A stretch of 48,627 nucleotides of DNA, from NCBI GenBank assembly GCA_040880805.1, contig JBBDHW010000004.1:1-48627 (forward strand), given 5' to 3'. The position numbers and the translations under genes were made by a program. The DNA comes from Acidimicrobiia bacterium. GTDB lineage: Bacteria > Actinomycetota > Acidimicrobiia > IMCC26256 > DASPTH01. The notes under the pieces are model-generated. The model was not told the origin of the DNA, ran no database searches, and saw nothing but the letters and a program-made list of their open reading frames with translations. Shown here one piece after another: positions 1-48,627 of the stretch (its first letter is position 1; every line of letters starts with the position of its first letter).

Positions 1-151
1 ACCGTCGTGCTTGGCGTGTCGTCGATCGATTCACACCCGTACCCCTGTCCCTGCCCGGCTACGTGCCCGAGAGTATACGCCACGCTCCGTGGTGAGAAAA
101 CCGCCGCGCTCAGCGGATCCGATCGGCCGACCTTGGTAACGCCAAAACGTG

Positions 152-1041
152 TCAGAGGTCACGGAGCCAGCCGCGGCGGCCGAGCTCGGGGTGGAGCACG
201 TCGTCGCTCCAGAGGATCTGCCCGGTTGTCGTTTCCGGGTCGGCCAGCGCGAGTCGCACGGTCGCCTCGGCGAAGTCTTCGGGGCTCGCCCAGTCGGTCT
301 CGCCGGAGGCGGCGACCAGATTGCCCGGCGTGATCACGGGCTCCGACGGGCTGAGCACGTTCACCGCGATGCCGAGCGGCGCCATCTCGACGGCGACCGC
401 CTGCGTGAGATGGTGGAGCGCCGCCTTGTTCCCGCCGTGGCGATCGGGCCCAGGCGACCCGGCCGTTCGTAGGGACCCTCGCCGGGAACGAACGCGGCGA
501 GCGAGCTGATGTTGACGATCGCGCCGCACCCCGCGTCGATCATGTCGGGGAGGACGAGTTGCATCAACCGGTACGACGCGAACAGACCGACCTCGAAGTG
601 GAGGCGGAAGCCCTTCAGTGGGAAGTCGAGGAACGAGCCTGGGCCGAGCCGCGCGTCGCGAGCCGGTGGAGTCGTCCGACGCGGCTTCTCGGCGACATTT
701 GCACCGGCGGTCGTCGGCGGCCGCCCGGGCACGGTGACCGCCGCGTTGTTGACGAGCAGCGTGATCGGCCCGAGTTCGGCGCGCGCGACGTCGACCAGAG
801 GCTCGACGTCGTCGGGCTGCGCGAGGTCGGCGCGGATCGCGAGCGCGCGGCCACCTTCGGCTTCGATCTCGGCAACCGTCTCGTGCACCGTTCCCGGCAG
901 CCGCTCGTCCCAGACCGCTTCAGTCCGCGCCGCGACCGCGACGGACGCTCCTTCACGCGCGAACGCCAGCGCGATCGCCTTCCCGATGCCGCGGCTCGCG
1001 CCCGTGACGATGGCGGTCCGTTCCGCCAGCCGGCCTGTCAT
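152..1041 (-). pseudogene. SDR-family oxidoreductase, frameshifted at the catalytic Tyr codon
   Basis: This is a short-chain dehydrogenase/reductase of about 296 residues if the frame is restored. The N-terminal frame shows the NAD(P) motif TGASRGIG and the NNAA motif, followed by an extended loop typical of the larger SDRs. The reading frame breaks at about 437-438. Downstream, in the next frame, comes GGNKAALHHLTQAVAVEM and a normal C-terminus. Adding one T turns the local bases into TAC, which gives Y-G-G-N-K, the SDR active-site YxxxK. The deletion therefore removes the catalytic tyrosine and the C-terminal third. The start overlaps the stop of the upstream enoyl-CoA hydratase (ATGA), so the gene closes that operon. 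It may be a real pseudogene or a one-base assembly error. Confidence 0.8.
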
Positions 1042-1793
1042 GTGCCCTGCTTGCGCTGCTCACGCGACCGCGCGAGTACCGCCTCCCGATACTGGGCGAT
1101 GTCGGACTCCGACGTGCTCAGCGACCCGCCGCGCTGGTGCTCGGCGTGGATGCGCCGCGCTTCCTCGATGGGCACGCCCGTACTCGCGTCCCAGTCGCGT
1201 CGCATCCGGGCGACCATCTCACGGTCCTGTTCGGCGATCGCCCGCGCGAGCTCGAGCGCGTAGGGCACCAGCTCGTCGTGCGGCACCACGTGGTTGGCGA
1301 TCCCGATGCGCTCCGCGGTCGCGGCGTCGACGAAGTTGCCGGTCAGCGACATCTCGCGCGCCCACGCCATGCCGACACGGCGCGGCAGGTCGACGAGCAC
1401 GGGACCGGGATAGACACCGACGCGAAGATGCGTGTCGGCGAACGCGGCGCGCTCGGACGCGACGATGAAGTCACACGCGAGCGCGAGCTCGAAGCCGCCG
1501 GTGACCGCCGGCCCGTTCACCGCCGCGATCGTCGGTACCGCCGACTCGGCCACCGTCTGGTTGAACGGCGGGAGGTCGGTCATGCTCTCGGTGCCGAGGC
1601 TGCGGAGGTCGAGGCCGGCACAGAACGCGGGATCGGCCCCCGTGATCACGATCACCGCCGCGTCCTGCGAATCGCGCACGGCGTCGGACGTGGCCGCGGC
1701 GAGCGCCACGTTCATCGCGTTGCGCGATTCGGGCCGGTTGAGCACGATCAGCGCGACGTCACCGTCGCGCGAGAGGTGCACGATCTCGGCCAT
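1038..1793 (-). CDS. Enoyl-CoA hydratase/isomerase family protein
   Basis: A 251-residue crotonase-fold protein. The opening LNRPESRNAMN is the usual N-terminal signature. AFCAGLDLRSLG and the oxyanion-hole segment AAVNGPAVTGGFELALACD follow. The region where hydratases carry their second catalytic glutamate reads LRVGVYPGP, so simple hydratase activity is not assured; isomerase or another crotonase activity is possible. The start at 1793 (MAEIVHLSRDG) is chosen because the open frame upstream does not resemble the family. It sits directly after the VOC gene and overlaps the next SDR gene by 4 nt, so it is in the same operon. It acts on an acyl-CoA in the cytosol. Confidence 0.9.
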   Translation of the reverse strand: MAEIVHLSRDGDVALIVLNRPESRNAMNVALAAATSDAVRDSQDAAVIVITGADPAFCAGLDLRSLGTESMTDLPPFNQTVAESAVPTIAAVNGPAVTGGFELALACDFIVASERAAFADTHLRVGVYPGPVLVDLPRRVGMAWAREMSLTGNFVDAATAERIGIANHVVPHDELVPYALELARAIAEQDREMVARMRRDWDASTGVPIEEARRIHAEHQRGGSLSTSESDIAQYREAVLARSREQRKQGT

Positions 1794-1794
1794 G

Positions 1795-2700
1795 TCAGGC
1801 GCGGGTATCGCCCGGGATGACGCGGTCGGTGAAGGAGTAGACCGCGTTGAAGCAGTCAGCCGGATCGAGCGTGAACGCGTCACCGCTTCGATCGGCGATA
1901 CCGACACCCACCTTCTCGACATGGCGTTCGGCGGCGTCGAGGTCGCGCACGGTGAACGTGACCGCGTGAGGTAATTCGCCGTTCTGCTCGAGATCCCGCG
2001 CGAGCAGCGAGCCCGACCGTGTCGGTTTCGCGAGCTCGACGACGGTCTCGGTGCCGACGAACACGAACACGCTCTCCGCGTCGGCGGACGATGCCTCGTG
2101 GATCACGCGGCCCGCGAGCGCGTCCTCGTACAGCGCGCGTGCGCAATCGAGATCGGTGGCGATCGTGGTGAAGTGCGAGACGTGTTCGATGCCGAGTGGG
2201 TGCTCGTCACGCCACCACGAACCGGACCAACCGGGCGTGAACCGCGGATCGTGTGCGCGCCAGAGCTCGTTGAGACCGACGAACTCGATCTGACCGAACG
2301 TATCCTTGGGATGGGTAAAGATCGTGTTCCCGGGATCCACGTCACCGTCTGGGAACATTCCGCCGCCGGGCTTCGCGATCCGGGCGCCTCGCGCGCGCAG
2401 TCGGTCGAAGAGCGGCTTCACGTCGGGTTCGTCGACGTACCACGCGAGCGAGTGGAAGTGCTGCCGGAAGCGGCCGTGGAACTTCGGAAGCGGCGCCTGC
2501 CGGTGTTCCGGTGCCGCGCTCGGCTCGATCACTTCGATCATGAAGTCGCCGATCATCGACAGTGATGCCCAGCGCTTTTCGAAGTCGGCGTACCCCTTGG
2601 GCTGGAAGCACCGGGGCGAGAACAGCGCGTCGTACCAGGCGTCGACCTCGTCCATGTCGTCGACCACGTGGATCAGGTGGAAGAACTCCCTGATCGGCAT
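1795..2700 (-). CDS. Two-domain VOC (glyoxalase/dioxygenase fold) protein
   Basis: A 301-residue protein with two vicinal-oxygen-chelate modules, roughly residues 5-150 and 165-295. The first begins REFFHLIHVVDDMDEVDAWY, with a His in the first strand as expected for a metal ligand. It contains HFHSLAWYV and ends near IFTHPKDTFGQIEF. The second begins GIEHVSHFTTIATDL and carries the acidic ligand region ETVVELAKP. Members include glyoxalases, extradiol dioxygenases and methylmalonyl-CoA epimerases; the substrate cannot be read from sequence. It begins 2 nt after the thioesterase stop codon and is followed directly by an enoyl-CoA hydratase, which suggests a role in acyl-CoA or aromatic catabolism. 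Confidence 0.85.
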   Translation of the reverse strand: MPIREFFHLIHVVDDMDEVDAWYDALFSPRCFQPKGYADFEKRWASLSMIGDFMIEVIEPSAAPEHRQAPLPKFHGRFRQHFHSLAWYVDEPDVKPLFDRLRARGARIAKPGGGMFPDGDVDPGNTIFTHPKDTFGQIEFVGLNELWRAHDPRFTPGWSGSWWRDEHPLGIEHVSHFTTIATDLDCARALYEDALAGRVIHEASSADAESVFVFVGTETVVELAKPTRSGSLLARDLEQNGELPHAVTFTVRDLDAAERHVEKVGVGIADRSGDAFTLDPADCFNAVYSFTDRVIPGDTRA

Positions 2701-2702
2701 CG

Positions 2703-3551
2703 CTACATCGCGCGGCGCGGATCGAGCGTGCCCTCGACGCCGCGAACCATGCTGTCCTGCGCGAACGTGGAGACGAGCTGCCCGTCTTCGGTGAACACCG
2801 CGCCGCTCCCGTTCACCCGGCCCCGTCCTGCGTACGTGGCCTCCTGCGCGACCAAGAGCCACTGGCCGATGTCGAACCGCTCGTGGAAGTGGCACGTGTG
2901 GGCGATGACGCCGGTGGACACGGTCCGGTGCGCGTCGCCGATGTTGACGACGTCGGAGTGCGGACGCATCGCCAGGCCGATGATCATGCCGGGCTGGCAC
3001 CAGGACAGGATCGCCTGGTTCGCGGCGACCGAGTCGTAGGACTCGGGGTTGCGCATCCAGAAGCCCATCGCGGGAACGCCGTCGGGCGTGGTGGCTTTCG
3101 GGTCGTCGAGGGTGCGCGTCTCCACGCCCGGGTACACGAGCGCACCGGCGTCGGGCGCGAGCGCGTCCGGTCCGGGAACATCCGGCATCGTCGGGCCGTG
3201 CCGCATGAGGTCGGGTTCGATGGTGTTGAGCAGCACGAGGCTCCGCGACAGCAGGCGCTCGCCCTGCCGCGCGGTGATCGTGTCGCTCCCCCACGCACGA
3301 CCCGAGTGCATCGACTCGAGCGAGAGCTCCATCGGGCCGCCGCTGTACGTGCCGGCCCGGGCGAAGATCGCGTGAATCGATTTCACGTCCTTGCCACTGT
3401 CGACCGCGCGGTCGGACGCCATGATCATCTGCGCGAGAATCTGGCCGCTGAACACGACGTCGCGCCCTTCGGGATCGTCCGCCGGGTGTGGCGCCGCGTA
3501 GCGACCGTCGCCCAGGTCTCCGAGTTGCAGCACTGCGGGGAGCTCAGCCAT
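2703..3551 (-). CDS. TesB-like acyl-CoA thioesterase II
   Basis: A 282-residue double-hotdog thioesterase. Recognisable segments are the early GRDVVFSGQILAQMIMAS and the second-hotdog signature HTCHFHERFDIGQWLL followed by ATYAGRGRVNG, which closely matches TesB-type enzymes. It would hydrolyse acyl-CoA to free acid and CoA in the cytosol. The start at 3551 (MAELPAVLQLG) is preceded by an AAGGAA ribosome site about 6 nt upstream. It is the first gene of a four-gene minus-strand run (thioesterase, VOC, enoyl-CoA hydratase, SDR). A second, fused TesB protein lies at 43056-44336. Confidence 0.9.
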   Translation of the reverse strand: MAELPAVLQLGDLGDGRYAAPHPADDPEGRDVVFSGQILAQMIMASDRAVDSGKDVKSIHAIFARAGTYSGGPMELSLESMHSGRAWGSDTITARQGERLLSRSLVLLNTIEPDLMRHGPTMPDVPGPDALAPDAGALVYPGVETRTLDDPKATTPDGVPAMGFWMRNPESYDSVAANQAILSWCQPGMIIGLAMRPHSDVVNIGDAHRTVSTGVIAHTCHFHERFDIGQWLLVAQEATYAGRGRVNGSGAVFTEDGQLVSTFAQDSMVRGVEGTLDPRRAM

Positions 3552-3630
3552 GCCATTTCCTTCGGCTCGCGGGCGCGGAACGCTACCAGCGGTACAGACT
3601 GGGATCCCCCAGGCGCGCGCCGGGTCCTCG

Positions 3631-3777
3631 TCAGTGGTATTGGCGAATGACGATCGCGGGCGGGAAGAGGTACGGCAGGACGATGTACTCGATCCACACG
3701 CCACTGTCGTCAACTGCGGCGAACATGGTCTCCCACGCCTCGTACGAGTCCCGTGTGACGACGACCCACTCGCTCAC
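3631..3777 (-). CDS. Small hypothetical protein (48 aa)
   Basis: A possible 48-residue protein starting at a GTG (VSEWVVVTRDSYEAW) 7 nt downstream of the stop of the small ORF at 3785-3949. The composition is protein-like, with balanced hydrophobic and aromatic residues and a hydrophobic C-terminal half (IVLPYLFPPAIVI), unlike the Arg/Ser-rich shadow frames around it. No family is recognised. Tandem placement with the 54-residue ORF suggests the two are translated together. Confidence 0.45.
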   Translation of the reverse strand: MSEWVVVTRDSYEAWETMFAAVDDSGVWIEYIVLPYLFPPAIVIRQYH

Positions 3778-3784
3778 GAATGCG

Positions 3785-3949
3785 CTACTTGGCCTGTTCC
3801 TCTTCGAGCTTCTGCTCGATGAAGTCACCCTCGTCGGGGAGCAGTCCTGCGTCAGCGAGGCGGCGGATCTCTCGAGACCAAGCGCGGGCCAAGGCGTCCT
3901 CTTCGGGGCTGCGGTCCGCTGCTGGGCCCGGCCGGCTCGTCGACGCCAT
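3785..3949 (-). CDS. Small acidic hypothetical protein (54 aa)
   Basis: A 54-residue protein starting MASTSRPGPAADRSPEE and ending in a charged helix (GDFIEQKLEEEQAK). An AGAAGGG ribosome-binding sequence lies about 8 nt upstream of the ATG at 3949, which favours this start over the upstream one at 3973. It is predicted to be helical and soluble. No known family is recognised. It lies downstream of the APH-type kinase gene on the same strand and just ahead of the 48-residue ORF. Confidence 0.55.
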   Translation of the reverse strand: MASTSRPGPAADRSPEEDALARAWSREIRRLADAGLLPDEGDFIEQKLEEEQAK

Positions 3950-3966
3950 CGTCACGCCCTTCTCTC

Positions 3967-4077
3967 TCACCACCCTACTGGGCTCGGGCTTCGCGGGAGC
4001 CCACCGTCAGACTCGACCCACTTGGCATCGCCCACGAGCGCCTGCGTGAACGTGGCGTACTCGTCGATGCCAGCCAC
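3967..4077 (-). CDS. Doubtful micro-ORF in the 3950-4183 gap (36 aa)
   Basis: The roughly 230-nt gap between the kinase gene and the 54-residue ORF holds one plausible short frame. It starts at a GTG at 4077 (VAGIDEYATFTQALVGDAKW) with a GGGAG about 12 nt upstream, and ends PSPVGW just before the next gene. The composition is less arginine-rich than the surrounding shadow frames. This is weak evidence, and the stretch could simply be an untranslated spacer. Confidence 0.25.
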   Translation of the reverse strand: MAGIDEYATFTQALVGDAKWVESDGGLPRSPSPVGW

Positions 4078-4183
4078 CGTGAATGCCGCTCCCGCGTTCG
4101 CGCCCGTGCGGGAGCGCTCTCTCTGGCTCTGTCGGGGATCTCGCGCTCGCGCCCGCCGCCGACTGACGCCGAGGCGGGCGTGA

Positions 4184-5239
4184 TCAGGCCGACTCGATGA
4201 GCTCGCGAGTGAGCTGCGCGACCGGGTTCTCGACCGCCATCTCGGGAACACCCATCGATTCCGCGAGGCGAACCATCACCAGGCAGAACTGGAATCCCCC
4301 GAGCCGTTCGTAGAAGTCGACGTTTGTGGCGGGTCGACCGCGCAGCCGTTCCCATTCGGCGATCGTCTCGTCACGGTCGAGCATCCCCTCGGGCAACGGC
4401 ACGCCGGTGCCCTCGGTGTGAAAGCGCTGGAGGAACACCCACCAGCCGAGATCCGATTCGCTGTTGCCGAGCGACACCATCTCCCAGTCGAACACGCCGA
4501 TCACGTCGGTACCGCGGAACATCTCGTTGCCGGGACGCGCGTCGCCCCAGCACAGCTCGACGTGCGCGCCGTCGTCCGGCCAGTTCGCGTCGAGCCACTT
4601 CCACGCGTGGTCGATCACGGGGTGGGGCTCGTTTTTCGTGGTCCAGCGCCGGTAGTTGTCGAGGTAGTTGTGGCGCTGTTCCGGGCCGAGTGCGCCGTGG
4701 TGCGCCTGGTCGAGGTAGTCGAAGCCGACTGCGCGCCAGTCGACTGCGTGCACGCGCGTCATCGCTTCGATCGCGTTGCGATGCCACCGTCGACGAGCGT
4801 CGGCGTCCATCTCCATCACGAACCCGACGGTGGTGTACGGCGGGCTGTCGCCCGGCACGAGCCCGTGGAGCCGGTCCATCACGAAGAACGGCCGGCCGAG
4901 GACTGCGGGATCGGCTTCGGCCCACCGCATCCTCGCCACCGGAACGTCGGTGTGCTCCCCGAGCAGTTGCATCGTGCGGAACTGCTGGTTCACGAGGTCG
5001 GCTTCGGGGAAGAGCACGTTGCTGGGTGCCTGGCCGCGTACGACGAGCTCCACTTCTTGGTCACCATCGTGGTCGGTCCATGCTGCGTCTACGAGGAACG
5101 TTTCGTTCGAGAACCCGCTCGTCTGCGGGATCACCACGTGGAGGATCCGCACGTCGCGCGCGTCGGGCATCTGCCGTGCCATCCACGGCCCGAGCGCAGC
5201 CTCGAGCTCCTCGGGCTCGAGCTGTCCTGCGACCGGCAT
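4184..5239 (-). CDS. APH-family phosphotransferase
   Basis: A 351-residue kinase-like protein of the aminoglycoside phosphotransferase superfamily. The N-lobe contains TSGFSNETFLVDAAW (residues about 40-54). The catalytic loop is CWGDARPGN (230-238), the Brenner motif HxDxxxxN in its CWGDxRxGN variant, and the metal-binding acid is in FDWEMVSLG (D251). In Actinobacteria this subfamily is usually found beside acyl-CoA dehydrogenase or hydratase genes and resembles the N-terminal part of ACAD10/11, which phosphorylates hydroxyacyl groups; drug resistance is unlikely. Its ATG shares one base with the stop of the upstream enoyl-CoA hydratase, consistent with a linked role. Confidence 0.88.
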   Translation of the reverse strand: MPVAGQLEPEELEAALGPWMARQMPDARDVRILHVVIPQTSGFSNETFLVDAAWTDHDGDQEVELVVRGQAPSNVLFPEADLVNQQFRTMQLLGEHTDVPVARMRWAEADPAVLGRPFFVMDRLHGLVPGDSPPYTTVGFVMEMDADARRRWHRNAIEAMTRVHAVDWRAVGFDYLDQAHHGALGPEQRHNYLDNYRRWTTKNEPHPVIDHAWKWLDANWPDDGAHVELCWGDARPGNEMFRGTDVIGVFDWEMVSLGNSESDLGWWVFLQRFHTEGTGVPLPEGMLDRDETIAEWERLRGRPATNVDFYERLGGFQFCLVMVRLAESMGVPEMAVENPVAQLTRELIESA

Positions 5240-6027
5240 CAACGCCCCTCGTACGTGGCCGGGCGCTTCTCCACGAACGACTGCACACCCTCTTGGAAGT
5301 CGGCGGTCCGCATGAGCTGACGGAGCTCTGCCATCACGAAGTGCGCGTTGGCCTCGAACGTGGAGTCCATTGCGAACCGCATGCCGCGCTTGGCCGCCGC
5401 GACCGCGAGCGGCGGGTTCGCCGCGAGCTCGTCGGCCCATCGACGCGCTTCGGCCATGAGCTCGTCGGGCGCGACGACCGTGTTGCACATGCCGAGCCGC
5501 TCGATCTCGCGCGCGTCCAGCTTGCGTGCAAGCAACACCACCTCGCAGGCCTTCTGCCACCCGATCAGTCGGGGCAGCAGCCATGTACCCCCGCTCTCGG
5601 GGACGAGGCTGCGGCGCACCGGCGACACGAAGCTCGCCTGTTCGGAGGCAATGAGCAGGTCGCAGCCGAGGGCGAGGTCCATGCCGTAACCCGAGGCAGG
5701 GCCGTTGAGCGCGCAGATCACGGGTGTGTCGATGCGGCGCAGCACGAAGGGCGGGTGCTCGCTGATCGCGATACCGGTGGTGCTCCCGCCCTCGCCGATG
5801 CCCGCGGTCCTCGAGGCGACGTCTTGGAGGTCGAGTCCCGAACAGAACCCGCGACCGGCGCCGGTGAGGATGATCGCCCGCACCTTGCGGGTGTGCTCGC
5901 AACGGAGCAACAGCTCCGAGAGCTGGGCGAGCATGTCGGTGCTGATCGCGTTGAGGCGCTCGGGCCGGTTGAGCGTGATGAGCCCGACGTACCCGTCGTG
6001 CTCGAAGAGGACGTCGGTCTCGCTCAT
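5239..6027 (-). CDS. Enoyl-CoA hydratase/isomerase family protein
   Basis: A 262-residue crotonase-family protein. The signatures are LITLNRPERLNAIS, the CoA-binding GFCSGLDLQDVASR, the oxyanion loop CALNGPASGYGMDLALGCD, and VPESGGTWLLPRLIG, which carries the catalytic-type glutamate. Hydration of trans-2-enoyl-CoA is the likely activity. It overlaps the VOC gene upstream by 4 nt and the phosphotransferase gene downstream by 1 nt, so the three are translationally coupled. The kinase neighbour suggests that hydroxyacyl-CoA produced here could be phosphorylated next; that is inference. Confidence 0.92.
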   Translation of the reverse strand: MSETDVLFEHDGYVGLITLNRPERLNAISTDMLAQLSELLLRCEHTRKVRAIILTGAGRGFCSGLDLQDVASRTAGIGEGGSTTGIAISEHPPFVLRRIDTPVICALNGPASGYGMDLALGCDLLIASEQASFVSPVRRSLVPESGGTWLLPRLIGWQKACEVVLLARKLDAREIERLGMCNTVVAPDELMAEARRWADELAANPPLAVAAAKRGMRFAMDSTFEANAHFVMAELRQLMRTADFQEGVQSFVEKRPATYEGR

Positions 6028-6476
6028 GGCTCGCGGCGCGTGATGTTCTGCAGCTCGATCGTGAGCGGCAGCGCGAACCCGATGTACACGCTGGTGAGTG
6101 TGTACTCGTGCACGGGACCGCGCGTGATACGCGAGTGGATGTCGGTGACGCGGACGCGGTCGTCAGTTTCCTGCCGCTTCTTCGCCTTGGCGACGATCTC
6201 TTCGATCTCTTCGCAGGTCGACACCTGGAGACCGAAGTGGTCGACCGTCGTCGCGGTCGACGCGTCACCGGGCACCAGGAACACGAACTGCCCGAACTCT
6301 CCCGTGTACATGATGAGGGGGTTCCCCTGTTCCCCCGTGTTGTCACCTTCGGTCCACCCGAACACGTCGCCGTAGAAATCGAGGATCTCCTTGCGACCGT
6401 TGTCGTCGAGCAAGTCTCGATCCATGGTGATCGCCACGTGGTTGAGTCGCGGCCTGTACTCCGGTTCGGCACTCAT
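6024..6476 (-). CDS. Single-domain VOC family protein
   Basis: A 150-residue vicinal-oxygen-chelate protein. RLNHVAITMDRDLL holds the first-strand His, FYGDVFGW is the helix typical of the family, and DHFGLQV gives the second His region. It is half the size of the two-domain VOC at 1795-2700. The ATG at 6476 overlaps the TGA of a 30-codon frame created by an 89-bp insertion between this gene and the upstream dehydrogenase, so translational coupling has been kept. The substrate is unknown. Confidence 0.85.
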   Translation of the reverse strand: MSAEPEYRPRLNHVAITMDRDLLDDNGRKEILDFYGDVFGWTEGDNTGEQGNPLIMYTGEFGQFVFLVPGDASTATTVDHFGLQVSTCEEIEEIVAKAKKRQETDDRVRVTDIHSRITRGPVHEYTLTSVYIGFALPLTIELQNITRREP

Positions 6477-6569
6477 GCTGTCCCGCTCTCGGCGCTCCGC
6501 GCCGGGCCGCTCAGGCCCCGCTTCGCTGCTCGCCGGGATACCCGGCTCGCGGCCGCTCCGCTCATGCTG
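6472..6569. mobile_element. Short palindromic insertion bounded by 9-bp direct repeats
   Basis: The 9-mer CTCATGCTG occurs at 6472-6480 and again at 6561-6569, bracketing about 80 bp of GC-rich sequence. The inside contains GCCGGGATACCCGGC-type dyad symmetry (6526-6550), and the 25-mer there is identical, in inverted orientation, to 33624-33648. Without the insert the dehydrogenase stop and the VOC start would overlap directly as ATGA. This looks like a MITE- or REP-like insertion with a target-site duplication; a slipped tandem duplication is the alternative. Confidence 0.6.
6473..6565 (-). other. 30-codon bridging ORF inside the 89-bp insertion
   Basis: This short frame begins with an ATG overlapping the alcohol dehydrogenase TGA and ends in a TGA overlapping the ATG of the VOC gene. 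Its sequence is low-complexity (EPGIPASSE followed by Arg/Glu/Pro) and comes wholly from the inserted repeat. It is probably not a functional protein, but it carries ribosomes across the insertion. Confidence 0.5.
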
Positions 6570-7599
6570 ACACCTCCGGTCGGATCATGACCTTGCCTGG
6601 TACCTCGCCCCTCGCGCAACGCTGCATCACGTCGAAGAGGCCGTCGAGCAACACGTCGACCGGCTCGATGAGCTCGTCGAGCGGCATCCTGCCCGACGCG
6701 AGCAGATCGAGCGCGGGGCCGAAGCCTTCGGCGTCGTAGTTGAACGCCCCGACGATGGTGCTCTCGAGGATGATGACGCGGTTGTGGTTCACGCGCGGGT
6801 ACTTCATGCTCGTACCGACGAACACGAGCGTGCCGGCGTAGTCGAGCTGGTCGAGCCCCGCCTCGGCGGCCTCGCCGCGTCCCGAGCACTCGAACACCAC
6901 GGAGTACGGCTCGGCGGCGCGGGCTCCGCGGCTCGCGGGCGGGAGCTCGTCGGGCGAGATCACGCGCGCCGCGCCGACCGCGAGCGCGCGCTCACGCCGC
7001 GCCGGTGCCGGCTCCGACACGGTGATGTCGTCCACGCCCTTCGCCTTCAGCACCGCAGTGACGAGCATCCCGACCGGCCCGGCGCCGGTGACGAGCACGC
7101 AGTCTTCGGGCGTGACCCCCGAGAGCGTGACGGCGTGGATCGCGACGGCGGTGGGCTCCGTGAGCGCCGCGTCCCTCGTCGACAGTGAGTCGGGTATCCG
7201 CAGGAGCCGGTCCGCCGACACGGTCGTGTACTGAGCGAACGCCCCCCGGTGCCCACCGCCCGGGTCCGCCATCTGCGGACGGTTGAGGCAGACCGACGGC
7301 CGGCCCCGACGGCACGCTCGGCACTCGCCACACCCTGGGCCCGGTCCGGCGACGACGCGGTCGCCTGGCTTCCACCCGGTCACGTTGTCGCCCACCGCGG
7401 CGATGGTGCCCGCCCATTCGTGACCGAGGCCCGACCCCGGCCTCCCCATGTTCTCGAGGACGAGGTGGAGGTCCGTGCCGCAGATGCCGCAGTGCGACAC
7501 CGCGATGCGGACCTGGTCCGGTCCGAGCCCGGGCACCTCCACGCGCTGCACCTCGATCGCACCATCGCCCAGATACACAACTGCCGGCATCGTCTCCAT
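6562..7599 (-). CDS. Zinc-dependent alcohol dehydrogenase (MDR family)
   Basis: A 345-residue medium-chain dehydrogenase/reductase. The catalytic zinc ligands are C40 in HCGICGTDLH and H60-E61 in GLGHEWAG. The structural zinc set is C90, C93, C96 and C104. The Rossmann motif is TGAGPVGMLV. The order and spacing fit threonine/sorbitol/alcohol dehydrogenases that oxidise a secondary or primary alcohol with NAD(P). The start at 7599 (METMPAVVYLG) is chosen on homology; an ATG at 7590 is also possible. It heads the minus-strand run of VOC, enoyl-CoA hydratase and kinase, and faces a divergent plus-strand gene. Confidence 0.9.
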   Translation of the reverse strand: METMPAVVYLGDGAIEVQRVEVPGLGPDQVRIAVSHCGICGTDLHLVLENMGRPGSGLGHEWAGTIAAVGDNVTGWKPGDRVVAGPGPGCGECRACRRGRPSVCLNRPQMADPGGGHRGAFAQYTTVSADRLLRIPDSLSTRDAALTEPTAVAIHAVTLSGVTPEDCVLVTGAGPVGMLVTAVLKAKGVDDITVSEPAPARRERALAVGAARVISPDELPPASRGARAAEPYSVVFECSGRGEAAEAGLDQLDYAGTLVFVGTSMKYPRVNHNRVIILESTIVGAFNYDAEGFGPALDLLASGRMPLDELIEPVDVLLDGLFDVMQRCARGEVPGKVMIRPEVSA

Positions 7600-7670
7600 G
7601 GGACCAAGCGTTGCACAACTCGCCCGGACGCGCCCGGGCCGACCGGCCGCGGCACCGTTCGGGAGCGGCG

Positions 7671-7676
7671 TAGGCT
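7671..7676 (+). promoter_or_regulatory. Candidate -10 hexamer TAGGCT
   Basis: TAGGCT lies 48 nt before the ATG of the gene at 7724 in the divergent intergenic region 7600-7723, and matches the actinobacterial TAnnnT pattern. No convincing -35 element is seen. The following gene has a strong AGGAGG ribosome-binding site. Confidence 0.3.
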
Positions 7677-7723
7677 CACCCGCAGACGTGGCCGAGGAGA
7701 CTTGACTCCGAGGAGGAATTGCC

Positions 7724-8833
7724 ATGAGTGAGCACGGTCCGCAGGTCGGAACGCCCGCCATCGAGTCGGTCGGCCCGATCACGTTCGGTCCCGACAACGT
7801 GTTGTTCGTCGCCGACAACGTCACCGCGAACGTGTTCGCCATCGCCGTATCCGACGAGGGTGGCGCCGACGACGACGCGAGCGGCGTGGATGCGTTCGAC
7901 CTCGACGACATCGACACGTTGCTCGCGGCCTTCTTGGGCTGCGGCGTCGATGACGTGATCATCCGCGACCTCGCCGTGCACCCGCGCACCCACAACGTCT
8001 ACCTCTCGGTGATGCGCGGTCGCGGCAACGAGGGGACCCCGTTGCTCGTCAAGATCGACCACCGGAGCGGTTCGTTGGCCGACGTTCCACTCGACGACGT
8101 GGCGTTCTCGCAGGTTGCCATCGCGAACGCACCGAGCGAAAGCGACGAGCGCACCGACGTCCAGTTCGCCGAACCGCCGGAGGGCGAAGAAGTCGAGATT
8201 GCTGGACACACTCTCCGCTTCGCCCGCCCGCCGGCACGCACAGCCACCGTCACCGACATGGCCTACGTCGACGGCATGCTCATCGTCGCCGGCATGTCGA
8301 ACGAAGAGTTCTCCTCGACGCTTCGGCGCATCCCGTTCCCGTTCACCGGCGAGATCGCCGACAGCAACCTCGAGATCTTCCACGTGTCGCACGGGAAGTG
8401 GGAGACCGCCGCACCGATCCGCACGTTCGTGCCCTACGACGCGGGCCGGAGCATCCTCGCCAGCTACACCTGCACGCCGCTCGTGCACTTCTCGCTCAAC
8501 GACCTGGCGTCGGGTGCCCAAGCCAAGGGACGCACGGTCGCGGAGTTGGGTGCCATGAACCAGCCGCTCGACATCGTGTCGTACACGTTGGGCGGCAACG
8601 AGTACCTCCTGATCGCGCACAGCACGCACCCGTTGATGAAGATCGCGTGCAACGACATCGACACCCAGGAAGCGCTCACCGAGCCGCGCGAGCCGCGTGG
8701 CGTGCCACGTGAAGAGATCGACATTCCCGGCGTGAAGAAGCTGGCCAACTTCAACGGCGACTACGTGCTCGCGATGCAGCGCGACGAGTCGGGAACACGT
8801 CATCTTCGTTCGCTGAAGACGGCGTCGCTCTGA
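7724..8833 (+). CDS. Hypothetical propeller-like protein (369 aa)
   Basis: A 369-residue soluble protein without signal peptide or membrane segment. Repeated strand-rich blocks (GPITFGPDNVLFVADN, IRDLAVHPRTHNVYLSV, VTDMAYVDGMLIVAGM) resemble blades of a beta-propeller such as the strictosidine-synthase or quinoprotein-like folds. No catalytic motif is obvious. The AGGAGG ribosome site 7 nt upstream fixes the start. An Ig-like protein gene follows within about 25 nt, so the two are probably co-expressed. The function is unknown; a cytosolic binding or enzymatic propeller is inferred. Confidence 0.75.
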   Translation: MSEHGPQVGTPAIESVGPITFGPDNVLFVADNVTANVFAIAVSDEGGADDDASGVDAFDLDDIDTLLAAFLGCGVDDVIIRDLAVHPRTHNVYLSVMRGRGNEGTPLLVKIDHRSGSLADVPLDDVAFSQVAIANAPSESDERTDVQFAEPPEGEEVEIAGHTLRFARPPARTATVTDMAYVDGMLIVAGMSNEEFSSTLRRIPFPFTGEIADSNLEIFHVSHGKWETAAPIRTFVPYDAGRSILASYTCTPLVHFSLNDLASGAQAKGRTVAELGAMNQPLDIVSYTLGGNEYLLIAHSTHPLMKIACNDIDTQEALTEPREPRGVPREEIDIPGVKKLANFNGDYVLAMQRDESGTRHLRSLKTASL

Positions 8834-8855
8834 CCGTCGAGTCGAACGCGGTCGT

Positions 8856-9959
8856 TTGCGGCTCGCATGGTCGTGCCACCAGGGCGATGACTGCCTGCGG
8901 CTGACGGGCTGGTCGCCCCGCGCGCTCCACTCCCTGCGCGCCATGCCTGAGACCGACCTCGCGCGCCGACTGCCCGTCTACGCGACTGAGCTGGTCGGGC
9001 CCTCGTCTCCCACCCTGCCGGCGCCGCCAGGAGTCGGAGGGCGCTACGACGTCGACGACGATGCCGTGTGCTTCCTGCCGAAGTACCCGTTCCTCGCCGG
9101 CACGTCGTACACGGTGCTCGTCCACCACTCGGTCGACCGCGACGACGGCGTGATCACGTTCGAGCTCGAGGACTTCGAGCCGGTCACGATCCTGCGTCCC
9201 CTCGCGTCGTCCGAACCGACGACGCGAGTGGTCGAGATCTATCCGACGGCCGCCAGCCTTCCTCGCAATCACCTCCGGTTCTACGTGCACTTCTCGAACC
9301 CGATGAGCGAGGGGTTCGTGGACGCCCACGTCCACGTCGTGCGCGCGGACACCGGCGAACCACTCGTTGCCGCGTTCCTCCCCATGGAACACGAGCTGTG
9401 GGATCCGGAACGGCGGCGGGTGACCATCCTGTTCGATCCGGCGCGCATCAAGCGCGGGCTCGCCCCGCACGAGGAAGCGGGATACGCGTTACGCGAGGGT
9501 GTACCTGTGGCGCTCGTCGTCGCCGACGACTTCGTCGACGCCGACGGCCGGCAACTCGCCTCCGGTAGTTCCCGCCGCTACGACGTGAGCGGCGACGTCC
9601 ACAAGCGGGTAGACCCGAACGAGTGGGAGCTCGCGTCACCGGCCGGCGGCACGCTCCGTCCTCTGGTCGTTCGCTTCGACCGTCCTCTCGACCACGCGCT
9701 GCTCCACCGGTGCCTCGCAGTCGTCGACGGCAACGATCGCCGAGTGGCCGGGCGCGTCTCCGTGCCGGCCGGCGAAGGATCCTGGGCGTTCACCCCGACA
9801 ACACCCTGGCCACGCGCCGGCCTCCGGCTGATCGTCGACACCACGCTCGAGGACCTGGCCGGCAACTCCGTCGCGAGAGTCTTCGATCGTGACCTCTCCG
9901 ACGCCGACCACGCGCCAATCGCGGTCGGTGAGTGGATCAGTGTTGCGATTGGGTCGTGA
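8856..9959 (+). CDS. Hypothetical protein with Ig-like (SbsA-type) domains
   Basis: A protein of up to 367 residues, strand-rich, with two segments resembling bacterial Ig-like domains. One is around VVEIYPTAASLPRNHLRFYVHFSNPMS and the other around GTLRPLVVRFDRPLDHALL. Both have the pattern where a compared statement is followed by a strand and a turn. GRYDVDDDAVCFLPKYPFLAG is the conserved-looking lead-in. The start is uncertain: TTG at 8856 keeps the whole frame, while ATG at 8943 gives 338 residues and neither has a clear ribosome site. No secretion signal is seen, which is unusual for such domains. Its 3' end overlaps the convergent PhyH gene by 23 nt. Confidence 0.65.
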   Translation: MRLAWSCHQGDDCLRLTGWSPRALHSLRAMPETDLARRLPVYATELVGPSSPTLPAPPGVGGRYDVDDDAVCFLPKYPFLAGTSYTVLVHHSVDRDDGVITFELEDFEPVTILRPLASSEPTTRVVEIYPTAASLPRNHLRFYVHFSNPMSEGFVDAHVHVVRADTGEPLVAAFLPMEHELWDPERRRVTILFDPARIKRGLAPHEEAGYALREGVPVALVVADDFVDADGRQLASGSSRRYDVSGDVHKRVDPNEWELASPAGGTLRPLVVRFDRPLDHALLHRCLAVVDGNDRRVAGRVSVPAGEGSWAFTPTTPWPRAGLRLIVDTTLEDLAGNSVARVFDRDLSDADHAPIAVGEWISVAIGS

Positions 9960-10809
9960 CCGCGATTGCGATGAGCTTGGCGACGTCGGGTGTGTCACCG
10001 CGGAAGTCGTAGGGCAGGTCGGCACCGAGCAGGCGCGTGAACCGCGAGTCGTTCGCGATCAGCCGCTCGATGTCGTCGGGGTCGTACGCCTCGAACGCCC
10101 GGATGTGCGGCCGGGAGAAGCTCGTGTGGAGCGCGATCCGGCGGCCGGGCGCGGTGCGCTCGCCGCTCCGGTGCCACGTGTGTCCCGTCCACAGCACGAT
10201 GGACCCTCGCGGCGCGACCACGGGCACTGCTTCTTCCAGCCCTTCACCCGGCCGGGGATGGCGGTACCGGTGGTTGCTGCCCGGCACGAGGTGCGTCGAT
10301 CCCAGCTCGCCGTCGAAGTCGTCGCAGCACCAGATCGCGGTGGCGACGTGGACCTGCGGCGGGAACGGATCGGGGAAGAACTGGTTGTCGGCATGCAGCG
10401 GACCAGCGCGTGCTCCGTGTTCGAGGATGCTCCCAGTCGCGACCTGGGCCACGTACCCCTCGCCGAGGAGGTAGCCCATCAAGGCCGTGAGCTTCGGCGT
10501 GAGCACCGCCTCGGCAACCGCGTCGCTCCGGCACAGGAGCCGGTAGACCATCGAGGTGTTCGGGCCGAAGTTGAACGGCTCCTCGCCCTTCGCCCGCACC
10601 GCGTCGGTCACTTCGATGATCCCCGCCCGCACGCGGTCGAAGAGCTCGAGCGGAGCCGCGTCTGCCACCACGGTGTACCCGAGCGCGTCGAGCTCGGCCA
10701 CGTTGCGTTCGAGGCCGTTCGCCCTGACCCGCTCGAGCAGGCGGGCGTGCAGATCGACTGCCGTCGACGAATGGGTGAACCGGCCGAACCCGTTCGTGTC
10801 GCCGTCCAT
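9937..10809 (-). CDS. Phytanoyl-CoA dioxygenase (PhyH) family protein
   Basis: A 290-residue Fe(II)/2-oxoglutarate-dependent oxygenase. The metal-binding HxD is H139-A-D141 (LHADNQFF), and the distal His is probably H223 in HTWHRSGERTAPGRR, whose arginines would hold 2-oxoglutarate. SMVYRLL, and GSTHLVPGSNHRYRHP in the middle, are typical PhyH segments. It would hydroxylate an acyl-CoA or related lipid. The ATG lies only 22 bp from the divergent enoyl-CoA hydratase start, and an actinobacterial -10 (TAACGT) sits 8 nt before it, so the transcript may be leaderless. The divergent arrangement suggests shared control with the beta-oxidation operon. Confidence 0.9.
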   Translation of the reverse strand: MDGDTNGFGRFTHSSTAVDLHARLLERVRANGLERNVAELDALGYTVVADAAPLELFDRVRAGIIEVTDAVRAKGEEPFNFGPNTSMVYRLLCRSDAVAEAVLTPKLTALMGYLLGEGYVAQVATGSILEHGARAGPLHADNQFFPDPFPPQVHVATAIWCCDDFDGELGSTHLVPGSNHRYRHPRPGEGLEEAVPVVAPRGSIVLWTGHTWHRSGERTAPGRRIALHTSFSRPHIRAFEAYDPDDIERLIANDSRFTRLLGADLPYDFRGDTPDVAKLIAIAVTTQSQH

Positions 10810-10816
10810 TGCGGCC

Positions 10817-10823
10817 TACGTTA
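10817..10823. promoter_or_regulatory. Overlapping divergent -10 elements, probable leaderless promoters
   Basis: The 22-bp gap between the starts at 10809 (minus) and 10832 (plus) holds a near-palindrome CCTACGTTAGG. On the plus strand TACGTT (10817-10822) ends 9 nt before the ATG. On the minus strand TAACGT (10823-10818) ends 8 nt before its ATG. Both match TAnnnT at the distance seen in leaderless actinobacterial genes. No Shine-Dalgarno sequence is present for either gene. Confidence 0.5.
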
Positions 10824-10831
10824 GGCGTCCG

Positions 10832-11608
10832 ATGAGCAGCACCTTCACCACGCTTCGCGTCGAGCGGTCCGCGCACGTCCTCACCGTCACGCTCGACCGC
10901 CCGCAGCAGCGCAACGCGTTCGACTGGACCATGCGGGGAGAGCTCACCGAGCTCTGGACCGACGTCCGTGACGACGACGACGTGCGCTGCGTCGTGGTGA
11001 CCGGCGCAGGCACGGCGTTCTGTTCGGGCATCGACGTGGGCGACCTCGACGACGAGCGTCGTCCCGCGGGTGAGGGCATCGACGACGAAATCGCGTTCCT
11101 GCCGGGCCGGCGCATCCACGTACCGGTCGTGGCGGCGGTGAACGGCGTCTGCGCCGGCGGCGGTCTGCACTTCGTGGCCGACGCCGACATCGCGATCGCC
11201 GGCGACAACGCCTGGTTCACCGACCCGCACGTCACCGTCGGCCAGGTGAGCGGCATCGAACCGGTGTCGCTCGGGCTGCGCGTTCCCCTGAATGCGCTCG
11301 CCCTCCTCGCGCTCTGCGGGCGCAACGAGCGCTGGGACGCGCGACGCGCGCTCGAGCTCGGCCTGGTGTCCGAAGTGCTGGAGCCCGACCGCCTGCTCGA
11401 GCGCGCCAGCGAGATCGCGACGGCGATCGCGGCTGCCTCACCCACCGCGGTGCGCGCGACCCGCGACGTCATCCGCCGCTTCGAAGCTTCGGTCGTCGGG
11501 CCGTGGATGGCCGACGGATGGGACGCCGTGCAGCGCCATTGGGACCACCCCGACTCCGACGAGGGCCCGCGCGCATTCGTCGAGCGCCGCGACCCGGACT
11601 GGCGGTAA
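10832..11608 (+). CDS. Enoyl-CoA hydratase/isomerase family protein
   Basis: A 258-residue crotonase-family protein with VTLDRPQQRNAFD, TAFCSGIDVGDLDD and the oxyanion segment AAVNGVCAGGGLHFVADAD. Family glutamates in the next helix are replaced by a GQVSGIEPVS sequence, so the exact reaction is uncertain. The ATG at 10832 is selected because the divergent promoter lies immediately before it and the preceding frame is antisense to PhyH. It is the first gene of a plus-strand operon of six; the TAATG junction couples it to the acyl-CoA dehydrogenase downstream. Confidence 0.9.
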   Translation: MSSTFTTLRVERSAHVLTVTLDRPQQRNAFDWTMRGELTELWTDVRDDDDVRCVVVTGAGTAFCSGIDVGDLDDERRPAGEGIDDEIAFLPGRRIHVPVVAAVNGVCAGGGLHFVADADIAIAGDNAWFTDPHVTVGQVSGIEPVSLGLRVPLNALALLALCGRNERWDARRALELGLVSEVLEPDRLLERASEIATAIAAASPTAVRATRDVIRRFEASVVGPWMADGWDAVQRHWDHPDSDEGPRAFVERRDPDWR

Positions 11609-12759
11609 TGGACTTCGACTTCGGCGCGGATGCCGACGCGCTGCGCGCCGAACTGCGATCTCTCATCGCCGCCGAGGTCCCGGCCGACTTCCTCGGCGCG
11701 TTCACCGACGACCCGAACGACCTGGCAATCGCGCAGCGTTTCTGCGCGCGACTGGCGGCTGAACGCCTCCTCACGCTCGCGTGGCCGGTCGAGTACGGCG
11801 GCCGCGGCGGTTCGGTGTGGGACCAGACCGTCGTCCGCGAGGAGATGTGGGCACACCACGAGCCGCGCGGCGCGCAGTACATGGGCGTCAACTGGGTGGG
11901 TCCGGCGATCATGGCGTTCGGCACCGACGAGCAGAAGGCGCTGCACCTCCCTGCCATCGGCGCCGGTGAGGTCATCTGGTGCCAGGGGTTCAGTGAGCCC
12001 GACGCGGGCTCCGACCTCGCGTCCCTCCGCGCGAAGGCGGTGGCGGTCGACGGCGGCTGGAAGATCACCGGGCAGAAGATCTGGACGTCGTACGCCGAGA
12101 TGGCGCAATGGTGCGTGCTCGCCGCGCGCGTGGGCAGCGGCGAGAAGAAGCACGACGGCATCACGCTGTTCCTCGTTCCGATGGACACCCTCGGGATCAC
12201 GGTGCGCCCGATCGCGAGCTCGCTCGGGCGGCACCACCTCAACGAGGTGTTCTTCGACGACGTGGTCGTCGACGACAATGCGGTGCTCGGCGGAGTTGGC
12301 AACGGGTGGCAGGCGATCCGGCACGCGCTCGCCTTCGAACGCGTCGGCATCGCGCGGTACGCGCGCTGCGACCGGTTGCTGTCGGCCCTCGAAGCCGAGC
12401 TCGGCGACGGCTTCGACGAGCTCCCGCACGCGGTGCGCGCATCCTGGACCCGAGCGTTGGTAGCCGTGCGCGTCGCGCGACTACTCGCCTACCGCGCCAC
12501 GCACCTCCAGGCGGAAGGCACCCCGGCCGACACGGCCGCGAGCGTCGCCCGCATCGCAGTGACGCAGGCGGACCAGCTCGTCGCGGAAGCGCTGTTCCAG
12601 GCCCTCGACAGTTCCAGCCTGCGCGACAAGGCGAGCGGCGCGGTGCTCCACGGCGCGGTGGAGGATCACTACCGGTACGCGCAGGCGGCAACTGTCGCGT
12701 CAGGGACGATCGAGATCCAGCGCATGATCGTCGGCCGGTCGACCGTGGGCCGCGCCTGA
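11608..12759 (+). CDS. Acyl-CoA dehydrogenase, large subunit type (FadE-like)
   Basis: A 383-residue flavin acyl-CoA dehydrogenase. The N-terminal helical domain leads to LAWPVEYGGRGG. Then come the FAD-contacting CQGFSEPDAGSDLASL and KIWTSYAEMAQW, the C-terminal helices, and GTIEIQRMIVGR. It introduces the alpha-beta double bond into an acyl-CoA and passes electrons to ETF. The start ATG overlaps the TAA of the hydratase gene, and its own TGA overlaps the ATG of a second, shorter acyl-CoA dehydrogenase. Adjacent pairs like this commonly form alpha2beta2 enzymes for bulky substrates such as sterol side chains (established for mycobacterial ChsE/FadE pairs). Confidence 0.93.
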   Translation: MDFDFGADADALRAELRSLIAAEVPADFLGAFTDDPNDLAIAQRFCARLAAERLLTLAWPVEYGGRGGSVWDQTVVREEMWAHHEPRGAQYMGVNWVGPAIMAFGTDEQKALHLPAIGAGEVIWCQGFSEPDAGSDLASLRAKAVAVDGGWKITGQKIWTSYAEMAQWCVLAARVGSGEKKHDGITLFLVPMDTLGITVRPIASSLGRHHLNEVFFDDVVVDDNAVLGGVGNGWQAIRHALAFERVGIARYARCDRLLSALEAELGDGFDELPHAVRASWTRALVAVRVARLLAYRATHLQAEGTPADTAASVARIAVTQADQLVAEALFQALDSSSLRDKASGAVLHGAVEDHYRYAQAATVASGTIEIQRMIVGRSTVGRA

Positions 12760-13706
12760 TGGACCCCGTACTCCCCGACTACATCGTCGAGCTGGCCGCG
12801 ACCGCACGGCGCGCCTTCGCCGAGCTCGGCGGCGTCGACCTCGCGCGTCAAGCGGAAGCCGACCCGCGTGCACGCGAGCTCGCGGGCGACGCGCTCGCTG
12901 CGCTCGGCGCGCTCGACATCGACCCGCTGGCCGACGCCGACCAGGCGCTCGCCGCGCTCGCGTTGTGCCGCGAGGCAGGACGTGTAGCGCTTCCGTACCC
13001 ACTCGAGGCAATGCTCTGCCGGCACGACGGCGCGGTCGTCGTGCTCGTGGACCCCGCCGATCCTCTGGTCGACCACGCTGATCTCCTCGACCCGATGCTC
13101 GCGGTCGACCTTGCCGGTCAGGTGCATCACGCGACCGTCGCAGGCCCGGCATTGGGCTCGCGCCTCGGTCCGTTCGCGGTCCCGGTCGAGCTGCAACCGC
13201 ACGACGGCTTCGCCGACGTGGACGCTCCCGCGACGATCGCGTGGGCGCTGTCGTCGGCGACGGTGCTGGGTTACGTAGAAGGGGCCGTCGACCTCTGCGT
13301 CGAGCATGTGCGCACCCGGCACCAGTTCGATCAACGACTCGCCGACTTCCAGGCGGTGCAGTTCCAGATCGCCGACGCCGTGGTCGCGGCAAGCGGCTTG
13401 GCCGAGCTCGCGCTGTTCACGGTCTGGCGGATCAGCGAGCTCGGCGCCGGCGCGCGCGTCGATGCGTTGGCCCTCCGACTCCACGCGGCCGACGTCGCGC
13501 GCACCGCGATGCGAACCGCGCAACAGTTGCACGGAGCATCCGGAGTCGCCGAGGAGTACGACGTGTCGGTGCTGTGCCGCCGCGTGCAGGCGACCCTCCG
13601 CTCCCCGGTGTCGTCGGAGCGCAACCTCGATACGCTCACCGCCGCGATCAGGCAGGAGGGCTTCGCTTCGTTGTTCCCGCACGGCCGCGAACGGGTGAGC
13701 ACGTGA
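12759..13706 (+). CDS. Acyl-CoA dehydrogenase, small-subunit type (FadE-like)
   Basis: A 315-residue acyl-CoA dehydrogenase homologue, shorter than the usual 380 and poorly conserved at the N-terminus. The C-terminal domain is clear: RTRHQFDQRLADFQAVQFQ, the helix around DVARTAMRTAQQLHG, and GASGVAEEYDVSVLCRR. Such short partners usually supply part of the FAD site in a heterotetramer with the neighbouring full-length subunit and may lack the catalytic base. ATGA overlap with the upstream acyl-CoA dehydrogenase and GTGA overlap with the MaoC gene indicate tight co-expression. Confidence 0.87.
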   Translation: MDPVLPDYIVELAATARRAFAELGGVDLARQAEADPRARELAGDALAALGALDIDPLADADQALAALALCREAGRVALPYPLEAMLCRHDGAVVVLVDPADPLVDHADLLDPMLAVDLAGQVHHATVAGPALGSRLGPFAVPVELQPHDGFADVDAPATIAWALSSATVLGYVEGAVDLCVEHVRTRHQFDQRLADFQAVQFQIADAVVAASGLAELALFTVWRISELGAGARVDALALRLHAADVARTAMRTAQQLHGASGVAEEYDVSVLCRRVQATLRSPVSSERNLDTLTAAIRQEGFASLFPHGRERVST

Positions 13707-14539
13707 CCCTCGCCCCGATCGAACTCGGCCGTCTGCACGGTCCGTTCCCGGTCACCCTCGATCGCGAGGTGATCCGCCGGTACGCGGCCGCGACCAACGA
13801 CCCGAACCCCTGCTACCGCGACGGATCGGCCGTCCCGGTGGCGTTCCCGGTGAGCCTGGTGTTCGACGCGCAGACCGCGGGTAACTCCGGTATCCCGCGC
13901 GAGGCCTTTGGCATGGCGCGCGCCGTCGTCCACGGCGAGCACGATCTCGTGCTGCACCGCGCGCTCGTGCCCGGCGAAGACCTCGCGATCTTCTCGGAAG
14001 CGTCGAGCGTACGGGTCACCCGCGCCGGTACGGGTGTCGTGCTCCGGATCGAGATGCGCGACACGTCCGACGAGATCGTTGCCGAACAGTGGTGGAAGAC
14101 GTTCTTCGCCGGCGCAGTGCTCGGCGAGGACCGAGGGCCGGAGCCACCCGACCACACGTTTCCCGAGTCGGCACGGGAGGAACGGGTCGGGCAGTACGTC
14201 GTACACGTCGACGTCGACCAGCCCACCCGTTACGGGGAGGTCTCCGGCGACTGGTCGCCGCACCACTTCGACCGCGCGGTCGCGCAGGCCGAAGGGTTCT
14301 CCGGCGTGTTCCTGCACGGTCTGTGCACGATGGCGATGTGCGGCCAGGCCGTGGTCGAGACGGTTGCCGGCGGCGACCCCACCCGCGTGCGGCGGCTGGC
14401 GGTGCGGTTCGCGTCCCCGACCATGCTCGACGACAACCTCGTCGTCGAGATTTTCCGCGCGAGCCCGACCACCTTCGCGTTCGAAGCCACGTGCGCGGGG
14501 GCAACAGTGATCAAACACGGGTGGGCAGAGCTGCGCTGA
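13703..14539 (+). CDS. MaoC-like double-hotdog enoyl-CoA hydratase
   Basis: A 278-residue protein with two hotdog domains, the layout of (R)-specific hydratase 2. The second domain carries the hydratase motif with D183 and H188 in SGDWSPHHFD, followed by GFSGVFLHGLCTMAM. The first half is the degenerate hotdog seen in these fusions (ATNDPNPCYRDG). The GTG start at 13703 overlaps the acyl-CoA dehydrogenase TGA. It would hydrate the enoyl-CoA formed by the FadE pair, so the operon contains both crotonase- and MaoC-type hydratases, as sterol catabolic operons often do. Confidence 0.9.
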   Translation: MTLAPIELGRLHGPFPVTLDREVIRRYAAATNDPNPCYRDGSAVPVAFPVSLVFDAQTAGNSGIPREAFGMARAVVHGEHDLVLHRALVPGEDLAIFSEASSVRVTRAGTGVVLRIEMRDTSDEIVAEQWWKTFFAGAVLGEDRGPEPPDHTFPESAREERVGQYVVHVDVDQPTRYGEVSGDWSPHHFDRAVAQAEGFSGVFLHGLCTMAMCGQAVVETVAGGDPTRVRRLAVRFASPTMLDDNLVVEIFRASPTTFAFEATCAGATVIKHGWAELR

Positions 14540-14561
14540 ACGCGCTTCTTGGAGGTCTCGG

Positions 14562-16865
14562 ATGACGGCTGATACAGAGTTCGGCGGTGTGATCGGGCGG
14601 GATTGGAGCGACTCGACGCCGTGGTGGAGATCCGAGCGCGAGCCACCGCCCGACGCGCCGAACGTGCTGCTGATCGTCCTCGACGATACCGGCTTCGCGC
14701 AGCTCGGCTGTTATGGCTCCGACATCTCCACGCCGAACATCGACCGGCTCGCCGCGGGCGGCGTGCGGTTCTCGAACTTTCACACCGCCGCGCTGTGCTC
14801 ACCGACGCGCGCGTGCCTGCTCACCGGTCGCAACCATCACAGCAACGGCATGGGCCGGGTCGCCGACCTCGCCATGGGCTTCCCGGGCTACTGCGGTGAC
14901 ATCCCACGCGCGAACGGGTTCCTCTCCGAGATCCTCCGACCCCACGGCTACGCGACCTATGCCGTCGGCAAGTGGCACCTCACACCCGACGACGAGACGC
15001 ACATGGCGGGCGATCGCAGCACCTGGCCGCTCGGTCGCGGCTTCGACCGCTGGTACGGCTTCCACGGCGGCGAGACCCACCAGTTCGTGCCCACGCTCTA
15101 TTGCGACAACCACTCGGTGCAACCGCCGCGCACGATGGCCGAGGGCTACCACCTGAGCGCCGACCTCGCCGACCGTGCCATCGAGTTCCTGTCCGACCAG
15201 CGCAACGCCGACCACGAGCAGCCGTTCTTCCTCTACTTCGCCACGGGCGCATGCCACTCGCCCCACCACGCGCCGCAGGACTGGATCGACCGCTACCGCG
15301 GCCAGTTCGACGACGGGTGGGATCGTTGGCGCGAGCGCACGCACGCGCGCCAGCTCGAGGCGGGGATCATCCCGCCGGGAACCGCGCTGTCACCGCGCCC
15401 GGAGTGGGTCCCGGCGTGGGACGACCTCCACGAGCCCGACCAGCGAGTCGCGGCCCGCTTCATGGAGTGCTTCGCCGCGTTCCTCTCATACACCGACGCG
15501 CAGATCGGCCGGCTCATCGACTTCCTCGAAGAGACCGGCGACCTCGACGACACGATGATCGTGCTCGTGTCCGACAACGGCGCGAGCTCCGAAGGCGGCG
15601 CGACCGGTTCCATCAACGACATCCGGATGGTGAACCGCGACCCGGCCGGGCGCAAGGAGATGCGCGACCGCATCGACGAGCTCGGCGGGCCCACGTTGCA
15701 CAACAACTATCCGTTCGGCTGGACGATGGCCGGGAACACGCCGTTCCGGCGGTGGAAGCGCGAAGTGCACGAGGGCGGCGTGGCCGACCCGTGCATCGTG
15801 CGCTGGCCACGGCGCTTCGCGCACAAGGGTGGCGGCATGCGCCGCCAGTTCGCGCACGCGATCGATGTGTTCCCAACCGTGCTCGAGCTCGTGGGCATCG
15901 ACGCGCCCGAGGAGCTCGGCGGCGTCGAGCAGCGCTCGGTCGAGGGCACGAGCTTCGCCTACCTGCTCCCCGACGATGCTGCCCACGCGCCCGAACAACA
16001 CCACACGCAGTACTTCGAGATGTTCGGGTCCCGCGGGCTCTATCACCGCGGTTGGAAGGCAGTGACGTTCAAGTCGCTGGGCACGCCCTACGGCGGCAAC
16101 GACTTCGACACCCCGTTCGACGACGACGTGTGGGAGCTGTACCACGTTGCCGAGGACCCGTCCGAGACACGGGACCTCGCCGATGCCGAGCCCGAGCGAC
16201 TCGCGTCGCTCGTGGAGATGTGGTGGGAGGAAGCTGCTTGCTACCAGGTGCTTCCCCTGAGCAACCGTGTGTGGGACGCGATCCTGAACCCGCGACCGCG
16301 TCGGCTGCGATCGCAGGATCGGTACGTGTATCGGCCGTTCGGCGCGCCCGTGCCGGAGAGCGTCGCGGTGATCGTGCGCAATCGCTCGCACACCATCTCC
16401 GCCCACGTCGAGCTGCCGGACGGGATCGTCGCCGAAGGCGTGCTGCTGGCGCTCGGGTGCGTCCTGGGTGGGTTCTCGTTCCACGTGAAGGACGGCCGGC
16501 TCCGCTACGTGCACAACTTGTACGGCAAGGATCGTTATGTCGTCACCTCGGACACCGTGATCGGACCGGGGCCTCACACGCTGGAGTTCCGGTTCACGAA
16601 GACGGGCGACTCGACCGGAATCGGCGCGCTCTACTGCGACGGTGAGCAGGTCGGTGAAAGCGAGATCCCGCGGTTTACACCCACGTCCTTCAACGGCACC
16701 GGTGCCGGCTTGAGTTGCGGCTACGAGCTCGGACCCGCCATCGGCGACGACTACGACGCGCCGTTCCGTTTCAACGCGACGCTGCACCGTGTCGAGGTCA
16801 ACGTGAGCGACGAGCCGCGCGTCGATCCGCGCGCTCGTTTCGAAGCAATCATGTCGGAGCAGTGA
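14562..16865 (+). CDS. Arylsulfatase-type sulfatase
   Basis: A 767-residue type I sulfatase. The metal-binding aspartates begin LLIVLDDTGFAQLGCYG (D41, D42). The formylglycine site is C79-S-P-T-R83 within LCSPTRACLLTGRNHH. GKWHL and the substrate-pocket segment VSDNGASSEGG follow. The C-terminal 200 residues form an extra beta-rich domain. No signal peptide is visible, so the enzyme may act in the cytosol, unlike many secreted sulfatases. A formylglycine-generating enzyme is needed but is not in the window. GGAGG precedes the ATG. Its place between MaoC and P450 genes suggests that the pathway substrate is a sulfate ester. Confidence 0.93.
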   Translation: MTADTEFGGVIGRDWSDSTPWWRSEREPPPDAPNVLLIVLDDTGFAQLGCYGSDISTPNIDRLAAGGVRFSNFHTAALCSPTRACLLTGRNHHSNGMGRVADLAMGFPGYCGDIPRANGFLSEILRPHGYATYAVGKWHLTPDDETHMAGDRSTWPLGRGFDRWYGFHGGETHQFVPTLYCDNHSVQPPRTMAEGYHLSADLADRAIEFLSDQRNADHEQPFFLYFATGACHSPHHAPQDWIDRYRGQFDDGWDRWRERTHARQLEAGIIPPGTALSPRPEWVPAWDDLHEPDQRVAARFMECFAAFLSYTDAQIGRLIDFLEETGDLDDTMIVLVSDNGASSEGGATGSINDIRMVNRDPAGRKEMRDRIDELGGPTLHNNYPFGWTMAGNTPFRRWKREVHEGGVADPCIVRWPRRFAHKGGGMRRQFAHAIDVFPTVLELVGIDAPEELGGVEQRSVEGTSFAYLLPDDAAHAPEQHHTQYFEMFGSRGLYHRGWKAVTFKSLGTPYGGNDFDTPFDDDVWELYHVAEDPSETRDLADAEPERLASLVEMWWEEAACYQVLPLSNRVWDAILNPRPRRLRSQDRYVYRPFGAPVPESVAVIVRNRSHTISAHVELPDGIVAEGVLLALGCVLGGFSFHVKDGRLRYVHNLYGKDRYVVTSDTVIGPGPHTLEFRFTKTGDSTGIGALYCDGEQVGESEIPRFTPTSFNGTGAGLSCGYELGPAIGDDYDAPFRFNATLHRVEVNVSDEPRVDPRARFEAIMSEQ

Positions 16866-16867
16866 CG

Positions 16868-18091
16868 ATGCCGTCGACACCCTTGTCCATCGGCCTGCAC
16901 GACCCGGCGACCTACGCGCATGGGTTTCCGTACGAGGCGTTCCGCGAGTTGCGCGACAACGAACCGATCTCGCACCACGATCATCCAGCCTGGGAACGTG
17001 GCTACTGGGTCGCGACGCGCCACGCTGACGTGCAGCGGGTTTCTCGTGACTGGACCGCGTTCAAGAACGCGCCGCATCCCTTCCTCCCCGACACCGGTCA
17101 GTTCGGTGACGACGATCAGGGTGAGTCCCTGCTGCTGATCAGCCTCGACCCGCCCGAGCACTCCAAGCTGCGGAAGATCATCAGCAACGGCTTCACGCCT
17201 CGCCGCATCAACGACCTCGCCGGTCACGTGAAGGCCAGAGTCGACTCCGTCATCGATTCGGTTGCCGATCGCGGTGAATGTGACCTCGTGAAGGACATCG
17301 CGCTCTGGCTGCCTCTGCACGCGATCGCCGACCTCGTCGGCGTTCCCGAGGAAGACCGGAAGCAAGTGTTCGAATGGACCGAGCTCACCTTCGGGTTCGA
17401 TCCGTCGGTGCCGCCCGAGGAGCAGATGAACGCCGCGACATCGATGTTCGCGTACGCGGATGCGATGTGCGCCGAGCGTCGTGCACAACCGCGCGACGAC
17501 CTGATGACCGTGCTGCTCGAAGCCGAGGTGGACGGCGACAAGCTCACCGACATGCAACTGGCGGCCTTCTTCATGCTGCTCCAGAACGCGGGCTCCGAAA
17601 CCACGCGTAACCTCATCACCACCGGCACGCTTGCACTGTTGCAGCGACCCGATCAGCTGGAATGCCTCCGCGCCGACCCGTCACTGCTCCCCGTCGCGAT
17701 CGAGGAGCTCTTGCGGCACACCACCCCGGTGATGTCGTTCACGCGGACGGCCACCCGCGATACCGAGATCGCCGGACAGGAGATCCGTGAGGGCGACCAC
17801 GTGCTCATGGTGTACGCGTCGGCCAACCGCGACGAGCGTGCCTTCGACAATCCGGACGACATCGACATCGCGCGCGAGCCCAACGACCACGTCGCGTTCG
17901 GCGCCGGTGGCCCGCACTTCTGCCTCGGTGCACACCTGGCCCGGCTCGAGAGCACGTTGATGTTCGAGGAGATCCTGACGCGCTTCGAGGGACTCGAGGT
18001 CACCGCCGACCCGGCCACACTCCCCCGCGTCTACTCGAACCTCATCGACGGCTTCGCCGAGATGCCGGTCCGCTGGTCCGCGGTGCGCTGA
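16868..18091 (+). CDS. Cytochrome P450
   Basis: A 407-residue soluble bacterial class I P450. The I-helix is AGSETT (241-246), the ExxR motif is E280-L-L-R283, and the heme loop is FGAGGPHFCLGAHLAR with Cys352 as the thiolate ligand. The distribution and the HFCLGAHLAR loop resemble CYP125/124/142-like lipid hydroxylases; I do not assign a family. It would hydroxylate a lipid side chain using an external ferredoxin. It begins 2 nt after the sulfatase stop and is the last gene of the operon, so oxygenation and desulfation probably act on the same substrate. Confidence 0.93.
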   Translation: MPSTPLSIGLHDPATYAHGFPYEAFRELRDNEPISHHDHPAWERGYWVATRHADVQRVSRDWTAFKNAPHPFLPDTGQFGDDDQGESLLLISLDPPEHSKLRKIISNGFTPRRINDLAGHVKARVDSVIDSVADRGECDLVKDIALWLPLHAIADLVGVPEEDRKQVFEWTELTFGFDPSVPPEEQMNAATSMFAYADAMCAERRAQPRDDLMTVLLEAEVDGDKLTDMQLAAFFMLLQNAGSETTRNLITTGTLALLQRPDQLECLRADPSLLPVAIEELLRHTTPVMSFTRTATRDTEIAGQEIREGDHVLMVYASANRDERAFDNPDDIDIAREPNDHVAFGAGGPHFCLGAHLARLESTLMFEEILTRFEGLEVTADPATLPRVYSNLIDGFAEMPVRWSAVR

Positions 18092-18096
18092 TCCGC

Positions 18097-18171
18097 GTGC
18101 GTCGGCTTTCGGAACTCGGCATGAAGAAGATCGATGTAGCCGCGCTGCGCGCGGCCGCCGAACGGGCCTAG
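18097..18171 (+). other. Short ORF or gene remnant after the P450 gene (24 codons)
   Basis: In the 83-bp convergent gap, a frame from a GTG reads VRRLSELGMKKIDVAALRAA and ends at TAG 18169. It has helical, protein-like composition but is very short, so it may be the tail of a lost gene. Nothing else is seen between 18092 and 18174. Confidence 0.25.
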
Positions 18172-18174
18172 CTC

Positions 18175-19098
18175 CTATCGAGAGGTGGCTTCTCCGCGAG
18201 TGAGAGCGGGCATCACGTCTCGTGCGAAGCGCTCCAATGGCGACGTGTCAGTGCTGCCGAATCGCAACGTGATGTGGTCGACGCCGGCTCCGGCGAGCAA
18301 GCGGAGGTCACCGATCAGATCGTCGGGCGATCCGACGAGGCGCGGCCGCCCGTCGGGGGCGATCCATGGCGGCGGGGCGTAGTGGAATTCCGAGTCGGCG
18401 GGCGCTCGTTCCGGCGACGGCGGCCATCCACTTGCCGGCTCGTCGGTGAACTGGGTGAATCGCGCGCTGAAGGAGAACGTGAACTGCCCGTCGATGCCCT
18501 CCTCTCTTCTGATCTCCAGGATCCGCCGCCGCGCCGCCGCGTAGTCCTCGGCCGGCAACCACAACGGATGCCACCCATCACCCAGCAGGGCCGCGCGGCG
18601 TCGGGCCTTCGCGCTGTTGCCGCCGACCCAGATCGGGACGGGCGCCGGGGCCTGCACGACGGAGAATCCCGCGGGCGGGCTCCGCACTGTCCGCAACCAC
18701 TCTTCTGTGCGCGTCGCCCGGTCGTCATAACTGGCGCCGAGCACCTCGAACTCGCCCCGCAGATAACCGATCCCGACGCCGAGGATCAACCGGTCACCGG
18801 CGAGGCGACCCAGAGTCCCCGCCATTGCGGCCACGACCAAGGGGTGACGGTACGGGGCGACCAAGACATCCGTCCCGAACCGGAGTCGACGGGTGGCCCC
18901 CAGTCCCCAGGCACAGGTCGCCAACGGCTCGAGGAACGGCGGCGACAGATTCACCGCCGCCGCGTAGTCGGGAACGGCCACGTGATCGGGGAGCCATGCT
19001 GAATCGAAGCCCAACTCCTCGCCGGCGGCGACGAGCTCGGCAACGGCTGCACCGTTGGCACCCGCGCCGTACGCCGGAACCGCGAACCCGAACTTCAC
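18175..19098 (-). CDS. LLM-class (F420-dependent type) oxidoreductase
   Basis: A 307-residue luciferase-like TIM-barrel protein. Signs are the start KFGFAVPAYG, GFDSAWLPDHVAVP, ILGVGIGYLRGEFEVLG, PVPIWVGGNSAKARRRAALLGDGWHP and a C-terminal DHITLRFG. These match actinobacterial F420-dependent oxidoreductases, although FMN use cannot be excluded from sequence. The GTG at 19098 overlaps the stop of the upstream NTF2-like gene. Two NTF2-like proteins precede it on the same strand. Together they would form a small reductase/isomerase or hydrolase cassette; the substrate is unknown. Confidence 0.88.
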   Translation of the reverse strand: MKFGFAVPAYGAGANGAAVAELVAAGEELGFDSAWLPDHVAVPDYAAAVNLSPPFLEPLATCAWGLGATRRLRFGTDVLVAPYRHPLVVAAMAGTLGRLAGDRLILGVGIGYLRGEFEVLGASYDDRATRTEEWLRTVRSPPAGFSVVQAPAPVPIWVGGNSAKARRRAALLGDGWHPLWLPAEDYAAARRRILEIRREEGIDGQFTFSFSARFTQFTDEPASGWPPSPERAPADSEFHYAPPPWIAPDGRPRLVGSPDDLIGDLRLLAGAGVDHITLRFGSTDTSPLERFARDVMPALTRGEATSR

Positions 19099-19520
19099 GC
19101 GAAGTGGCGAGACTGGTCGCCGACCAGATCGACGATGAACACGCGCTCGGCGAACTGCCAGCCCCTTGGCCCTCGCCGGTATTGGTCGTGGTAGCGCCCG
19201 GTGAGGATGGTCTCGATCGGTGACCCCGCGTCGATTCCCTGCAACACCGTGTAGGAGCACCGCCCCGTCGCCACGCTCGCCCCGTCGACGAGGTCGATGG
19301 TCAAGTTGGTGATGAGATGGCGGGTCTTGGGTGTGCCGTCGTAGAGGATCACCCGGTCGTACACACTCTTGATCTGTTCCCGTTCCCGCCGGACCTCGCC
19401 GGTGCTGCCCGAACGCCATGCCGCGTCCGCGAACAGGTCCACGACCCCTCCGATGTCGCCGCCATCGAGCAGTTCCGCGTAGCGGTACACCAACGCGGTG
19501 ATCTCTTCGCGGTCCCCCAC
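19095..19520 (-). CDS. NTF2/SnoaL-like protein
   Basis: A 141-residue protein of the NTF2-like superfamily. It starts at a GTG with EITALVYRYAELLDGGDIGG, the usual N-terminal helix and turn of this fold. VVDLFADAAWRS follows, then strands with a conserved-looking RHLITNLTIDL. Members are steroid isomerases, polyketide cyclases, dehydratases or small dioxygenase beta subunits. It starts 11 nt after the related gene upstream and overlaps the LLM oxidoreductase gene by 4 nt. Confidence 0.8.
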   Translation of the reverse strand: MGDREEITALVYRYAELLDGGDIGGVVDLFADAAWRSGSTGEVRREREQIKSVYDRVILYDGTPKTRHLITNLTIDLVDGASVATGRCSYTVLQGIDAGSPIETILTGRYHDQYRRGPRGWQFAERVFIVDLVGDQSRHFA

Positions 19521-19531
19521 TCGCGGACAAG

Positions 19532-20119
19532 CTAGTGGGGCCCCGATCGCGAGCGCCTCGAGGGTTCCTTGATCACATCGAGCATGGCGAGGTACTCGTC
19601 GGGGAGTTCGTCGTCGGGGACCCTCTGGATGTCGGTGATGTCGCTGCTCGCGTAGCTGTCTTCGCCGACGAGCGCGCACGACTCGTCGAAGACCCACAGG
19701 ATCACCGTCCGGTTGGCCACGAGGTAGTGGCCTTCGAGGTCGTCGATCGCGTACCCGCGCGCTCGCGCGACAGCTCCGGGGACGATGGCGCGCATCGCGT
19801 TCTCGGTGACAATGGTGTCGTCGTCGACCACGATGCGAAGCTTCCGAGACTCGAAGAACCCTGAGCCGGAAGCAACGAAATCGTCGTAGAACGCGCGTAT
19901 CGCGTCGCGGCCTTTCGGCCCCACATCGCGACCCTGGCTCCAGAAGCGGTACTGGGGATCGGCACTCAGGGAGGCGATCAGAGCCTCCACGTCACCGACC
20001 GCCTCGGCCTTCCCGTGGTCGATCACGACCTGGAGCATCTGACGGTGGCGCGGGTTCGCCGTCGCTTCGAGGCGCGCTTCGAGGTCCTGCCATGTGACGC
20101 TCTGATCCCAGTCGCCCAT
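19532..20119 (-). CDS. NTF2/SnoaL-like protein, longer form
   Basis: A 195-residue protein. It has an N-terminal helical lead (TANPRHRQMLQVVIDHGKAEA) and then an NTF2-like core: DVEALIASLSADPQYRFWSQ, KGRDAIRAFYDDFV, and a strand rich in aspartates (LRIVVDDDTIVTENAM). This pattern is common in SnoaL-like or limonene-epoxide-hydrolase-like proteins. The ATG at 20119 faces the divergent amidohydrolase start across 71 bp. The second NTF2-like gene and an LLM oxidoreductase follow on the same strand. The function is not determined. Confidence 0.78.
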   Translation of the reverse strand: MGDWDQSVTWQDLEARLEATANPRHRQMLQVVIDHGKAEAVGDVEALIASLSADPQYRFWSQGRDVGPKGRDAIRAFYDDFVASGSGFFESRKLRIVVDDDTIVTENAMRAIVPGAVARARGYAIDDLEGHYLVANRTVILWVFDESCALVGEDSYASSDITDIQRVPDDELPDEYLAMLDVIKEPSRRSRSGPH

Positions 20120-20172
20120 ATTGCGCTCCGGACGTGGCGTTGGCCCAAACTCTAAGCTGACGGGATCGCCGG

Positions 20173-20188
20173 GACACCTGGAGGTGTC
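20173..20188 (+). promoter_or_regulatory. Perfect inverted repeat enclosing the Shine-Dalgarno sequence
   Basis: GACACCT-GG-AGGTGTC has 7-bp arms with a 2-bp centre and contains the GGAGG of the amidohydrolase gene, ending 2 nt before its ATG at 20191. A hairpin here would hide the ribosome site; as DNA it could be an operator. A TAAGCT -10-like hexamer is at 20153-20158. Confidence 0.45.
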
Positions 20189-20190
20189 AC

Positions 20191-21504
20191 ATGCAAGTGG
20201 AAGACCTGATCCTCGTCAGCGTCGACGACCACGTGGTCGAGCCGCCGTCTCTGAGCGGCTTCTTCGCCGAACATGTCCCGGCGAAGTACAAGGACCGCGT
20301 CCCTCGCGTCATTCGTCGGGAGAACGGCACCGACGCCTGGCTGATCGAAGGGAAGGAGATCGCCACGTTCGGTCTCAACGCCGTGCAGGGACGGCCACCC
20401 GAGCACTGGGGTCAGGACCCCGCGAGCTTCGATCAGGTCCGACCGGGTTGCTACGACGTGCACGAGCGGATTCGCGACATGAACGTGAACGGCGTGCTCG
20501 CGTCGATCAACTTCCCGTCGTGGCCGGGCCTCGGTGGACAGTTCTTCGCGGCCAGCGACGACAAGGACTACGTCGCCGCGATGATCCGCTCGTACAACGA
20601 CTGGCACATCCACGAGTGGTGCGGCGCGTATCCGGGCCGGTTCATCCCGTTGGGACTCTCCGGCTTCATCCTCGGGGCCGACTGGATGGCCGGCGAGATC
20701 CGCCGCCTCGCCGACCAGGGCTGCCACGCAGTGTCGTTCCACGCCGAGCCGCACCGCTTCGGCATGCCCGACCACCACGGCGACGAGTGGGACCCGGCGT
20801 GGCAGGCATGCCAGGACACCGGGACCGTCATGGTGTTCCACTTCGGCGCGATGCCCAACTTCATGCCCCGCTCGCCGTTCGACGTGATCCCGCACTCGAT
20901 GCCGTTCCAAACCGCGATCTTCGCGGCCGAGCTCCTCTGGTCACCGATCCTGCGCAAGTTCCCCACAGTGAGGCTCGCGCTCGCCGAGGGCGGGATCGGC
21001 TGGGTGCCCTACTTCCTCGAGAAGGCCGACTTCGTCTACGACCACCATCACCGTTGGACGGGTGCCGACTTCGGCGACAAGCTCCCGAGTCAGGTGTTCC
21101 GAGAGCACGTGCAAACGTGCTTCATCGACGACGACACCGGCCTCCGGAACCGCGACTTCATCGGCGTCGACACGATCACCTGGGAATGCGACTACCCGCA
21201 CTCCGATTCCACCTGGCCACAGTCGCCCGAGGTGATGATGAAGATGGTGGCGGCGGCTCAGCTGTCCGACGACGACGTCCACAAGGTCACGTGGGAGAAC
21301 GCGTGCCGCTGGTACCAGTTCGACCCGTTCGAGCACCGCACCCGCGAGGAGTGCACCGTCGGAGCGTTGCGCGCCCAGGCCGAAGACGTCGACACCACGC
21401 CGCGCGAATACGGCAACTTGGAGCATTCGCACGGCCTCGACCAGAACGCCAAGCAGTTCATGCAGGGCGGAAACTTCCTGTCGGGCGCGCCGACGCCCGA
21501 GTGA
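20191..21504 (+). CDS. Amidohydrolase family (PF04909) metal hydrolase or decarboxylase
   Basis: A 437-residue TIM-barrel amidohydrolase. The N-terminal metal motif is SVDDHVVEPP (DxH). Further His ligands come from VMVFHFGAMPNF and surrounding barrel strands, and the final aspartate lies in WECDYPHSDSTWP, the WxSDYPH signature of this family. The C-terminal tail is longer than usual (about 80 residues after the barrel). Relatives are decarboxylases such as ACMSD and resorcylate decarboxylase, and hydrolases. GGAGG precedes the ATG. Paralogues are at 21506-22579 and 41602-42693. It converges on the first of these with a 1-bp gap. Confidence 0.9.
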   Translation: MQVEDLILVSVDDHVVEPPSLSGFFAEHVPAKYKDRVPRVIRRENGTDAWLIEGKEIATFGLNAVQGRPPEHWGQDPASFDQVRPGCYDVHERIRDMNVNGVLASINFPSWPGLGGQFFAASDDKDYVAAMIRSYNDWHIHEWCGAYPGRFIPLGLSGFILGADWMAGEIRRLADQGCHAVSFHAEPHRFGMPDHHGDEWDPAWQACQDTGTVMVFHFGAMPNFMPRSPFDVIPHSMPFQTAIFAAELLWSPILRKFPTVRLALAEGGIGWVPYFLEKADFVYDHHHRWTGADFGDKLPSQVFREHVQTCFIDDDTGLRNRDFIGVDTITWECDYPHSDSTWPQSPEVMMKMVAAAQLSDDDVHKVTWENACRWYQFDPFEHRTREECTVGALRAQAEDVDTTPREYGNLEHSHGLDQNAKQFMQGGNFLSGAPTPE

Positions 21505-21505
21505 C

Positions 21506-22579
21506 TCAGAGGTTGTAGAGCTCGACGGCGCTGTCGCCGCGAATGATGCGCTGCTGATCGGCGGTCAGCGTCTCGATCGCCTCGTTGAGCTCTGCGACGA
21601 CTCCGGGGATCTTCGCGTCGGGATGCGGGTAGTCGCTGGCCCAGATGATGCGGTCGGCGCCGACGTGCTTCGAGTTGGCCGTGAACGGGAGCGCTTCCTC
21701 GTCGGGATCGAAGCTGATGTAGCACTGACGCTTGAAGATCTCCGACGGCGGGGTCGTCTGGTACCGGCTCCCGAACACTTCGAGGTGGTGGTCGAACCGC
21801 TCGAGCATCGGGGCAACCCAACCACCCGACCCTTCGAGGAACGCCACCTTCAAGTTGGGGAAGCGCTCACAGATCCCGCCACCCACGAACCACCCCATCG
21901 CCACCATGATGTCGAGCGCGTTGCCGAGACCCTGCCGAAGCATGAGCCCCTTGCTCGGGTTGCCGAAGGTGTCGTCGTCGAGCCCGAGCAGCTGCACGAC
22001 ATTCGGCATGTCGGGGAACGAAAACGGGTGCACGCCAAGAGGGCAACCCGCCGACGCGGCGGCCTCCCAGAACGGGTCGTACACGGGGTCGTGCAGCTTC
22101 TTGTTCTCGATGTACGGGGCCGGGCGGATCATCACCGCCTTGAAGCCCCGCTCCAGGCTCCGCTCCATCTCCTTCACCGCCGCGTGCGGGTCCTGGAGTG
22201 GAACGAGGCCGACACCGAAGAGCCGAGTGGGCGCGGCCCCGCAGTACTGCTCGAGCCAGTCGTTGTAGGCACGGCACACCACGCCCCACCGCTCCGGGTC
22301 GGGAACGAACGAGAGGCCGGGGGTTGTGGGGTAGAGCACGGCGATGTCGATGCCGTCGGCGTCCATGTCGACCAACCGGGCCAGGGGATCCCATCCGCCG
22401 GCGATCGTCTGGAGCGTCGGCGGACCCGAGCTCTCCATCGGGAACGGGTCGTCGCCGCCGGCTGCCGACATGGCCGCGAAGTCGGCGCCGATGCGCCCCA
22501 TGATCTCTGTCATCAGGTCGGGAGGCAGCGTCAACTGCTCCTGCACATGGCCATCGGAGTCGATCACGGCGTTCGTCAT
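21506..22579 (-). CDS. Amidohydrolase family (PF04909) protein
   Basis: A 357-residue TIM-barrel amidohydrolase. VIDSDGHVQE opens the barrel, GCPLGVHPFSFPD gives a central His, and the last ligand is in IIWASDYPHPDAK. FKRQCYISFDPDEEALP is typical of the subfamily. A strong GAGGAGG ribosome site precedes the ATG. It is the last gene of a minus-strand operon that starts with adenine deaminase and contains an acyl-CoA ligase between two related dabb/NIPSNAP-like genes. Decarboxylation or hydrolysis of an acid released by that pathway is a reasonable inference. Confidence 0.9.
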   Translation of the reverse strand: MTNAVIDSDGHVQEQLTLPPDLMTEIMGRIGADFAAMSAAGGDDPFPMESSGPPTLQTIAGGWDPLARLVDMDADGIDIAVLYPTTPGLSFVPDPERWGVVCRAYNDWLEQYCGAAPTRLFGVGLVPLQDPHAAVKEMERSLERGFKAVMIRPAPYIENKKLHDPVYDPFWEAAASAGCPLGVHPFSFPDMPNVVQLLGLDDDTFGNPSKGLMLRQGLGNALDIMVAMGWFVGGGICERFPNLKVAFLEGSGGWVAPMLERFDHHLEVFGSRYQTTPPSEIFKRQCYISFDPDEEALPFTANSKHVGADRIIWASDYPHPDAKIPGVVAELNEAIETLTADQQRIIRGDSAVELYNL

Positions 22580-22598
22580 CTCGTACCTCCTCGTGTAC

Positions 22599-23309
22599 TC
22601 AAAACAGGGGTGACCACTTGCTCGTGCGCAGCAGCTTGCTCTCCCATTGGTCGCGGTACTCCAGCGATTCGTGCATATAGGTGCCCGGCTCGCGCATCTC
22701 GGGTGCGAGATCGTGCGTGAGGAGGTGCAACACCGTGGACGGGTCGGCGATCTTCTGCCACAGCATGGCCTCGCGGCGCAAGCCCGTTCCGTGCGCGACC
22801 TGGAAGCACGCTTGCACGTCGATCGTCACCGTGCCGGTGTTCTCGGCACGTTTGACGATCGGCTGGTAGTAGAGCTCGTCCCACATCGTGATGTAGTCGT
22901 CGATCGCCGAGTACGGCCAGCCGGTGTCTTCCATGAACAGCGACAGCTCGTGCTCGGCGCCGTCGCTCGCCACCTCTGCGAAGTCGACCTCTTGTATCGG
23001 TGACCAGTAGACCGGGAGCAACGTCTTGCCGGTCACGTCGTGCCGGTAGGTGTCGACCTCGCGCACCCAGTCTTGGAGATCACCCGATTGCAGCCGCCGG
23101 GCGAGACGCTCCCACGCATCCCCGTCGCGTACCGCGGTGATCGTCACCACCTGATACGACCCGCCACTGCCGTGCGCATGGTTCATGTACCACAGCAACC
23201 GAGCGTCGTCGTCCTTCGCGAGCGTCGGCATCCAGCCCTCGCGGAACGCGGCTTCGAACTCGTCTTCCTTCTTGCCGACGACCTTGTGGACCTCGTGCAC
23301 GAACAACAT
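22599..23309 (-). CDS. Dabb/NIPSNAP-like protein, copy A
   Basis: A 236-residue protein with the start MLFVHEVHKVVGKKEDEFE and the RLLWYMNHAHGSGGSYQVVT region of dimeric alpha-beta barrel or NIPSNAP-like domains. Two such modules fit the length. It is clearly paralogous to the protein at 24800-25513: both share WMPTLAKDDDARLLWY, AWERLARR, a SGDLQ block, and the closing tail LRDQWESKLLRT or YRDQWESKLLRT with a final SPLF. No catalytic residues are recognised. It lies between an acyl-CoA ligase gene and an amidohydrolase gene with short spacers (12 and 19 nt). Confidence 0.75.
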   Translation of the reverse strand: MLFVHEVHKVVGKKEDEFEAAFREGWMPTLAKDDDARLLWYMNHAHGSGGSYQVVTITAVRDGDAWERLARRLQSGDLQDWVREVDTYRHDVTGKTLLPVYWSPIQEVDFAEVASDGAEHELSLFMEDTGWPYSAIDDYITMWDELYYQPIVKRAENTGTVTIDVQACFQVAHGTGLRREAMLWQKIADPSTVLHLLTHDLAPEMREPGTYMHESLEYRDQWESKLLRTSKWSPLF

Positions 23310-23321
23310 GACGACCTCCTG

Positions 23322-24803
23322 CTACCCCTGGGGCAGCCGTGAAACGACGAGCTCGACGAGTTGTCGACGCACCACCTTGCCAGTGTCGCTGTACGGCAGG
23401 TCGTCGACGAACACGACGTGCTCGGGAAGCTTGTAGATCGCGAGGTGCTCTCGGCAGTAGGCCTTCACGTCGTCGGCTGTCATCGGAGCTCGGGCCACGA
23501 TCGCGACACCGACCCGCTCCCCCATCTCCGAGTCGGGAATGCCGGCCGCCGCGACATCCGCGACCGCGGGATGCTCGCGCAGGACCGTCTCGATCTCGAT
23601 CGGTCCGAACTTCTCCCCGCCGCGATTGATCGTGTCCGAGAGTCGACCACTGGGGTAGATATAGCAATCGGCGTCCTGCCGAGCGAGGTCGCCGGTGTGG
23701 AGCCAGCCGGGCCGCACGTTCTGGTCCGAGAGCACCCACAGCTCGCCGACGGCGCCGGTTGCCACGTCCTGCTCGGTGATCGGGTCGACGATGCGAATCT
23801 CGACGCCCGGCATCGCGCGGCCGACGGAACCGATCCGCTCCGGCGCGAAGTGATCGTCGGGCGTGAGCGTGGTGTAGGCGCCGAGCGTCTCGGTCTGCCC
23901 GAAGATGTTGGCGAACGCGACATCCGGCAGCGCGGCCATGGCCCGTTGTACGAGCTCGACCGGAGCCGCCGCGGCGCCGTAGTAGATGGCGCGCAGGTCG
24001 CTGAGGTCGGTCGTGGAGAAATCGGGATGAGCGAGGATGCGCTGGAGCATCGTCGGCACGAGGAACGCGGACGAAACTCGGTGCCGGGCTACGAGCCGGA
24101 GCCACTCGCCGGCGTCGAAGCGCGGCTGGATCACGGTGGTCCGGCCCGACTGCAATGCTCCGAGGAGCCCCAGCGATCCACCGACGTGGAAGATCGGGAC
24201 GCACATCATGCCGATGACCGGCGGTGCGTCGGCGTCGAAGGGCAACGTCATGGTGCGCAACCGGCGCGAGAGCGTGCCCTGTGAGATCGGGATCGCCTTG
24301 GGGAGTCCGGTCGTGCCGCTCGTAAAGAGCACGAGCGCGTCGAGGTCGTCGTCCTCGACCGTGCCGGTGTGATCGGAGCCGGTGTGATCGGAACCGGTGT
24401 GATCGGAGCCGCCGGGAGTGAGGAGTTCGGCCGGCCCGAGCACCTCGCCGTCGACCGCTTGCTCGAGCGCGGCGCGGAAGGGGTCGCCCGCGACACCGAT
24501 CGCCGCACAACCGGCCGTGCGGACGAGCTCGTGGAACTCGGACGGCTTCAGCTGCACGTTCATGAGCGCAGCGGCCGCGCCGACGCGTGGCGCGCCGAGG
24601 ATCATGGCCGTCGACAGCAGCCCTCCCACGTCGACGACGGCGATGCGATCGCCGGGGCCGACCCCGCGCTCCGCCAGCACCGCCGCGCAGCGGGGCACGG
24701 CTGAATCGAGATCCGCGTACGTGTACTCGGCGTCACCGACCACGAGCGCGATCCGCACAGGATCCGCTGACACAACGCCTTCGAGCACGCGTGAGATGTT
24801 CAA
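23322..24803 (-). CDS. AMP-forming acyl-CoA synthetase/ligase
   Basis: A 493-residue ANL-superfamily ligase. The phosphate-binding motif is LFTSGTTGLPKAIP, the A5 motif is NIFGQTETLGAYT, the A8 hinge is SDTINRGGEKFGP, and the acyl-adenylation lysine is in SDTGKVVRR. It would activate a carboxylic acid as its CoA thioester. The start is a TTG at 24803 that overlaps the upstream stop as TTGA; a GTG at 24788 is the alternative. A run of three 15-bp tandem repeats (24364-24408) encodes a GSDHT-rich linker just before the P-loop, which is unusual for the family. The dabb/NIPSNAP-like paralogues flank it. Confidence 0.93.
   Translation of the reverse strand: MNISRVLEGVVSADPVRIALVVGDAEYTYADLDSAVPRCAAVLAERGVGPGDRIAVVDVGGLLSTAMILGAPRVGAAAALMNVQLKPSEFHELVRTAGCAAIGVAGDPFRAALEQAVDGEVLGPAELLTPGGSDHTGSDHTGSDHTGTVEDDDLDALVLFTSGTTGLPKAIPISQGTLSRRLRTMTLPFDADAPPVIGMMCVPIFHVGGSLGLLGALQSGRTTVIQPRFDAGEWLRLVARHRVSSAFLVPTMLQRILAHPDFSTTDLSDLRAIYYGAAAAPVELVQRAMAALPDVAFANIFGQTETLGAYTTLTPDDHFAPERIGSVGRAMPGVEIRIVDPITEQDVATGAVGELWVLSDQNVRPGWLHTGDLARQDADCYIYPSGRLSDTINRGGEKFGPIEIETVLREHPAVADVAAAGIPDSEMGERVGVAIVARAPMTADDVKAYCREHLAIYKLPEHVVFVDDLPYSDTGKVVRRQLVELVVSRLPQG
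24364..24408. repeat. Three 15-bp tandem repeats in the ligase coding region
   Basis: Three units of CCGGTGTGATCGGAG/A lie at 24364-24378, 24379-24393 and 24394-24408, with one difference. They are in frame and add GSDHT three times to the ligase before its phosphate-binding loop. Copy number could vary between strains without shifting the frame. Confidence 0.85.
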
Positions 24804-25513
24804 AACAGCGGAGACCACGACGAGGTGCGCAACAACTTGCTCTCCCATTGGTCACGCAGCCGGAGGGCCTCGTGCATCCACGTACCCGGACCACGCACGT
24901 CGGCGGGGATGTCACGCGTCAGCAGTCCCAACAACCGCTCGGGATCGAGGATCCGCTGCATGAGCGTGACCTCTCGTCGCCGATGGGTGCCGAACGCCGG
25001 TTGGAACGCGGCCTCGATCTCGAGGAACGGCGGGTTCGCGGCGTCGCGATTCTCGTGGAGGGTCTTCGCGTAGAACGACCCCGAAGCCTCGATGTAGTCG
25101 AGGTACTTGCCCGCGAAGGGCCACATCGTGTCTTCCATGTACATCGTGAGCCCGTGCTCGGGGCCGTTGCTCGGGACATTCGCCAGATCCACGTCTTGCA
25201 TGGGTGACCACGGGAGCGGGAGGAGCAGCTTCCCGTTCACGTCGTGGCGCAGCGCGTCGAGCTCGCGCATCCAGCTCTGGAGGTCGCCGCTTCTGATGCG
25301 GCGGGCCAAACGCTCCCACGCGGCTCCGTCGCGGACGCCGGTGATCGTGATCACGTTGTAGGACACGCCGCTGCCGACCGCGTGGTGCGCGTACCAGAGC
25401 AAGCGCGCGTCGTCGTCCTTCGCGAGCGTCGGCATCCAGCCGTCGCGAACCGCGGCTTCGAACGCGTCTTCCTTCGTACCGACGACCTGGTGGACTTCGT
25501 GGAGAAACAGCAT
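24800..25513 (-). CDS. Dabb/NIPSNAP-like protein, copy B
   Basis: A 237-residue paralogue of copy A (22599-23309), colinear along its whole length. It starts MLFLHEVHQVVGTKEDAFE, has DDDARLLWYAHHAVGSGVSY, and a C-terminal block LRDQWESKLLRTSSWSPLF. Differences are concentrated in the middle and second half. The gene follows adenine deaminase by 12 nt and overlaps the ligase start. Duplication on either side of the ligase suggests two related roles, for instance a heteromer or two substrate forms. No enzyme function can be read. Confidence 0.75.
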   Translation of the reverse strand: MLFLHEVHQVVGTKEDAFEAAVRDGWMPTLAKDDDARLLWYAHHAVGSGVSYNVITITGVRDGAAWERLARRIRSGDLQSWMRELDALRHDVNGKLLLPLPWSPMQDVDLANVPSNGPEHGLTMYMEDTMWPFAGKYLDYIEASGSFYAKTLHENRDAANPPFLEIEAAFQPAFGTHRRREVTLMQRILDPERLLGLLTRDIPADVRGPGTWMHEALRLRDQWESKLLRTSSWSPLF

Positions 25514-25525
25514 CGGCGCCGAGTT

Positions 25526-26518
25526 TCACACGGCCCGGTCCAGGTCCGCCAAATGCTTCGCCTTCGCGGCGTCGTCGAGGAACGAGGCTTCGAAGCTGTT
25601 GCGTGCGAGCTGCACGAGATCGTCGTCCGAGAGATGCAAGGCGCTTTGGCTCGCGGAGAAGTTGTCGCCGATGTACCCGCCGAAATACGCAGGGTCGTCC
25701 GAGTTCACGGTGACGCACAGGCCTCGCTCCAACAGCCGGCGCAATGGATGGTCAGCGAGCGTGTCGACCACGCGCAGCCTCACGTTCGACAGCGGGCACA
25801 CGGTCAGCGGGACACGCTCCTCCGCGAGCCGATCGACGAGGCCGGCATCTTCGACGCAACGCACCCCGTGATCGATGCGTTCGACCTTCAGGACATCGAG
25901 CGCCTGCCACATGTACTCCGGCGGGCCTTCCTCTCCCGCGTGAGCCACAGTGCGGAACCCCTCGGCGCGCGCCCAGTCGTACACGTGCGTGAACTTCTCG
26001 GGTGGATTGCCGATCTCGGACGAGTCCAGCCCGACGCCGGTGATGAACTCGCGGTACGGGAGGGCATGTTCGAGCGTCGTTACGGCTTCGTCTTCGGGAA
26101 GATGGCGCAAGAAGCACATGATGAGGCGCGAAGTGATGCCAAGTTCTCGCTCGGCCGCGCCCAGCGCCCGTTGGATCCCTTCGACGACCGTGCCGATCGA
26201 GATGCCGCGCGCGGTGTGGGTCTGCGGGTCGAAGAACATCTCTGCGTGCCGCACCCCCTGCGAGTGGGCTCGCCGCAGGTACGCAATCGTGAGGTCGTGG
26301 AAGTCGGCCTCCTTCACCAGCACCGCGCACGACTGGTAGTAGATGTCGAGGAACGACTGGAGGTCCGAGAACACGTACGCCCGCTTCACCGCCTCCACGT
26401 CGGCATACGGGAGTGGAATGCCGTTTCGACGGGCGAGCTCGAACATCAGGTCCGGTTCGAGCGTGCCTTCGATGTGGAGATGAAGCTCCGCCTTGGGGAG
26501 CGCCGCCACGTCGATCAT
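25526..26518 (-). CDS. Adenosine/adenine deaminase family, likely adenine deaminase
   Basis: A 330-residue zinc-dependent deaminase. The ligands are H13 and H15 (ELHLHIEGT), H193 (VAHAGEEGP), H217 near ERIDHGVR, and D274/D275 in [13 protein letters not shown]196 would be the acid. The combination [11 protein letters not shown] and [11 protein letters not shown] resembles the adenine deaminase branch rather than classic adenosine deaminase, and the length fits. It converts the purine amine to hypoxanthine plus ammonia. It is the first gene of an otherwise catabolic operon. The ATG is 32 bp from the divergent sulfotransferase start. Confidence 0.88.
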
Positions 26519-26550
26519 GCGGGCAAGGTAACGTGCGCCGGGAGGTGGCC

Positions 26551-27723
26551 GTGGACGTTGACGAACTGCTTGCGGGAGCGGTGGAGCAGGCCGGTGTGAG
26601 CGACTGGGGTCCCGACGCCGAGGCCATGGTCGAAGGGCTGCGCGTGCTGGTGCAGTCTGCGAACGACGACGCCGGCCTCAGCGCCGAAGGCGAGATGGGG
26701 TTCGCGGGGACGATCGGGTCGTTGCTCACGAGGCGCCTCGAGGTCGAGGACTGGTACCGGCGCCATCCCGAGATCGACGACCAGGAGATCGAGTCGGTGT
26801 TGTTCGGGCTGGGCTTGCCCCGCACCGGTTCCACCGCGCTGAGCTACCTGCTCGCGCAGGACCGCGACGTGCGCTCGCTCCGGCAGTGGGAAGCAGGCCA
26901 GCCGACACCGCCGCCCGACCTCGCGACGGAGGATACCGACCCGCGGTTCCTCGCCGCCCAGCGCGCGATGGCGGGCATGAGCGGCCTGCCGTCGGAGCTG
27001 AAGTCGATGCTGCCGTCGTCGCCCGACGGCCCGGCCGAGTGCCTCGATCTCATGAGCATGACGTTCCGGTGCATGGCCCTCGACGTGATCGCGAAGACGC
27101 CGTCGTACGCGCAGTGGCTCTTCACGGAGTGCGACTTCGGCCCGGCGTACCGGTACCACCGTCGCGTGATCAAGCTGCTCCAATGGCACCGGCCGCCGTC
27201 GCGGTGGCGGCTGAAGACCCCCGCACACTTGCTCGGCATCGAAGCGCTGAACCGCGTGTATCCGGAGGCGCGTTTTGTGACCACGCACCGCGACGTCACG
27301 CGGGTGATCCCGTCGGTCGCGAGCGTCGAAACCGCGGTGGTACGCATGATGACCGGCAACCCCGACCCGCAGTACATCGGCAAACACTGTGCCGACACAT
27401 GGGACATCTGCCTTCGCCGGTTCATCGCGTTCCGCGACCGCGTCGGCGAGGAGCGGTTCTACGACATCGCGTTCGACGAGCTCCAGACCGACCCCATCGG
27501 GACGATCCGCGGTCTGTACGAGTGGCTCGGTGAGGAGTTCACGGCGGCGACCGTCGACGCGATGGAGCAGTGGTGGAAGAACAACGAAGAGGAACGAGAG
27601 CAGGCCGGTCCGCACCGCTACCGCGCGGAAGACTTCGGCCTCGACACGGAGCAGTTAGCTGAACGGTTCGCCTACTACGGCGAACGATTCCCGATCGCGA
27701 AACCCCAAAACCGCGAGAAGTAG
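26551..27723 (+). CDS. PAPS-dependent sulfotransferase family protein
   Basis: A 390-residue sulfotransferase. The 5'-phosphosulfate loop is [10 protein letters not shown] (about residues 88-97), and [14 protein letters not shown] and [16 protein letters not shown] (the 3'-phosphate region) follow. The C-terminus has [16 protein letters not shown] and [10 protein letters not shown], as in the family that also holds Stf-like enzymes. GGGAGG 6 nt before the GTG at 26551 sets this start. It transfers sulfate to an alcohol or phenol. A candidate -10 (TAACGT) lies in the short divergent gap. The neighbour with no known function follows by about 9 nt. Confidence 0.88.
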
Positions 27724-27732
27724 GAGCAAGTC

Positions 27733-28770
27733 ATGACCATGGATCTCACCGGCGGGCTCCAACCGGAGCAGGACTACGTATTCGGCGAAGCGCCCGAGAA
27801 CCCCGACATGCGCCAGGGCATGTCGTTGTGGATCAGCAACGACGACCCCGACCAAGGCTTCGGGTTCCCGCGCCTCGGCCTCGAGGCGGTCGCCTCGGAG
27901 TGGGAGAAGCCGGGCTTCTCGTTCCAGGCGGGCTGGCCCGACGGACGGATCCTCATCTCCGGTGGTAGCGGCGACCCGCGGAAGCCGGAGGGTCCTGCCG
28001 GTTACTCGTCGGTGATGGGCGCCGGCCCGTTCGAGATGCGGTGCGTCGAGCCGTTCCACCACTGGACCGCCGACTTCGCGGGAACGGTGCTCGACACCTC
28101 CGTCGAGGAGCGGGTGAACGGCACCGCCAACCGGTCGAACATGGTCGACGTCGAGCTCCACGTCGAGATGGACATGGCGGTCCCGCCATGGATCCAGGGA
28201 ACGATGGGCGAAGCCGCCAAGCAGGCGTTGAGCAGTGACACCGTCGAGGCCGCGTTCATGGGCGGGTGGCGCTTCGAGCAGCTGTTCCGTGGAAGCGGTT
28301 CGTTCAAGGTGGGCTCAGAACCGGAACAGACCTTCTCGTGCACCGGGCTCCGGATCTTCCGGCAGGGTGTGCGTGACACCACCGGCTTCTGGGGACATTG
28401 CTGGCAGTCGGCGTTGTTCCCGAGTGGTCGGGCGTTCGGTTACATCGCGTACCCGCCACGGGAGGGTGGCCCTCCCACCTACGCCGAGTGTTACGTGTAC
28501 GAGGGTGACGGCGAGCTCATTCCCGCCACGCTCGTGGAAGCGCCGTGGATGACGAAGTTCGTCCCGCACGGCGGCGTGGTCCCGTGCGTCCTCGAGTCCG
28601 AGATCGGCACCACCAAGATCGAGGGCGAGACCTTCCTGTCGGTGATCCACCGCAACATCGCCGACTTCCCGCCGCTCCACCAGGGCGGCGTGAAGTACAC
28701 GTGGGACGGCGAAGACACCTACGGGATGATCGAGCGCTCCTACCCGTCCGACCAGATGGACTGGAGCTGA
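27733..28770 (+). CDS. Hypothetical protein (345 aa)
   Basis: A 345-residue soluble protein of no recognised family. It is strand-rich with conserved-looking Trp/Gly/Phe positions (GFPRLGLEAV, PFHHWTADFAGTV, FRGSGSFKVGSEPEQTFSCTG, DTTGFWGHCWQSALFPSGRAFGY). This resembles large beta-barrel, lipocalin- or CrtC-like folds that bind lipids; this is only a fold impression. AGGAG 7 nt upstream overlaps the sulfotransferase stop codon, indicating coupling. Partnering with a sulfotransferase suggests substrate handling. Confidence 0.7.
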   Translation: MTMDLTGGLQPEQDYVFGEAPENPDMRQGMSLWISNDDPDQGFGFPRLGLEAVASEWEKPGFSFQAGWPDGRILISGGSGDPRKPEGPAGYSSVMGAGPFEMRCVEPFHHWTADFAGTVLDTSVEERVNGTANRSNMVDVELHVEMDMAVPPWIQGTMGEAAKQALSSDTVEAAFMGGWRFEQLFRGSGSFKVGSEPEQTFSCTGLRIFRQGVRDTTGFWGHCWQSALFPSGRAFGYIAYPPREGGPPTYAECYVYEGDGELIPATLVEAPWMTKFVPHGGVVPCVLESEIGTTKIEGETFLSVIHRNIADFPPLHQGGVKYTWDGEDTYGMIERSYPSDQMDWS

Positions 28771-28792
28771 GCGCCTGGTGAGCACCCGAGGC

Positions 28793-29779
28793 TCAGCGGA
28801 CCGGAAGCGGGCTCGGTCGAGCGACGCGACGGGCTGCGACCTGCACTGGATCTGGCCACCGCACATTGGTTGCCCAGCCGAGGCGCTCGAAGAGGCGGAT
28901 CAGCACGGCGGAGCTGTCGAGTTGGTGACGCTCGACTCCGTGCCGCGCCGACCTCGGGAACGCGTGGTGCGCGTTGTGCCACGACTCGCCCATCGAGAAG
29001 AGTGCGAGGCCGGCCACGTTCCGGCTCTGGTCGTGTGACCGGAACGGTTGCCTGCCGAAGCGGTGGCACACCGAGTTGATCGCCCACGTGACGTTGTGGC
29101 TGAAACCGATCCGCAGGATGCCGGCCAACAGCAGTGCCCCGACCGCACCGGCGAGCGTCCCGTAGAGGACGTACCCGATCGCGAACGGCAACGCGAGGGT
29201 GGCAACACAGCACGGCACGAACAGCTTGTCGATGAAGACGAGGTCGGGGTCGGCGAGCAGGTCCGGCGCGAACTCCGTGCGCGAGGTCGGCTCGTTGGTG
29301 AAGCACCAGCCGATGTGCGCATGCCAGAGACCGCGCAACCCGCCGACGGCTTGATCGCCCTGCACCCACGGCGAGTGCGGATCACCGGCCCGGTCGGAAT
29401 ACCGGTGATGCCGGCGATGGTCGGCGACCCACCCGATCATCGACCCCTGGAACGACATCGATCCCGCGATCGCCAGCGCGATCTTCAACGGTCGTTTCGC
29501 TACGAAGCTGCGGTGTGTGAACAGACGGTGGAAGCCGACGGTCACCGCATGCCCGATCACGACGACGAAGGCCACGGCCAGCGCGATGTTCCACCAGCGC
29601 ACCGGACCGCCCGTGCCTCGGAAGATGACGAACAGCAACAACACCGGAGGGCCGAACGCGACGACGGCACTCAGGACGCGGCTGTAGAAAGGAGGGGTAT
29701 AGGGAGCGGACGGCGGTGCGTCACCGACCTGATCCGTCGCGTCGGACTCCGACAGAGAGTGCGCGTGAATCGTCTGCAT
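28793..29779 (-). CDS. Membrane fatty acyl-CoA desaturase, copy 1
   Basis: A 328-residue integral-membrane desaturase. The three His boxes are HRLFTH (84-89), HRRHH (121-125) and HNAHH (268-272), at the spacing of stearoyl-CoA delta-9 desaturases. Hydrophobic helices flank the first box and lie near residues 185-225. It would introduce a double bond into a long-chain acyl-CoA using di-iron and a reductase chain. It is 328 residues like the second copy at 31348-32334 and closely similar (SRPLKIALAIAGSMSFQGS versus KRPLKIALAIAGSMSFQGS). It lies at the downstream end of a minus-strand operon and converges on the plus-strand hypothetical gene. Confidence 0.93.
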   Translation of the reverse strand: MQTIHAHSLSESDATDQVGDAPPSAPYTPPFYSRVLSAVVAFGPPVLLLFVIFRGTGGPVRWWNIALAVAFVVVIGHAVTVGFHRLFTHRSFVAKRPLKIALAIAGSMSFQGSMIGWVADHRRHHRYSDRAGDPHSPWVQGDQAVGGLRGLWHAHIGWCFTNEPTSRTEFAPDLLADPDLVFIDKLFVPCCVATLALPFAIGYVLYGTLAGAVGALLLAGILRIGFSHNVTWAINSVCHRFGRQPFRSHDQSRNVAGLALFSMGESWHNAHHAFPRSARHGVERHQLDSSAVLIRLFERLGWATNVRWPDPVQVAARRVARPSPLPVR

Positions 29780-29787
29780 CCGACACG

Positions 29788-30051
29788 CTACCTTCTGCGA
29801 GGCGGCGGATTGAACCGCTTGGTCCCGACGAGTCGGGCGGAACCATCCGGCAGCGCTTCGACGTTGGCCTGGCACTGCCACCCGGGTCGCGGCTGGTCGA
29901 GCAGCGTGGCCGTCAGTTCGCCCGGCGCGAAGCTCGACGCAGGCCGGGCGACTTCGAGCTCGCCCACCCAGCGGCGTGCATCGACGTCGGCGATGGTCAC
30001 GGTCACTTCGACCGCGCCGAGGTGGACCCTGCCGGAGTACGGAGTGCTCAC
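29788..30051 (-). CDS. Small hypothetical protein (87 aa)
   Basis: An 87-residue protein beginning with a GTG that overlaps the stop of the NYN gene (GTGA). The sequence is strand-rich (GRVHLGAVEVTVTIADV, WVGELEVARP, LTATLLDQPRPGWQCQANV) and ends RFNPPPRRR. It resembles a small beta-barrel; no specific family is recognised. It lies 8 nt before desaturase copy 1, so it is part of the same transcript. Confidence 0.65.
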   Translation of the reverse strand: MSTPYSGRVHLGAVEVTVTIADVDARRWVGELEVARPASSFAPGELTATLLDQPRPGWQCQANVEALPDGSARLVGTKRFNPPPRRR

Positions 30052-31115
30052 GGCGCGAGACGCAGGAGGTAGTCGTCGGCCGCCTCGTCGAACTCCATCT
30101 CGATGACGCCGCGCGCTCGCGCCGCCTTGCAGAACTGGAGGAAGCCGCCGTATCCAAAACGCTTCTCGCTGAAGTCGACCTGTTGCTTTCGCATCTCGGT
30201 CTTGAGACCTGAGAGATGCGGAGGCCCCGCTTTCGTCGTGAGCCGCTCGACGGTCGCGCGCAACAGCGCGAACGCGGCGTCCTGATCGCGGGCGTGCGAG
30301 GGGAAGCGCACCTCCGGATCCCCCTGCGCGGACCCCTCGCTCAGCTCCACGACGCCGTTGTCGGCTACATGGCGGAGGAGCTCGCCGAACCCACGGAAGC
30401 CATAGTTCGCCTCGTTGAACGTAGGGTCCTTGCGGAGGATCGTGCGCTTCAGGCTCGACGCGAGCACGGGGCCGTTCGTGCTGCGCTCGAGACCGGCGAG
30501 CGTCTGCGTGACGAGCACGCCGAGGTCGGGATCCTCGGCACCGACGACCGTCGCCTTCTCGACGACAGCATCCTCGACCGGTCGCGCGGGCGGGCGGCGC
30601 GGCGCGCGCGCGGCGCGCGCGCGCGGCCTTGCCGGTTCGACGCCTTCGAGGCGTTCGTAGAACAGGAACTCGTCGCACGCCGGCGGGAGCAAGGCCGACG
30701 TTGATGCTTCGATGCCGATGCCGATGACGCGTCGATTGAGTTCCCGCAGCTTGTGAACGAGCGGCGTGAAATCACTGTCGCCGGTGCCGAGCACGAACGT
30801 GGTGATGTAGTCACGCTCGAAGGACAGCTCGACCGCGTCGACGGCCATCTTGATGTCGGCCGCGTTCTTCCGTGTCGCGCCCATCCGCTGCGGGATCTCG
30901 ATGAGCTCGACCTGATGACGCGTGAGCATGCGTCGGTCGTCGTCGAACGCCGACCAATCGGCATAGGCCCGGCGAACGACGACGCGCCCACGCTCCGCGA
31001 GAGCATCAGCGATCGGTCGGAAGTCGAAGGGCTGACTGCCCAACGCCTCCCGTGCTCCGATCGCCAGGTTCTCGTAATCCAGGAACAGCGCGATGCGTTC
31101 CTCGTCCTGGGTCAC
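30048..31115 (-). CDS. NYN-domain (LabA-like) protein with OST-HTH/LOTUS domains
   Basis: A 355-residue putative RNA-processing or RNA-binding protein. The N-terminal NYN/PIN-like domain has the acidic set LFLDYENLAIG, NAADIKMAVDAVE and LGTGDSDFTPLV, expected to bind metal. After a basic, Arg/Ala/Pro linker, two helical LOTUS-like segments follow (ILRKDPTFNEANYGFRGFGELL and RKQQVDFSEKRFGYGGFLQF), each with the YGF/YGG signature. The GTG start at 31115 gives MTQDEERIALFLDYEN. It begins 10 nt after a 38-residue basic protein and is enclosed by two desaturase genes, an unusual location for a nuclease-type protein. Confidence 0.88.
   Translation of the reverse strand: MTQDEERIALFLDYENLAIGAREALGSQPFDFRPIADALAERGRVVVRRAYADWSAFDDDRRMLTRHQVELIEIPQRMGATRKNAADIKMAVDAVELSFERDYITTFVLGTGDSDFTPLVHKLRELNRRVIGIGIEASTSALLPPACDEFLFYERLEGVEPARPRARAARAPRRPPARPVEDAVVEKATVVGAEDPDLGVLVTQTLAGLERSTNGPVLASSLKRTILRKDPTFNEANYGFRGFGELLRHVADNGVVELSEGSAQGDPEVRFPSHARDQDAAFALLRATVERLTTKAGPPHLSGLKTEMRKQQVDFSEKRFGYGGFLQFCKAARARGVIEMEFDEAADDYLLRLAP
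30602..30625. repeat. Alternating G/C tract in the NYN linker
   Basis: Two runs of strictly alternating G and C (30602-30612 and 30613-30625) encode part of the Arg/Ala linker. Such tracts can form Z-DNA and are slippage-prone. The run length could differ between strains or be miscounted in the assembly, but here the frame is intact. Confidence 0.8.
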
Positions 31116-31125
31116 TTAGGCGACG

Positions 31126-31242
31126 TCAGGACGCACCGAAACCGCGTGCCGACTGGTTCTTCTCGTGCTTCGCGGCGCGCTTCTCTTTCAACGACTTCCC
31201 GGGCTTCTTGGCATTCGGTTTCTTCGGAGACTTGTCTCCCAT
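31126..31242 (-). CDS. Small lysine-rich protein (38 aa)
   Basis: A 38-residue protein that is rich in Lys (MGDKSPKKPNAKKPGKSLKE, then KRAAKHEKNQSARGFGAS). The AAGGAG sequence 9 nt before the ATG is a good ribosome site. It resembles the short basic MGDKSPKKxxxKKxGKSLKEKR proteins found widely in Actinomycetota, which I recognise by pattern. It is probably nucleic-acid associated, and its position 10 nt upstream of a LOTUS/NYN protein is in keeping with that. It is too short for many gene callers. Confidence 0.8.
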   Translation of the reverse strand: MGDKSPKKPNAKKPGKSLKEKRAAKHEKNQSARGFGAS

Positions 31243-31347
31243 AGCGACGACTCCTTCGATATGGACGATGTCGAGTGTACGGGCATCCGATCGTCCGGCA
31301 CGCGATTGCTCAGGGTGCCCGACACAGTCGCGGGCCCGGGTTCCACT

Positions 31348-32334
31348 TCACGAGCGCGGAATGCGGCGAGCGTCGAGCCGCGCGGCATCGGGCCACCGGA
31401 CGTGCTTCGCCCAGCCGAGGCGTTCGAACGCTCGGATCGCCACCGCCGAGCTGTCGAGTTGGTGCCGGTCGACGCCATGGCGAGCCAGGTTCGGGAACGC
31501 GTGATGAGCGTTGTGCCACGACTCCCCCATCGACAGCAACGCGAGGGGCGCCAGGTTCGTGCTGGCGTCCTTCGTCCGGAACGGACGCGACCCGAACATG
31601 TGGCAGAGGGAGTTCGTCGACCACGTGACGTGATGCAGGAGCGCGATGCGAAAGACGCCTGCCCAGAGGAGCGCGCCGAACGCGGCGCCCCAGCTTCCCC
31701 CGATTCCGTAGCCGAGCGCGAAGGGCAACAACAGTGTGGCAACGCAGCACGGGACGAAGAGATGGTCGATGACGACAAGGTCGCGATCCGCGAGCAGATC
31801 CGACGCGTACTTCTCACGGACTGTGCCCTCGCGCTTGAAGAACCAGCCGATGTGAGCTTGGAACAGCCCGCGGGCGCGGCCGAATCTCTGCGACGCCGGG
31901 CGAACCGGCGAGTGCGGATCGCCGTCGCGGTCGGTGAACATGTGGTGTCGACGATGTTCCGCGACCCACCCGATCAGCGATCCCTGGAACGACATCGAAC
32001 CCGCGATCGCCAAAGCGATCTTCAGCGGTCGGGACGCTTCGAAGCTGCGATGCGTGAAGAGACGATGGAACCCGATCGTGACACCGTGTCCGATGATCAG
32101 GTACAGCACAGCCGCGATAGCGATGTTGCGCCACGCGAACCTGGCGCCACCAAGGAAGCCCGCGACCACGAGCGAGAGTGCGACAAGAGGTGCGAGCACC
32201 ATGACGGCCGTGGGGATCCGTTGATGCCACGGCACGCGACCCGACGGTGTCCCAGGCTCGGGCGGCGCGGCCGCACCGGCGACAAGATGAGCGGGGGACT
32301 CTGCGAGCGCTGCGTGCTCGGCTTCGATCTGCAT
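31348..32334 (-). CDS. Membrane fatty acyl-CoA desaturase, copy 2
   Basis: A 328-residue desaturase with HRLFTH, HRRHH and HNAHH boxes, paralogous to copy 1 and the same length when started at the ATG at 32334 (MQIEAEHAAL), which follows a GAGG ribosome site. A GTG at 32361 would add nine residues. Hydrophobic helices lie before the first box and in the middle (LLLPFALGYG, AAFGALLWAGVF). The C-terminal WHNAHHAFPNLARHGVDRHQ is conserved between the copies. It heads the desaturase-small protein-NYN run; a 105-bp leader follows downstream. Confidence 0.93.
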   Translation of the reverse strand: MQIEAEHAALAESPAHLVAGAAAPPEPGTPSGRVPWHQRIPTAVMVLAPLVALSLVVAGFLGGARFAWRNIAIAAVLYLIIGHGVTIGFHRLFTHRSFEASRPLKIALAIAGSMSFQGSLIGWVAEHRRHHMFTDRDGDPHSPVRPASQRFGRARGLFQAHIGWFFKREGTVREKYASDLLADRDLVVIDHLFVPCCVATLLLPFALGYGIGGSWGAAFGALLWAGVFRIALLHHVTWSTNSLCHMFGSRPFRTKDASTNLAPLALLSMGESWHNAHHAFPNLARHGVDRHQLDSSAVAIRAFERLGWAKHVRWPDAARLDARRIPRS

Positions 32335-32449
32335 TGCAACCTCGGGGTCGTCGAGTGGCACACCACCGAGGTCCGGAGCAGTGAGCGGGGGATCTAGCCC
32401 AAACGCGGGAAGAGCCCCGACCGTAGCACCGCGCGAGCCGGCGAACTGA

Positions 32450-33367
32450 TCAGCCGAAGAGCTGCTCGCGCACGCGGTCGAGACGCTCCAGCGTCCACTC
32501 GCCTTCGATCGACGCGCGTGCGACCGGTCGCCAGCCCTCCCACACGTTGAGCCGCTCGCCGGTGACTTCCACGACCTGGCCGGTGATGCCGGCGGCCCGC
32601 GGCGACACCAGCCAGGTCACCAGCGCGGCGACGTGCTCAGGCGCGAGCGCATCCGGCGGGTGCCCGGCGAAGATCGGAGTTTCGTGCAACTCCTCGGTCA
32701 TCCGTGTCATGGCCAACGGCGCGATGGCGTTGCACCGCACCCCGTAGGGAGCGAGCTCGGATGCGAGCACCGTGGTCATCGCCGCGATCCCGGCTTTCGC
32801 TGCCGCGTAGTTCACGTGCCCGGGCGCGCCGCGGAGCCCGTTGACCGACGTCGTGAACACGACCGCTGCGTCGACGGGCGCATCGACGCGCTTCGATTCG
32901 TCGCGCCAGTGCTCGGCCGCGAAGCGCGTCGCCGTGAACGATCCGGTCAAGTGGATCTTCGTGACCAAGTCCCAGTCGTCCTCCGACATGTTGAAGCTCA
33001 TGCGCGGGCGAGCGATGCCCGCGTTGTTGACGAGGATGTCGAGGCGGCCGAACGCGTCGAGCGCTGTGGCAACGAGGCGACGACCGGTCGCCCATTCAGT
33101 CACGTCGCCCGTGTCGGCAACCGCGTTGCCACCCGCCGCGCGGATCTCCTCGACGACGACTTCTGCCGGCGCGGAGTCCGCATTCTCGCCGACGAGCGTT
33201 CCCCCGAAGTCGTTGACGACGACACTCGCACCCTCAGCGGCGAGCCGGCGCGCCTCCGCTCGGCCGATCCCGCGTCCGCCACCGGTCACGATGGCCACCT
33301 TGCCGTCGAGCGAGCCATCGTTGATGCCACCCTGCAATACCGAGGTGAGCTCCACAGGTCCCATCAT
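32450..33367 (-). CDS. SDR-family oxidoreductase
   Basis: A 305-residue short-chain dehydrogenase. The cofactor motif is TGGGRGIG, then DFGGTLVGENADSAPAEVVV (the extended loop seen in 3-oxoacyl/hydroxyacyl SDRs), NNAGIARPRM, catalytic Ser in TTSVNGLRGAPG, and active-site YAAAK. The C-terminus has the tail RERLNVWEGW-like motif of the MFE-2 type and similar actinobacterial SDRs (EVTGERLNVWEGWRP). GGGGAG 8 nt before the ATG at 33367 supports this start. It is probably a hydroxyacyl-CoA or hydroxysteroid dehydrogenase. Unlike the SDR at 152-1041 it is intact. Confidence 0.9.
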   Translation of the reverse strand: MMGPVELTSVLQGGINDGSLDGKVAIVTGGGRGIGRAEARRLAAEGASVVVNDFGGTLVGENADSAPAEVVVEEIRAAGGNAVADTGDVTEWATGRRLVATALDAFGRLDILVNNAGIARPRMSFNMSEDDWDLVTKIHLTGSFTATRFAAEHWRDESKRVDAPVDAAVVFTTSVNGLRGAPGHVNYAAAKAGIAAMTTVLASELAPYGVRCNAIAPLAMTRMTEELHETPIFAGHPPDALAPEHVAALVTWLVSPRAAGITGQVVEVTGERLNVWEGWRPVARASIEGEWTLERLDRVREQLFG

Positions 33368-33440
33368 CGAATGGTCTCCCCGCCCGCGCAACCCGCGTTT
33401 TTTCGCGCGTCATATGGAACAGTTCCGGTACAGATGACGA

Positions 33441-33655
33441 GCGATTTCAGAGTGGTCGCTGCCGTTCGCGTCGGTCGACGTGTTGAGCATGCGCGGCACG
33501 CCCGGGGAGTCCAAACGCGAGTGGCTGATGCGCTACCTCGGCCGTTTGACGCCGGGCTCCATCTGCTCGTGTCGCACGGCGCGACCGACGACCGGTACCA
33601 CCGCGCGCTCGGAGTGAACGACTGCGAGCCGGGTATCCCGGCGAGCAGTGAGTGA
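33441..33655 (+). pseudogene. Fragment of a ChbG/HpnK-like polysaccharide deacetylase
   Basis: Between the SDR and cytochrome c genes one frame reads LPFASVDVLSMRGTPGES then KREWLMRYLGRLTPG. A shift at about 33551-33557 into another frame continues LHLLVSHGATDDRYHRAL, which together look like the C-terminal PGLHxLVxH segment of ChbG/HpnK or YdjC deacetylases. No start, N-terminus or metal site is present. The end runs into the palindromic repeat at 33611-33667 (CEPGIPASSE). It is the decayed tail of a gene, probably cut when the repeat arrived. Confidence 0.45.
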
Positions 33656-33667
33656 CCCATGGTCAAG
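33611..33667 (+). repeat. 57-bp palindromic repeat, copy A
   Basis: The centre holds the dyad GCCGGGTATCCCGGC. It matches copy B (34648-34704, inverted orientation) at 48 of 57 positions, and its 25 bases at 33624-33648 are identical to the reverse complement of 6526-6550. The end includes the stop codon of the cytochrome c gene (33663-33665). Confidence 0.85.
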
Positions 33668-34142
33668 GCGCAGTCGCGCCGGTGCGCCAGTCGGGGATGC
33701 TCGGCGCGTGCTTCTCGAGTAACCGCAGGTACGTGACGAGCTGGCGGACCTGCTCGTCGGTCATGGTTCCGCCGAAGTCGATGCCCCACGCCGACATCTC
33801 CGTGCCCGAGACCCCACCCGAGGTCAGCGCGTGGATCTGCTCGTCCGAGGTGTTCTCGAGGAACTCCTTGGAGTGAAGGGTGGGCGCGTCGCCGCCGCCG
33901 CTGCCGTTGTCGCCATGGCATTCGGCGCAATTGTTCGCGAACAACTCCTTGCCGAGCTTCGTATAGGTCGCGCGTTGGGAGCTCGCCGCGTCGGCTCGCA
34001 ACGACGGCTCCCGAACCCGGTAGGCCACGAATCCGGCGACGAGCACGAACATGAAGACGAGGCCCATCACCAGATACCGGTTGAGGGTCCGCTCGAGCGC
34101 TTCCGGCTCAAACGGGCCCGGCCGCGGTCGCTCGCGTGGCAC
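33663..34142 (-). CDS. Membrane-anchored single-heme cytochrome c
   Basis: A 159-residue cytochrome. A transmembrane anchor lies near residues 22-42 (RYLVMGLVFMFVLVAGFVAY), then the heme motif C72-A-E-C75-H76 and a later Met region GGVSGTEMSAWG that would supply the distal ligand. The domain would face outside the membrane. The ATG at 34142 follows the Rieske stop by 1 nt, so it is the terminal gene of the cytochrome bc-type operon. It is a single-heme type rather than the two-heme QcrC of classic actinobacterial bcc complexes. Its stop is inside repeat copy A. Confidence 0.9.
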   Translation of the reverse strand: MPRERPRPGPFEPEALERTLNRYLVMGLVFMFVLVAGFVAYRVREPSLRADAASSQRATYTKLGKELFANNCAECHGDNGSGGGDAPTLHSKEFLENTSDEQIHALTSGGVSGTEMSAWGIDFGGTMTDEQVRQLVTYLRLLEKHAPSIPDWRTGATAP

Positions 34143-34143
34143 G

Positions 34144-34638
34144 TCACCCCCCCTTCACGCAGTTCGGGCCCTTGGCGGGCGTGAGGTACTTCTTGGCACC
34201 CTGGTCGGGTCCGGCCTCGAGCGTGCCGGTATCGACGACGACCACGCCGCCCTGCACGTCGGTCGGGTAACGATCCATCCCGCGGGGCGACGGCCCGGTG
34301 ATCCACTCGCCCCCGAGGTCGAAGATCGAACCGTGACAGGGACACTCGAAGCGTCCCGAGCTCTCACAGAAGGGCACCTGGCAGCCGAGATGGGGGCACT
34401 TCTGGGACAGTGCGAACAGATCGCCCTTCGCGCTCGTCACGTAGAGGCGCCCTTCGGGGAAGTAGGTGGCCGTGCCCCGCTCGAAGTCCTTCGCCCGTCC
34501 CAGCTTCAGCTTGCCGCCCCCGGCCGCGCTCGCGAGCGGGCGCAACGCCTCGTAGGTGGTGTAGCCGGCCGCGCCGATCAGGAAGATGCCGCCCACCTTC
34601 CAGAGATCGACGAGGAACTGCCGCCTGCTGCGCGCCAT
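34144..34638 (-). CDS. Rieske [2Fe-2S] protein
   Basis: A 164-residue Rieske protein. The cluster ligands are C81-P-H83-L-G-C86 and C99-P-C101-H102 (QKCPHLGCQVPF and FECPCHGSIF). The N-terminus has twin arginines (ARSRRQFL) and one hydrophobic segment (KVGGIFLIGAAGY), consistent with a Tat-type signal-anchor holding the domain outside the membrane. ATG at 34638 follows an AGGAGG sequence on the minus strand. It is small compared with the 350-400 residue actinobacterial QcrA, so this is a different bc-type complex. It works with the cytochrome b and cytochrome c genes on either side. Confidence 0.93.
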   Translation of the reverse strand: MARSRRQFLVDLWKVGGIFLIGAAGYTTYEALRPLASAAGGGKLKLGRAKDFERGTATYFPEGRLYVTSAKGDLFALSQKCPHLGCQVPFCESSGRFECPCHGSIFDLGGEWITGPSPRGMDRYPTDVQGGVVVVDTGTLEAGPDQGAKKYLTPAKGPNCVKGG

Positions 34639-34645
34639 GTCGGGC

Positions 34646-34731
34646 CTCCTGACTATGGGTCGCTCTCTGCGAGCCGGGATACCCGGCTCGCAACCGTTCG
34701 CTCCTGACTATGGGTCGCTCTCTGCGAGCCG
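34646..34731. repeat. Repeat copy B with 31-bp direct duplication
   Basis: Copy B of the palindromic repeat lies at 34648-34704 in the cytochrome b-Rieske spacer, inverted relative to copy A. Its 31 bases at 34646-34676 are repeated exactly at 34701-34731, with 24 bp between the two copies. The whole 100-bp spacer between cytochrome b stop and Rieske start is made of this repeat. Confidence 0.85.
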
Positions 34732-34738
34732 CTTCTAC

Positions 34739-36076
34739 CTAGAACTCGACGTACCAGTGGGTCCACGGGGCGACGAAACGCCAGCCCGGACCTCGGAAGA
34801 ACGTGCCGACCACCGTGAGCACTACCGCGGTCGCCAGCAGCCCGGTGAAGAGGAGCACCGCCACCTTGCGGTTGCGGGCCTCCGTCGCGGGGTTGTGGTC
34901 GATGTACGGGAGCAGCACGAGCACCAGCACGATGCCCAGGGGAACGAGGACGCCGGCGACCAGCGGGTCGAAGCGCGAGAGCAACTCCTGCAGCGCCGAG
35001 AAGTACCACGGCGCCTTCGAGGGCTCGGGGGTCACGTTCGGGTTTGCGAGCCCCCGGAGTGGCGCCACGAAGGCCACGCCCATCGCGAGCGCGACGGCCG
35101 CCACCCCGAGCGCGACGACCACGTGCCGCGCGACCAGGTGAGGCCAGCTGAAGACCGTGTCGTCGACCGGACGATCTTCGGCCGTCACGGACTCGCGGTC
35201 GACCACACCGAGCAGCCGCGTCCGCCCTTCGTACAGCGCGGCGGGCGCGCCCAGGGCAGGCACGCCCACAGCAGGCCGGGCGGTTGCTTCCTCCTCGAAC
35301 GCACCTGCACTCGAACGCGTCACCGCGAACCCGTCTTTGCGGACCCGCCAGATGTGGACCGCGAGCACGAGGATGAGCAACCCGGGCAGCACCGCGACGT
35401 GGAGCGCGTAGAAGCGCAGCAGCGTGCTCGCCCCGATCTGGTCGCCACCGATGAGCAGGTCCTGCAGCGTTCCGCCCAGCACGGGCACGTAATGAACCAG
35501 GTTCGTGCCCACAGTCACGGCCCAGTAGCTCAGTTGGTCCCAGGGCAAGAGGTATCCGGTGAAGGACAGACCGAGGGTGAGCAGCAACAGCATCACGCCG
35601 ATCACCCAGTTGAACTGGCGCGGGCGCTTGTACGCGCCGGCGTAGAAGACGCGCACGAGATGCAGCACGATGACCAGCACCATGAGATGCGCCGACCAGC
35701 GATGCACGTTACGGATGAGCTGGCCGAAGCCGACTCCGGTCTTCAGGTGCTGCATGTCGCCGTACGCGGCCGTCGGCGACGGCGTGTAGAAGAACATCAG
35801 GTACACGCCCGTGGCGACCAGGATCCCGAACAGCACCGCGGCGATGAACCCGAGCCGGAACGAGTAGCGCAGCCGCAACACCCGGGCCGGAATCTTGACC
35901 GGGTACACGTGGAGGAAGAAGTTGCTGAACGACTGGAGCGCGCGTCCGCGCGGGGTGTCGAGCTGCGGGTGACGGAACATCGACCGCCACAGCTCACTGC
36001 GCTGCATCCTCCCCATCAGGCCGTGCGCGGGCGTGGCAACCTCGGGCTCGAGCGCGTCGCGCGTCGGCTCAGGCAC
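34739..36076 (-). CDS. Cytochrome b (b6/subunit IV fused type)
   Basis: A 445-residue quinol-binding cytochrome b. The heme histidines are in helix B ([16 protein letters not shown], spacing 14) and helix D ([18 protein letters not shown], spacing 15, the b6-type distance). [15 protein letters not shown] and [11 protein letters not shown], a PEWY-type quinol-site motif, are present. The C-terminal third corresponds to subunit IV. The sequence is shorter than actinobacterial QcrB (about 540). It has seven to eight membrane helices. The start at 36076 overlaps the flavoprotein stop by 8 nt. It would take electrons from menaquinol and feed the Rieske/cytochrome c branch. Confidence 0.93.
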
Positions 36077-37883
36077 GCACGACCTCCCTCGCGTAGACCA
36101 TCGACAACGCGCCGGGCGGACAGCGGTTCACGCACAGCGCACAACGGATGCAGCGGTCTTCTTCGAGCAGCAAGGCAGACTGCATCTCGGCGCCGGCACC
36201 GACGCGGTCGGCTCGCACGATCGTGATGCAGTCGGTGGGGCAGATGTCGACGCAGAGGCCACACAGGATGCAGAGCGCGGGGTCGAGCATGATGTTGTCG
36301 AAGCAGCGCAGGCAACGCAGCGACTCGAGCGTGGCGTCGGTTTCGTCGAAGCCCACCTCGACCTCGGCGAAGCCGATGCGACGATCGGTGGGCGTCGTGG
36401 GCACGTCGACGCGAGGAATGGCGTCGTAGCCGCTGTCGAGACGGCGAAAGCCCGGACGGATGCTGATCTCGATCGCGAGCGCGAGCGGCGACGCGGGACG
36501 CGCGTCGCCGAGCGCAGCGTGGATCGCGGCCGCCGCGCGCTTCCCGTCGGCGATCGCGTCGATGAGGTTGCGCGGCCCCTTGGCAACGTCGCCGCCGGCC
36601 CAGATCTTGGGATGCGACGTTTGGAGCGTGATCGGGTCCACGCGCACGGTGCCCTGCGGGGTCTGCTCGAGGGCGACCTCTCCGAGCAGGCTCAGGTCGG
36701 CGGCCTGGCCGACGGCGAGGATGACCGAGTCGGCGGGCAGGACCTCCTCGGTGCCGGGGAGGAACGTCGGCGCGAAGCGGCCTTCGCGATCGAAGACGGA
36801 CTCGACGACGATCGTCTCGAGCCCCCGTACCCGATCGCCGCCCACGAAGCGATGCGGCCCTCGCCGGTACAGGATCGTGATGCCCTCGCGCTCCGCTTCG
36901 GCGATCTCTTCGGGATCGGCCGGCATCTCCTCGGGCGATTCGAGCGCGATCACCGTTACCTCGAGCACACCGGCGCGTCGCGCGGCACGCGCCACGTCGA
37001 GGGTGGTCGTCATTGCCCGGCGTGCGTCCTCGAGCGAGGGACCGGGCACGGACGCCGGCTCTGACGCGGAGCCGTCGGCAGCGGCGCGGAGCGCCGTGCG
37101 CGCGGCGTCGAACGCGACATTGCCGCCACCTACCACGACGACACGCTCGCCGAGATCGACCCGGAAGCCCTGGTTCACGTTGAGCAGGTACTCGATCGCA
37201 CGGAGCACGCCGTCGAGGTCGTGTCCGGGCAGATCGAGGCTGCGAGCGCGGCCGGTGCCCACCGCGAGGAAGAGCGCGCCGTGCCGGTCGAGGAGCTCGG
37301 TCAGGCTCGCGTCGGTGCCCACGCGAAAGCCGGGGCGGGTGTCGACGCCGAGTTCGAGGATCGCGCCGATCTCACGGGCGATCACGCCTCGGGGCAGTCG
37401 GTACTCGGGTATCCCGAGCACCATCATCCCGCCGAGCCGCTCGTTGGCCTCGTACACGGTGACCGGATGACCGGCGAGGCGAAGATCGTGCGCGGCCGCC
37501 AGACCGGCGGGGCCGCCGCCGATCACGCCGACCGACGGTCCGGTCGCGGGCGGCACCGGGCCGTGTGCCTCGTGCCAAACGGCGTTGGCGGCGAAGCTCT
37601 CGACCCCGAAGCGCTCGGTCACGAACCGCTTGAGCGCACGGATGGAGATCGGCGCGTCGACCGTGCCACGCCGGCACGCGGTCTCGCAGGGCGCCGCGCA
37701 GACGCGACCACAGATCGACGCGAACGGATTCGGAGCCCGCGCGATCAGGTAGGCATCCCGGTAACGGCCCTCCGCGATCGCGGTGACGTAACCACCCGCG
37801 TCGGTGCGGACCGGGCACGCCGCGCGACAGGGTTCGTTCTCCCACAACCACTGCGCGTCAGGCACGCGCGGTTCGCCGGGCAT
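36069..37883 (-). CDS. GltD-like FAD/iron-sulfur flavoprotein with C-terminal 2[4Fe-4S] ferredoxin domain
   Basis: A 604-residue protein combining two modules. The N-terminal part follows glutamate synthase small subunit/NfnB: cluster-binding C19, C23 and C58, C62, C66, C70 ([20 protein letters not shown]), FAD loop [12 protein letters not shown], and NADPH loop [16 protein letters not shown]. The C-terminal part, after about residue 510, has two 4Fe-4S sites: [12 protein letters not shown] and [12 protein letters not shown]. Such proteins shuttle electrons between NAD(P)H and ferredoxin-type carriers. The ATG at 37883 overlaps the small membrane protein stop, and the stop overlaps the cytochrome b start. 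This indicates one complex or a shared pathway. Confidence 0.9.
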
Positions 37884-38119
37884 CAGATCACGCGCCGTGC
37901 CTGCAGTCGCCGCAACACCCACGCGAACGCGACGAACACAACGACGAACGACGTTGTGACGACGGCGACACGCCCGTTTCGCGACAGTCCCGTCAGATGC
38001 GTGAGCAGCCAATTGGGCACGAACACCAAGAGCACCGCCCCGGCGACGAGGATGACCGCGGCAGATACGAGCGCTCGTCCCCAGCCGATCGTTGTCGCGC
38101 TGCTCGAACGCGCGGCCAT
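37883..38119 (-). CDS. Small two-helix membrane protein (78 aa)
   Basis: A 78-residue protein with two hydrophobic segments. These are at about residues 16-33 (LVSAAVILVAGAVLLVFV) and 54-68 (VVTTSFVVVFVAFAW), separated by a polar loop and ending in a basic tail (RRLQARRVI). It resembles a membrane subunit or anchor. The ATG at 38119 shares a base with the cupredoxin stop, and its stop overlaps the flavoprotein ATG, so all three are translationally linked. No family is recognised. It may be the membrane anchor of the flavoprotein. Confidence 0.75.
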   Translation of the reverse strand: MAARSSSATTIGWGRALVSAAVILVAGAVLLVFVPNWLLTHLTGLSRNGRVAVVTTSFVVVFVAFAWVLRRLQARRVI

Positions 38120-38601
38120 CAGGTAACCGTAAACGCTGCGCGCATCCCCATGTCGTAATGCTTGGCGATGTTGCAGCCGACTACGTACTTGCCCTTCTTG
38201 AGCGTGAGCGTCTTGGACTTCGTCTTGCCTTTGGGGACGTCCTCGACCTCGCCGACGCTCTTCGCCTCGCTGACCTTGTGGGTCTTGGAGTTCACCGGCA
38301 GCTTGTCGTACGCGGTGTTGGTCTTCAGCACCACCATCTCGTGAATGATCGTGCCGTTGTTCGTCACCGTGAACTTCACCTTGCCCGCCGGCGCGGACGT
38401 GGGGGTCACCGTCATCGTCATCGGGCCTTTGACGCCCGCGGTGTCGCCGACCTCCACTTTTACCGTCGTGACGGCCGTCGAGGCCGAAGCCACGCGGTAC
38501 GGCCGCGCGAAAGCACTCGCCGGAGCGACGAGCAACAGTGCGACGATCGTGATCAGCGCGATTCCAACTCCGCGCGTCGCCACCCTTCGGATTCGAGTCA
38601 C
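38119..38601 (-). CDS. Exported cupredoxin (type 1 copper) protein
   Basis: A 160-residue exported copper protein. The N-terminus has a basic start and a hydrophobic signal segment (GVGIALITIVALLLVAPASA). The mature part is a cupredoxin fold with H87 in TIIHEMVV and C143-x4-H148-x4-M153 in GCNIAKHYDMGM, the plastocyanin-type copper site. The GTG at 38601 is preferred because GAGAGG is 8 nt upstream; a GTG at 38610 is possible. Located upstream of the flavoprotein and cytochrome b/Rieske genes, it could accept electrons outside the membrane in place of, or before, cytochrome c. Confidence 0.88.
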   Translation of the reverse strand: MTRIRRVATRGVGIALITIVALLLVAPASAFARPYRVASASTAVTTVKVEVGDTAGVKGPMTMTVTPTSAPAGKVKFTVTNNGTIIHEMVVLKTNTAYDKLPVNSKTHKVSEAKSVGEVEDVPKGKTKSKTLTLKKGKYVVGCNIAKHYDMGMRAAFTVT

Positions 38602-38751
38602 GCAGTCCACCTCTCAAACTCGAGCCGCGATCCAAGAAGCGCCGCGACCGCATGGGCTGCCGCAAAGCAGCACCTACCGCATGGTGCACGAGGCCCGCGG
38701 CTCGCTGTAGGGCCTTTGGACCCGATTGGTCGGCCCGTTGGGTGGTGCCGC

Positions 38752-40413
38752 CTACCCCAAGTTGCTCGAACGCGGGTAGGCGTCGGCGGGGTCGGTGAGC
38801 ACATTGACGAGGGTCGGGCCGTCGAACGCGAACGCGCGATCGAGCGCGGGCCCGAGCTCCGCGGGCTCGGTCACGAGCTCGCCGTGGCAACCCAGGTCCT
38901 GCGCCACGAGGTCGTAGCGCGTCGCTGGGGCGAGGTCGCAGATCACGTCGTACCCGAACAGCGCCTGCATCGGGTGCTTCTCGAGTCCCCAGATCCCGTT
39001 GTTGCCGACGATGCCCACGACGTTCGCGCCGTGGCGCGCGAGAGAGTCGAGGTCGCCGAGGCTGAAGCCGATCGCGCCGTCGCCGTAGAGCACGACCGTC
39101 TGGCGTTCCGGATGGGCCAGCGCCGCCGCGAGCGCGTAGCCGGTTCCGGATCCGAGGCAGCCGTATGGACCGGGACCGAGGAAGCAGCCAGGCGTGTAGG
39201 TGTCGACGTACCGGCCCGCGTAGGACACGAAGTCACCGCCGTCGCCCACGACGATCGCGTCGCGCTCGAGCCGTCGGCGCAGCTCGCCGTATACGCGCAC
39301 TGGATCGATCGGCGACGCGTCGGATGTGAGTCGCGCGTTGTCGGAGTGGCGCGCGGCCTGCTCCTCGTCGCGGAGCCGCGCCGCCCAGTCAGCCCGTGCC
39401 GCGCGGGCGCCTCCCGTGTCGCCGACGCGACCGACCTGCTCCACCAGCGCGCCGAGGGTCGCCCGCAGATCGCCGACGGTCGACGCGGCGAGGTCGGCGT
39501 GGGTCGCGACCGCGCCGGGCGAGTCGACGAGGTGGACCACGGCCGCGTCCGGGAACCGACCGAAGGAAAGCCGGAAGTCGAGCGGCGTGCCGGCGACGAC
39601 GACCAGGTCGGCTTCCCGGAAGCCGACCGAGCGCGCCCGCGCGAAGCAGAGCGGATGGTCGGCCGCGAGCACGCCCCGACCCATGTCGTTGGCAAAGGCA
39701 GGAAGCGTGACCGCCTCGACGAGCGCGCGGGCTTCGGTCTCGCCCCCCGCCCAATACACGTCGCCGCCGATCAGCAGGACCGGGCGTTCGGAGGCCACGA
39801 GCAGTCCACTCACGCGCGCGATCGCGTCCGGGTCGGGTGCCGCGCCCGCCGTCTCCGCCGGCCCGACCGGCGCGATCACCGCGGCATCGGTGGGACCCCA
39901 GCGATCGAGGGGAACGTCGACGAACGTCGGGCCGCGGTGTGGCGTGCGCGCGGCCCGGAGCGCGCAGTCGAACGCGCCGGGCACGTCGTCGGCGGTGGAA
40001 GCCGTCGCCGCGTACTTGGTGATCGGCGCGACGAGGGGGACGTGATCGAGCTCCTGCAGCGAGCCCTGACCCCAACGACCCGCGGGCGCGCGACCGCCGA
40101 CCACGAACACGGGCGTCCCGTTGAGCCATGCGCTCGTGATGGCACTGATGCCGTTCGTGACCCCGGGCCCCGCGGTCAGCGCGGCGACGCCGACGCGGCG
40201 AGTGACCTTGGCCCAACCCTCGGCCGCGAACCCGGCCGTCTGCTCGTGACGCGTGTCGACGAGTCGCACGCCTTCTCGGACGCAACCGTCGTAGAGCGGC
40301 CAGATATGGCCGCCGTTGAGCGTGAAGACAGTGTCGGCGTCGTGCGCGCGCAGCGTGCGCGCGGCCAGCACGCCGGCATGGGGAGTCGATCCTGCTTTCT
40401 CACTGACGCTCAT
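38752..40413 (-). CDS. ThDP-dependent enzyme, acetolactate synthase/2-hydroxyacyl-CoA lyase type
   Basis: A 553-residue thiamine diphosphate enzyme. The catalytic glutamate is E57 in DTRHEQTAGFAAEG. The central domain has DMGRGVLAADHP, and the ThDP-binding motif is YGDGAIGFSLGDLDSLARHG ending at VGNN. The length and order fit acetolactate synthase-like, oxalyl-CoA decarboxylase or 2-hydroxyacyl-CoA lyase enzymes. No small regulatory subunit is nearby, so branched-chain amino acid synthesis is unlikely; cleavage of a 2-hydroxyacyl-CoA, for example the product of the PhyH step at 9937, is a reasonable inference. GGAGG precedes the ATG at 40413. The 150-bp spacer before the cupredoxin gene contains two CATGCGGT repeats only. 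Confidence 0.85.
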   Translation of the reverse strand: MSVSEKAGSTPHAGVLAARTLRAHDADTVFTLNGGHIWPLYDGCVREGVRLVDTRHEQTAGFAAEGWAKVTRRVGVAALTAGPGVTNGISAITSAWLNGTPVFVVGGRAPAGRWGQGSLQELDHVPLVAPITKYAATASTADDVPGAFDCALRAARTPHRGPTFVDVPLDRWGPTDAAVIAPVGPAETAGAAPDPDAIARVSGLLVASERPVLLIGGDVYWAGGETEARALVEAVTLPAFANDMGRGVLAADHPLCFARARSVGFREADLVVVAGTPLDFRLSFGRFPDAAVVHLVDSPGAVATHADLAASTVGDLRATLGALVEQVGRVGDTGGARAARADWAARLRDEEQAARHSDNARLTSDASPIDPVRVYGELRRRLERDAIVVGDGGDFVSYAGRYVDTYTPGCFLGPGPYGCLGSGTGYALAAALAHPERQTVVLYGDGAIGFSLGDLDSLARHGANVVGIVGNNGIWGLEKHPMQALFGYDVICDLAPATRYDLVAQDLGCHGELVTEPAELGPALDRAFAFDGPTLVNVLTDPADAYPRSSNLG

Positions 40414-40483
40414 ACTGGTGCCTCCATGTCACGAGATCATGCCGGTTACCACAGGACGCCGTCGGCCTGGCATTCTGGGGGCG

Positions 40484-41578
40484 ATGAGCGGACCGGTGCG
40501 GGAGTTCGACCTCTCTCCTCCTGACGCTCAGGAGATCCTGGCAGTGTCGCGCGGGATCGCCACCGCGGTCGCGCCCGAGTCGGGGCTGACCGACGTGCAG
40601 GTAGCGGTCCTCGAGGCGATCACGAAGGCCCTCACCGACGTTTCCGTCGACTACCGCGATCTCGAGCCCCTCGGCCCCGAGGAGCTGGCGCAGACGCTCG
40701 AGCGGCACGGCCCCGAATACCGGCAACGCATCGTGCACCACATGGTTTTGGGCGAGCTCGTCCTGCGACCGCTTCCCGCCGAGGTCGCGCAGAACGTCGC
40801 GACCTACGCGCACGCGCTGGGCATCGACGACGATTTCGTGCGTGTGGCTCGTCGCTACGCGCAAGGCACGTTCGGGCTCGCCTGGGTCGACCTGCGCCGG
40901 AGCGGTTTCACCGACCGGTGGGACGAAACGACGTCCGACGCCCTCCACACGTCGGTCGGTTTCGACGACCCGTTCGACCACCCGATCGCCGATCCTGCGC
41001 TCGAAGAGAGTTGGGCGGCGTTTGCCGAGCTGGAACCGGGGACCGTCGGGCGGACAACGTGGGAGATGTACGACACCCGAGGCTTCGCGCTTCCCGGTAA
41101 TCCCAATGGCGCGTCGGCCTTCATCGCCCAACACGACTTCGTGCACGTGCTCGGCGACTACGGCACCAACCTGGAGGGCGAGTTGGAGACATTCGCGCTC
41201 GTGGGGCGGGCCGACCCCGACCCCAAGGGATTCGCGTGGATCGCCACGATGGTGGGCCTCTTCGAGACCGGCTACGTGCACGAGCAGGGCTTCTTCCAGA
41301 TGGACGTGCGCGAGCGGAAGCTGCAGGGCACGGGTATGGGCGCGCGACTCGCCGACGCGTTGCGCCGCGGCAAGGCCGTCGCCGAGGGCTTCGGCACCGA
41401 CCTGTTCGCGGTCGACTTCCACGCGCTCGCGCATCGACCGGTCGACGACGTGCGCGAGTTGCTCCATCTCCCGCCGAAGTCGCCGGACGCGATCGCCGCG
41501 GGCTCGGTAGGTCTCTCGGACCCCGCCGGAATGTCCGAGCGTCAGCGAGAGGCGTACGCGCGGCGAAGCCGAGGCTGA
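40484..41578 (+). CDS. Coq4-like protein with HDxxHx11E metal motif
   Basis: A 364-residue protein. The N-terminal half has a TerB-like helical look (TDVQVAVLEAITKALTD). The second half contains H217-D218-F-V-H221 followed by E233, exactly HDxxHx(11)E, the zinc-site pattern of Coq4, in QHDFVHVLGDYGTNLEGE. No quinone-specific annotation is otherwise visible, and Actinomycetota normally use menaquinone rather than ubiquinone, so the role may be in C1 decarboxylation of some other aromatic or lipid head group. A GGGGG sequence precedes the ATG. It is divergent from the ThDP enzyme and upstream of an amidohydrolase. Confidence 0.75.
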   Translation: MSGPVREFDLSPPDAQEILAVSRGIATAVAPESGLTDVQVAVLEAITKALTDVSVDYRDLEPLGPEELAQTLERHGPEYRQRIVHHMVLGELVLRPLPAEVAQNVATYAHALGIDDDFVRVARRYAQGTFGLAWVDLRRSGFTDRWDETTSDALHTSVGFDDPFDHPIADPALEESWAAFAELEPGTVGRTTWEMYDTRGFALPGNPNGASAFIAQHDFVHVLGDYGTNLEGELETFALVGRADPDPKGFAWIATMVGLFETGYVHEQGFFQMDVRERKLQGTGMGARLADALRRGKAVAEGFGTDLFAVDFHALAHRPVDDVRELLHLPPKSPDAIAAGSVGLSDPAGMSERQREAYARRSRG

Positions 41579-41601
41579 CTCGGCCCGGTACAGTTCCGCA
41601 C

Positions 41602-42693
41602 ATGACCGCGACCTACCGAGGCGAGACGTTCATCTCGACCGACGCGCACGTGACCGAGCCGATCGAGCTCTTCGCCGAGCGAGTCGACGCCCAGTTCCGC
41701 GACCGGGTGCCGCGCATCGAGACCGTCGGCGAGTGGCGCACCCTGCTCGTCGAGAACATGCGGCCGCGACGGCTGATGCCTGCATCCGAGCGCGAGGTCG
41801 CTGTCGTCGGCGACTTCGACGCCGCCGATCGTCTGCGCGATCAGGCGCGCGACGGAGTGAGCGCGGAGGTGATCTTCCCGACCTTCGCACTGCAGGCCTG
41901 CTTCTCGTCCGACGACCCGCAGTTCCAGCGATCGCTGTGCCGTGCCTACAACAGTTGGGCGGCCGAGGTGTTCGACGATCCCCGCCTGCTCGCCGTCGGC
42001 ATCGTGCCCATGCTCGACATCGACGGCGCGATCGAGGACGCGAAGCGAGTTGCCGAACAGGGCTTCCGCGCGTTGTTCCTCCCGGCGCACGTGCCGCAGC
42101 GCCTGTACAACGACGGGGCATACGACGCGTTCTGGGCAGTCGCGCAAGACATCGGCCTGCCGCTCACGTTCCACTCCGGCACCGGCCACGAGCCGCGCGT
42201 GGTGCGCGGCCCGGGCGGCGCGGTGATCAACTACATCATGGGCGCGCAACTCGACGGACCGATGGTGTTGCTCACCATGGCGGCCGGCGGCGCACTCGAC
42301 CGGTTCCCGGGCTTGCGGCTCGTCACCGTGGAAACCGGCGCGGCATGGTTGGGGTGGATCATGACCCAGGCCGACGCCATCTACGAAGATCACAACATGT
42401 GGGCGAACCCCAAGTTGTCGCTCAAACCCAGCGAGCTGATCCGGCGTCAATGCGCCGCGACCTTCATGTACGACCCGGTCGCGATCAACAACCGCGACAT
42501 CACCGGCGTGGAGACGCTGATGTGGGGCAACGACTACCCGCACCCCGAAGGCACGTGGCCCACGTCGCAAGAGGTCGCGAGCGGCCAGTTCGCCGACGTG
42601 CCCGACGACGATCTGCGCGCGATCGTGTCGGGCAACGCGGCGAAGGTCTTCGGCTTCGACGTCGCCGGCCTGGCGAATGCCGTCCCCGCGTGA
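41602..42693 (+). CDS. Amidohydrolase family (PF04909) protein
   Basis: A 363-residue TIM-barrel metal hydrolase/decarboxylase. It opens with ISTDAHVTEP (DxH), has PLTFHSGTGHEPR with a central His, and closes with LMWGNDYPHPEGTWP, the WxxDYPH aspartate segment. It is similar to the two amidohydrolases at 20191 and 21506, nearest to the first in its C-terminal block. The start at 41602 (MTATYRGETF) follows a 23-bp gap from the Coq4-like gene. The stop overlaps the GTG of the next gene. Substrates of this class include acyl-aromatic acids; the exact one is unknown. Confidence 0.9.
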   Translation: MTATYRGETFISTDAHVTEPIELFAERVDAQFRDRVPRIETVGEWRTLLVENMRPRRLMPASEREVAVVGDFDAADRLRDQARDGVSAEVIFPTFALQACFSSDDPQFQRSLCRAYNSWAAEVFDDPRLLAVGIVPMLDIDGAIEDAKRVAEQGFRALFLPAHVPQRLYNDGAYDAFWAVAQDIGLPLTFHSGTGHEPRVVRGPGGAVINYIMGAQLDGPMVLLTMAAGGALDRFPGLRLVTVETGAAWLGWIMTQADAIYEDHNMWANPKLSLKPSELIRRQCAATFMYDPVAINNRDITGVETLMWGNDYPHPEGTWPTSQEVASGQFADVPDDDLRAIVSGNAAKVFGFDVAGLANAVPA

Positions 42694-43043
42694 GCATCCC
42701 GGTCGAGCTGCGACAACTGCACGAGGCGATCGACGACACCGACCGCGCCCCCTACCTGCTCACCGTGTCCGACGACGGACGTCCCCATAGCGTCGCCGTG
42801 GACTTCACGTGGCACGGCGACGAACTGGAGCTCTCGGTCGGGAACCGCACACTCGAATACGCGCGTGCACGCGCGCTCGTGAGCGTGCTCTGGCCGCCGA
42901 AGGAACCCACCGGCTACAGCCTGATCGTCGACGCCGACGTGACCCATACGTCGGGCACGGGCAACGGCGACAACATGATCCGCATCCGACCGACCCGCGC
43001 CGTGCTCCACCGCCCCGCGGCGGTTGCGACGGAGAACGCCTGA
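42690..43043 (+). CDS. PPOX-like split-barrel flavin/F420-binding protein
   Basis: A 117-residue protein of the pyridoxamine 5'-phosphate oxidase-like split-barrel type. The segments are RAPYLLTVSDDGRPHSVAVDF, then LELSVGNRTLEYARARALVSVLWPP and a YSLIVDADVTH strand. Small actinobacterial members bind FMN, F420 or heme. The GTG start overlaps the amidohydrolase stop. The gene converges on the DUF427-thioesterase gene 12 bp away. Function is a redox or binding role that cannot be narrowed. Confidence 0.8.
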   Translation: MSIPVELRQLHEAIDDTDRAPYLLTVSDDGRPHSVAVDFTWHGDELELSVGNRTLEYARARALVSVLWPPKEPTGYSLIVDADVTHTSGTGNGDNMIRIRPTRAVLHRPAAVATENA

Positions 43044-43055
43044 CGCGACCCGTCG

Positions 43056-44336
43056 TCACATCGCGTTGGTCGCGTCGAGTCCCAGCGCGGAGGGATCTTT
43101 CGCGAAGCCGCGGATCATCGCCTGGACCGAGTACGAGGCGACGAGGCGGCCGTCCTCGGTGAACACGCGGCCTTCGCCCTGCGCGAGGCCCCGCCCGGCG
43201 TACGTCGCCGGGTTCGCGTACAGGAGCCACTCGGTCACTTCGACGTCGTCGTGGAACGCGATGGCGATGGACATGATGCCGGTCGACAGTGTGACGTGAG
43301 CGTGGGCCTCCCCGAAACCCGGGTGGGGCCGCATGGCGGCCGCGATCGTCCAGTGGGTCGTGGACTGGGCCATCAGGGCGGCGTGCAGGTACGGCTCGAC
43401 GGGCGCGTCGCGGAAGCGGACCCAGGCGTAGATCTCGGGCGGGCCTACCTGGTCGGCGTCCTGCGAGTAGGCGCCGTCGACGATGCGCAGATCGCGGCCG
43501 GTCACGCGCATGTCGAGGGGCTCGGCCTCGTAAGGGCCGGGCACCGAAGGCATCTCGGCTGCACCCGTGAACACGTCGGGGGCGCCGGCGTCGAGCAGGA
43601 GCAAGCCCGTGCTGCGCAACTGGTCGTGCTGATCGACCACCTCGACCGTGGAGAACGTCCGGCCGGCCCGCAGGACCTCCACGTTCAGGTCGAGCGGTGC
43701 GTCGAACGAGGCCGACTTCGAGAAGATCATGTACGCCGACGTCACTCGCTGATGCGGGACCGTCTTCGACGCGGCCACGATCGCCTGCGCGAGCATCTGG
43801 CCGCCCTCGACCACGTTGCGCGACACGTCGCGGTACGGCGGTCCGACGAATCGGTTCGGTCCGTCAGGCTCGACGTCGAGCAGCCGGAGGAGATCTGCCG
43901 CGTCGCCCCACGCCGGGAAGCGGTTCGTGGTGACAGCGCGCGCGTCGTCGCCGGCCCACCGCTCCTCGAGCTCGACGCGGACGCGCTCCTGGTAGAAGGC
44001 GACGTGGCCCTTGATACCCCCGACCTCGTCGAAGGGCCGGCGATAGGCCCACACCAGGTTCTCCTCCGGCGGGTCACTCGCGGTGAGCGTCCAGTAATCG
44101 GCCTCGCCCTTGAACGGACAGACGGTGTGGCGGTCGGTGGGCGTGAACAGCTCCCAGCGGACGTCGTCCTCGGGGAAGTACAGCCGGTCGACGTGTTCGG
44201 TCTCCTCGGCGCGCAGGCACGAGTCGCTCTCGGCCAGCAGCAGGTCGCCGAACCAGACCCGCGCCGTCGCCCCGCACGGCACGAGATCGATCTCATAGTC
44301 GGGGTAGCGCCCCCACGCCGACTCGACCTCGGTCAC
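43056..44336 (-). CDS. DUF427-TesB thioesterase fusion
   Basis: A 426-residue fusion. Residues 1-120 form a DUF427-type domain: RVWFGDLLLAESDS, RLYFPEDDVRWELF and the conserved VCPFKGEADYWTL (73-82). From about 125 to the end is a TesB-like double hotdog: PYRDVSRNVVEGGQMLAQAI, then HDDVEVTEWLLYANPATYAG and GRVFTEDGRLVASYS. The GTG at 44336 opens the DUF427 domain. DUF427 domains usually stand alone; fused to a thioesterase the domain may bind a substrate or a CoA ester. It faces a palindromic operator and the diiron-P450-ferredoxin operon across 136 bp. Confidence 0.88.
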   Translation of the reverse strand: MTEVESAWGRYPDYEIDLVPCGATARVWFGDLLLAESDSCLRAEETEHVDRLYFPEDDVRWELFTPTDRHTVCPFKGEADYWTLTASDPPEENLVWAYRRPFDEVGGIKGHVAFYQERVRVELEERWAGDDARAVTTNRFPAWGDAADLLRLLDVEPDGPNRFVGPPYRDVSRNVVEGGQMLAQAIVAASKTVPHQRVTSAYMIFSKSASFDAPLDLNVEVLRAGRTFSTVEVVDQHDQLRSTGLLLLDAGAPDVFTGAAEMPSVPGPYEAEPLDMRVTGRDLRIVDGAYSQDADQVGPPEIYAWVRFRDAPVEPYLHAALMAQSTTHWTIAAAMRPHPGFGEAHAHVTLSTGIMSIAIAFHDDVEVTEWLLYANPATYAGRGLAQGEGRVFTEDGRLVASYSVQAMIRGFAKDPSALGLDATNAM

Positions 44337-44414
44337 CGACTCATCACCCCCAGTCGGCGCGCATCGTATCCGCGGCGCGCCCGACGGGCCGCCGCCGCAC
44401 CTCCCCGGGACGTA

Positions 44415-44442
44415 TTGTTCTCGGGTTACCGGTCGGTAACAT
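44415..44442 (+). promoter_or_regulatory. Promoter with palindromic TetR-like operator
   Basis: TTGTTC (44415-44420) and TAACAT (44437-44442) are spaced by 16 bp and fit a -35/-10 pair for the gene at 44473. A perfect inverted repeat GTTACCG-GT-CGGTAAC (44425-44440) fills the spacer and enters the -10, the typical position of a repressor site. Symmetry and length match TetR-family operators. No repressor gene is adjacent in the window. Confidence 0.6.
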
Positions 44443-44472
44443 GATCGGGTCGGACTACGAGAAGAAGCTGCC

Positions 44473-45588
44473 ATGACATCGAACTCGGAGCTCATCGGTC
44501 GCAACGAGGTGAACGACCTCGACGCGATCCTGGCCATCACCAACACCGACGTCGACGAGGTGGAGCACGCGGTCCGCGCCGATGCCGAAGCGATCTTCAC
44601 GTGGGACTACGACCGGAGCCGTCCCGCGCTCGTGAAGCTCTACGAGAAGGCCAAGACGTCGCAGTGGAACGCCAACGACCTCCCATGGGACACCGACGTC
44701 GACCAGGAGAAGGTGGCGGCGGAGAACCAGAACCAGAACGGCTTCAACCGCGAGGGCGACTTCGCGGGCACCCCGTTCGAGAAGTGGGGCGACGAGGAGT
44801 GGGTCCGCTTCGGCGTGGAATCGCAGAACTGGACCCTCTCGCAGTTCATGCACGGCGAGCAGGGCGCGCTGATCTGCACCGCGCAGATCGTCGAGACGGT
44901 GCCGTGGATCGACGCCAAGTACTACGCCGCGACCCAGGTGATGGACGAAGCCCGCCACGTGGAGGTCTTCGCCCGTTACCTCGACACCAAGCTCTCGGGC
45001 TACTACCCGATCAACGCGCACCTCAAGATGCTGCTCGACGACATCATCGCCGACTCCCGCTGGGACATGACCTACCTCGGGATGCAGATCATGGTCGAGG
45101 GCCTCGCGCTCGCCGCGTTCGGGTTCCTCCACCAGATGACCACCGAGCCGCTGCTCAAAAAGCTGCTCCGCTACGTCATGAGCGACGAAGCCCGTCACGT
45201 CGCGTTCGGCGTGCTCTCCCTCAAGGAGTACTACGCCGAGCTCGGCGCCGCCGAGATCAAGGAACGCCAGGAGTTCGCGTTCGAGGCCGCCGTGCGCATG
45301 CGTGACCGGTTCCTCCAGCAGGAAACGTGGGAGCGCCTCGGCGTCGACGTCAAAGAAGCCGTCCGTGCCATGCAGAACTCGCCCGACCGCCCGATCTTCC
45401 AGGGCATGTTGTTCTCGAAGATCGTGCCCAACTGCAAGAAGCTCGGACTGCTCGACGCCGGCGACGGCTGGTTGCGCGACCGCTTCACCGAGCTCGGCGT
45501 GATCCAGTTCGAGGACTGGGTCGACACCGGCGAGGAGTACACGCTCCTCGACGAGGTGGCCAAGGACCGGGCGTCTGCTCCGGCGTAA
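44473..45588 (+). CDS. Ferritin-like diiron oxygenase family protein
   Basis: A 371-residue helical protein. Metal ligands are visible at E129 (HGEQGAL), E159-x2-H162 (MDEARH), E209 (IMVEGLAL) and E239-x2-H242 (SDEARH), which is the four-helix diiron pattern E..ExxH..E..ExxH found in R2-like, acyl-ACP desaturase or AurF-like oxygenases. The protein opens with SELIGRNEVNDLDAIL. It would use O2 and reductant to hydroxylate or desaturate a substrate. It is the first gene of the run diiron protein-P450-ferredoxin under the palindromic operator. Confidence 0.87.
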   Translation: MTSNSELIGRNEVNDLDAILAITNTDVDEVEHAVRADAEAIFTWDYDRSRPALVKLYEKAKTSQWNANDLPWDTDVDQEKVAAENQNQNGFNREGDFAGTPFEKWGDEEWVRFGVESQNWTLSQFMHGEQGALICTAQIVETVPWIDAKYYAATQVMDEARHVEVFARYLDTKLSGYYPINAHLKMLLDDIIADSRWDMTYLGMQIMVEGLALAAFGFLHQMTTEPLLKKLLRYVMSDEARHVAFGVLSLKEYYAELGAAEIKERQEFAFEAAVRMRDRFLQQETWERLGVDVKEAVRAMQNSPDRPIFQGMLFSKIVPNCKKLGLLDAGDGWLRDRFTELGVIQFEDWVDTGEEYTLLDEVAKDRASAPA

Positions 45589-45644
45589 CGGGTACGGTCG
45601 GGGGACGGAGGCTTCGCGCGACGGCTTCGATCGCAGGGAGTGAC

Positions 45645-46835
45645 ATGACCCAGACCCACAAGTCCGACGCGACCCGTGCGCTGCTCACTTCGGCCACCGC
45701 CGACGATCCTCATCCCAACTACCGCCGGTTGCGCGAGGAGTGCCCCGTCGCGCGTCGCGACACCGAGCCTCGCGGCGAGGTCTTCCTCAGCCGCTACGAC
45801 GACATCTTCTGGGCGATGCGCCACCCGGAGTACTTCACCTCCGAGGACATGGGTCTGTACCTCGGCGAGCAACCCCAGATTCCGCTCGAGGTCGACCCCC
45901 CTCAGCACACCAAGTACCGGCGGCTGCTCAACCCCCAGTTCGTACCCCGCGAGATCGAGAAGCTCGAGCCCGAGGTGCGCGGCACCGTGCGCGAGCTCAT
46001 CGACGGCTTCGCGGGTCGCGGCTCGTGCGACTTCCACGAGGAGCTCGCCACGCCCTTGCCGTCGCGCATCTTCCTCCCGCTCATGGGCCTGCCCCGGGAG
46101 GACCTGCCCAAGTTCCTGCAGTGGCGCGACGACAACGTCCGCCCGGCGGTCGAACCGGGCGACTTCGAGGGGGCCGCACGGATCCGCCGGCAGGCGAGCC
46201 TCGAGATGAACGAGTACTTCCGCGAGGCGATCGCGCTCCGGCGGGAGGAACCCAACGACGGCCTGCTGTCACAGATCGTCCAGTGGACGATCGACGGCGA
46301 GCCGTTGAGCGAGCGCGAGCTGCTCGGGATGAGCCACCTGCTCCTCATCGGCGGGCTCGACACCGTGACCGCCACGCTCGACTGCATGATCGCGTTCCTC
46401 GCGGCGAATCCCGACCACCGACGCGAGATCGTCGACAACCCCGAGTGCATACCCGCCGCGGTCGAAGAGCTGCTGCGATGGCTCACCCCGGTGATGCTCG
46501 TTCCGCGAGCGGTCGCGCAAGACGTGGAGCTGCGCGGTGTGCAGCTCAAAGCGGGCGACAGCGTGAACCTCGTGCTCGGCGCGGCCAACGACGACGAGGA
46601 CGAATTCGGACCCTCGGAGGTCGACTTCGCGCGTGACCCCAACCGGCACCTCGCGTTCGGGGGCAGCCATCACCTGTGCCTCGGCGCGCACCTCGCCCGG
46701 CTGGAGTTGCGCGTCGCCCTCGACGAGTTCCACCGGCGGATCCCCGACTACCGCGTCGCCGACGGTGCGGAGGTCCACTACTCCCTCGGTATCCGCCAAG
46801 CCGAGCACCTTCCACTGGTGTTCGATCCCGCATGA
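45645..46835 (+). CDS. Cytochrome P450
   Basis: A 396-residue soluble P450. The I-helix is IGGLDTVTAT (236-241), the ExxR motif is E275-L-L-R278, and the heme loop is FGGSHHLCLGAHLAR with Cys345. The I-helix acid-Thr pair DT is intact. It opens MTQTHKSDATRAL with AGGGAG upstream. It shares only the general fold with the P450 at 16868 (different I-helix and pre-heme sequence). The ferredoxin gene overlaps its stop by 4 nt and is the likely electron donor. With the diiron protein the operon contains two O2-activating enzymes, which suggests consecutive oxidations. Confidence 0.93.
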   Translation: MTQTHKSDATRALLTSATADDPHPNYRRLREECPVARRDTEPRGEVFLSRYDDIFWAMRHPEYFTSEDMGLYLGEQPQIPLEVDPPQHTKYRRLLNPQFVPREIEKLEPEVRGTVRELIDGFAGRGSCDFHEELATPLPSRIFLPLMGLPREDLPKFLQWRDDNVRPAVEPGDFEGAARIRRQASLEMNEYFREAIALRREEPNDGLLSQIVQWTIDGEPLSERELLGMSHLLLIGGLDTVTATLDCMIAFLAANPDHRREIVDNPECIPAAVEELLRWLTPVMLVPRAVAQDVELRGVQLKAGDSVNLVLGAANDDEDEFGPSEVDFARDPNRHLAFGGSHHLCLGAHLARLELRVALDEFHRRIPDYRVADGAEVHYSLGIRQAEHLPLVFDPA

Positions 46836-47026
46836 GCGTCGAGATCCAGATCAACCGCGAGACGTGCATGGGGTCGGGCAACTGCTCGTTCTGGGCACCC
46901 GGAGTGTTCGACCTCGACGACGAGGGATTGGCCGTCGTTACCGGAGATCCGACCGGTCGTGAAGACCGCGTCGAGTTGGCAGCCCAGCACTGCCCCACCG
47001 CGTCGATCACCGTGCGGCAGGGCTGA
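46832..47026 (+). CDS. 3Fe-4S type ferredoxin, P450 partner
   Basis: A 64-residue single-cluster ferredoxin. Cluster cysteines are C12, C18 and C54 in TCMGSGNCSF and HCPTASI. The usual fourth cysteine is Gly15, the layout of 3Fe-4S ferredoxins that serve actinobacterial P450s. GVFDLDDEGLAVV in the middle is typical. The ATG overlaps the P450 TGA, so both are co-translated. A reductase for this ferredoxin is not in the window. Confidence 0.9.
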   Translation: MSVEIQINRETCMGSGNCSFWAPGVFDLDDEGLAVVTGDPTGREDRVELAAQHCPTASITVRQG

Positions 47027-47042
47027 ACCGCCGGAAAGTCCG

Positions 47043-48302
47043 TCAGCCTGCTCCGCGCTTGCGTCGGCCGATGCGCTGTTCGAGTCGATCGAGTTCGTCG
47101 AGCACGTCGGCGACCACCCAGACCCGGTCGCGCTCCTTGCCGGTCACCTCGGTCAGGATGCGTCCCTCGGCGAGACGCTCGAGCGCGTCGTAGATCCTGC
47201 GCACCGACGAGCCCGCGGCAGCAGCAGCAGTCTTATCAGTCAGTACCGGTGTGTCGAGGAGTCGATCAAGAAGCTTGTCGGTGGCAGAACCTCCTCGCGC
47301 GTGCACTGCCCCTCGCCAGCGTCCCGGCAACTCGGCGAGTGCCAGAGCGCTCGTGGTCGCCTCATCGGACGCGAGGGTGGCCGCGTTCGCGGTGTACCTC
47401 ACGAAACCGTCAGCATCGCCGCCGCGATAGGCGTCGAGGCGCGCAAAGTATTCGTCGACGTCAGCGAGCATGACCGACGCGATCGGCACGACCAGCCGGC
47501 GAGTGAGCCGTCTCCTGCGCAGCACCACGTTGATCAACGCGCGCCCGATGCGCCCATTGCCATCGGTGTAGGGATGAATCGATTCGAACTGCGCGTGCAC
47601 GATCGCAGCCTGCGACAACACGGGAACGTCGGTGTGGTTCGCCGCCGCTTCGAGATCGCCCATCAAGGCGCCGACAAGTTCGCGAGGGGGCGGCACGTAC
47701 TCGGCAAGCCGTGGCGAGAAGTCGTTCCCTCCGATCCAGTTCTGCATCGGTCGGTGAGTACCGGCGTAGTGTCCCTCGGTTGGGTCGTCGGCGAGCAGCC
47801 TTCTGTGCGCTTCGTCGATCACCTCTACCGTGAGGGGACTCGTTTCGGCGCGGTCGACGAGACTCCCGATCGCCGCGACCGCGGCAGCAGTTTGACGGGC
47901 TTCCTCACCTGCGTGCTGGCCGGCGAGCGCTCGCGCGAAATCGTCGAGGTTTGCGTAGATCCGTTCGATCTTCGAGGTTGCAATCGACTCCGACCGAAGC
48001 AGGAACCCACTCAGCGCACCGAGCCGCGCTCCAATGCCCTCATCGAGGGTCACGATCGCTGCCGCGGCCTCTTCGACCGCGATCGTGGTCGACGGCGAGA
48101 GTCGAGGAGTGATATCGGCGATGCTCGGCGGGATCGAGACCATGATCTCTTCGAGCGTGCGATCCTCGTACGGGGGCCGGCGTCCAGAACTGTCGCGCGC
48201 GTCGGGGTTGGTCGTCCATGGGCGAGGCTCCTGCGTGTGCGCCGGCCATTCGGCCACGACGGCCACCGAACGCGGGTCAGCCACGTCGGGTCCCATCACC
48301 AA
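47043..48302 (-). CDS. Fic/DOC family protein with C-terminal winged helix
   Basis: A 419-residue Fic enzyme. The catalytic loop is HPYTDGNGRIGR (residues 243-254) in FESIHPYTDGNGRIGRALIN. An N-terminal inhibitory helix is suggested by TSKIERI (E113), the class II arrangement in which Glu blocks ATP. HYAGTHRPMQNWIGG is the flap. The C-terminal 90 residues contain a helix-turn-helix (LTDKTAAAAAGSSVRRIYDALERL). These proteins transfer AMP to a protein target; the target is unknown. The start at 48302 is the first codon of the frame, and an ATG at 48296 is possible. Upstream is a palindrome that could be its own operator. Confidence 0.9.
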   Translation of the reverse strand: MVMGPDVADPRSVAVVAEWPAHTQEPRPWTTNPDARDSSGRRPPYEDRTLEEIMVSIPPSIADITPRLSPSTTIAVEEAAAAIVTLDEGIGARLGALSGFLLRSESIATSKIERIYANLDDFARALAGQHAGEEARQTAAAVAAIGSLVDRAETSPLTVEVIDEAHRRLLADDPTEGHYAGTHRPMQNWIGGNDFSPRLAEYVPPPRELVGALMGDLEAAANHTDVPVLSQAAIVHAQFESIHPYTDGNGRIGRALINVVLRRRRLTRRLVVPIASVMLADVDEYFARLDAYRGGDADGFVRYTANAATLASDEATTSALALAELPGRWRGAVHARGGSATDKLLDRLLDTPVLTDKTAAAAAGSSVRRIYDALERLAEGRILTEVTGKERDRVWVVADVLDELDRLEQRIGRRKRGAG

Positions 48303-48325
48303 CCAGCGCTCGGCTGCTCATAAGT

Positions 48326-48347
48326 GACAGTTTACTCTTTAACTGTC
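48326..48347. promoter_or_regulatory. Inverted repeat upstream of the Fic gene
   Basis: GACAGTT (48326-48332) and AACTGTC (48341-48347) are perfect 7-bp arms separated by 8 bp, 23-45 nt before the Fic start on its 5' side. The region is markedly AT-rich for this window. It could be a repressor site, an attenuator hairpin, or the end of the upstream kinase transcript, whose stop codon (48339) lies inside it. Confidence 0.5.
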
Positions 48348-48626
48348 GTTAGTGGGGGCCCATAGCGACGGTTCTCGCAGCTCTGGCTCGGGGGCAATGC
48401 CGAGCACGGCCGTGGCGGCTGCATCCGAGACAACTCGAACTGGACGGTAGGTCTCGACGAGTGACGCGTCGGGCGGCTCGCGCTCGACCACCGGGTTCAC
48501 CGCGTCGGCGTCGAGCCGCTCACCGAGCGCGGCCGCGACGACCAACCGCGCGCCGACGGACGCGGCGTCGTCGACGGCACGCCGTACCACGGGGAGCCCG
48601 CTCGCGGCCGCGAGCACACCGCGCCA
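48339..48626 (-). CDS. FGGY-family carbohydrate kinase, C-terminal fragment (cut by window end)
   Basis: The last 95 codons of a protein whose start lies beyond the window. WRGVLAAASGLPVVRRAVDDAA followed by ASVGARLVVAAALGE matches the C-terminal domain of xylulokinase/glycerol-kinase type FGGY enzymes, where a LADxxGxPV segment is followed by a GAAxxAxxG region. The tail EPPDASLVETYRPVRVVS also fits. Its TAG lies in the palindrome ahead of the Fic gene. The substrate cannot be judged from this part. Confidence 0.65.
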   Translation of the reverse strand, partial: WRGVLAAASGLPVVRRAVDDAASVGARLVVAAALGERLDADAVNPVVEREPPDASLVETYRPVRVVSDAAATAVLGIAPEPELREPSLWAPTNDS

Positions 48627-48627
48627 C

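Follow-up and report, generated by a model that had tools for sequence, protein, structure and literature searches.

A flavoprotein-linked Rieske/cytochrome b operon in Acidimicrobiia and a possible oxygen-driven route from quinol to NADH

The window, the whole 48,627-nucleotide stretch analyzed here, carries a genuine six-gene operon in which an iron-sulfur flavoprotein accompanies an accessory Rieske/cytochrome b complex, and comparisons across genomes support an association of the flavoprotein with the cytochrome b complex. We assign a probability of about 0.5 to the reading that the complex has a built-in NAD(H) module on its cytoplasmic side and makes NADH by oxygen-driven quinol bifurcation. 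The pairing of a cytochrome b-Rieske complex with an NAD-handling iron-sulfur flavoprotein has to date been described only for anammox bacteria; the form described here is distinct and occurs in aerobic-type bacteria of several phyla. The transfer of bifurcated electrons from a bc-type complex to NAD(P)+ is a proposal based on anammox bacteria, organisms that are difficult to cultivate and manipulate, and a simpler, far more widespread version makes the question testable outside them, with the absent heme cN and the altered nucleotide loop as natural controls. If true, this would be a new and possibly common way for quinol electrons to reach NAD+, powered by a high-potential oxidant rather than by reversed complex I.

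Organization of the operon

All six linked minus-strand genes of the original prediction were present in the predicted order, with coordinates checked: cupredoxin, two-helix protein, flavoprotein, cytochrome b, Rieske protein, and cytochrome c. The sulfocyanin/plastocyanin-like cupredoxin (38119..38610, minus strand, as for every feature below) has a hydrophobic segment at its N-terminus and matches Pfam SoxE and Copper-bind weakly, albeit above cut-off; its location is identical across the sub-clade that includes this operon, and it is probably an electron carrier outside the membrane. It is followed by a protein of 78 aa with two transmembrane helices predicted from hydropathy (37886..38119), homologues of which (36–51% identity) sit between the cupredoxin and the flavoprotein in related loci. 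At the other end lie the 164-aa Rieske [2Fe-2S] protein (34144..34638; CPHLGC...CPCHGS), with an N-terminus, SRRQFL, that looks Tat-like by eye, and a membrane-anchored cytochrome c of 159 aa (33663..34142), which has the one heme motif expected, CAECH at residue 72. The repeat spacer previously noted between the cytochrome b and Rieske genes (34639..34738) does exist, as a palindrome flanked by two 24-bp direct repeats, but it is a nonspecific interspersed element rather than one particular to the operon: the palindrome occurs at 71 places in the genome (one strand, within three mismatches; control, 0), which rules it out as a regulatory element of the operon.

The flavoprotein (36069..37883, 604 aa) combines a GltD/Nfn-type FeS/FAD/NAD core with a C-terminal CxxC and a 2[4Fe-4S] ferredoxin domain. 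Its identity and place in the operon were predicted correctly, but its start is corrected here: the gene most likely begins at the ATG at 37883, overlapping the stop codon of the two-helix protein, and the alternative 647-aa frame relies on an upstream TTG. The expected motifs were seen, namely six N-terminal cysteines (19, 23, 58, 62, 66, 70), FAD and NAD loops, and two C-terminal 4Fe-4S motifs. Fifteen of the 16 cluster cysteines are invariant in every linked non-anammox protein, and the sixteenth is found in all but two; these conserved cysteines and the fold indicate FAD together with ligand sets for four Fe-S clusters in a chain, with cluster occupancy predicted. The nucleotide loop reads LE (LES in the window) in place of the NADP-type YRR in all 73 proteins of this version, and because the NADP-type arginines are missing, NADH rather than NADPH is suggested; the loop speaks against NADP(H), without proving NAD(H), and the NADPH originally proposed as a substrate is weakened accordingly. 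An AlphaFold2 model built from 46 sequences reached a pLDDT of 87.7 (only 59.5 from 13 sequences). GltD-like proteins are common in general, and two GltD-like loci (L062 and L078; 35–39% identity) were excluded as members of another family that lacks the linkage.

In the cytochrome b (34739..36076, 445 aa; seven predicted helices), b6 and subunit IV are fused. The heme histidines are 125/139 and 226/241, the latter pair having the b6-type spacing of 15 noted earlier, and the best solved match is cytochrome b6 (9e-49, compared with about 1e-26 for actinobacterial QcrB). Arg74 occupies the position of b6 Cys35, the heme cN cysteine; this position is R, Y, F, W, A, or G in 72 of 72 non-anammox linked cytochromes b and Cys in none, whereas the cysteine is present in 20/20 anammox cytochromes b. 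The tree places this difference at one deep split without repeats, which lends no support to heme cN having been lost several times independently as the flavoprotein was gained. His56, Arg246, and Lys247 are conserved and equivalent to residues in the proposed anammox electron path, His56 corresponding to the proposed interface heme ligand His62 of Kustd1481; however, all three are conserved to the same degree in complexes without the flavoprotein, where His56 is likewise invariant, so this histidine is a family-wide feature rather than a flavoprotein signature. The Qo motif KAPWYF is also family-wide and was rejected as a special feature.

Linkage of the flavoprotein and cytochrome b across genomes

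No relative keeping this cytochrome b without the flavoprotein, the observation that the original prediction had named as counting against it, was found in the class, for which 296 genomes were compared: each of the 42 genomes having this cytochrome b also has the flavoprotein (Fisher p = 5e-49, uncorrected for relatedness). Cytochrome b scores were bimodal, 390–432 bits as against at most 331, and in both of the two opposite exceptions, with flavoprotein and no cytochrome b, the sequence ends at the operon. In other classes of the phylum, the two genes were linked at 9/9 loci with reshuffled gene order. The system is carried by 32 of 149 Acidobacteriota genomes, where nearly all loci retrieved were linked, and linkage was also found in Methylomirabilota, Latescibacterota, and Myxococcota, as well as in anammox bacteria (20/20). 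Distances between flavoproteins paralleled those between cytochromes b (r = 0.87; permutation maximum, 0.10). The predicted tie between flavoprotein and cytochrome b complex therefore holds through six phyla despite shuffled gene order, and the co-occurrence in 296 genomes and cross-phylum linkage rule out a chance neighborhood.

The same linkage despite changed gene order, the one-to-one co-occurrence, and the correlated evolution make it highly unlikely that the flavoprotein acts outside the complex as a soluble enzyme whose gene is co-expressed with those of the cytochromes, a reading that the abundance of GltD-like proteins would favor; subunits of the anammox complex Kuste4569-4574 are, moreover, reported to comigrate (PMC12954380).

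A second cytochrome b is present in 26 of 27 carriers examined, the remaining genome (G168) having only this one, and the operon is thus not the housekeeping complex III. In the class's second complex III, a gene for a stand-alone 137-aa 2[4Fe-4S] protein lies directly before cytochrome b at 10/10 loci; in other phyla, bc operons lacking the flavoprotein were checked for a neighboring stand-alone ferredoxin, and none was found. The arrangement in the second complex III would suit a C-terminal 2[4Fe-4S] domain whose main role is to connect cytochrome b electronically with soluble ferredoxin, or with another dehydrogenase, NAD(H) being secondary, but the FAD and dinucleotide core of the flavoprotein is retained throughout, and we regard this role as highly unlikely too.

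Relation to anammox complexes and other known systems

The original prediction of an undescribed system did not stand as worded, since a homologous combination of NAD(P) oxidoreductase and Rieske/cytochrome b has been published for anammox bacteria, where it was proposed to bifurcate quinol electrons to NAD(P)+ (PMC12954380, citing Kartal et al.); that it makes NAD(P)H in this way is unproven there too (PMC12954380). The closest described system is R/b-2 of Kuenenia (Kustd1480-1485), in which a Rieske protein, b6-type cytochrome b, subunit IV, and a flavoprotein are likewise linked. Its flavoprotein is a full-length homologue (GltD-type with C-terminal 2[4Fe-4S], 35–37% identity), its Rieske protein Kustd1480 (9rk3) is the best solved match to the Rieske protein here, and the conserved His, Arg/Lys, and Qo motif and the GSxF Rieske second sphere are shared. 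Unlike R/b-2, the system described here lacks the heme cN cysteine, has LE rather than YRR in the nucleotide loop with an insertion preceding it, pairs a one-heme cytochrome c and cupredoxin in place of multiheme cytochromes, differs in gene order, has b6 and IV fused in the window's sub-clade, and resides in hosts with an oxygen reductase. R/b-3 (Kuste4569-4574) also combines a Rieske protein, b6-type cytochrome b, and NAD(P) oxidoreductase, but its octaheme partner, proposed for nitrite reduction, is absent here. In the literature searched, which mostly did not cover subscription journals, no description of the system outside anammox was found, and the version lacking heme cN and of NAD type appears to be the undescribed part.

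Resemblance to other systems was partial. The cytochrome b shares its b6 type with the Geobacter Ext cytochromes ExtP/ExtQ and the GSU2930-2937 bc cluster, and ExtP and ExtQ are its best NCBIfam matches, yet under the curated cut-offs; these systems have multiheme partners, and a flavoprotein of this type is not reported there (PMC2825233). Actinobacterial QcrCAB has a Rieske protein, cytochrome b, and cytochrome c in common, but its diheme QcrC, large QcrA, and QcrB-type cytochrome b are not found here: as predicted, the set is distinct, with a cytochrome b far nearer b6, a small Rieske protein, and one heme c. The heme cN cysteine and cytochrome f of cytochrome b6f are both absent.

The flavoprotein fold and Fe-S/FAD/NAD core are shared with NfnABC/StnABC/NfnI and GltD; the partner subunits are missing here, however, with no GltB beside the flavoprotein, the NADP-type loop of GltD is lost (LE for YRR), and the protein is tied to a membrane complex. 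The folds closest to the model are those of bifurcating NfnABC/StnABC, and also NfnI subunits, which would be in keeping with flavin-based bifurcation, NADH electrons being split at FAD with one passing to cytochrome b/quinone and the other to ferredoxin. A single flavin and a single Fe-S chain are apparent, and no gene for the second flavin subunit of Nfn/Stn lies within the operon, making this quite improbable.

Candidate electron path

In the preferred reading, quinol would be oxidized at the Qo site, and one electron would run downhill by way of the Rieske protein, cytochrome c, and cupredoxin to the heme-copper oxidase. The other would run uphill, from heme bL to heme bH, on to the 2[4Fe-4S] domain, and then by the N-terminal clusters and FAD to NAD+, such that NADH would form from quinol-level electrons with oxygen as the drive. 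We infer all four of its elements: a physical complex, this path, NAD over NADP, and the direction. The reading is favored by the linkage and co-occurrence described above, by the full-length homology of the flavoprotein to the anammox subunit for which the mechanism was proposed (PMC12954380), by the affinity of the Rieske protein to Kustd1480, and by the COX1/COX2 genes that adjoin the operon divergently in six relatives.

The missing heme cN cysteine is in keeping with electrons being diverted from cytoplasmic-side quinone reduction. Its loss is no proof of such diversion, since bc1 complexes lack heme cN and still reduce quinone on the N side. At somewhat less than even odds, we tentatively extend the reading to a widespread, unrecognized class of aerobic complexes that would use oxygen-driven quinol bifurcation to make NADH, with bH electrons passing, in the absence of heme cN, to the flavoprotein and no closed Q cycle.

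The anatomy would be identical if the complex ran in reverse, from NADH through FAD, the Fe-S clusters, and heme bH to quinone (or cytochrome c), as an NADH:quinone/cytochrome c oxidoreductase built on a bc complex, and both the LE-type loop and the heme-copper oxidase encoded in the genome would suit this direction. It would, however, dissipate the drop in energy from NADH to quinone, which would be conserved by complex I, an argument also made for anammox (PMC12954380), and heme cN on the quinone side has been lost, not retained; we consider it unlikely. The complex I-type NuoF genes in the same genome bear on both directions, counting against the reverse run and also casting some doubt on the need for another NADH source.

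Organization and products of the operon

As originally predicted, six closely spaced genes lie on the minus strand of the window (33663-38610), encoding, in order, a cupredoxin, a two-helix protein (78 aa), a flavoprotein (604 aa), a cytochrome b (445 aa), a Rieske protein (164 aa), and a cytochrome c (159 aa); the flavoprotein start (ATG, 37883) overlaps the stop of the two-helix protein gene. The cytochrome b, with heme histidines 125/139 and 226/241, matched ExtP/cytochrome b6 models (Pfam, NCBIfam) and gave a gap-free alignment with cytochrome b6 (9e-49) and a far poorer one with QcrB, confirming that it is b6-like and distinct from actinobacterial QcrB.

The flavoprotein contained an N-terminal dihydropyrimidine-dehydrogenase/GltD-type Fe-S domain, a pyridine nucleotide-disulphide oxidoreductase core, and a C-terminal 4Fe-4S dicluster (Pfam, NCBIfam); its top subfamily match, PRK12771, scored under that family's cut-off. 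An AlphaFold2 model based on 46 homologues (pLDDT 87.7) had as its nearest solved folds subunits of NfnABC, StnABC, and NfnI. Six N-terminal cysteines and a CLRC pair preceding the ferredoxin domain provide eight cluster ligands, the pair probably sharing a cluster with the N-terminal cysteines, and the ferredoxin domain provides eight more; the 16 would be enough for four 4Fe-4S clusters. Among linked flavoproteins (encoded beside Rieske/cytochrome b genes) from non-anammox genomes, 15 of these cysteines were invariant and Cys58 was present in all but two.

The predicted 100-bp repeat spacer between the cytochrome b and Rieske genes is present and contains two 24-bp direct repeat copies and a palindrome (GCGAGCCGGGTATCCCGGCTCGC; window copies at 34651-34729, 33624-33646, and 6528-6550). 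The palindrome occurs at 71 genome sites on one strand with ≤3 mismatches (reversed control, 0); the spacer is an interspersed element and is uninformative about the operon. Elsewhere in the window (28793-32361), two fatty-acid desaturase-like genes flank a gene that was judged NYN-domain-like by eye.

Linkage of the flavoprotein to the cytochrome b

A search of 296 genomes of the class recovered flavoprotein matches in 46, or 44 after removal of two (G006, 39% identity; G283, partial, 48%) taken as another family. The retrieved loci shared the order flavoprotein, cytochrome b, Rieske, cytochrome c, broken only at contig ends. Cytochrome b profile scores in the same genomes were bimodal (390-432 bits in 42 genomes, ≤331 in all others), and all 42 genomes with the operon-type cytochrome b encoded the flavoprotein, so that no relative was found that kept this cytochrome b without it. 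Two genomes (G050, G117) had the flavoprotein without a full-length operon-type match, and in both the sequence ends at the operon. Co-occurrence was strong (Fisher p = 5e-49, uncorrected for relatedness).

The linkage also extends to distant lineages, with gene order partly changed. Order was identical in 9/9 loci from other classes of the phylum. In Acidobacteriota, where 32 of 149 genomes had the flavoprotein, it adjoined Rieske and cytochrome b genes in nearly all retrieved loci, usually as flavoprotein, Rieske, cytochrome b; single Methylomirabilis, Latescibacterota, and Myxococcota (submitted as Deltaproteobacteria) genomes also had it beside these genes. All 20 anammox Planctomycetota loci with the flavoprotein contained Rieske and cytochrome b, in the order Rieske, cytochrome b6, flavoprotein, subunit IV. 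Flavoprotein and cytochrome b distances were correlated (r = 0.87, 92 loci). Linkage ties the flavoprotein to the complex, of which we consider it a functional part with a probability of roughly 90%. Two Acidobacteriota genomes (loci L106, L154) have cytochrome b genes lacking the heme cN cysteine, with the flavoprotein encoded elsewhere.

Relation to the anammox complexes

The original suggestion of an undescribed system was not supported as stated: two Rieske/cytochrome b complexes that include an NAD(P) oxidoreductase, Kustd1480-1485 and Kuste4569-4574, have been described in anammox bacteria, with Rieske potentials of +335 and +303 mV and an extra heme predicted at a cytochrome b histidine; Kartal et al. 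proposed that they bifurcate quinol electrons to form NAD(P)H (PMC12954380). Among the papers searched, flavoprotein-linked complexes of this kind turned up for anammox only. Over its full length (residues 9-595) the window flavoprotein is homologous to its anammox counterpart (35-37% identity), and the top solved-structure match of the Rieske protein, 9rk3, is taken from its GSxF pattern to be Kustd1480. A Kuenenia hertensis genome (L217) carries a second such operon, likely of the Kuste4569-4574 type, whose flavoprotein is 44% identical to the Kustd type.

Position 74 of the window cytochrome b aligns with b6 Cys35, the cysteine that carries heme cN. This residue was cysteine in 20/20 anammox sequences and 51 of 53 flavoprotein-free relatives, whereas it was cysteine in none of 72 non-anammox linked sequences (47 from the phylum, 25 from others). 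The two types are essentially split by one branch of the cytochrome b tree; the change occurred once or a few times, and its correlation with the flavoprotein is therefore not independent evidence of function. His56 (Kustd1481 His62), Arg246, and Lys247 were invariant in every group, whether or not the flavoprotein was present, and the KAPWYF Qo motif is common to the whole family, which rules them out as special to linked complexes. The acceptor side also differs and is simple, with one heme c and a cupredoxin in the window complex and a multiheme partner in anammox. Lacking these two anammox features, the heme cN cysteine and the multiheme partner, the window complex is regarded as a sister form rather than a member of that group; it is a widely distributed variant of a described, though unproven, kind.

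The predicted NADPH loop was weakened as an assignment: YRR, kept in 20/20 anammox flavoproteins and in NADP-binding relatives, is replaced by LE in 73/73 non-anammox linked sequences, with a preceding insertion. Because this removes the arginines that would be expected to bind the 2'-phosphate, NAD(H) appears more likely than NADP(H). LE-type flavoproteins formed one clade (99/100) separate from the anammox flavoproteins; once long branches were excluded, all linked flavoproteins lay together to one side of a branch with weak support.

Respiratory context and proposed electron flow

The source genome encodes one COX1, two NuoF-type genes, and two Cytochrome_B genes, namely the operon gene and the split b6 of a second complex III. 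Among 27 genomes examined that carry the operon, all except G168 had a second Cytochrome_B match; 11 of 15 non-carriers had one. Six relatives have COX1 and COX2 next to the operon in divergent orientation. On both grounds, the complex is accessory and placed beside oxygen respiration.

Electrons from quinol at Qo would pass in part through bL, bH, the Fe-S clusters, and FAD to the nucleotide, while the rest would reach oxygen by way of Rieske and cytochrome c. Taking menaquinone at ~-70 mV and NAD at ~-320 mV (PMC12954380), and O2 as final acceptor, such bifurcation to NAD+ is thermodynamically possible, and we favor it as the direction at about even odds; the main rival is the reverse, oxidation of NADH by the complex.

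A second complex III in the class, apparently the housekeeping one (L041:8343-12728, on contig C46 of the source genome; L249-L258), opens with a gene for a 137-aa 2[4Fe-4S] ferredoxin-like protein. Cytochrome b6 comes immediately after it, then subunit IV, a Rieske protein, and a cytochrome c with two hemes. A similar ferredoxin-like gene was not found near bc operons of other phyla; within the class it adjoins cytochrome b in 10/10 retrieved loci. At L053:10801-12963, divergent from the flavoprotein operon and beside COX1/COX2, a 720-aa fusion joins cytochrome b, 2[4Fe-4S], FlpD/MvhD, and cytochrome c domains, with similar genes in L051, L054, L061, L072, and L073.
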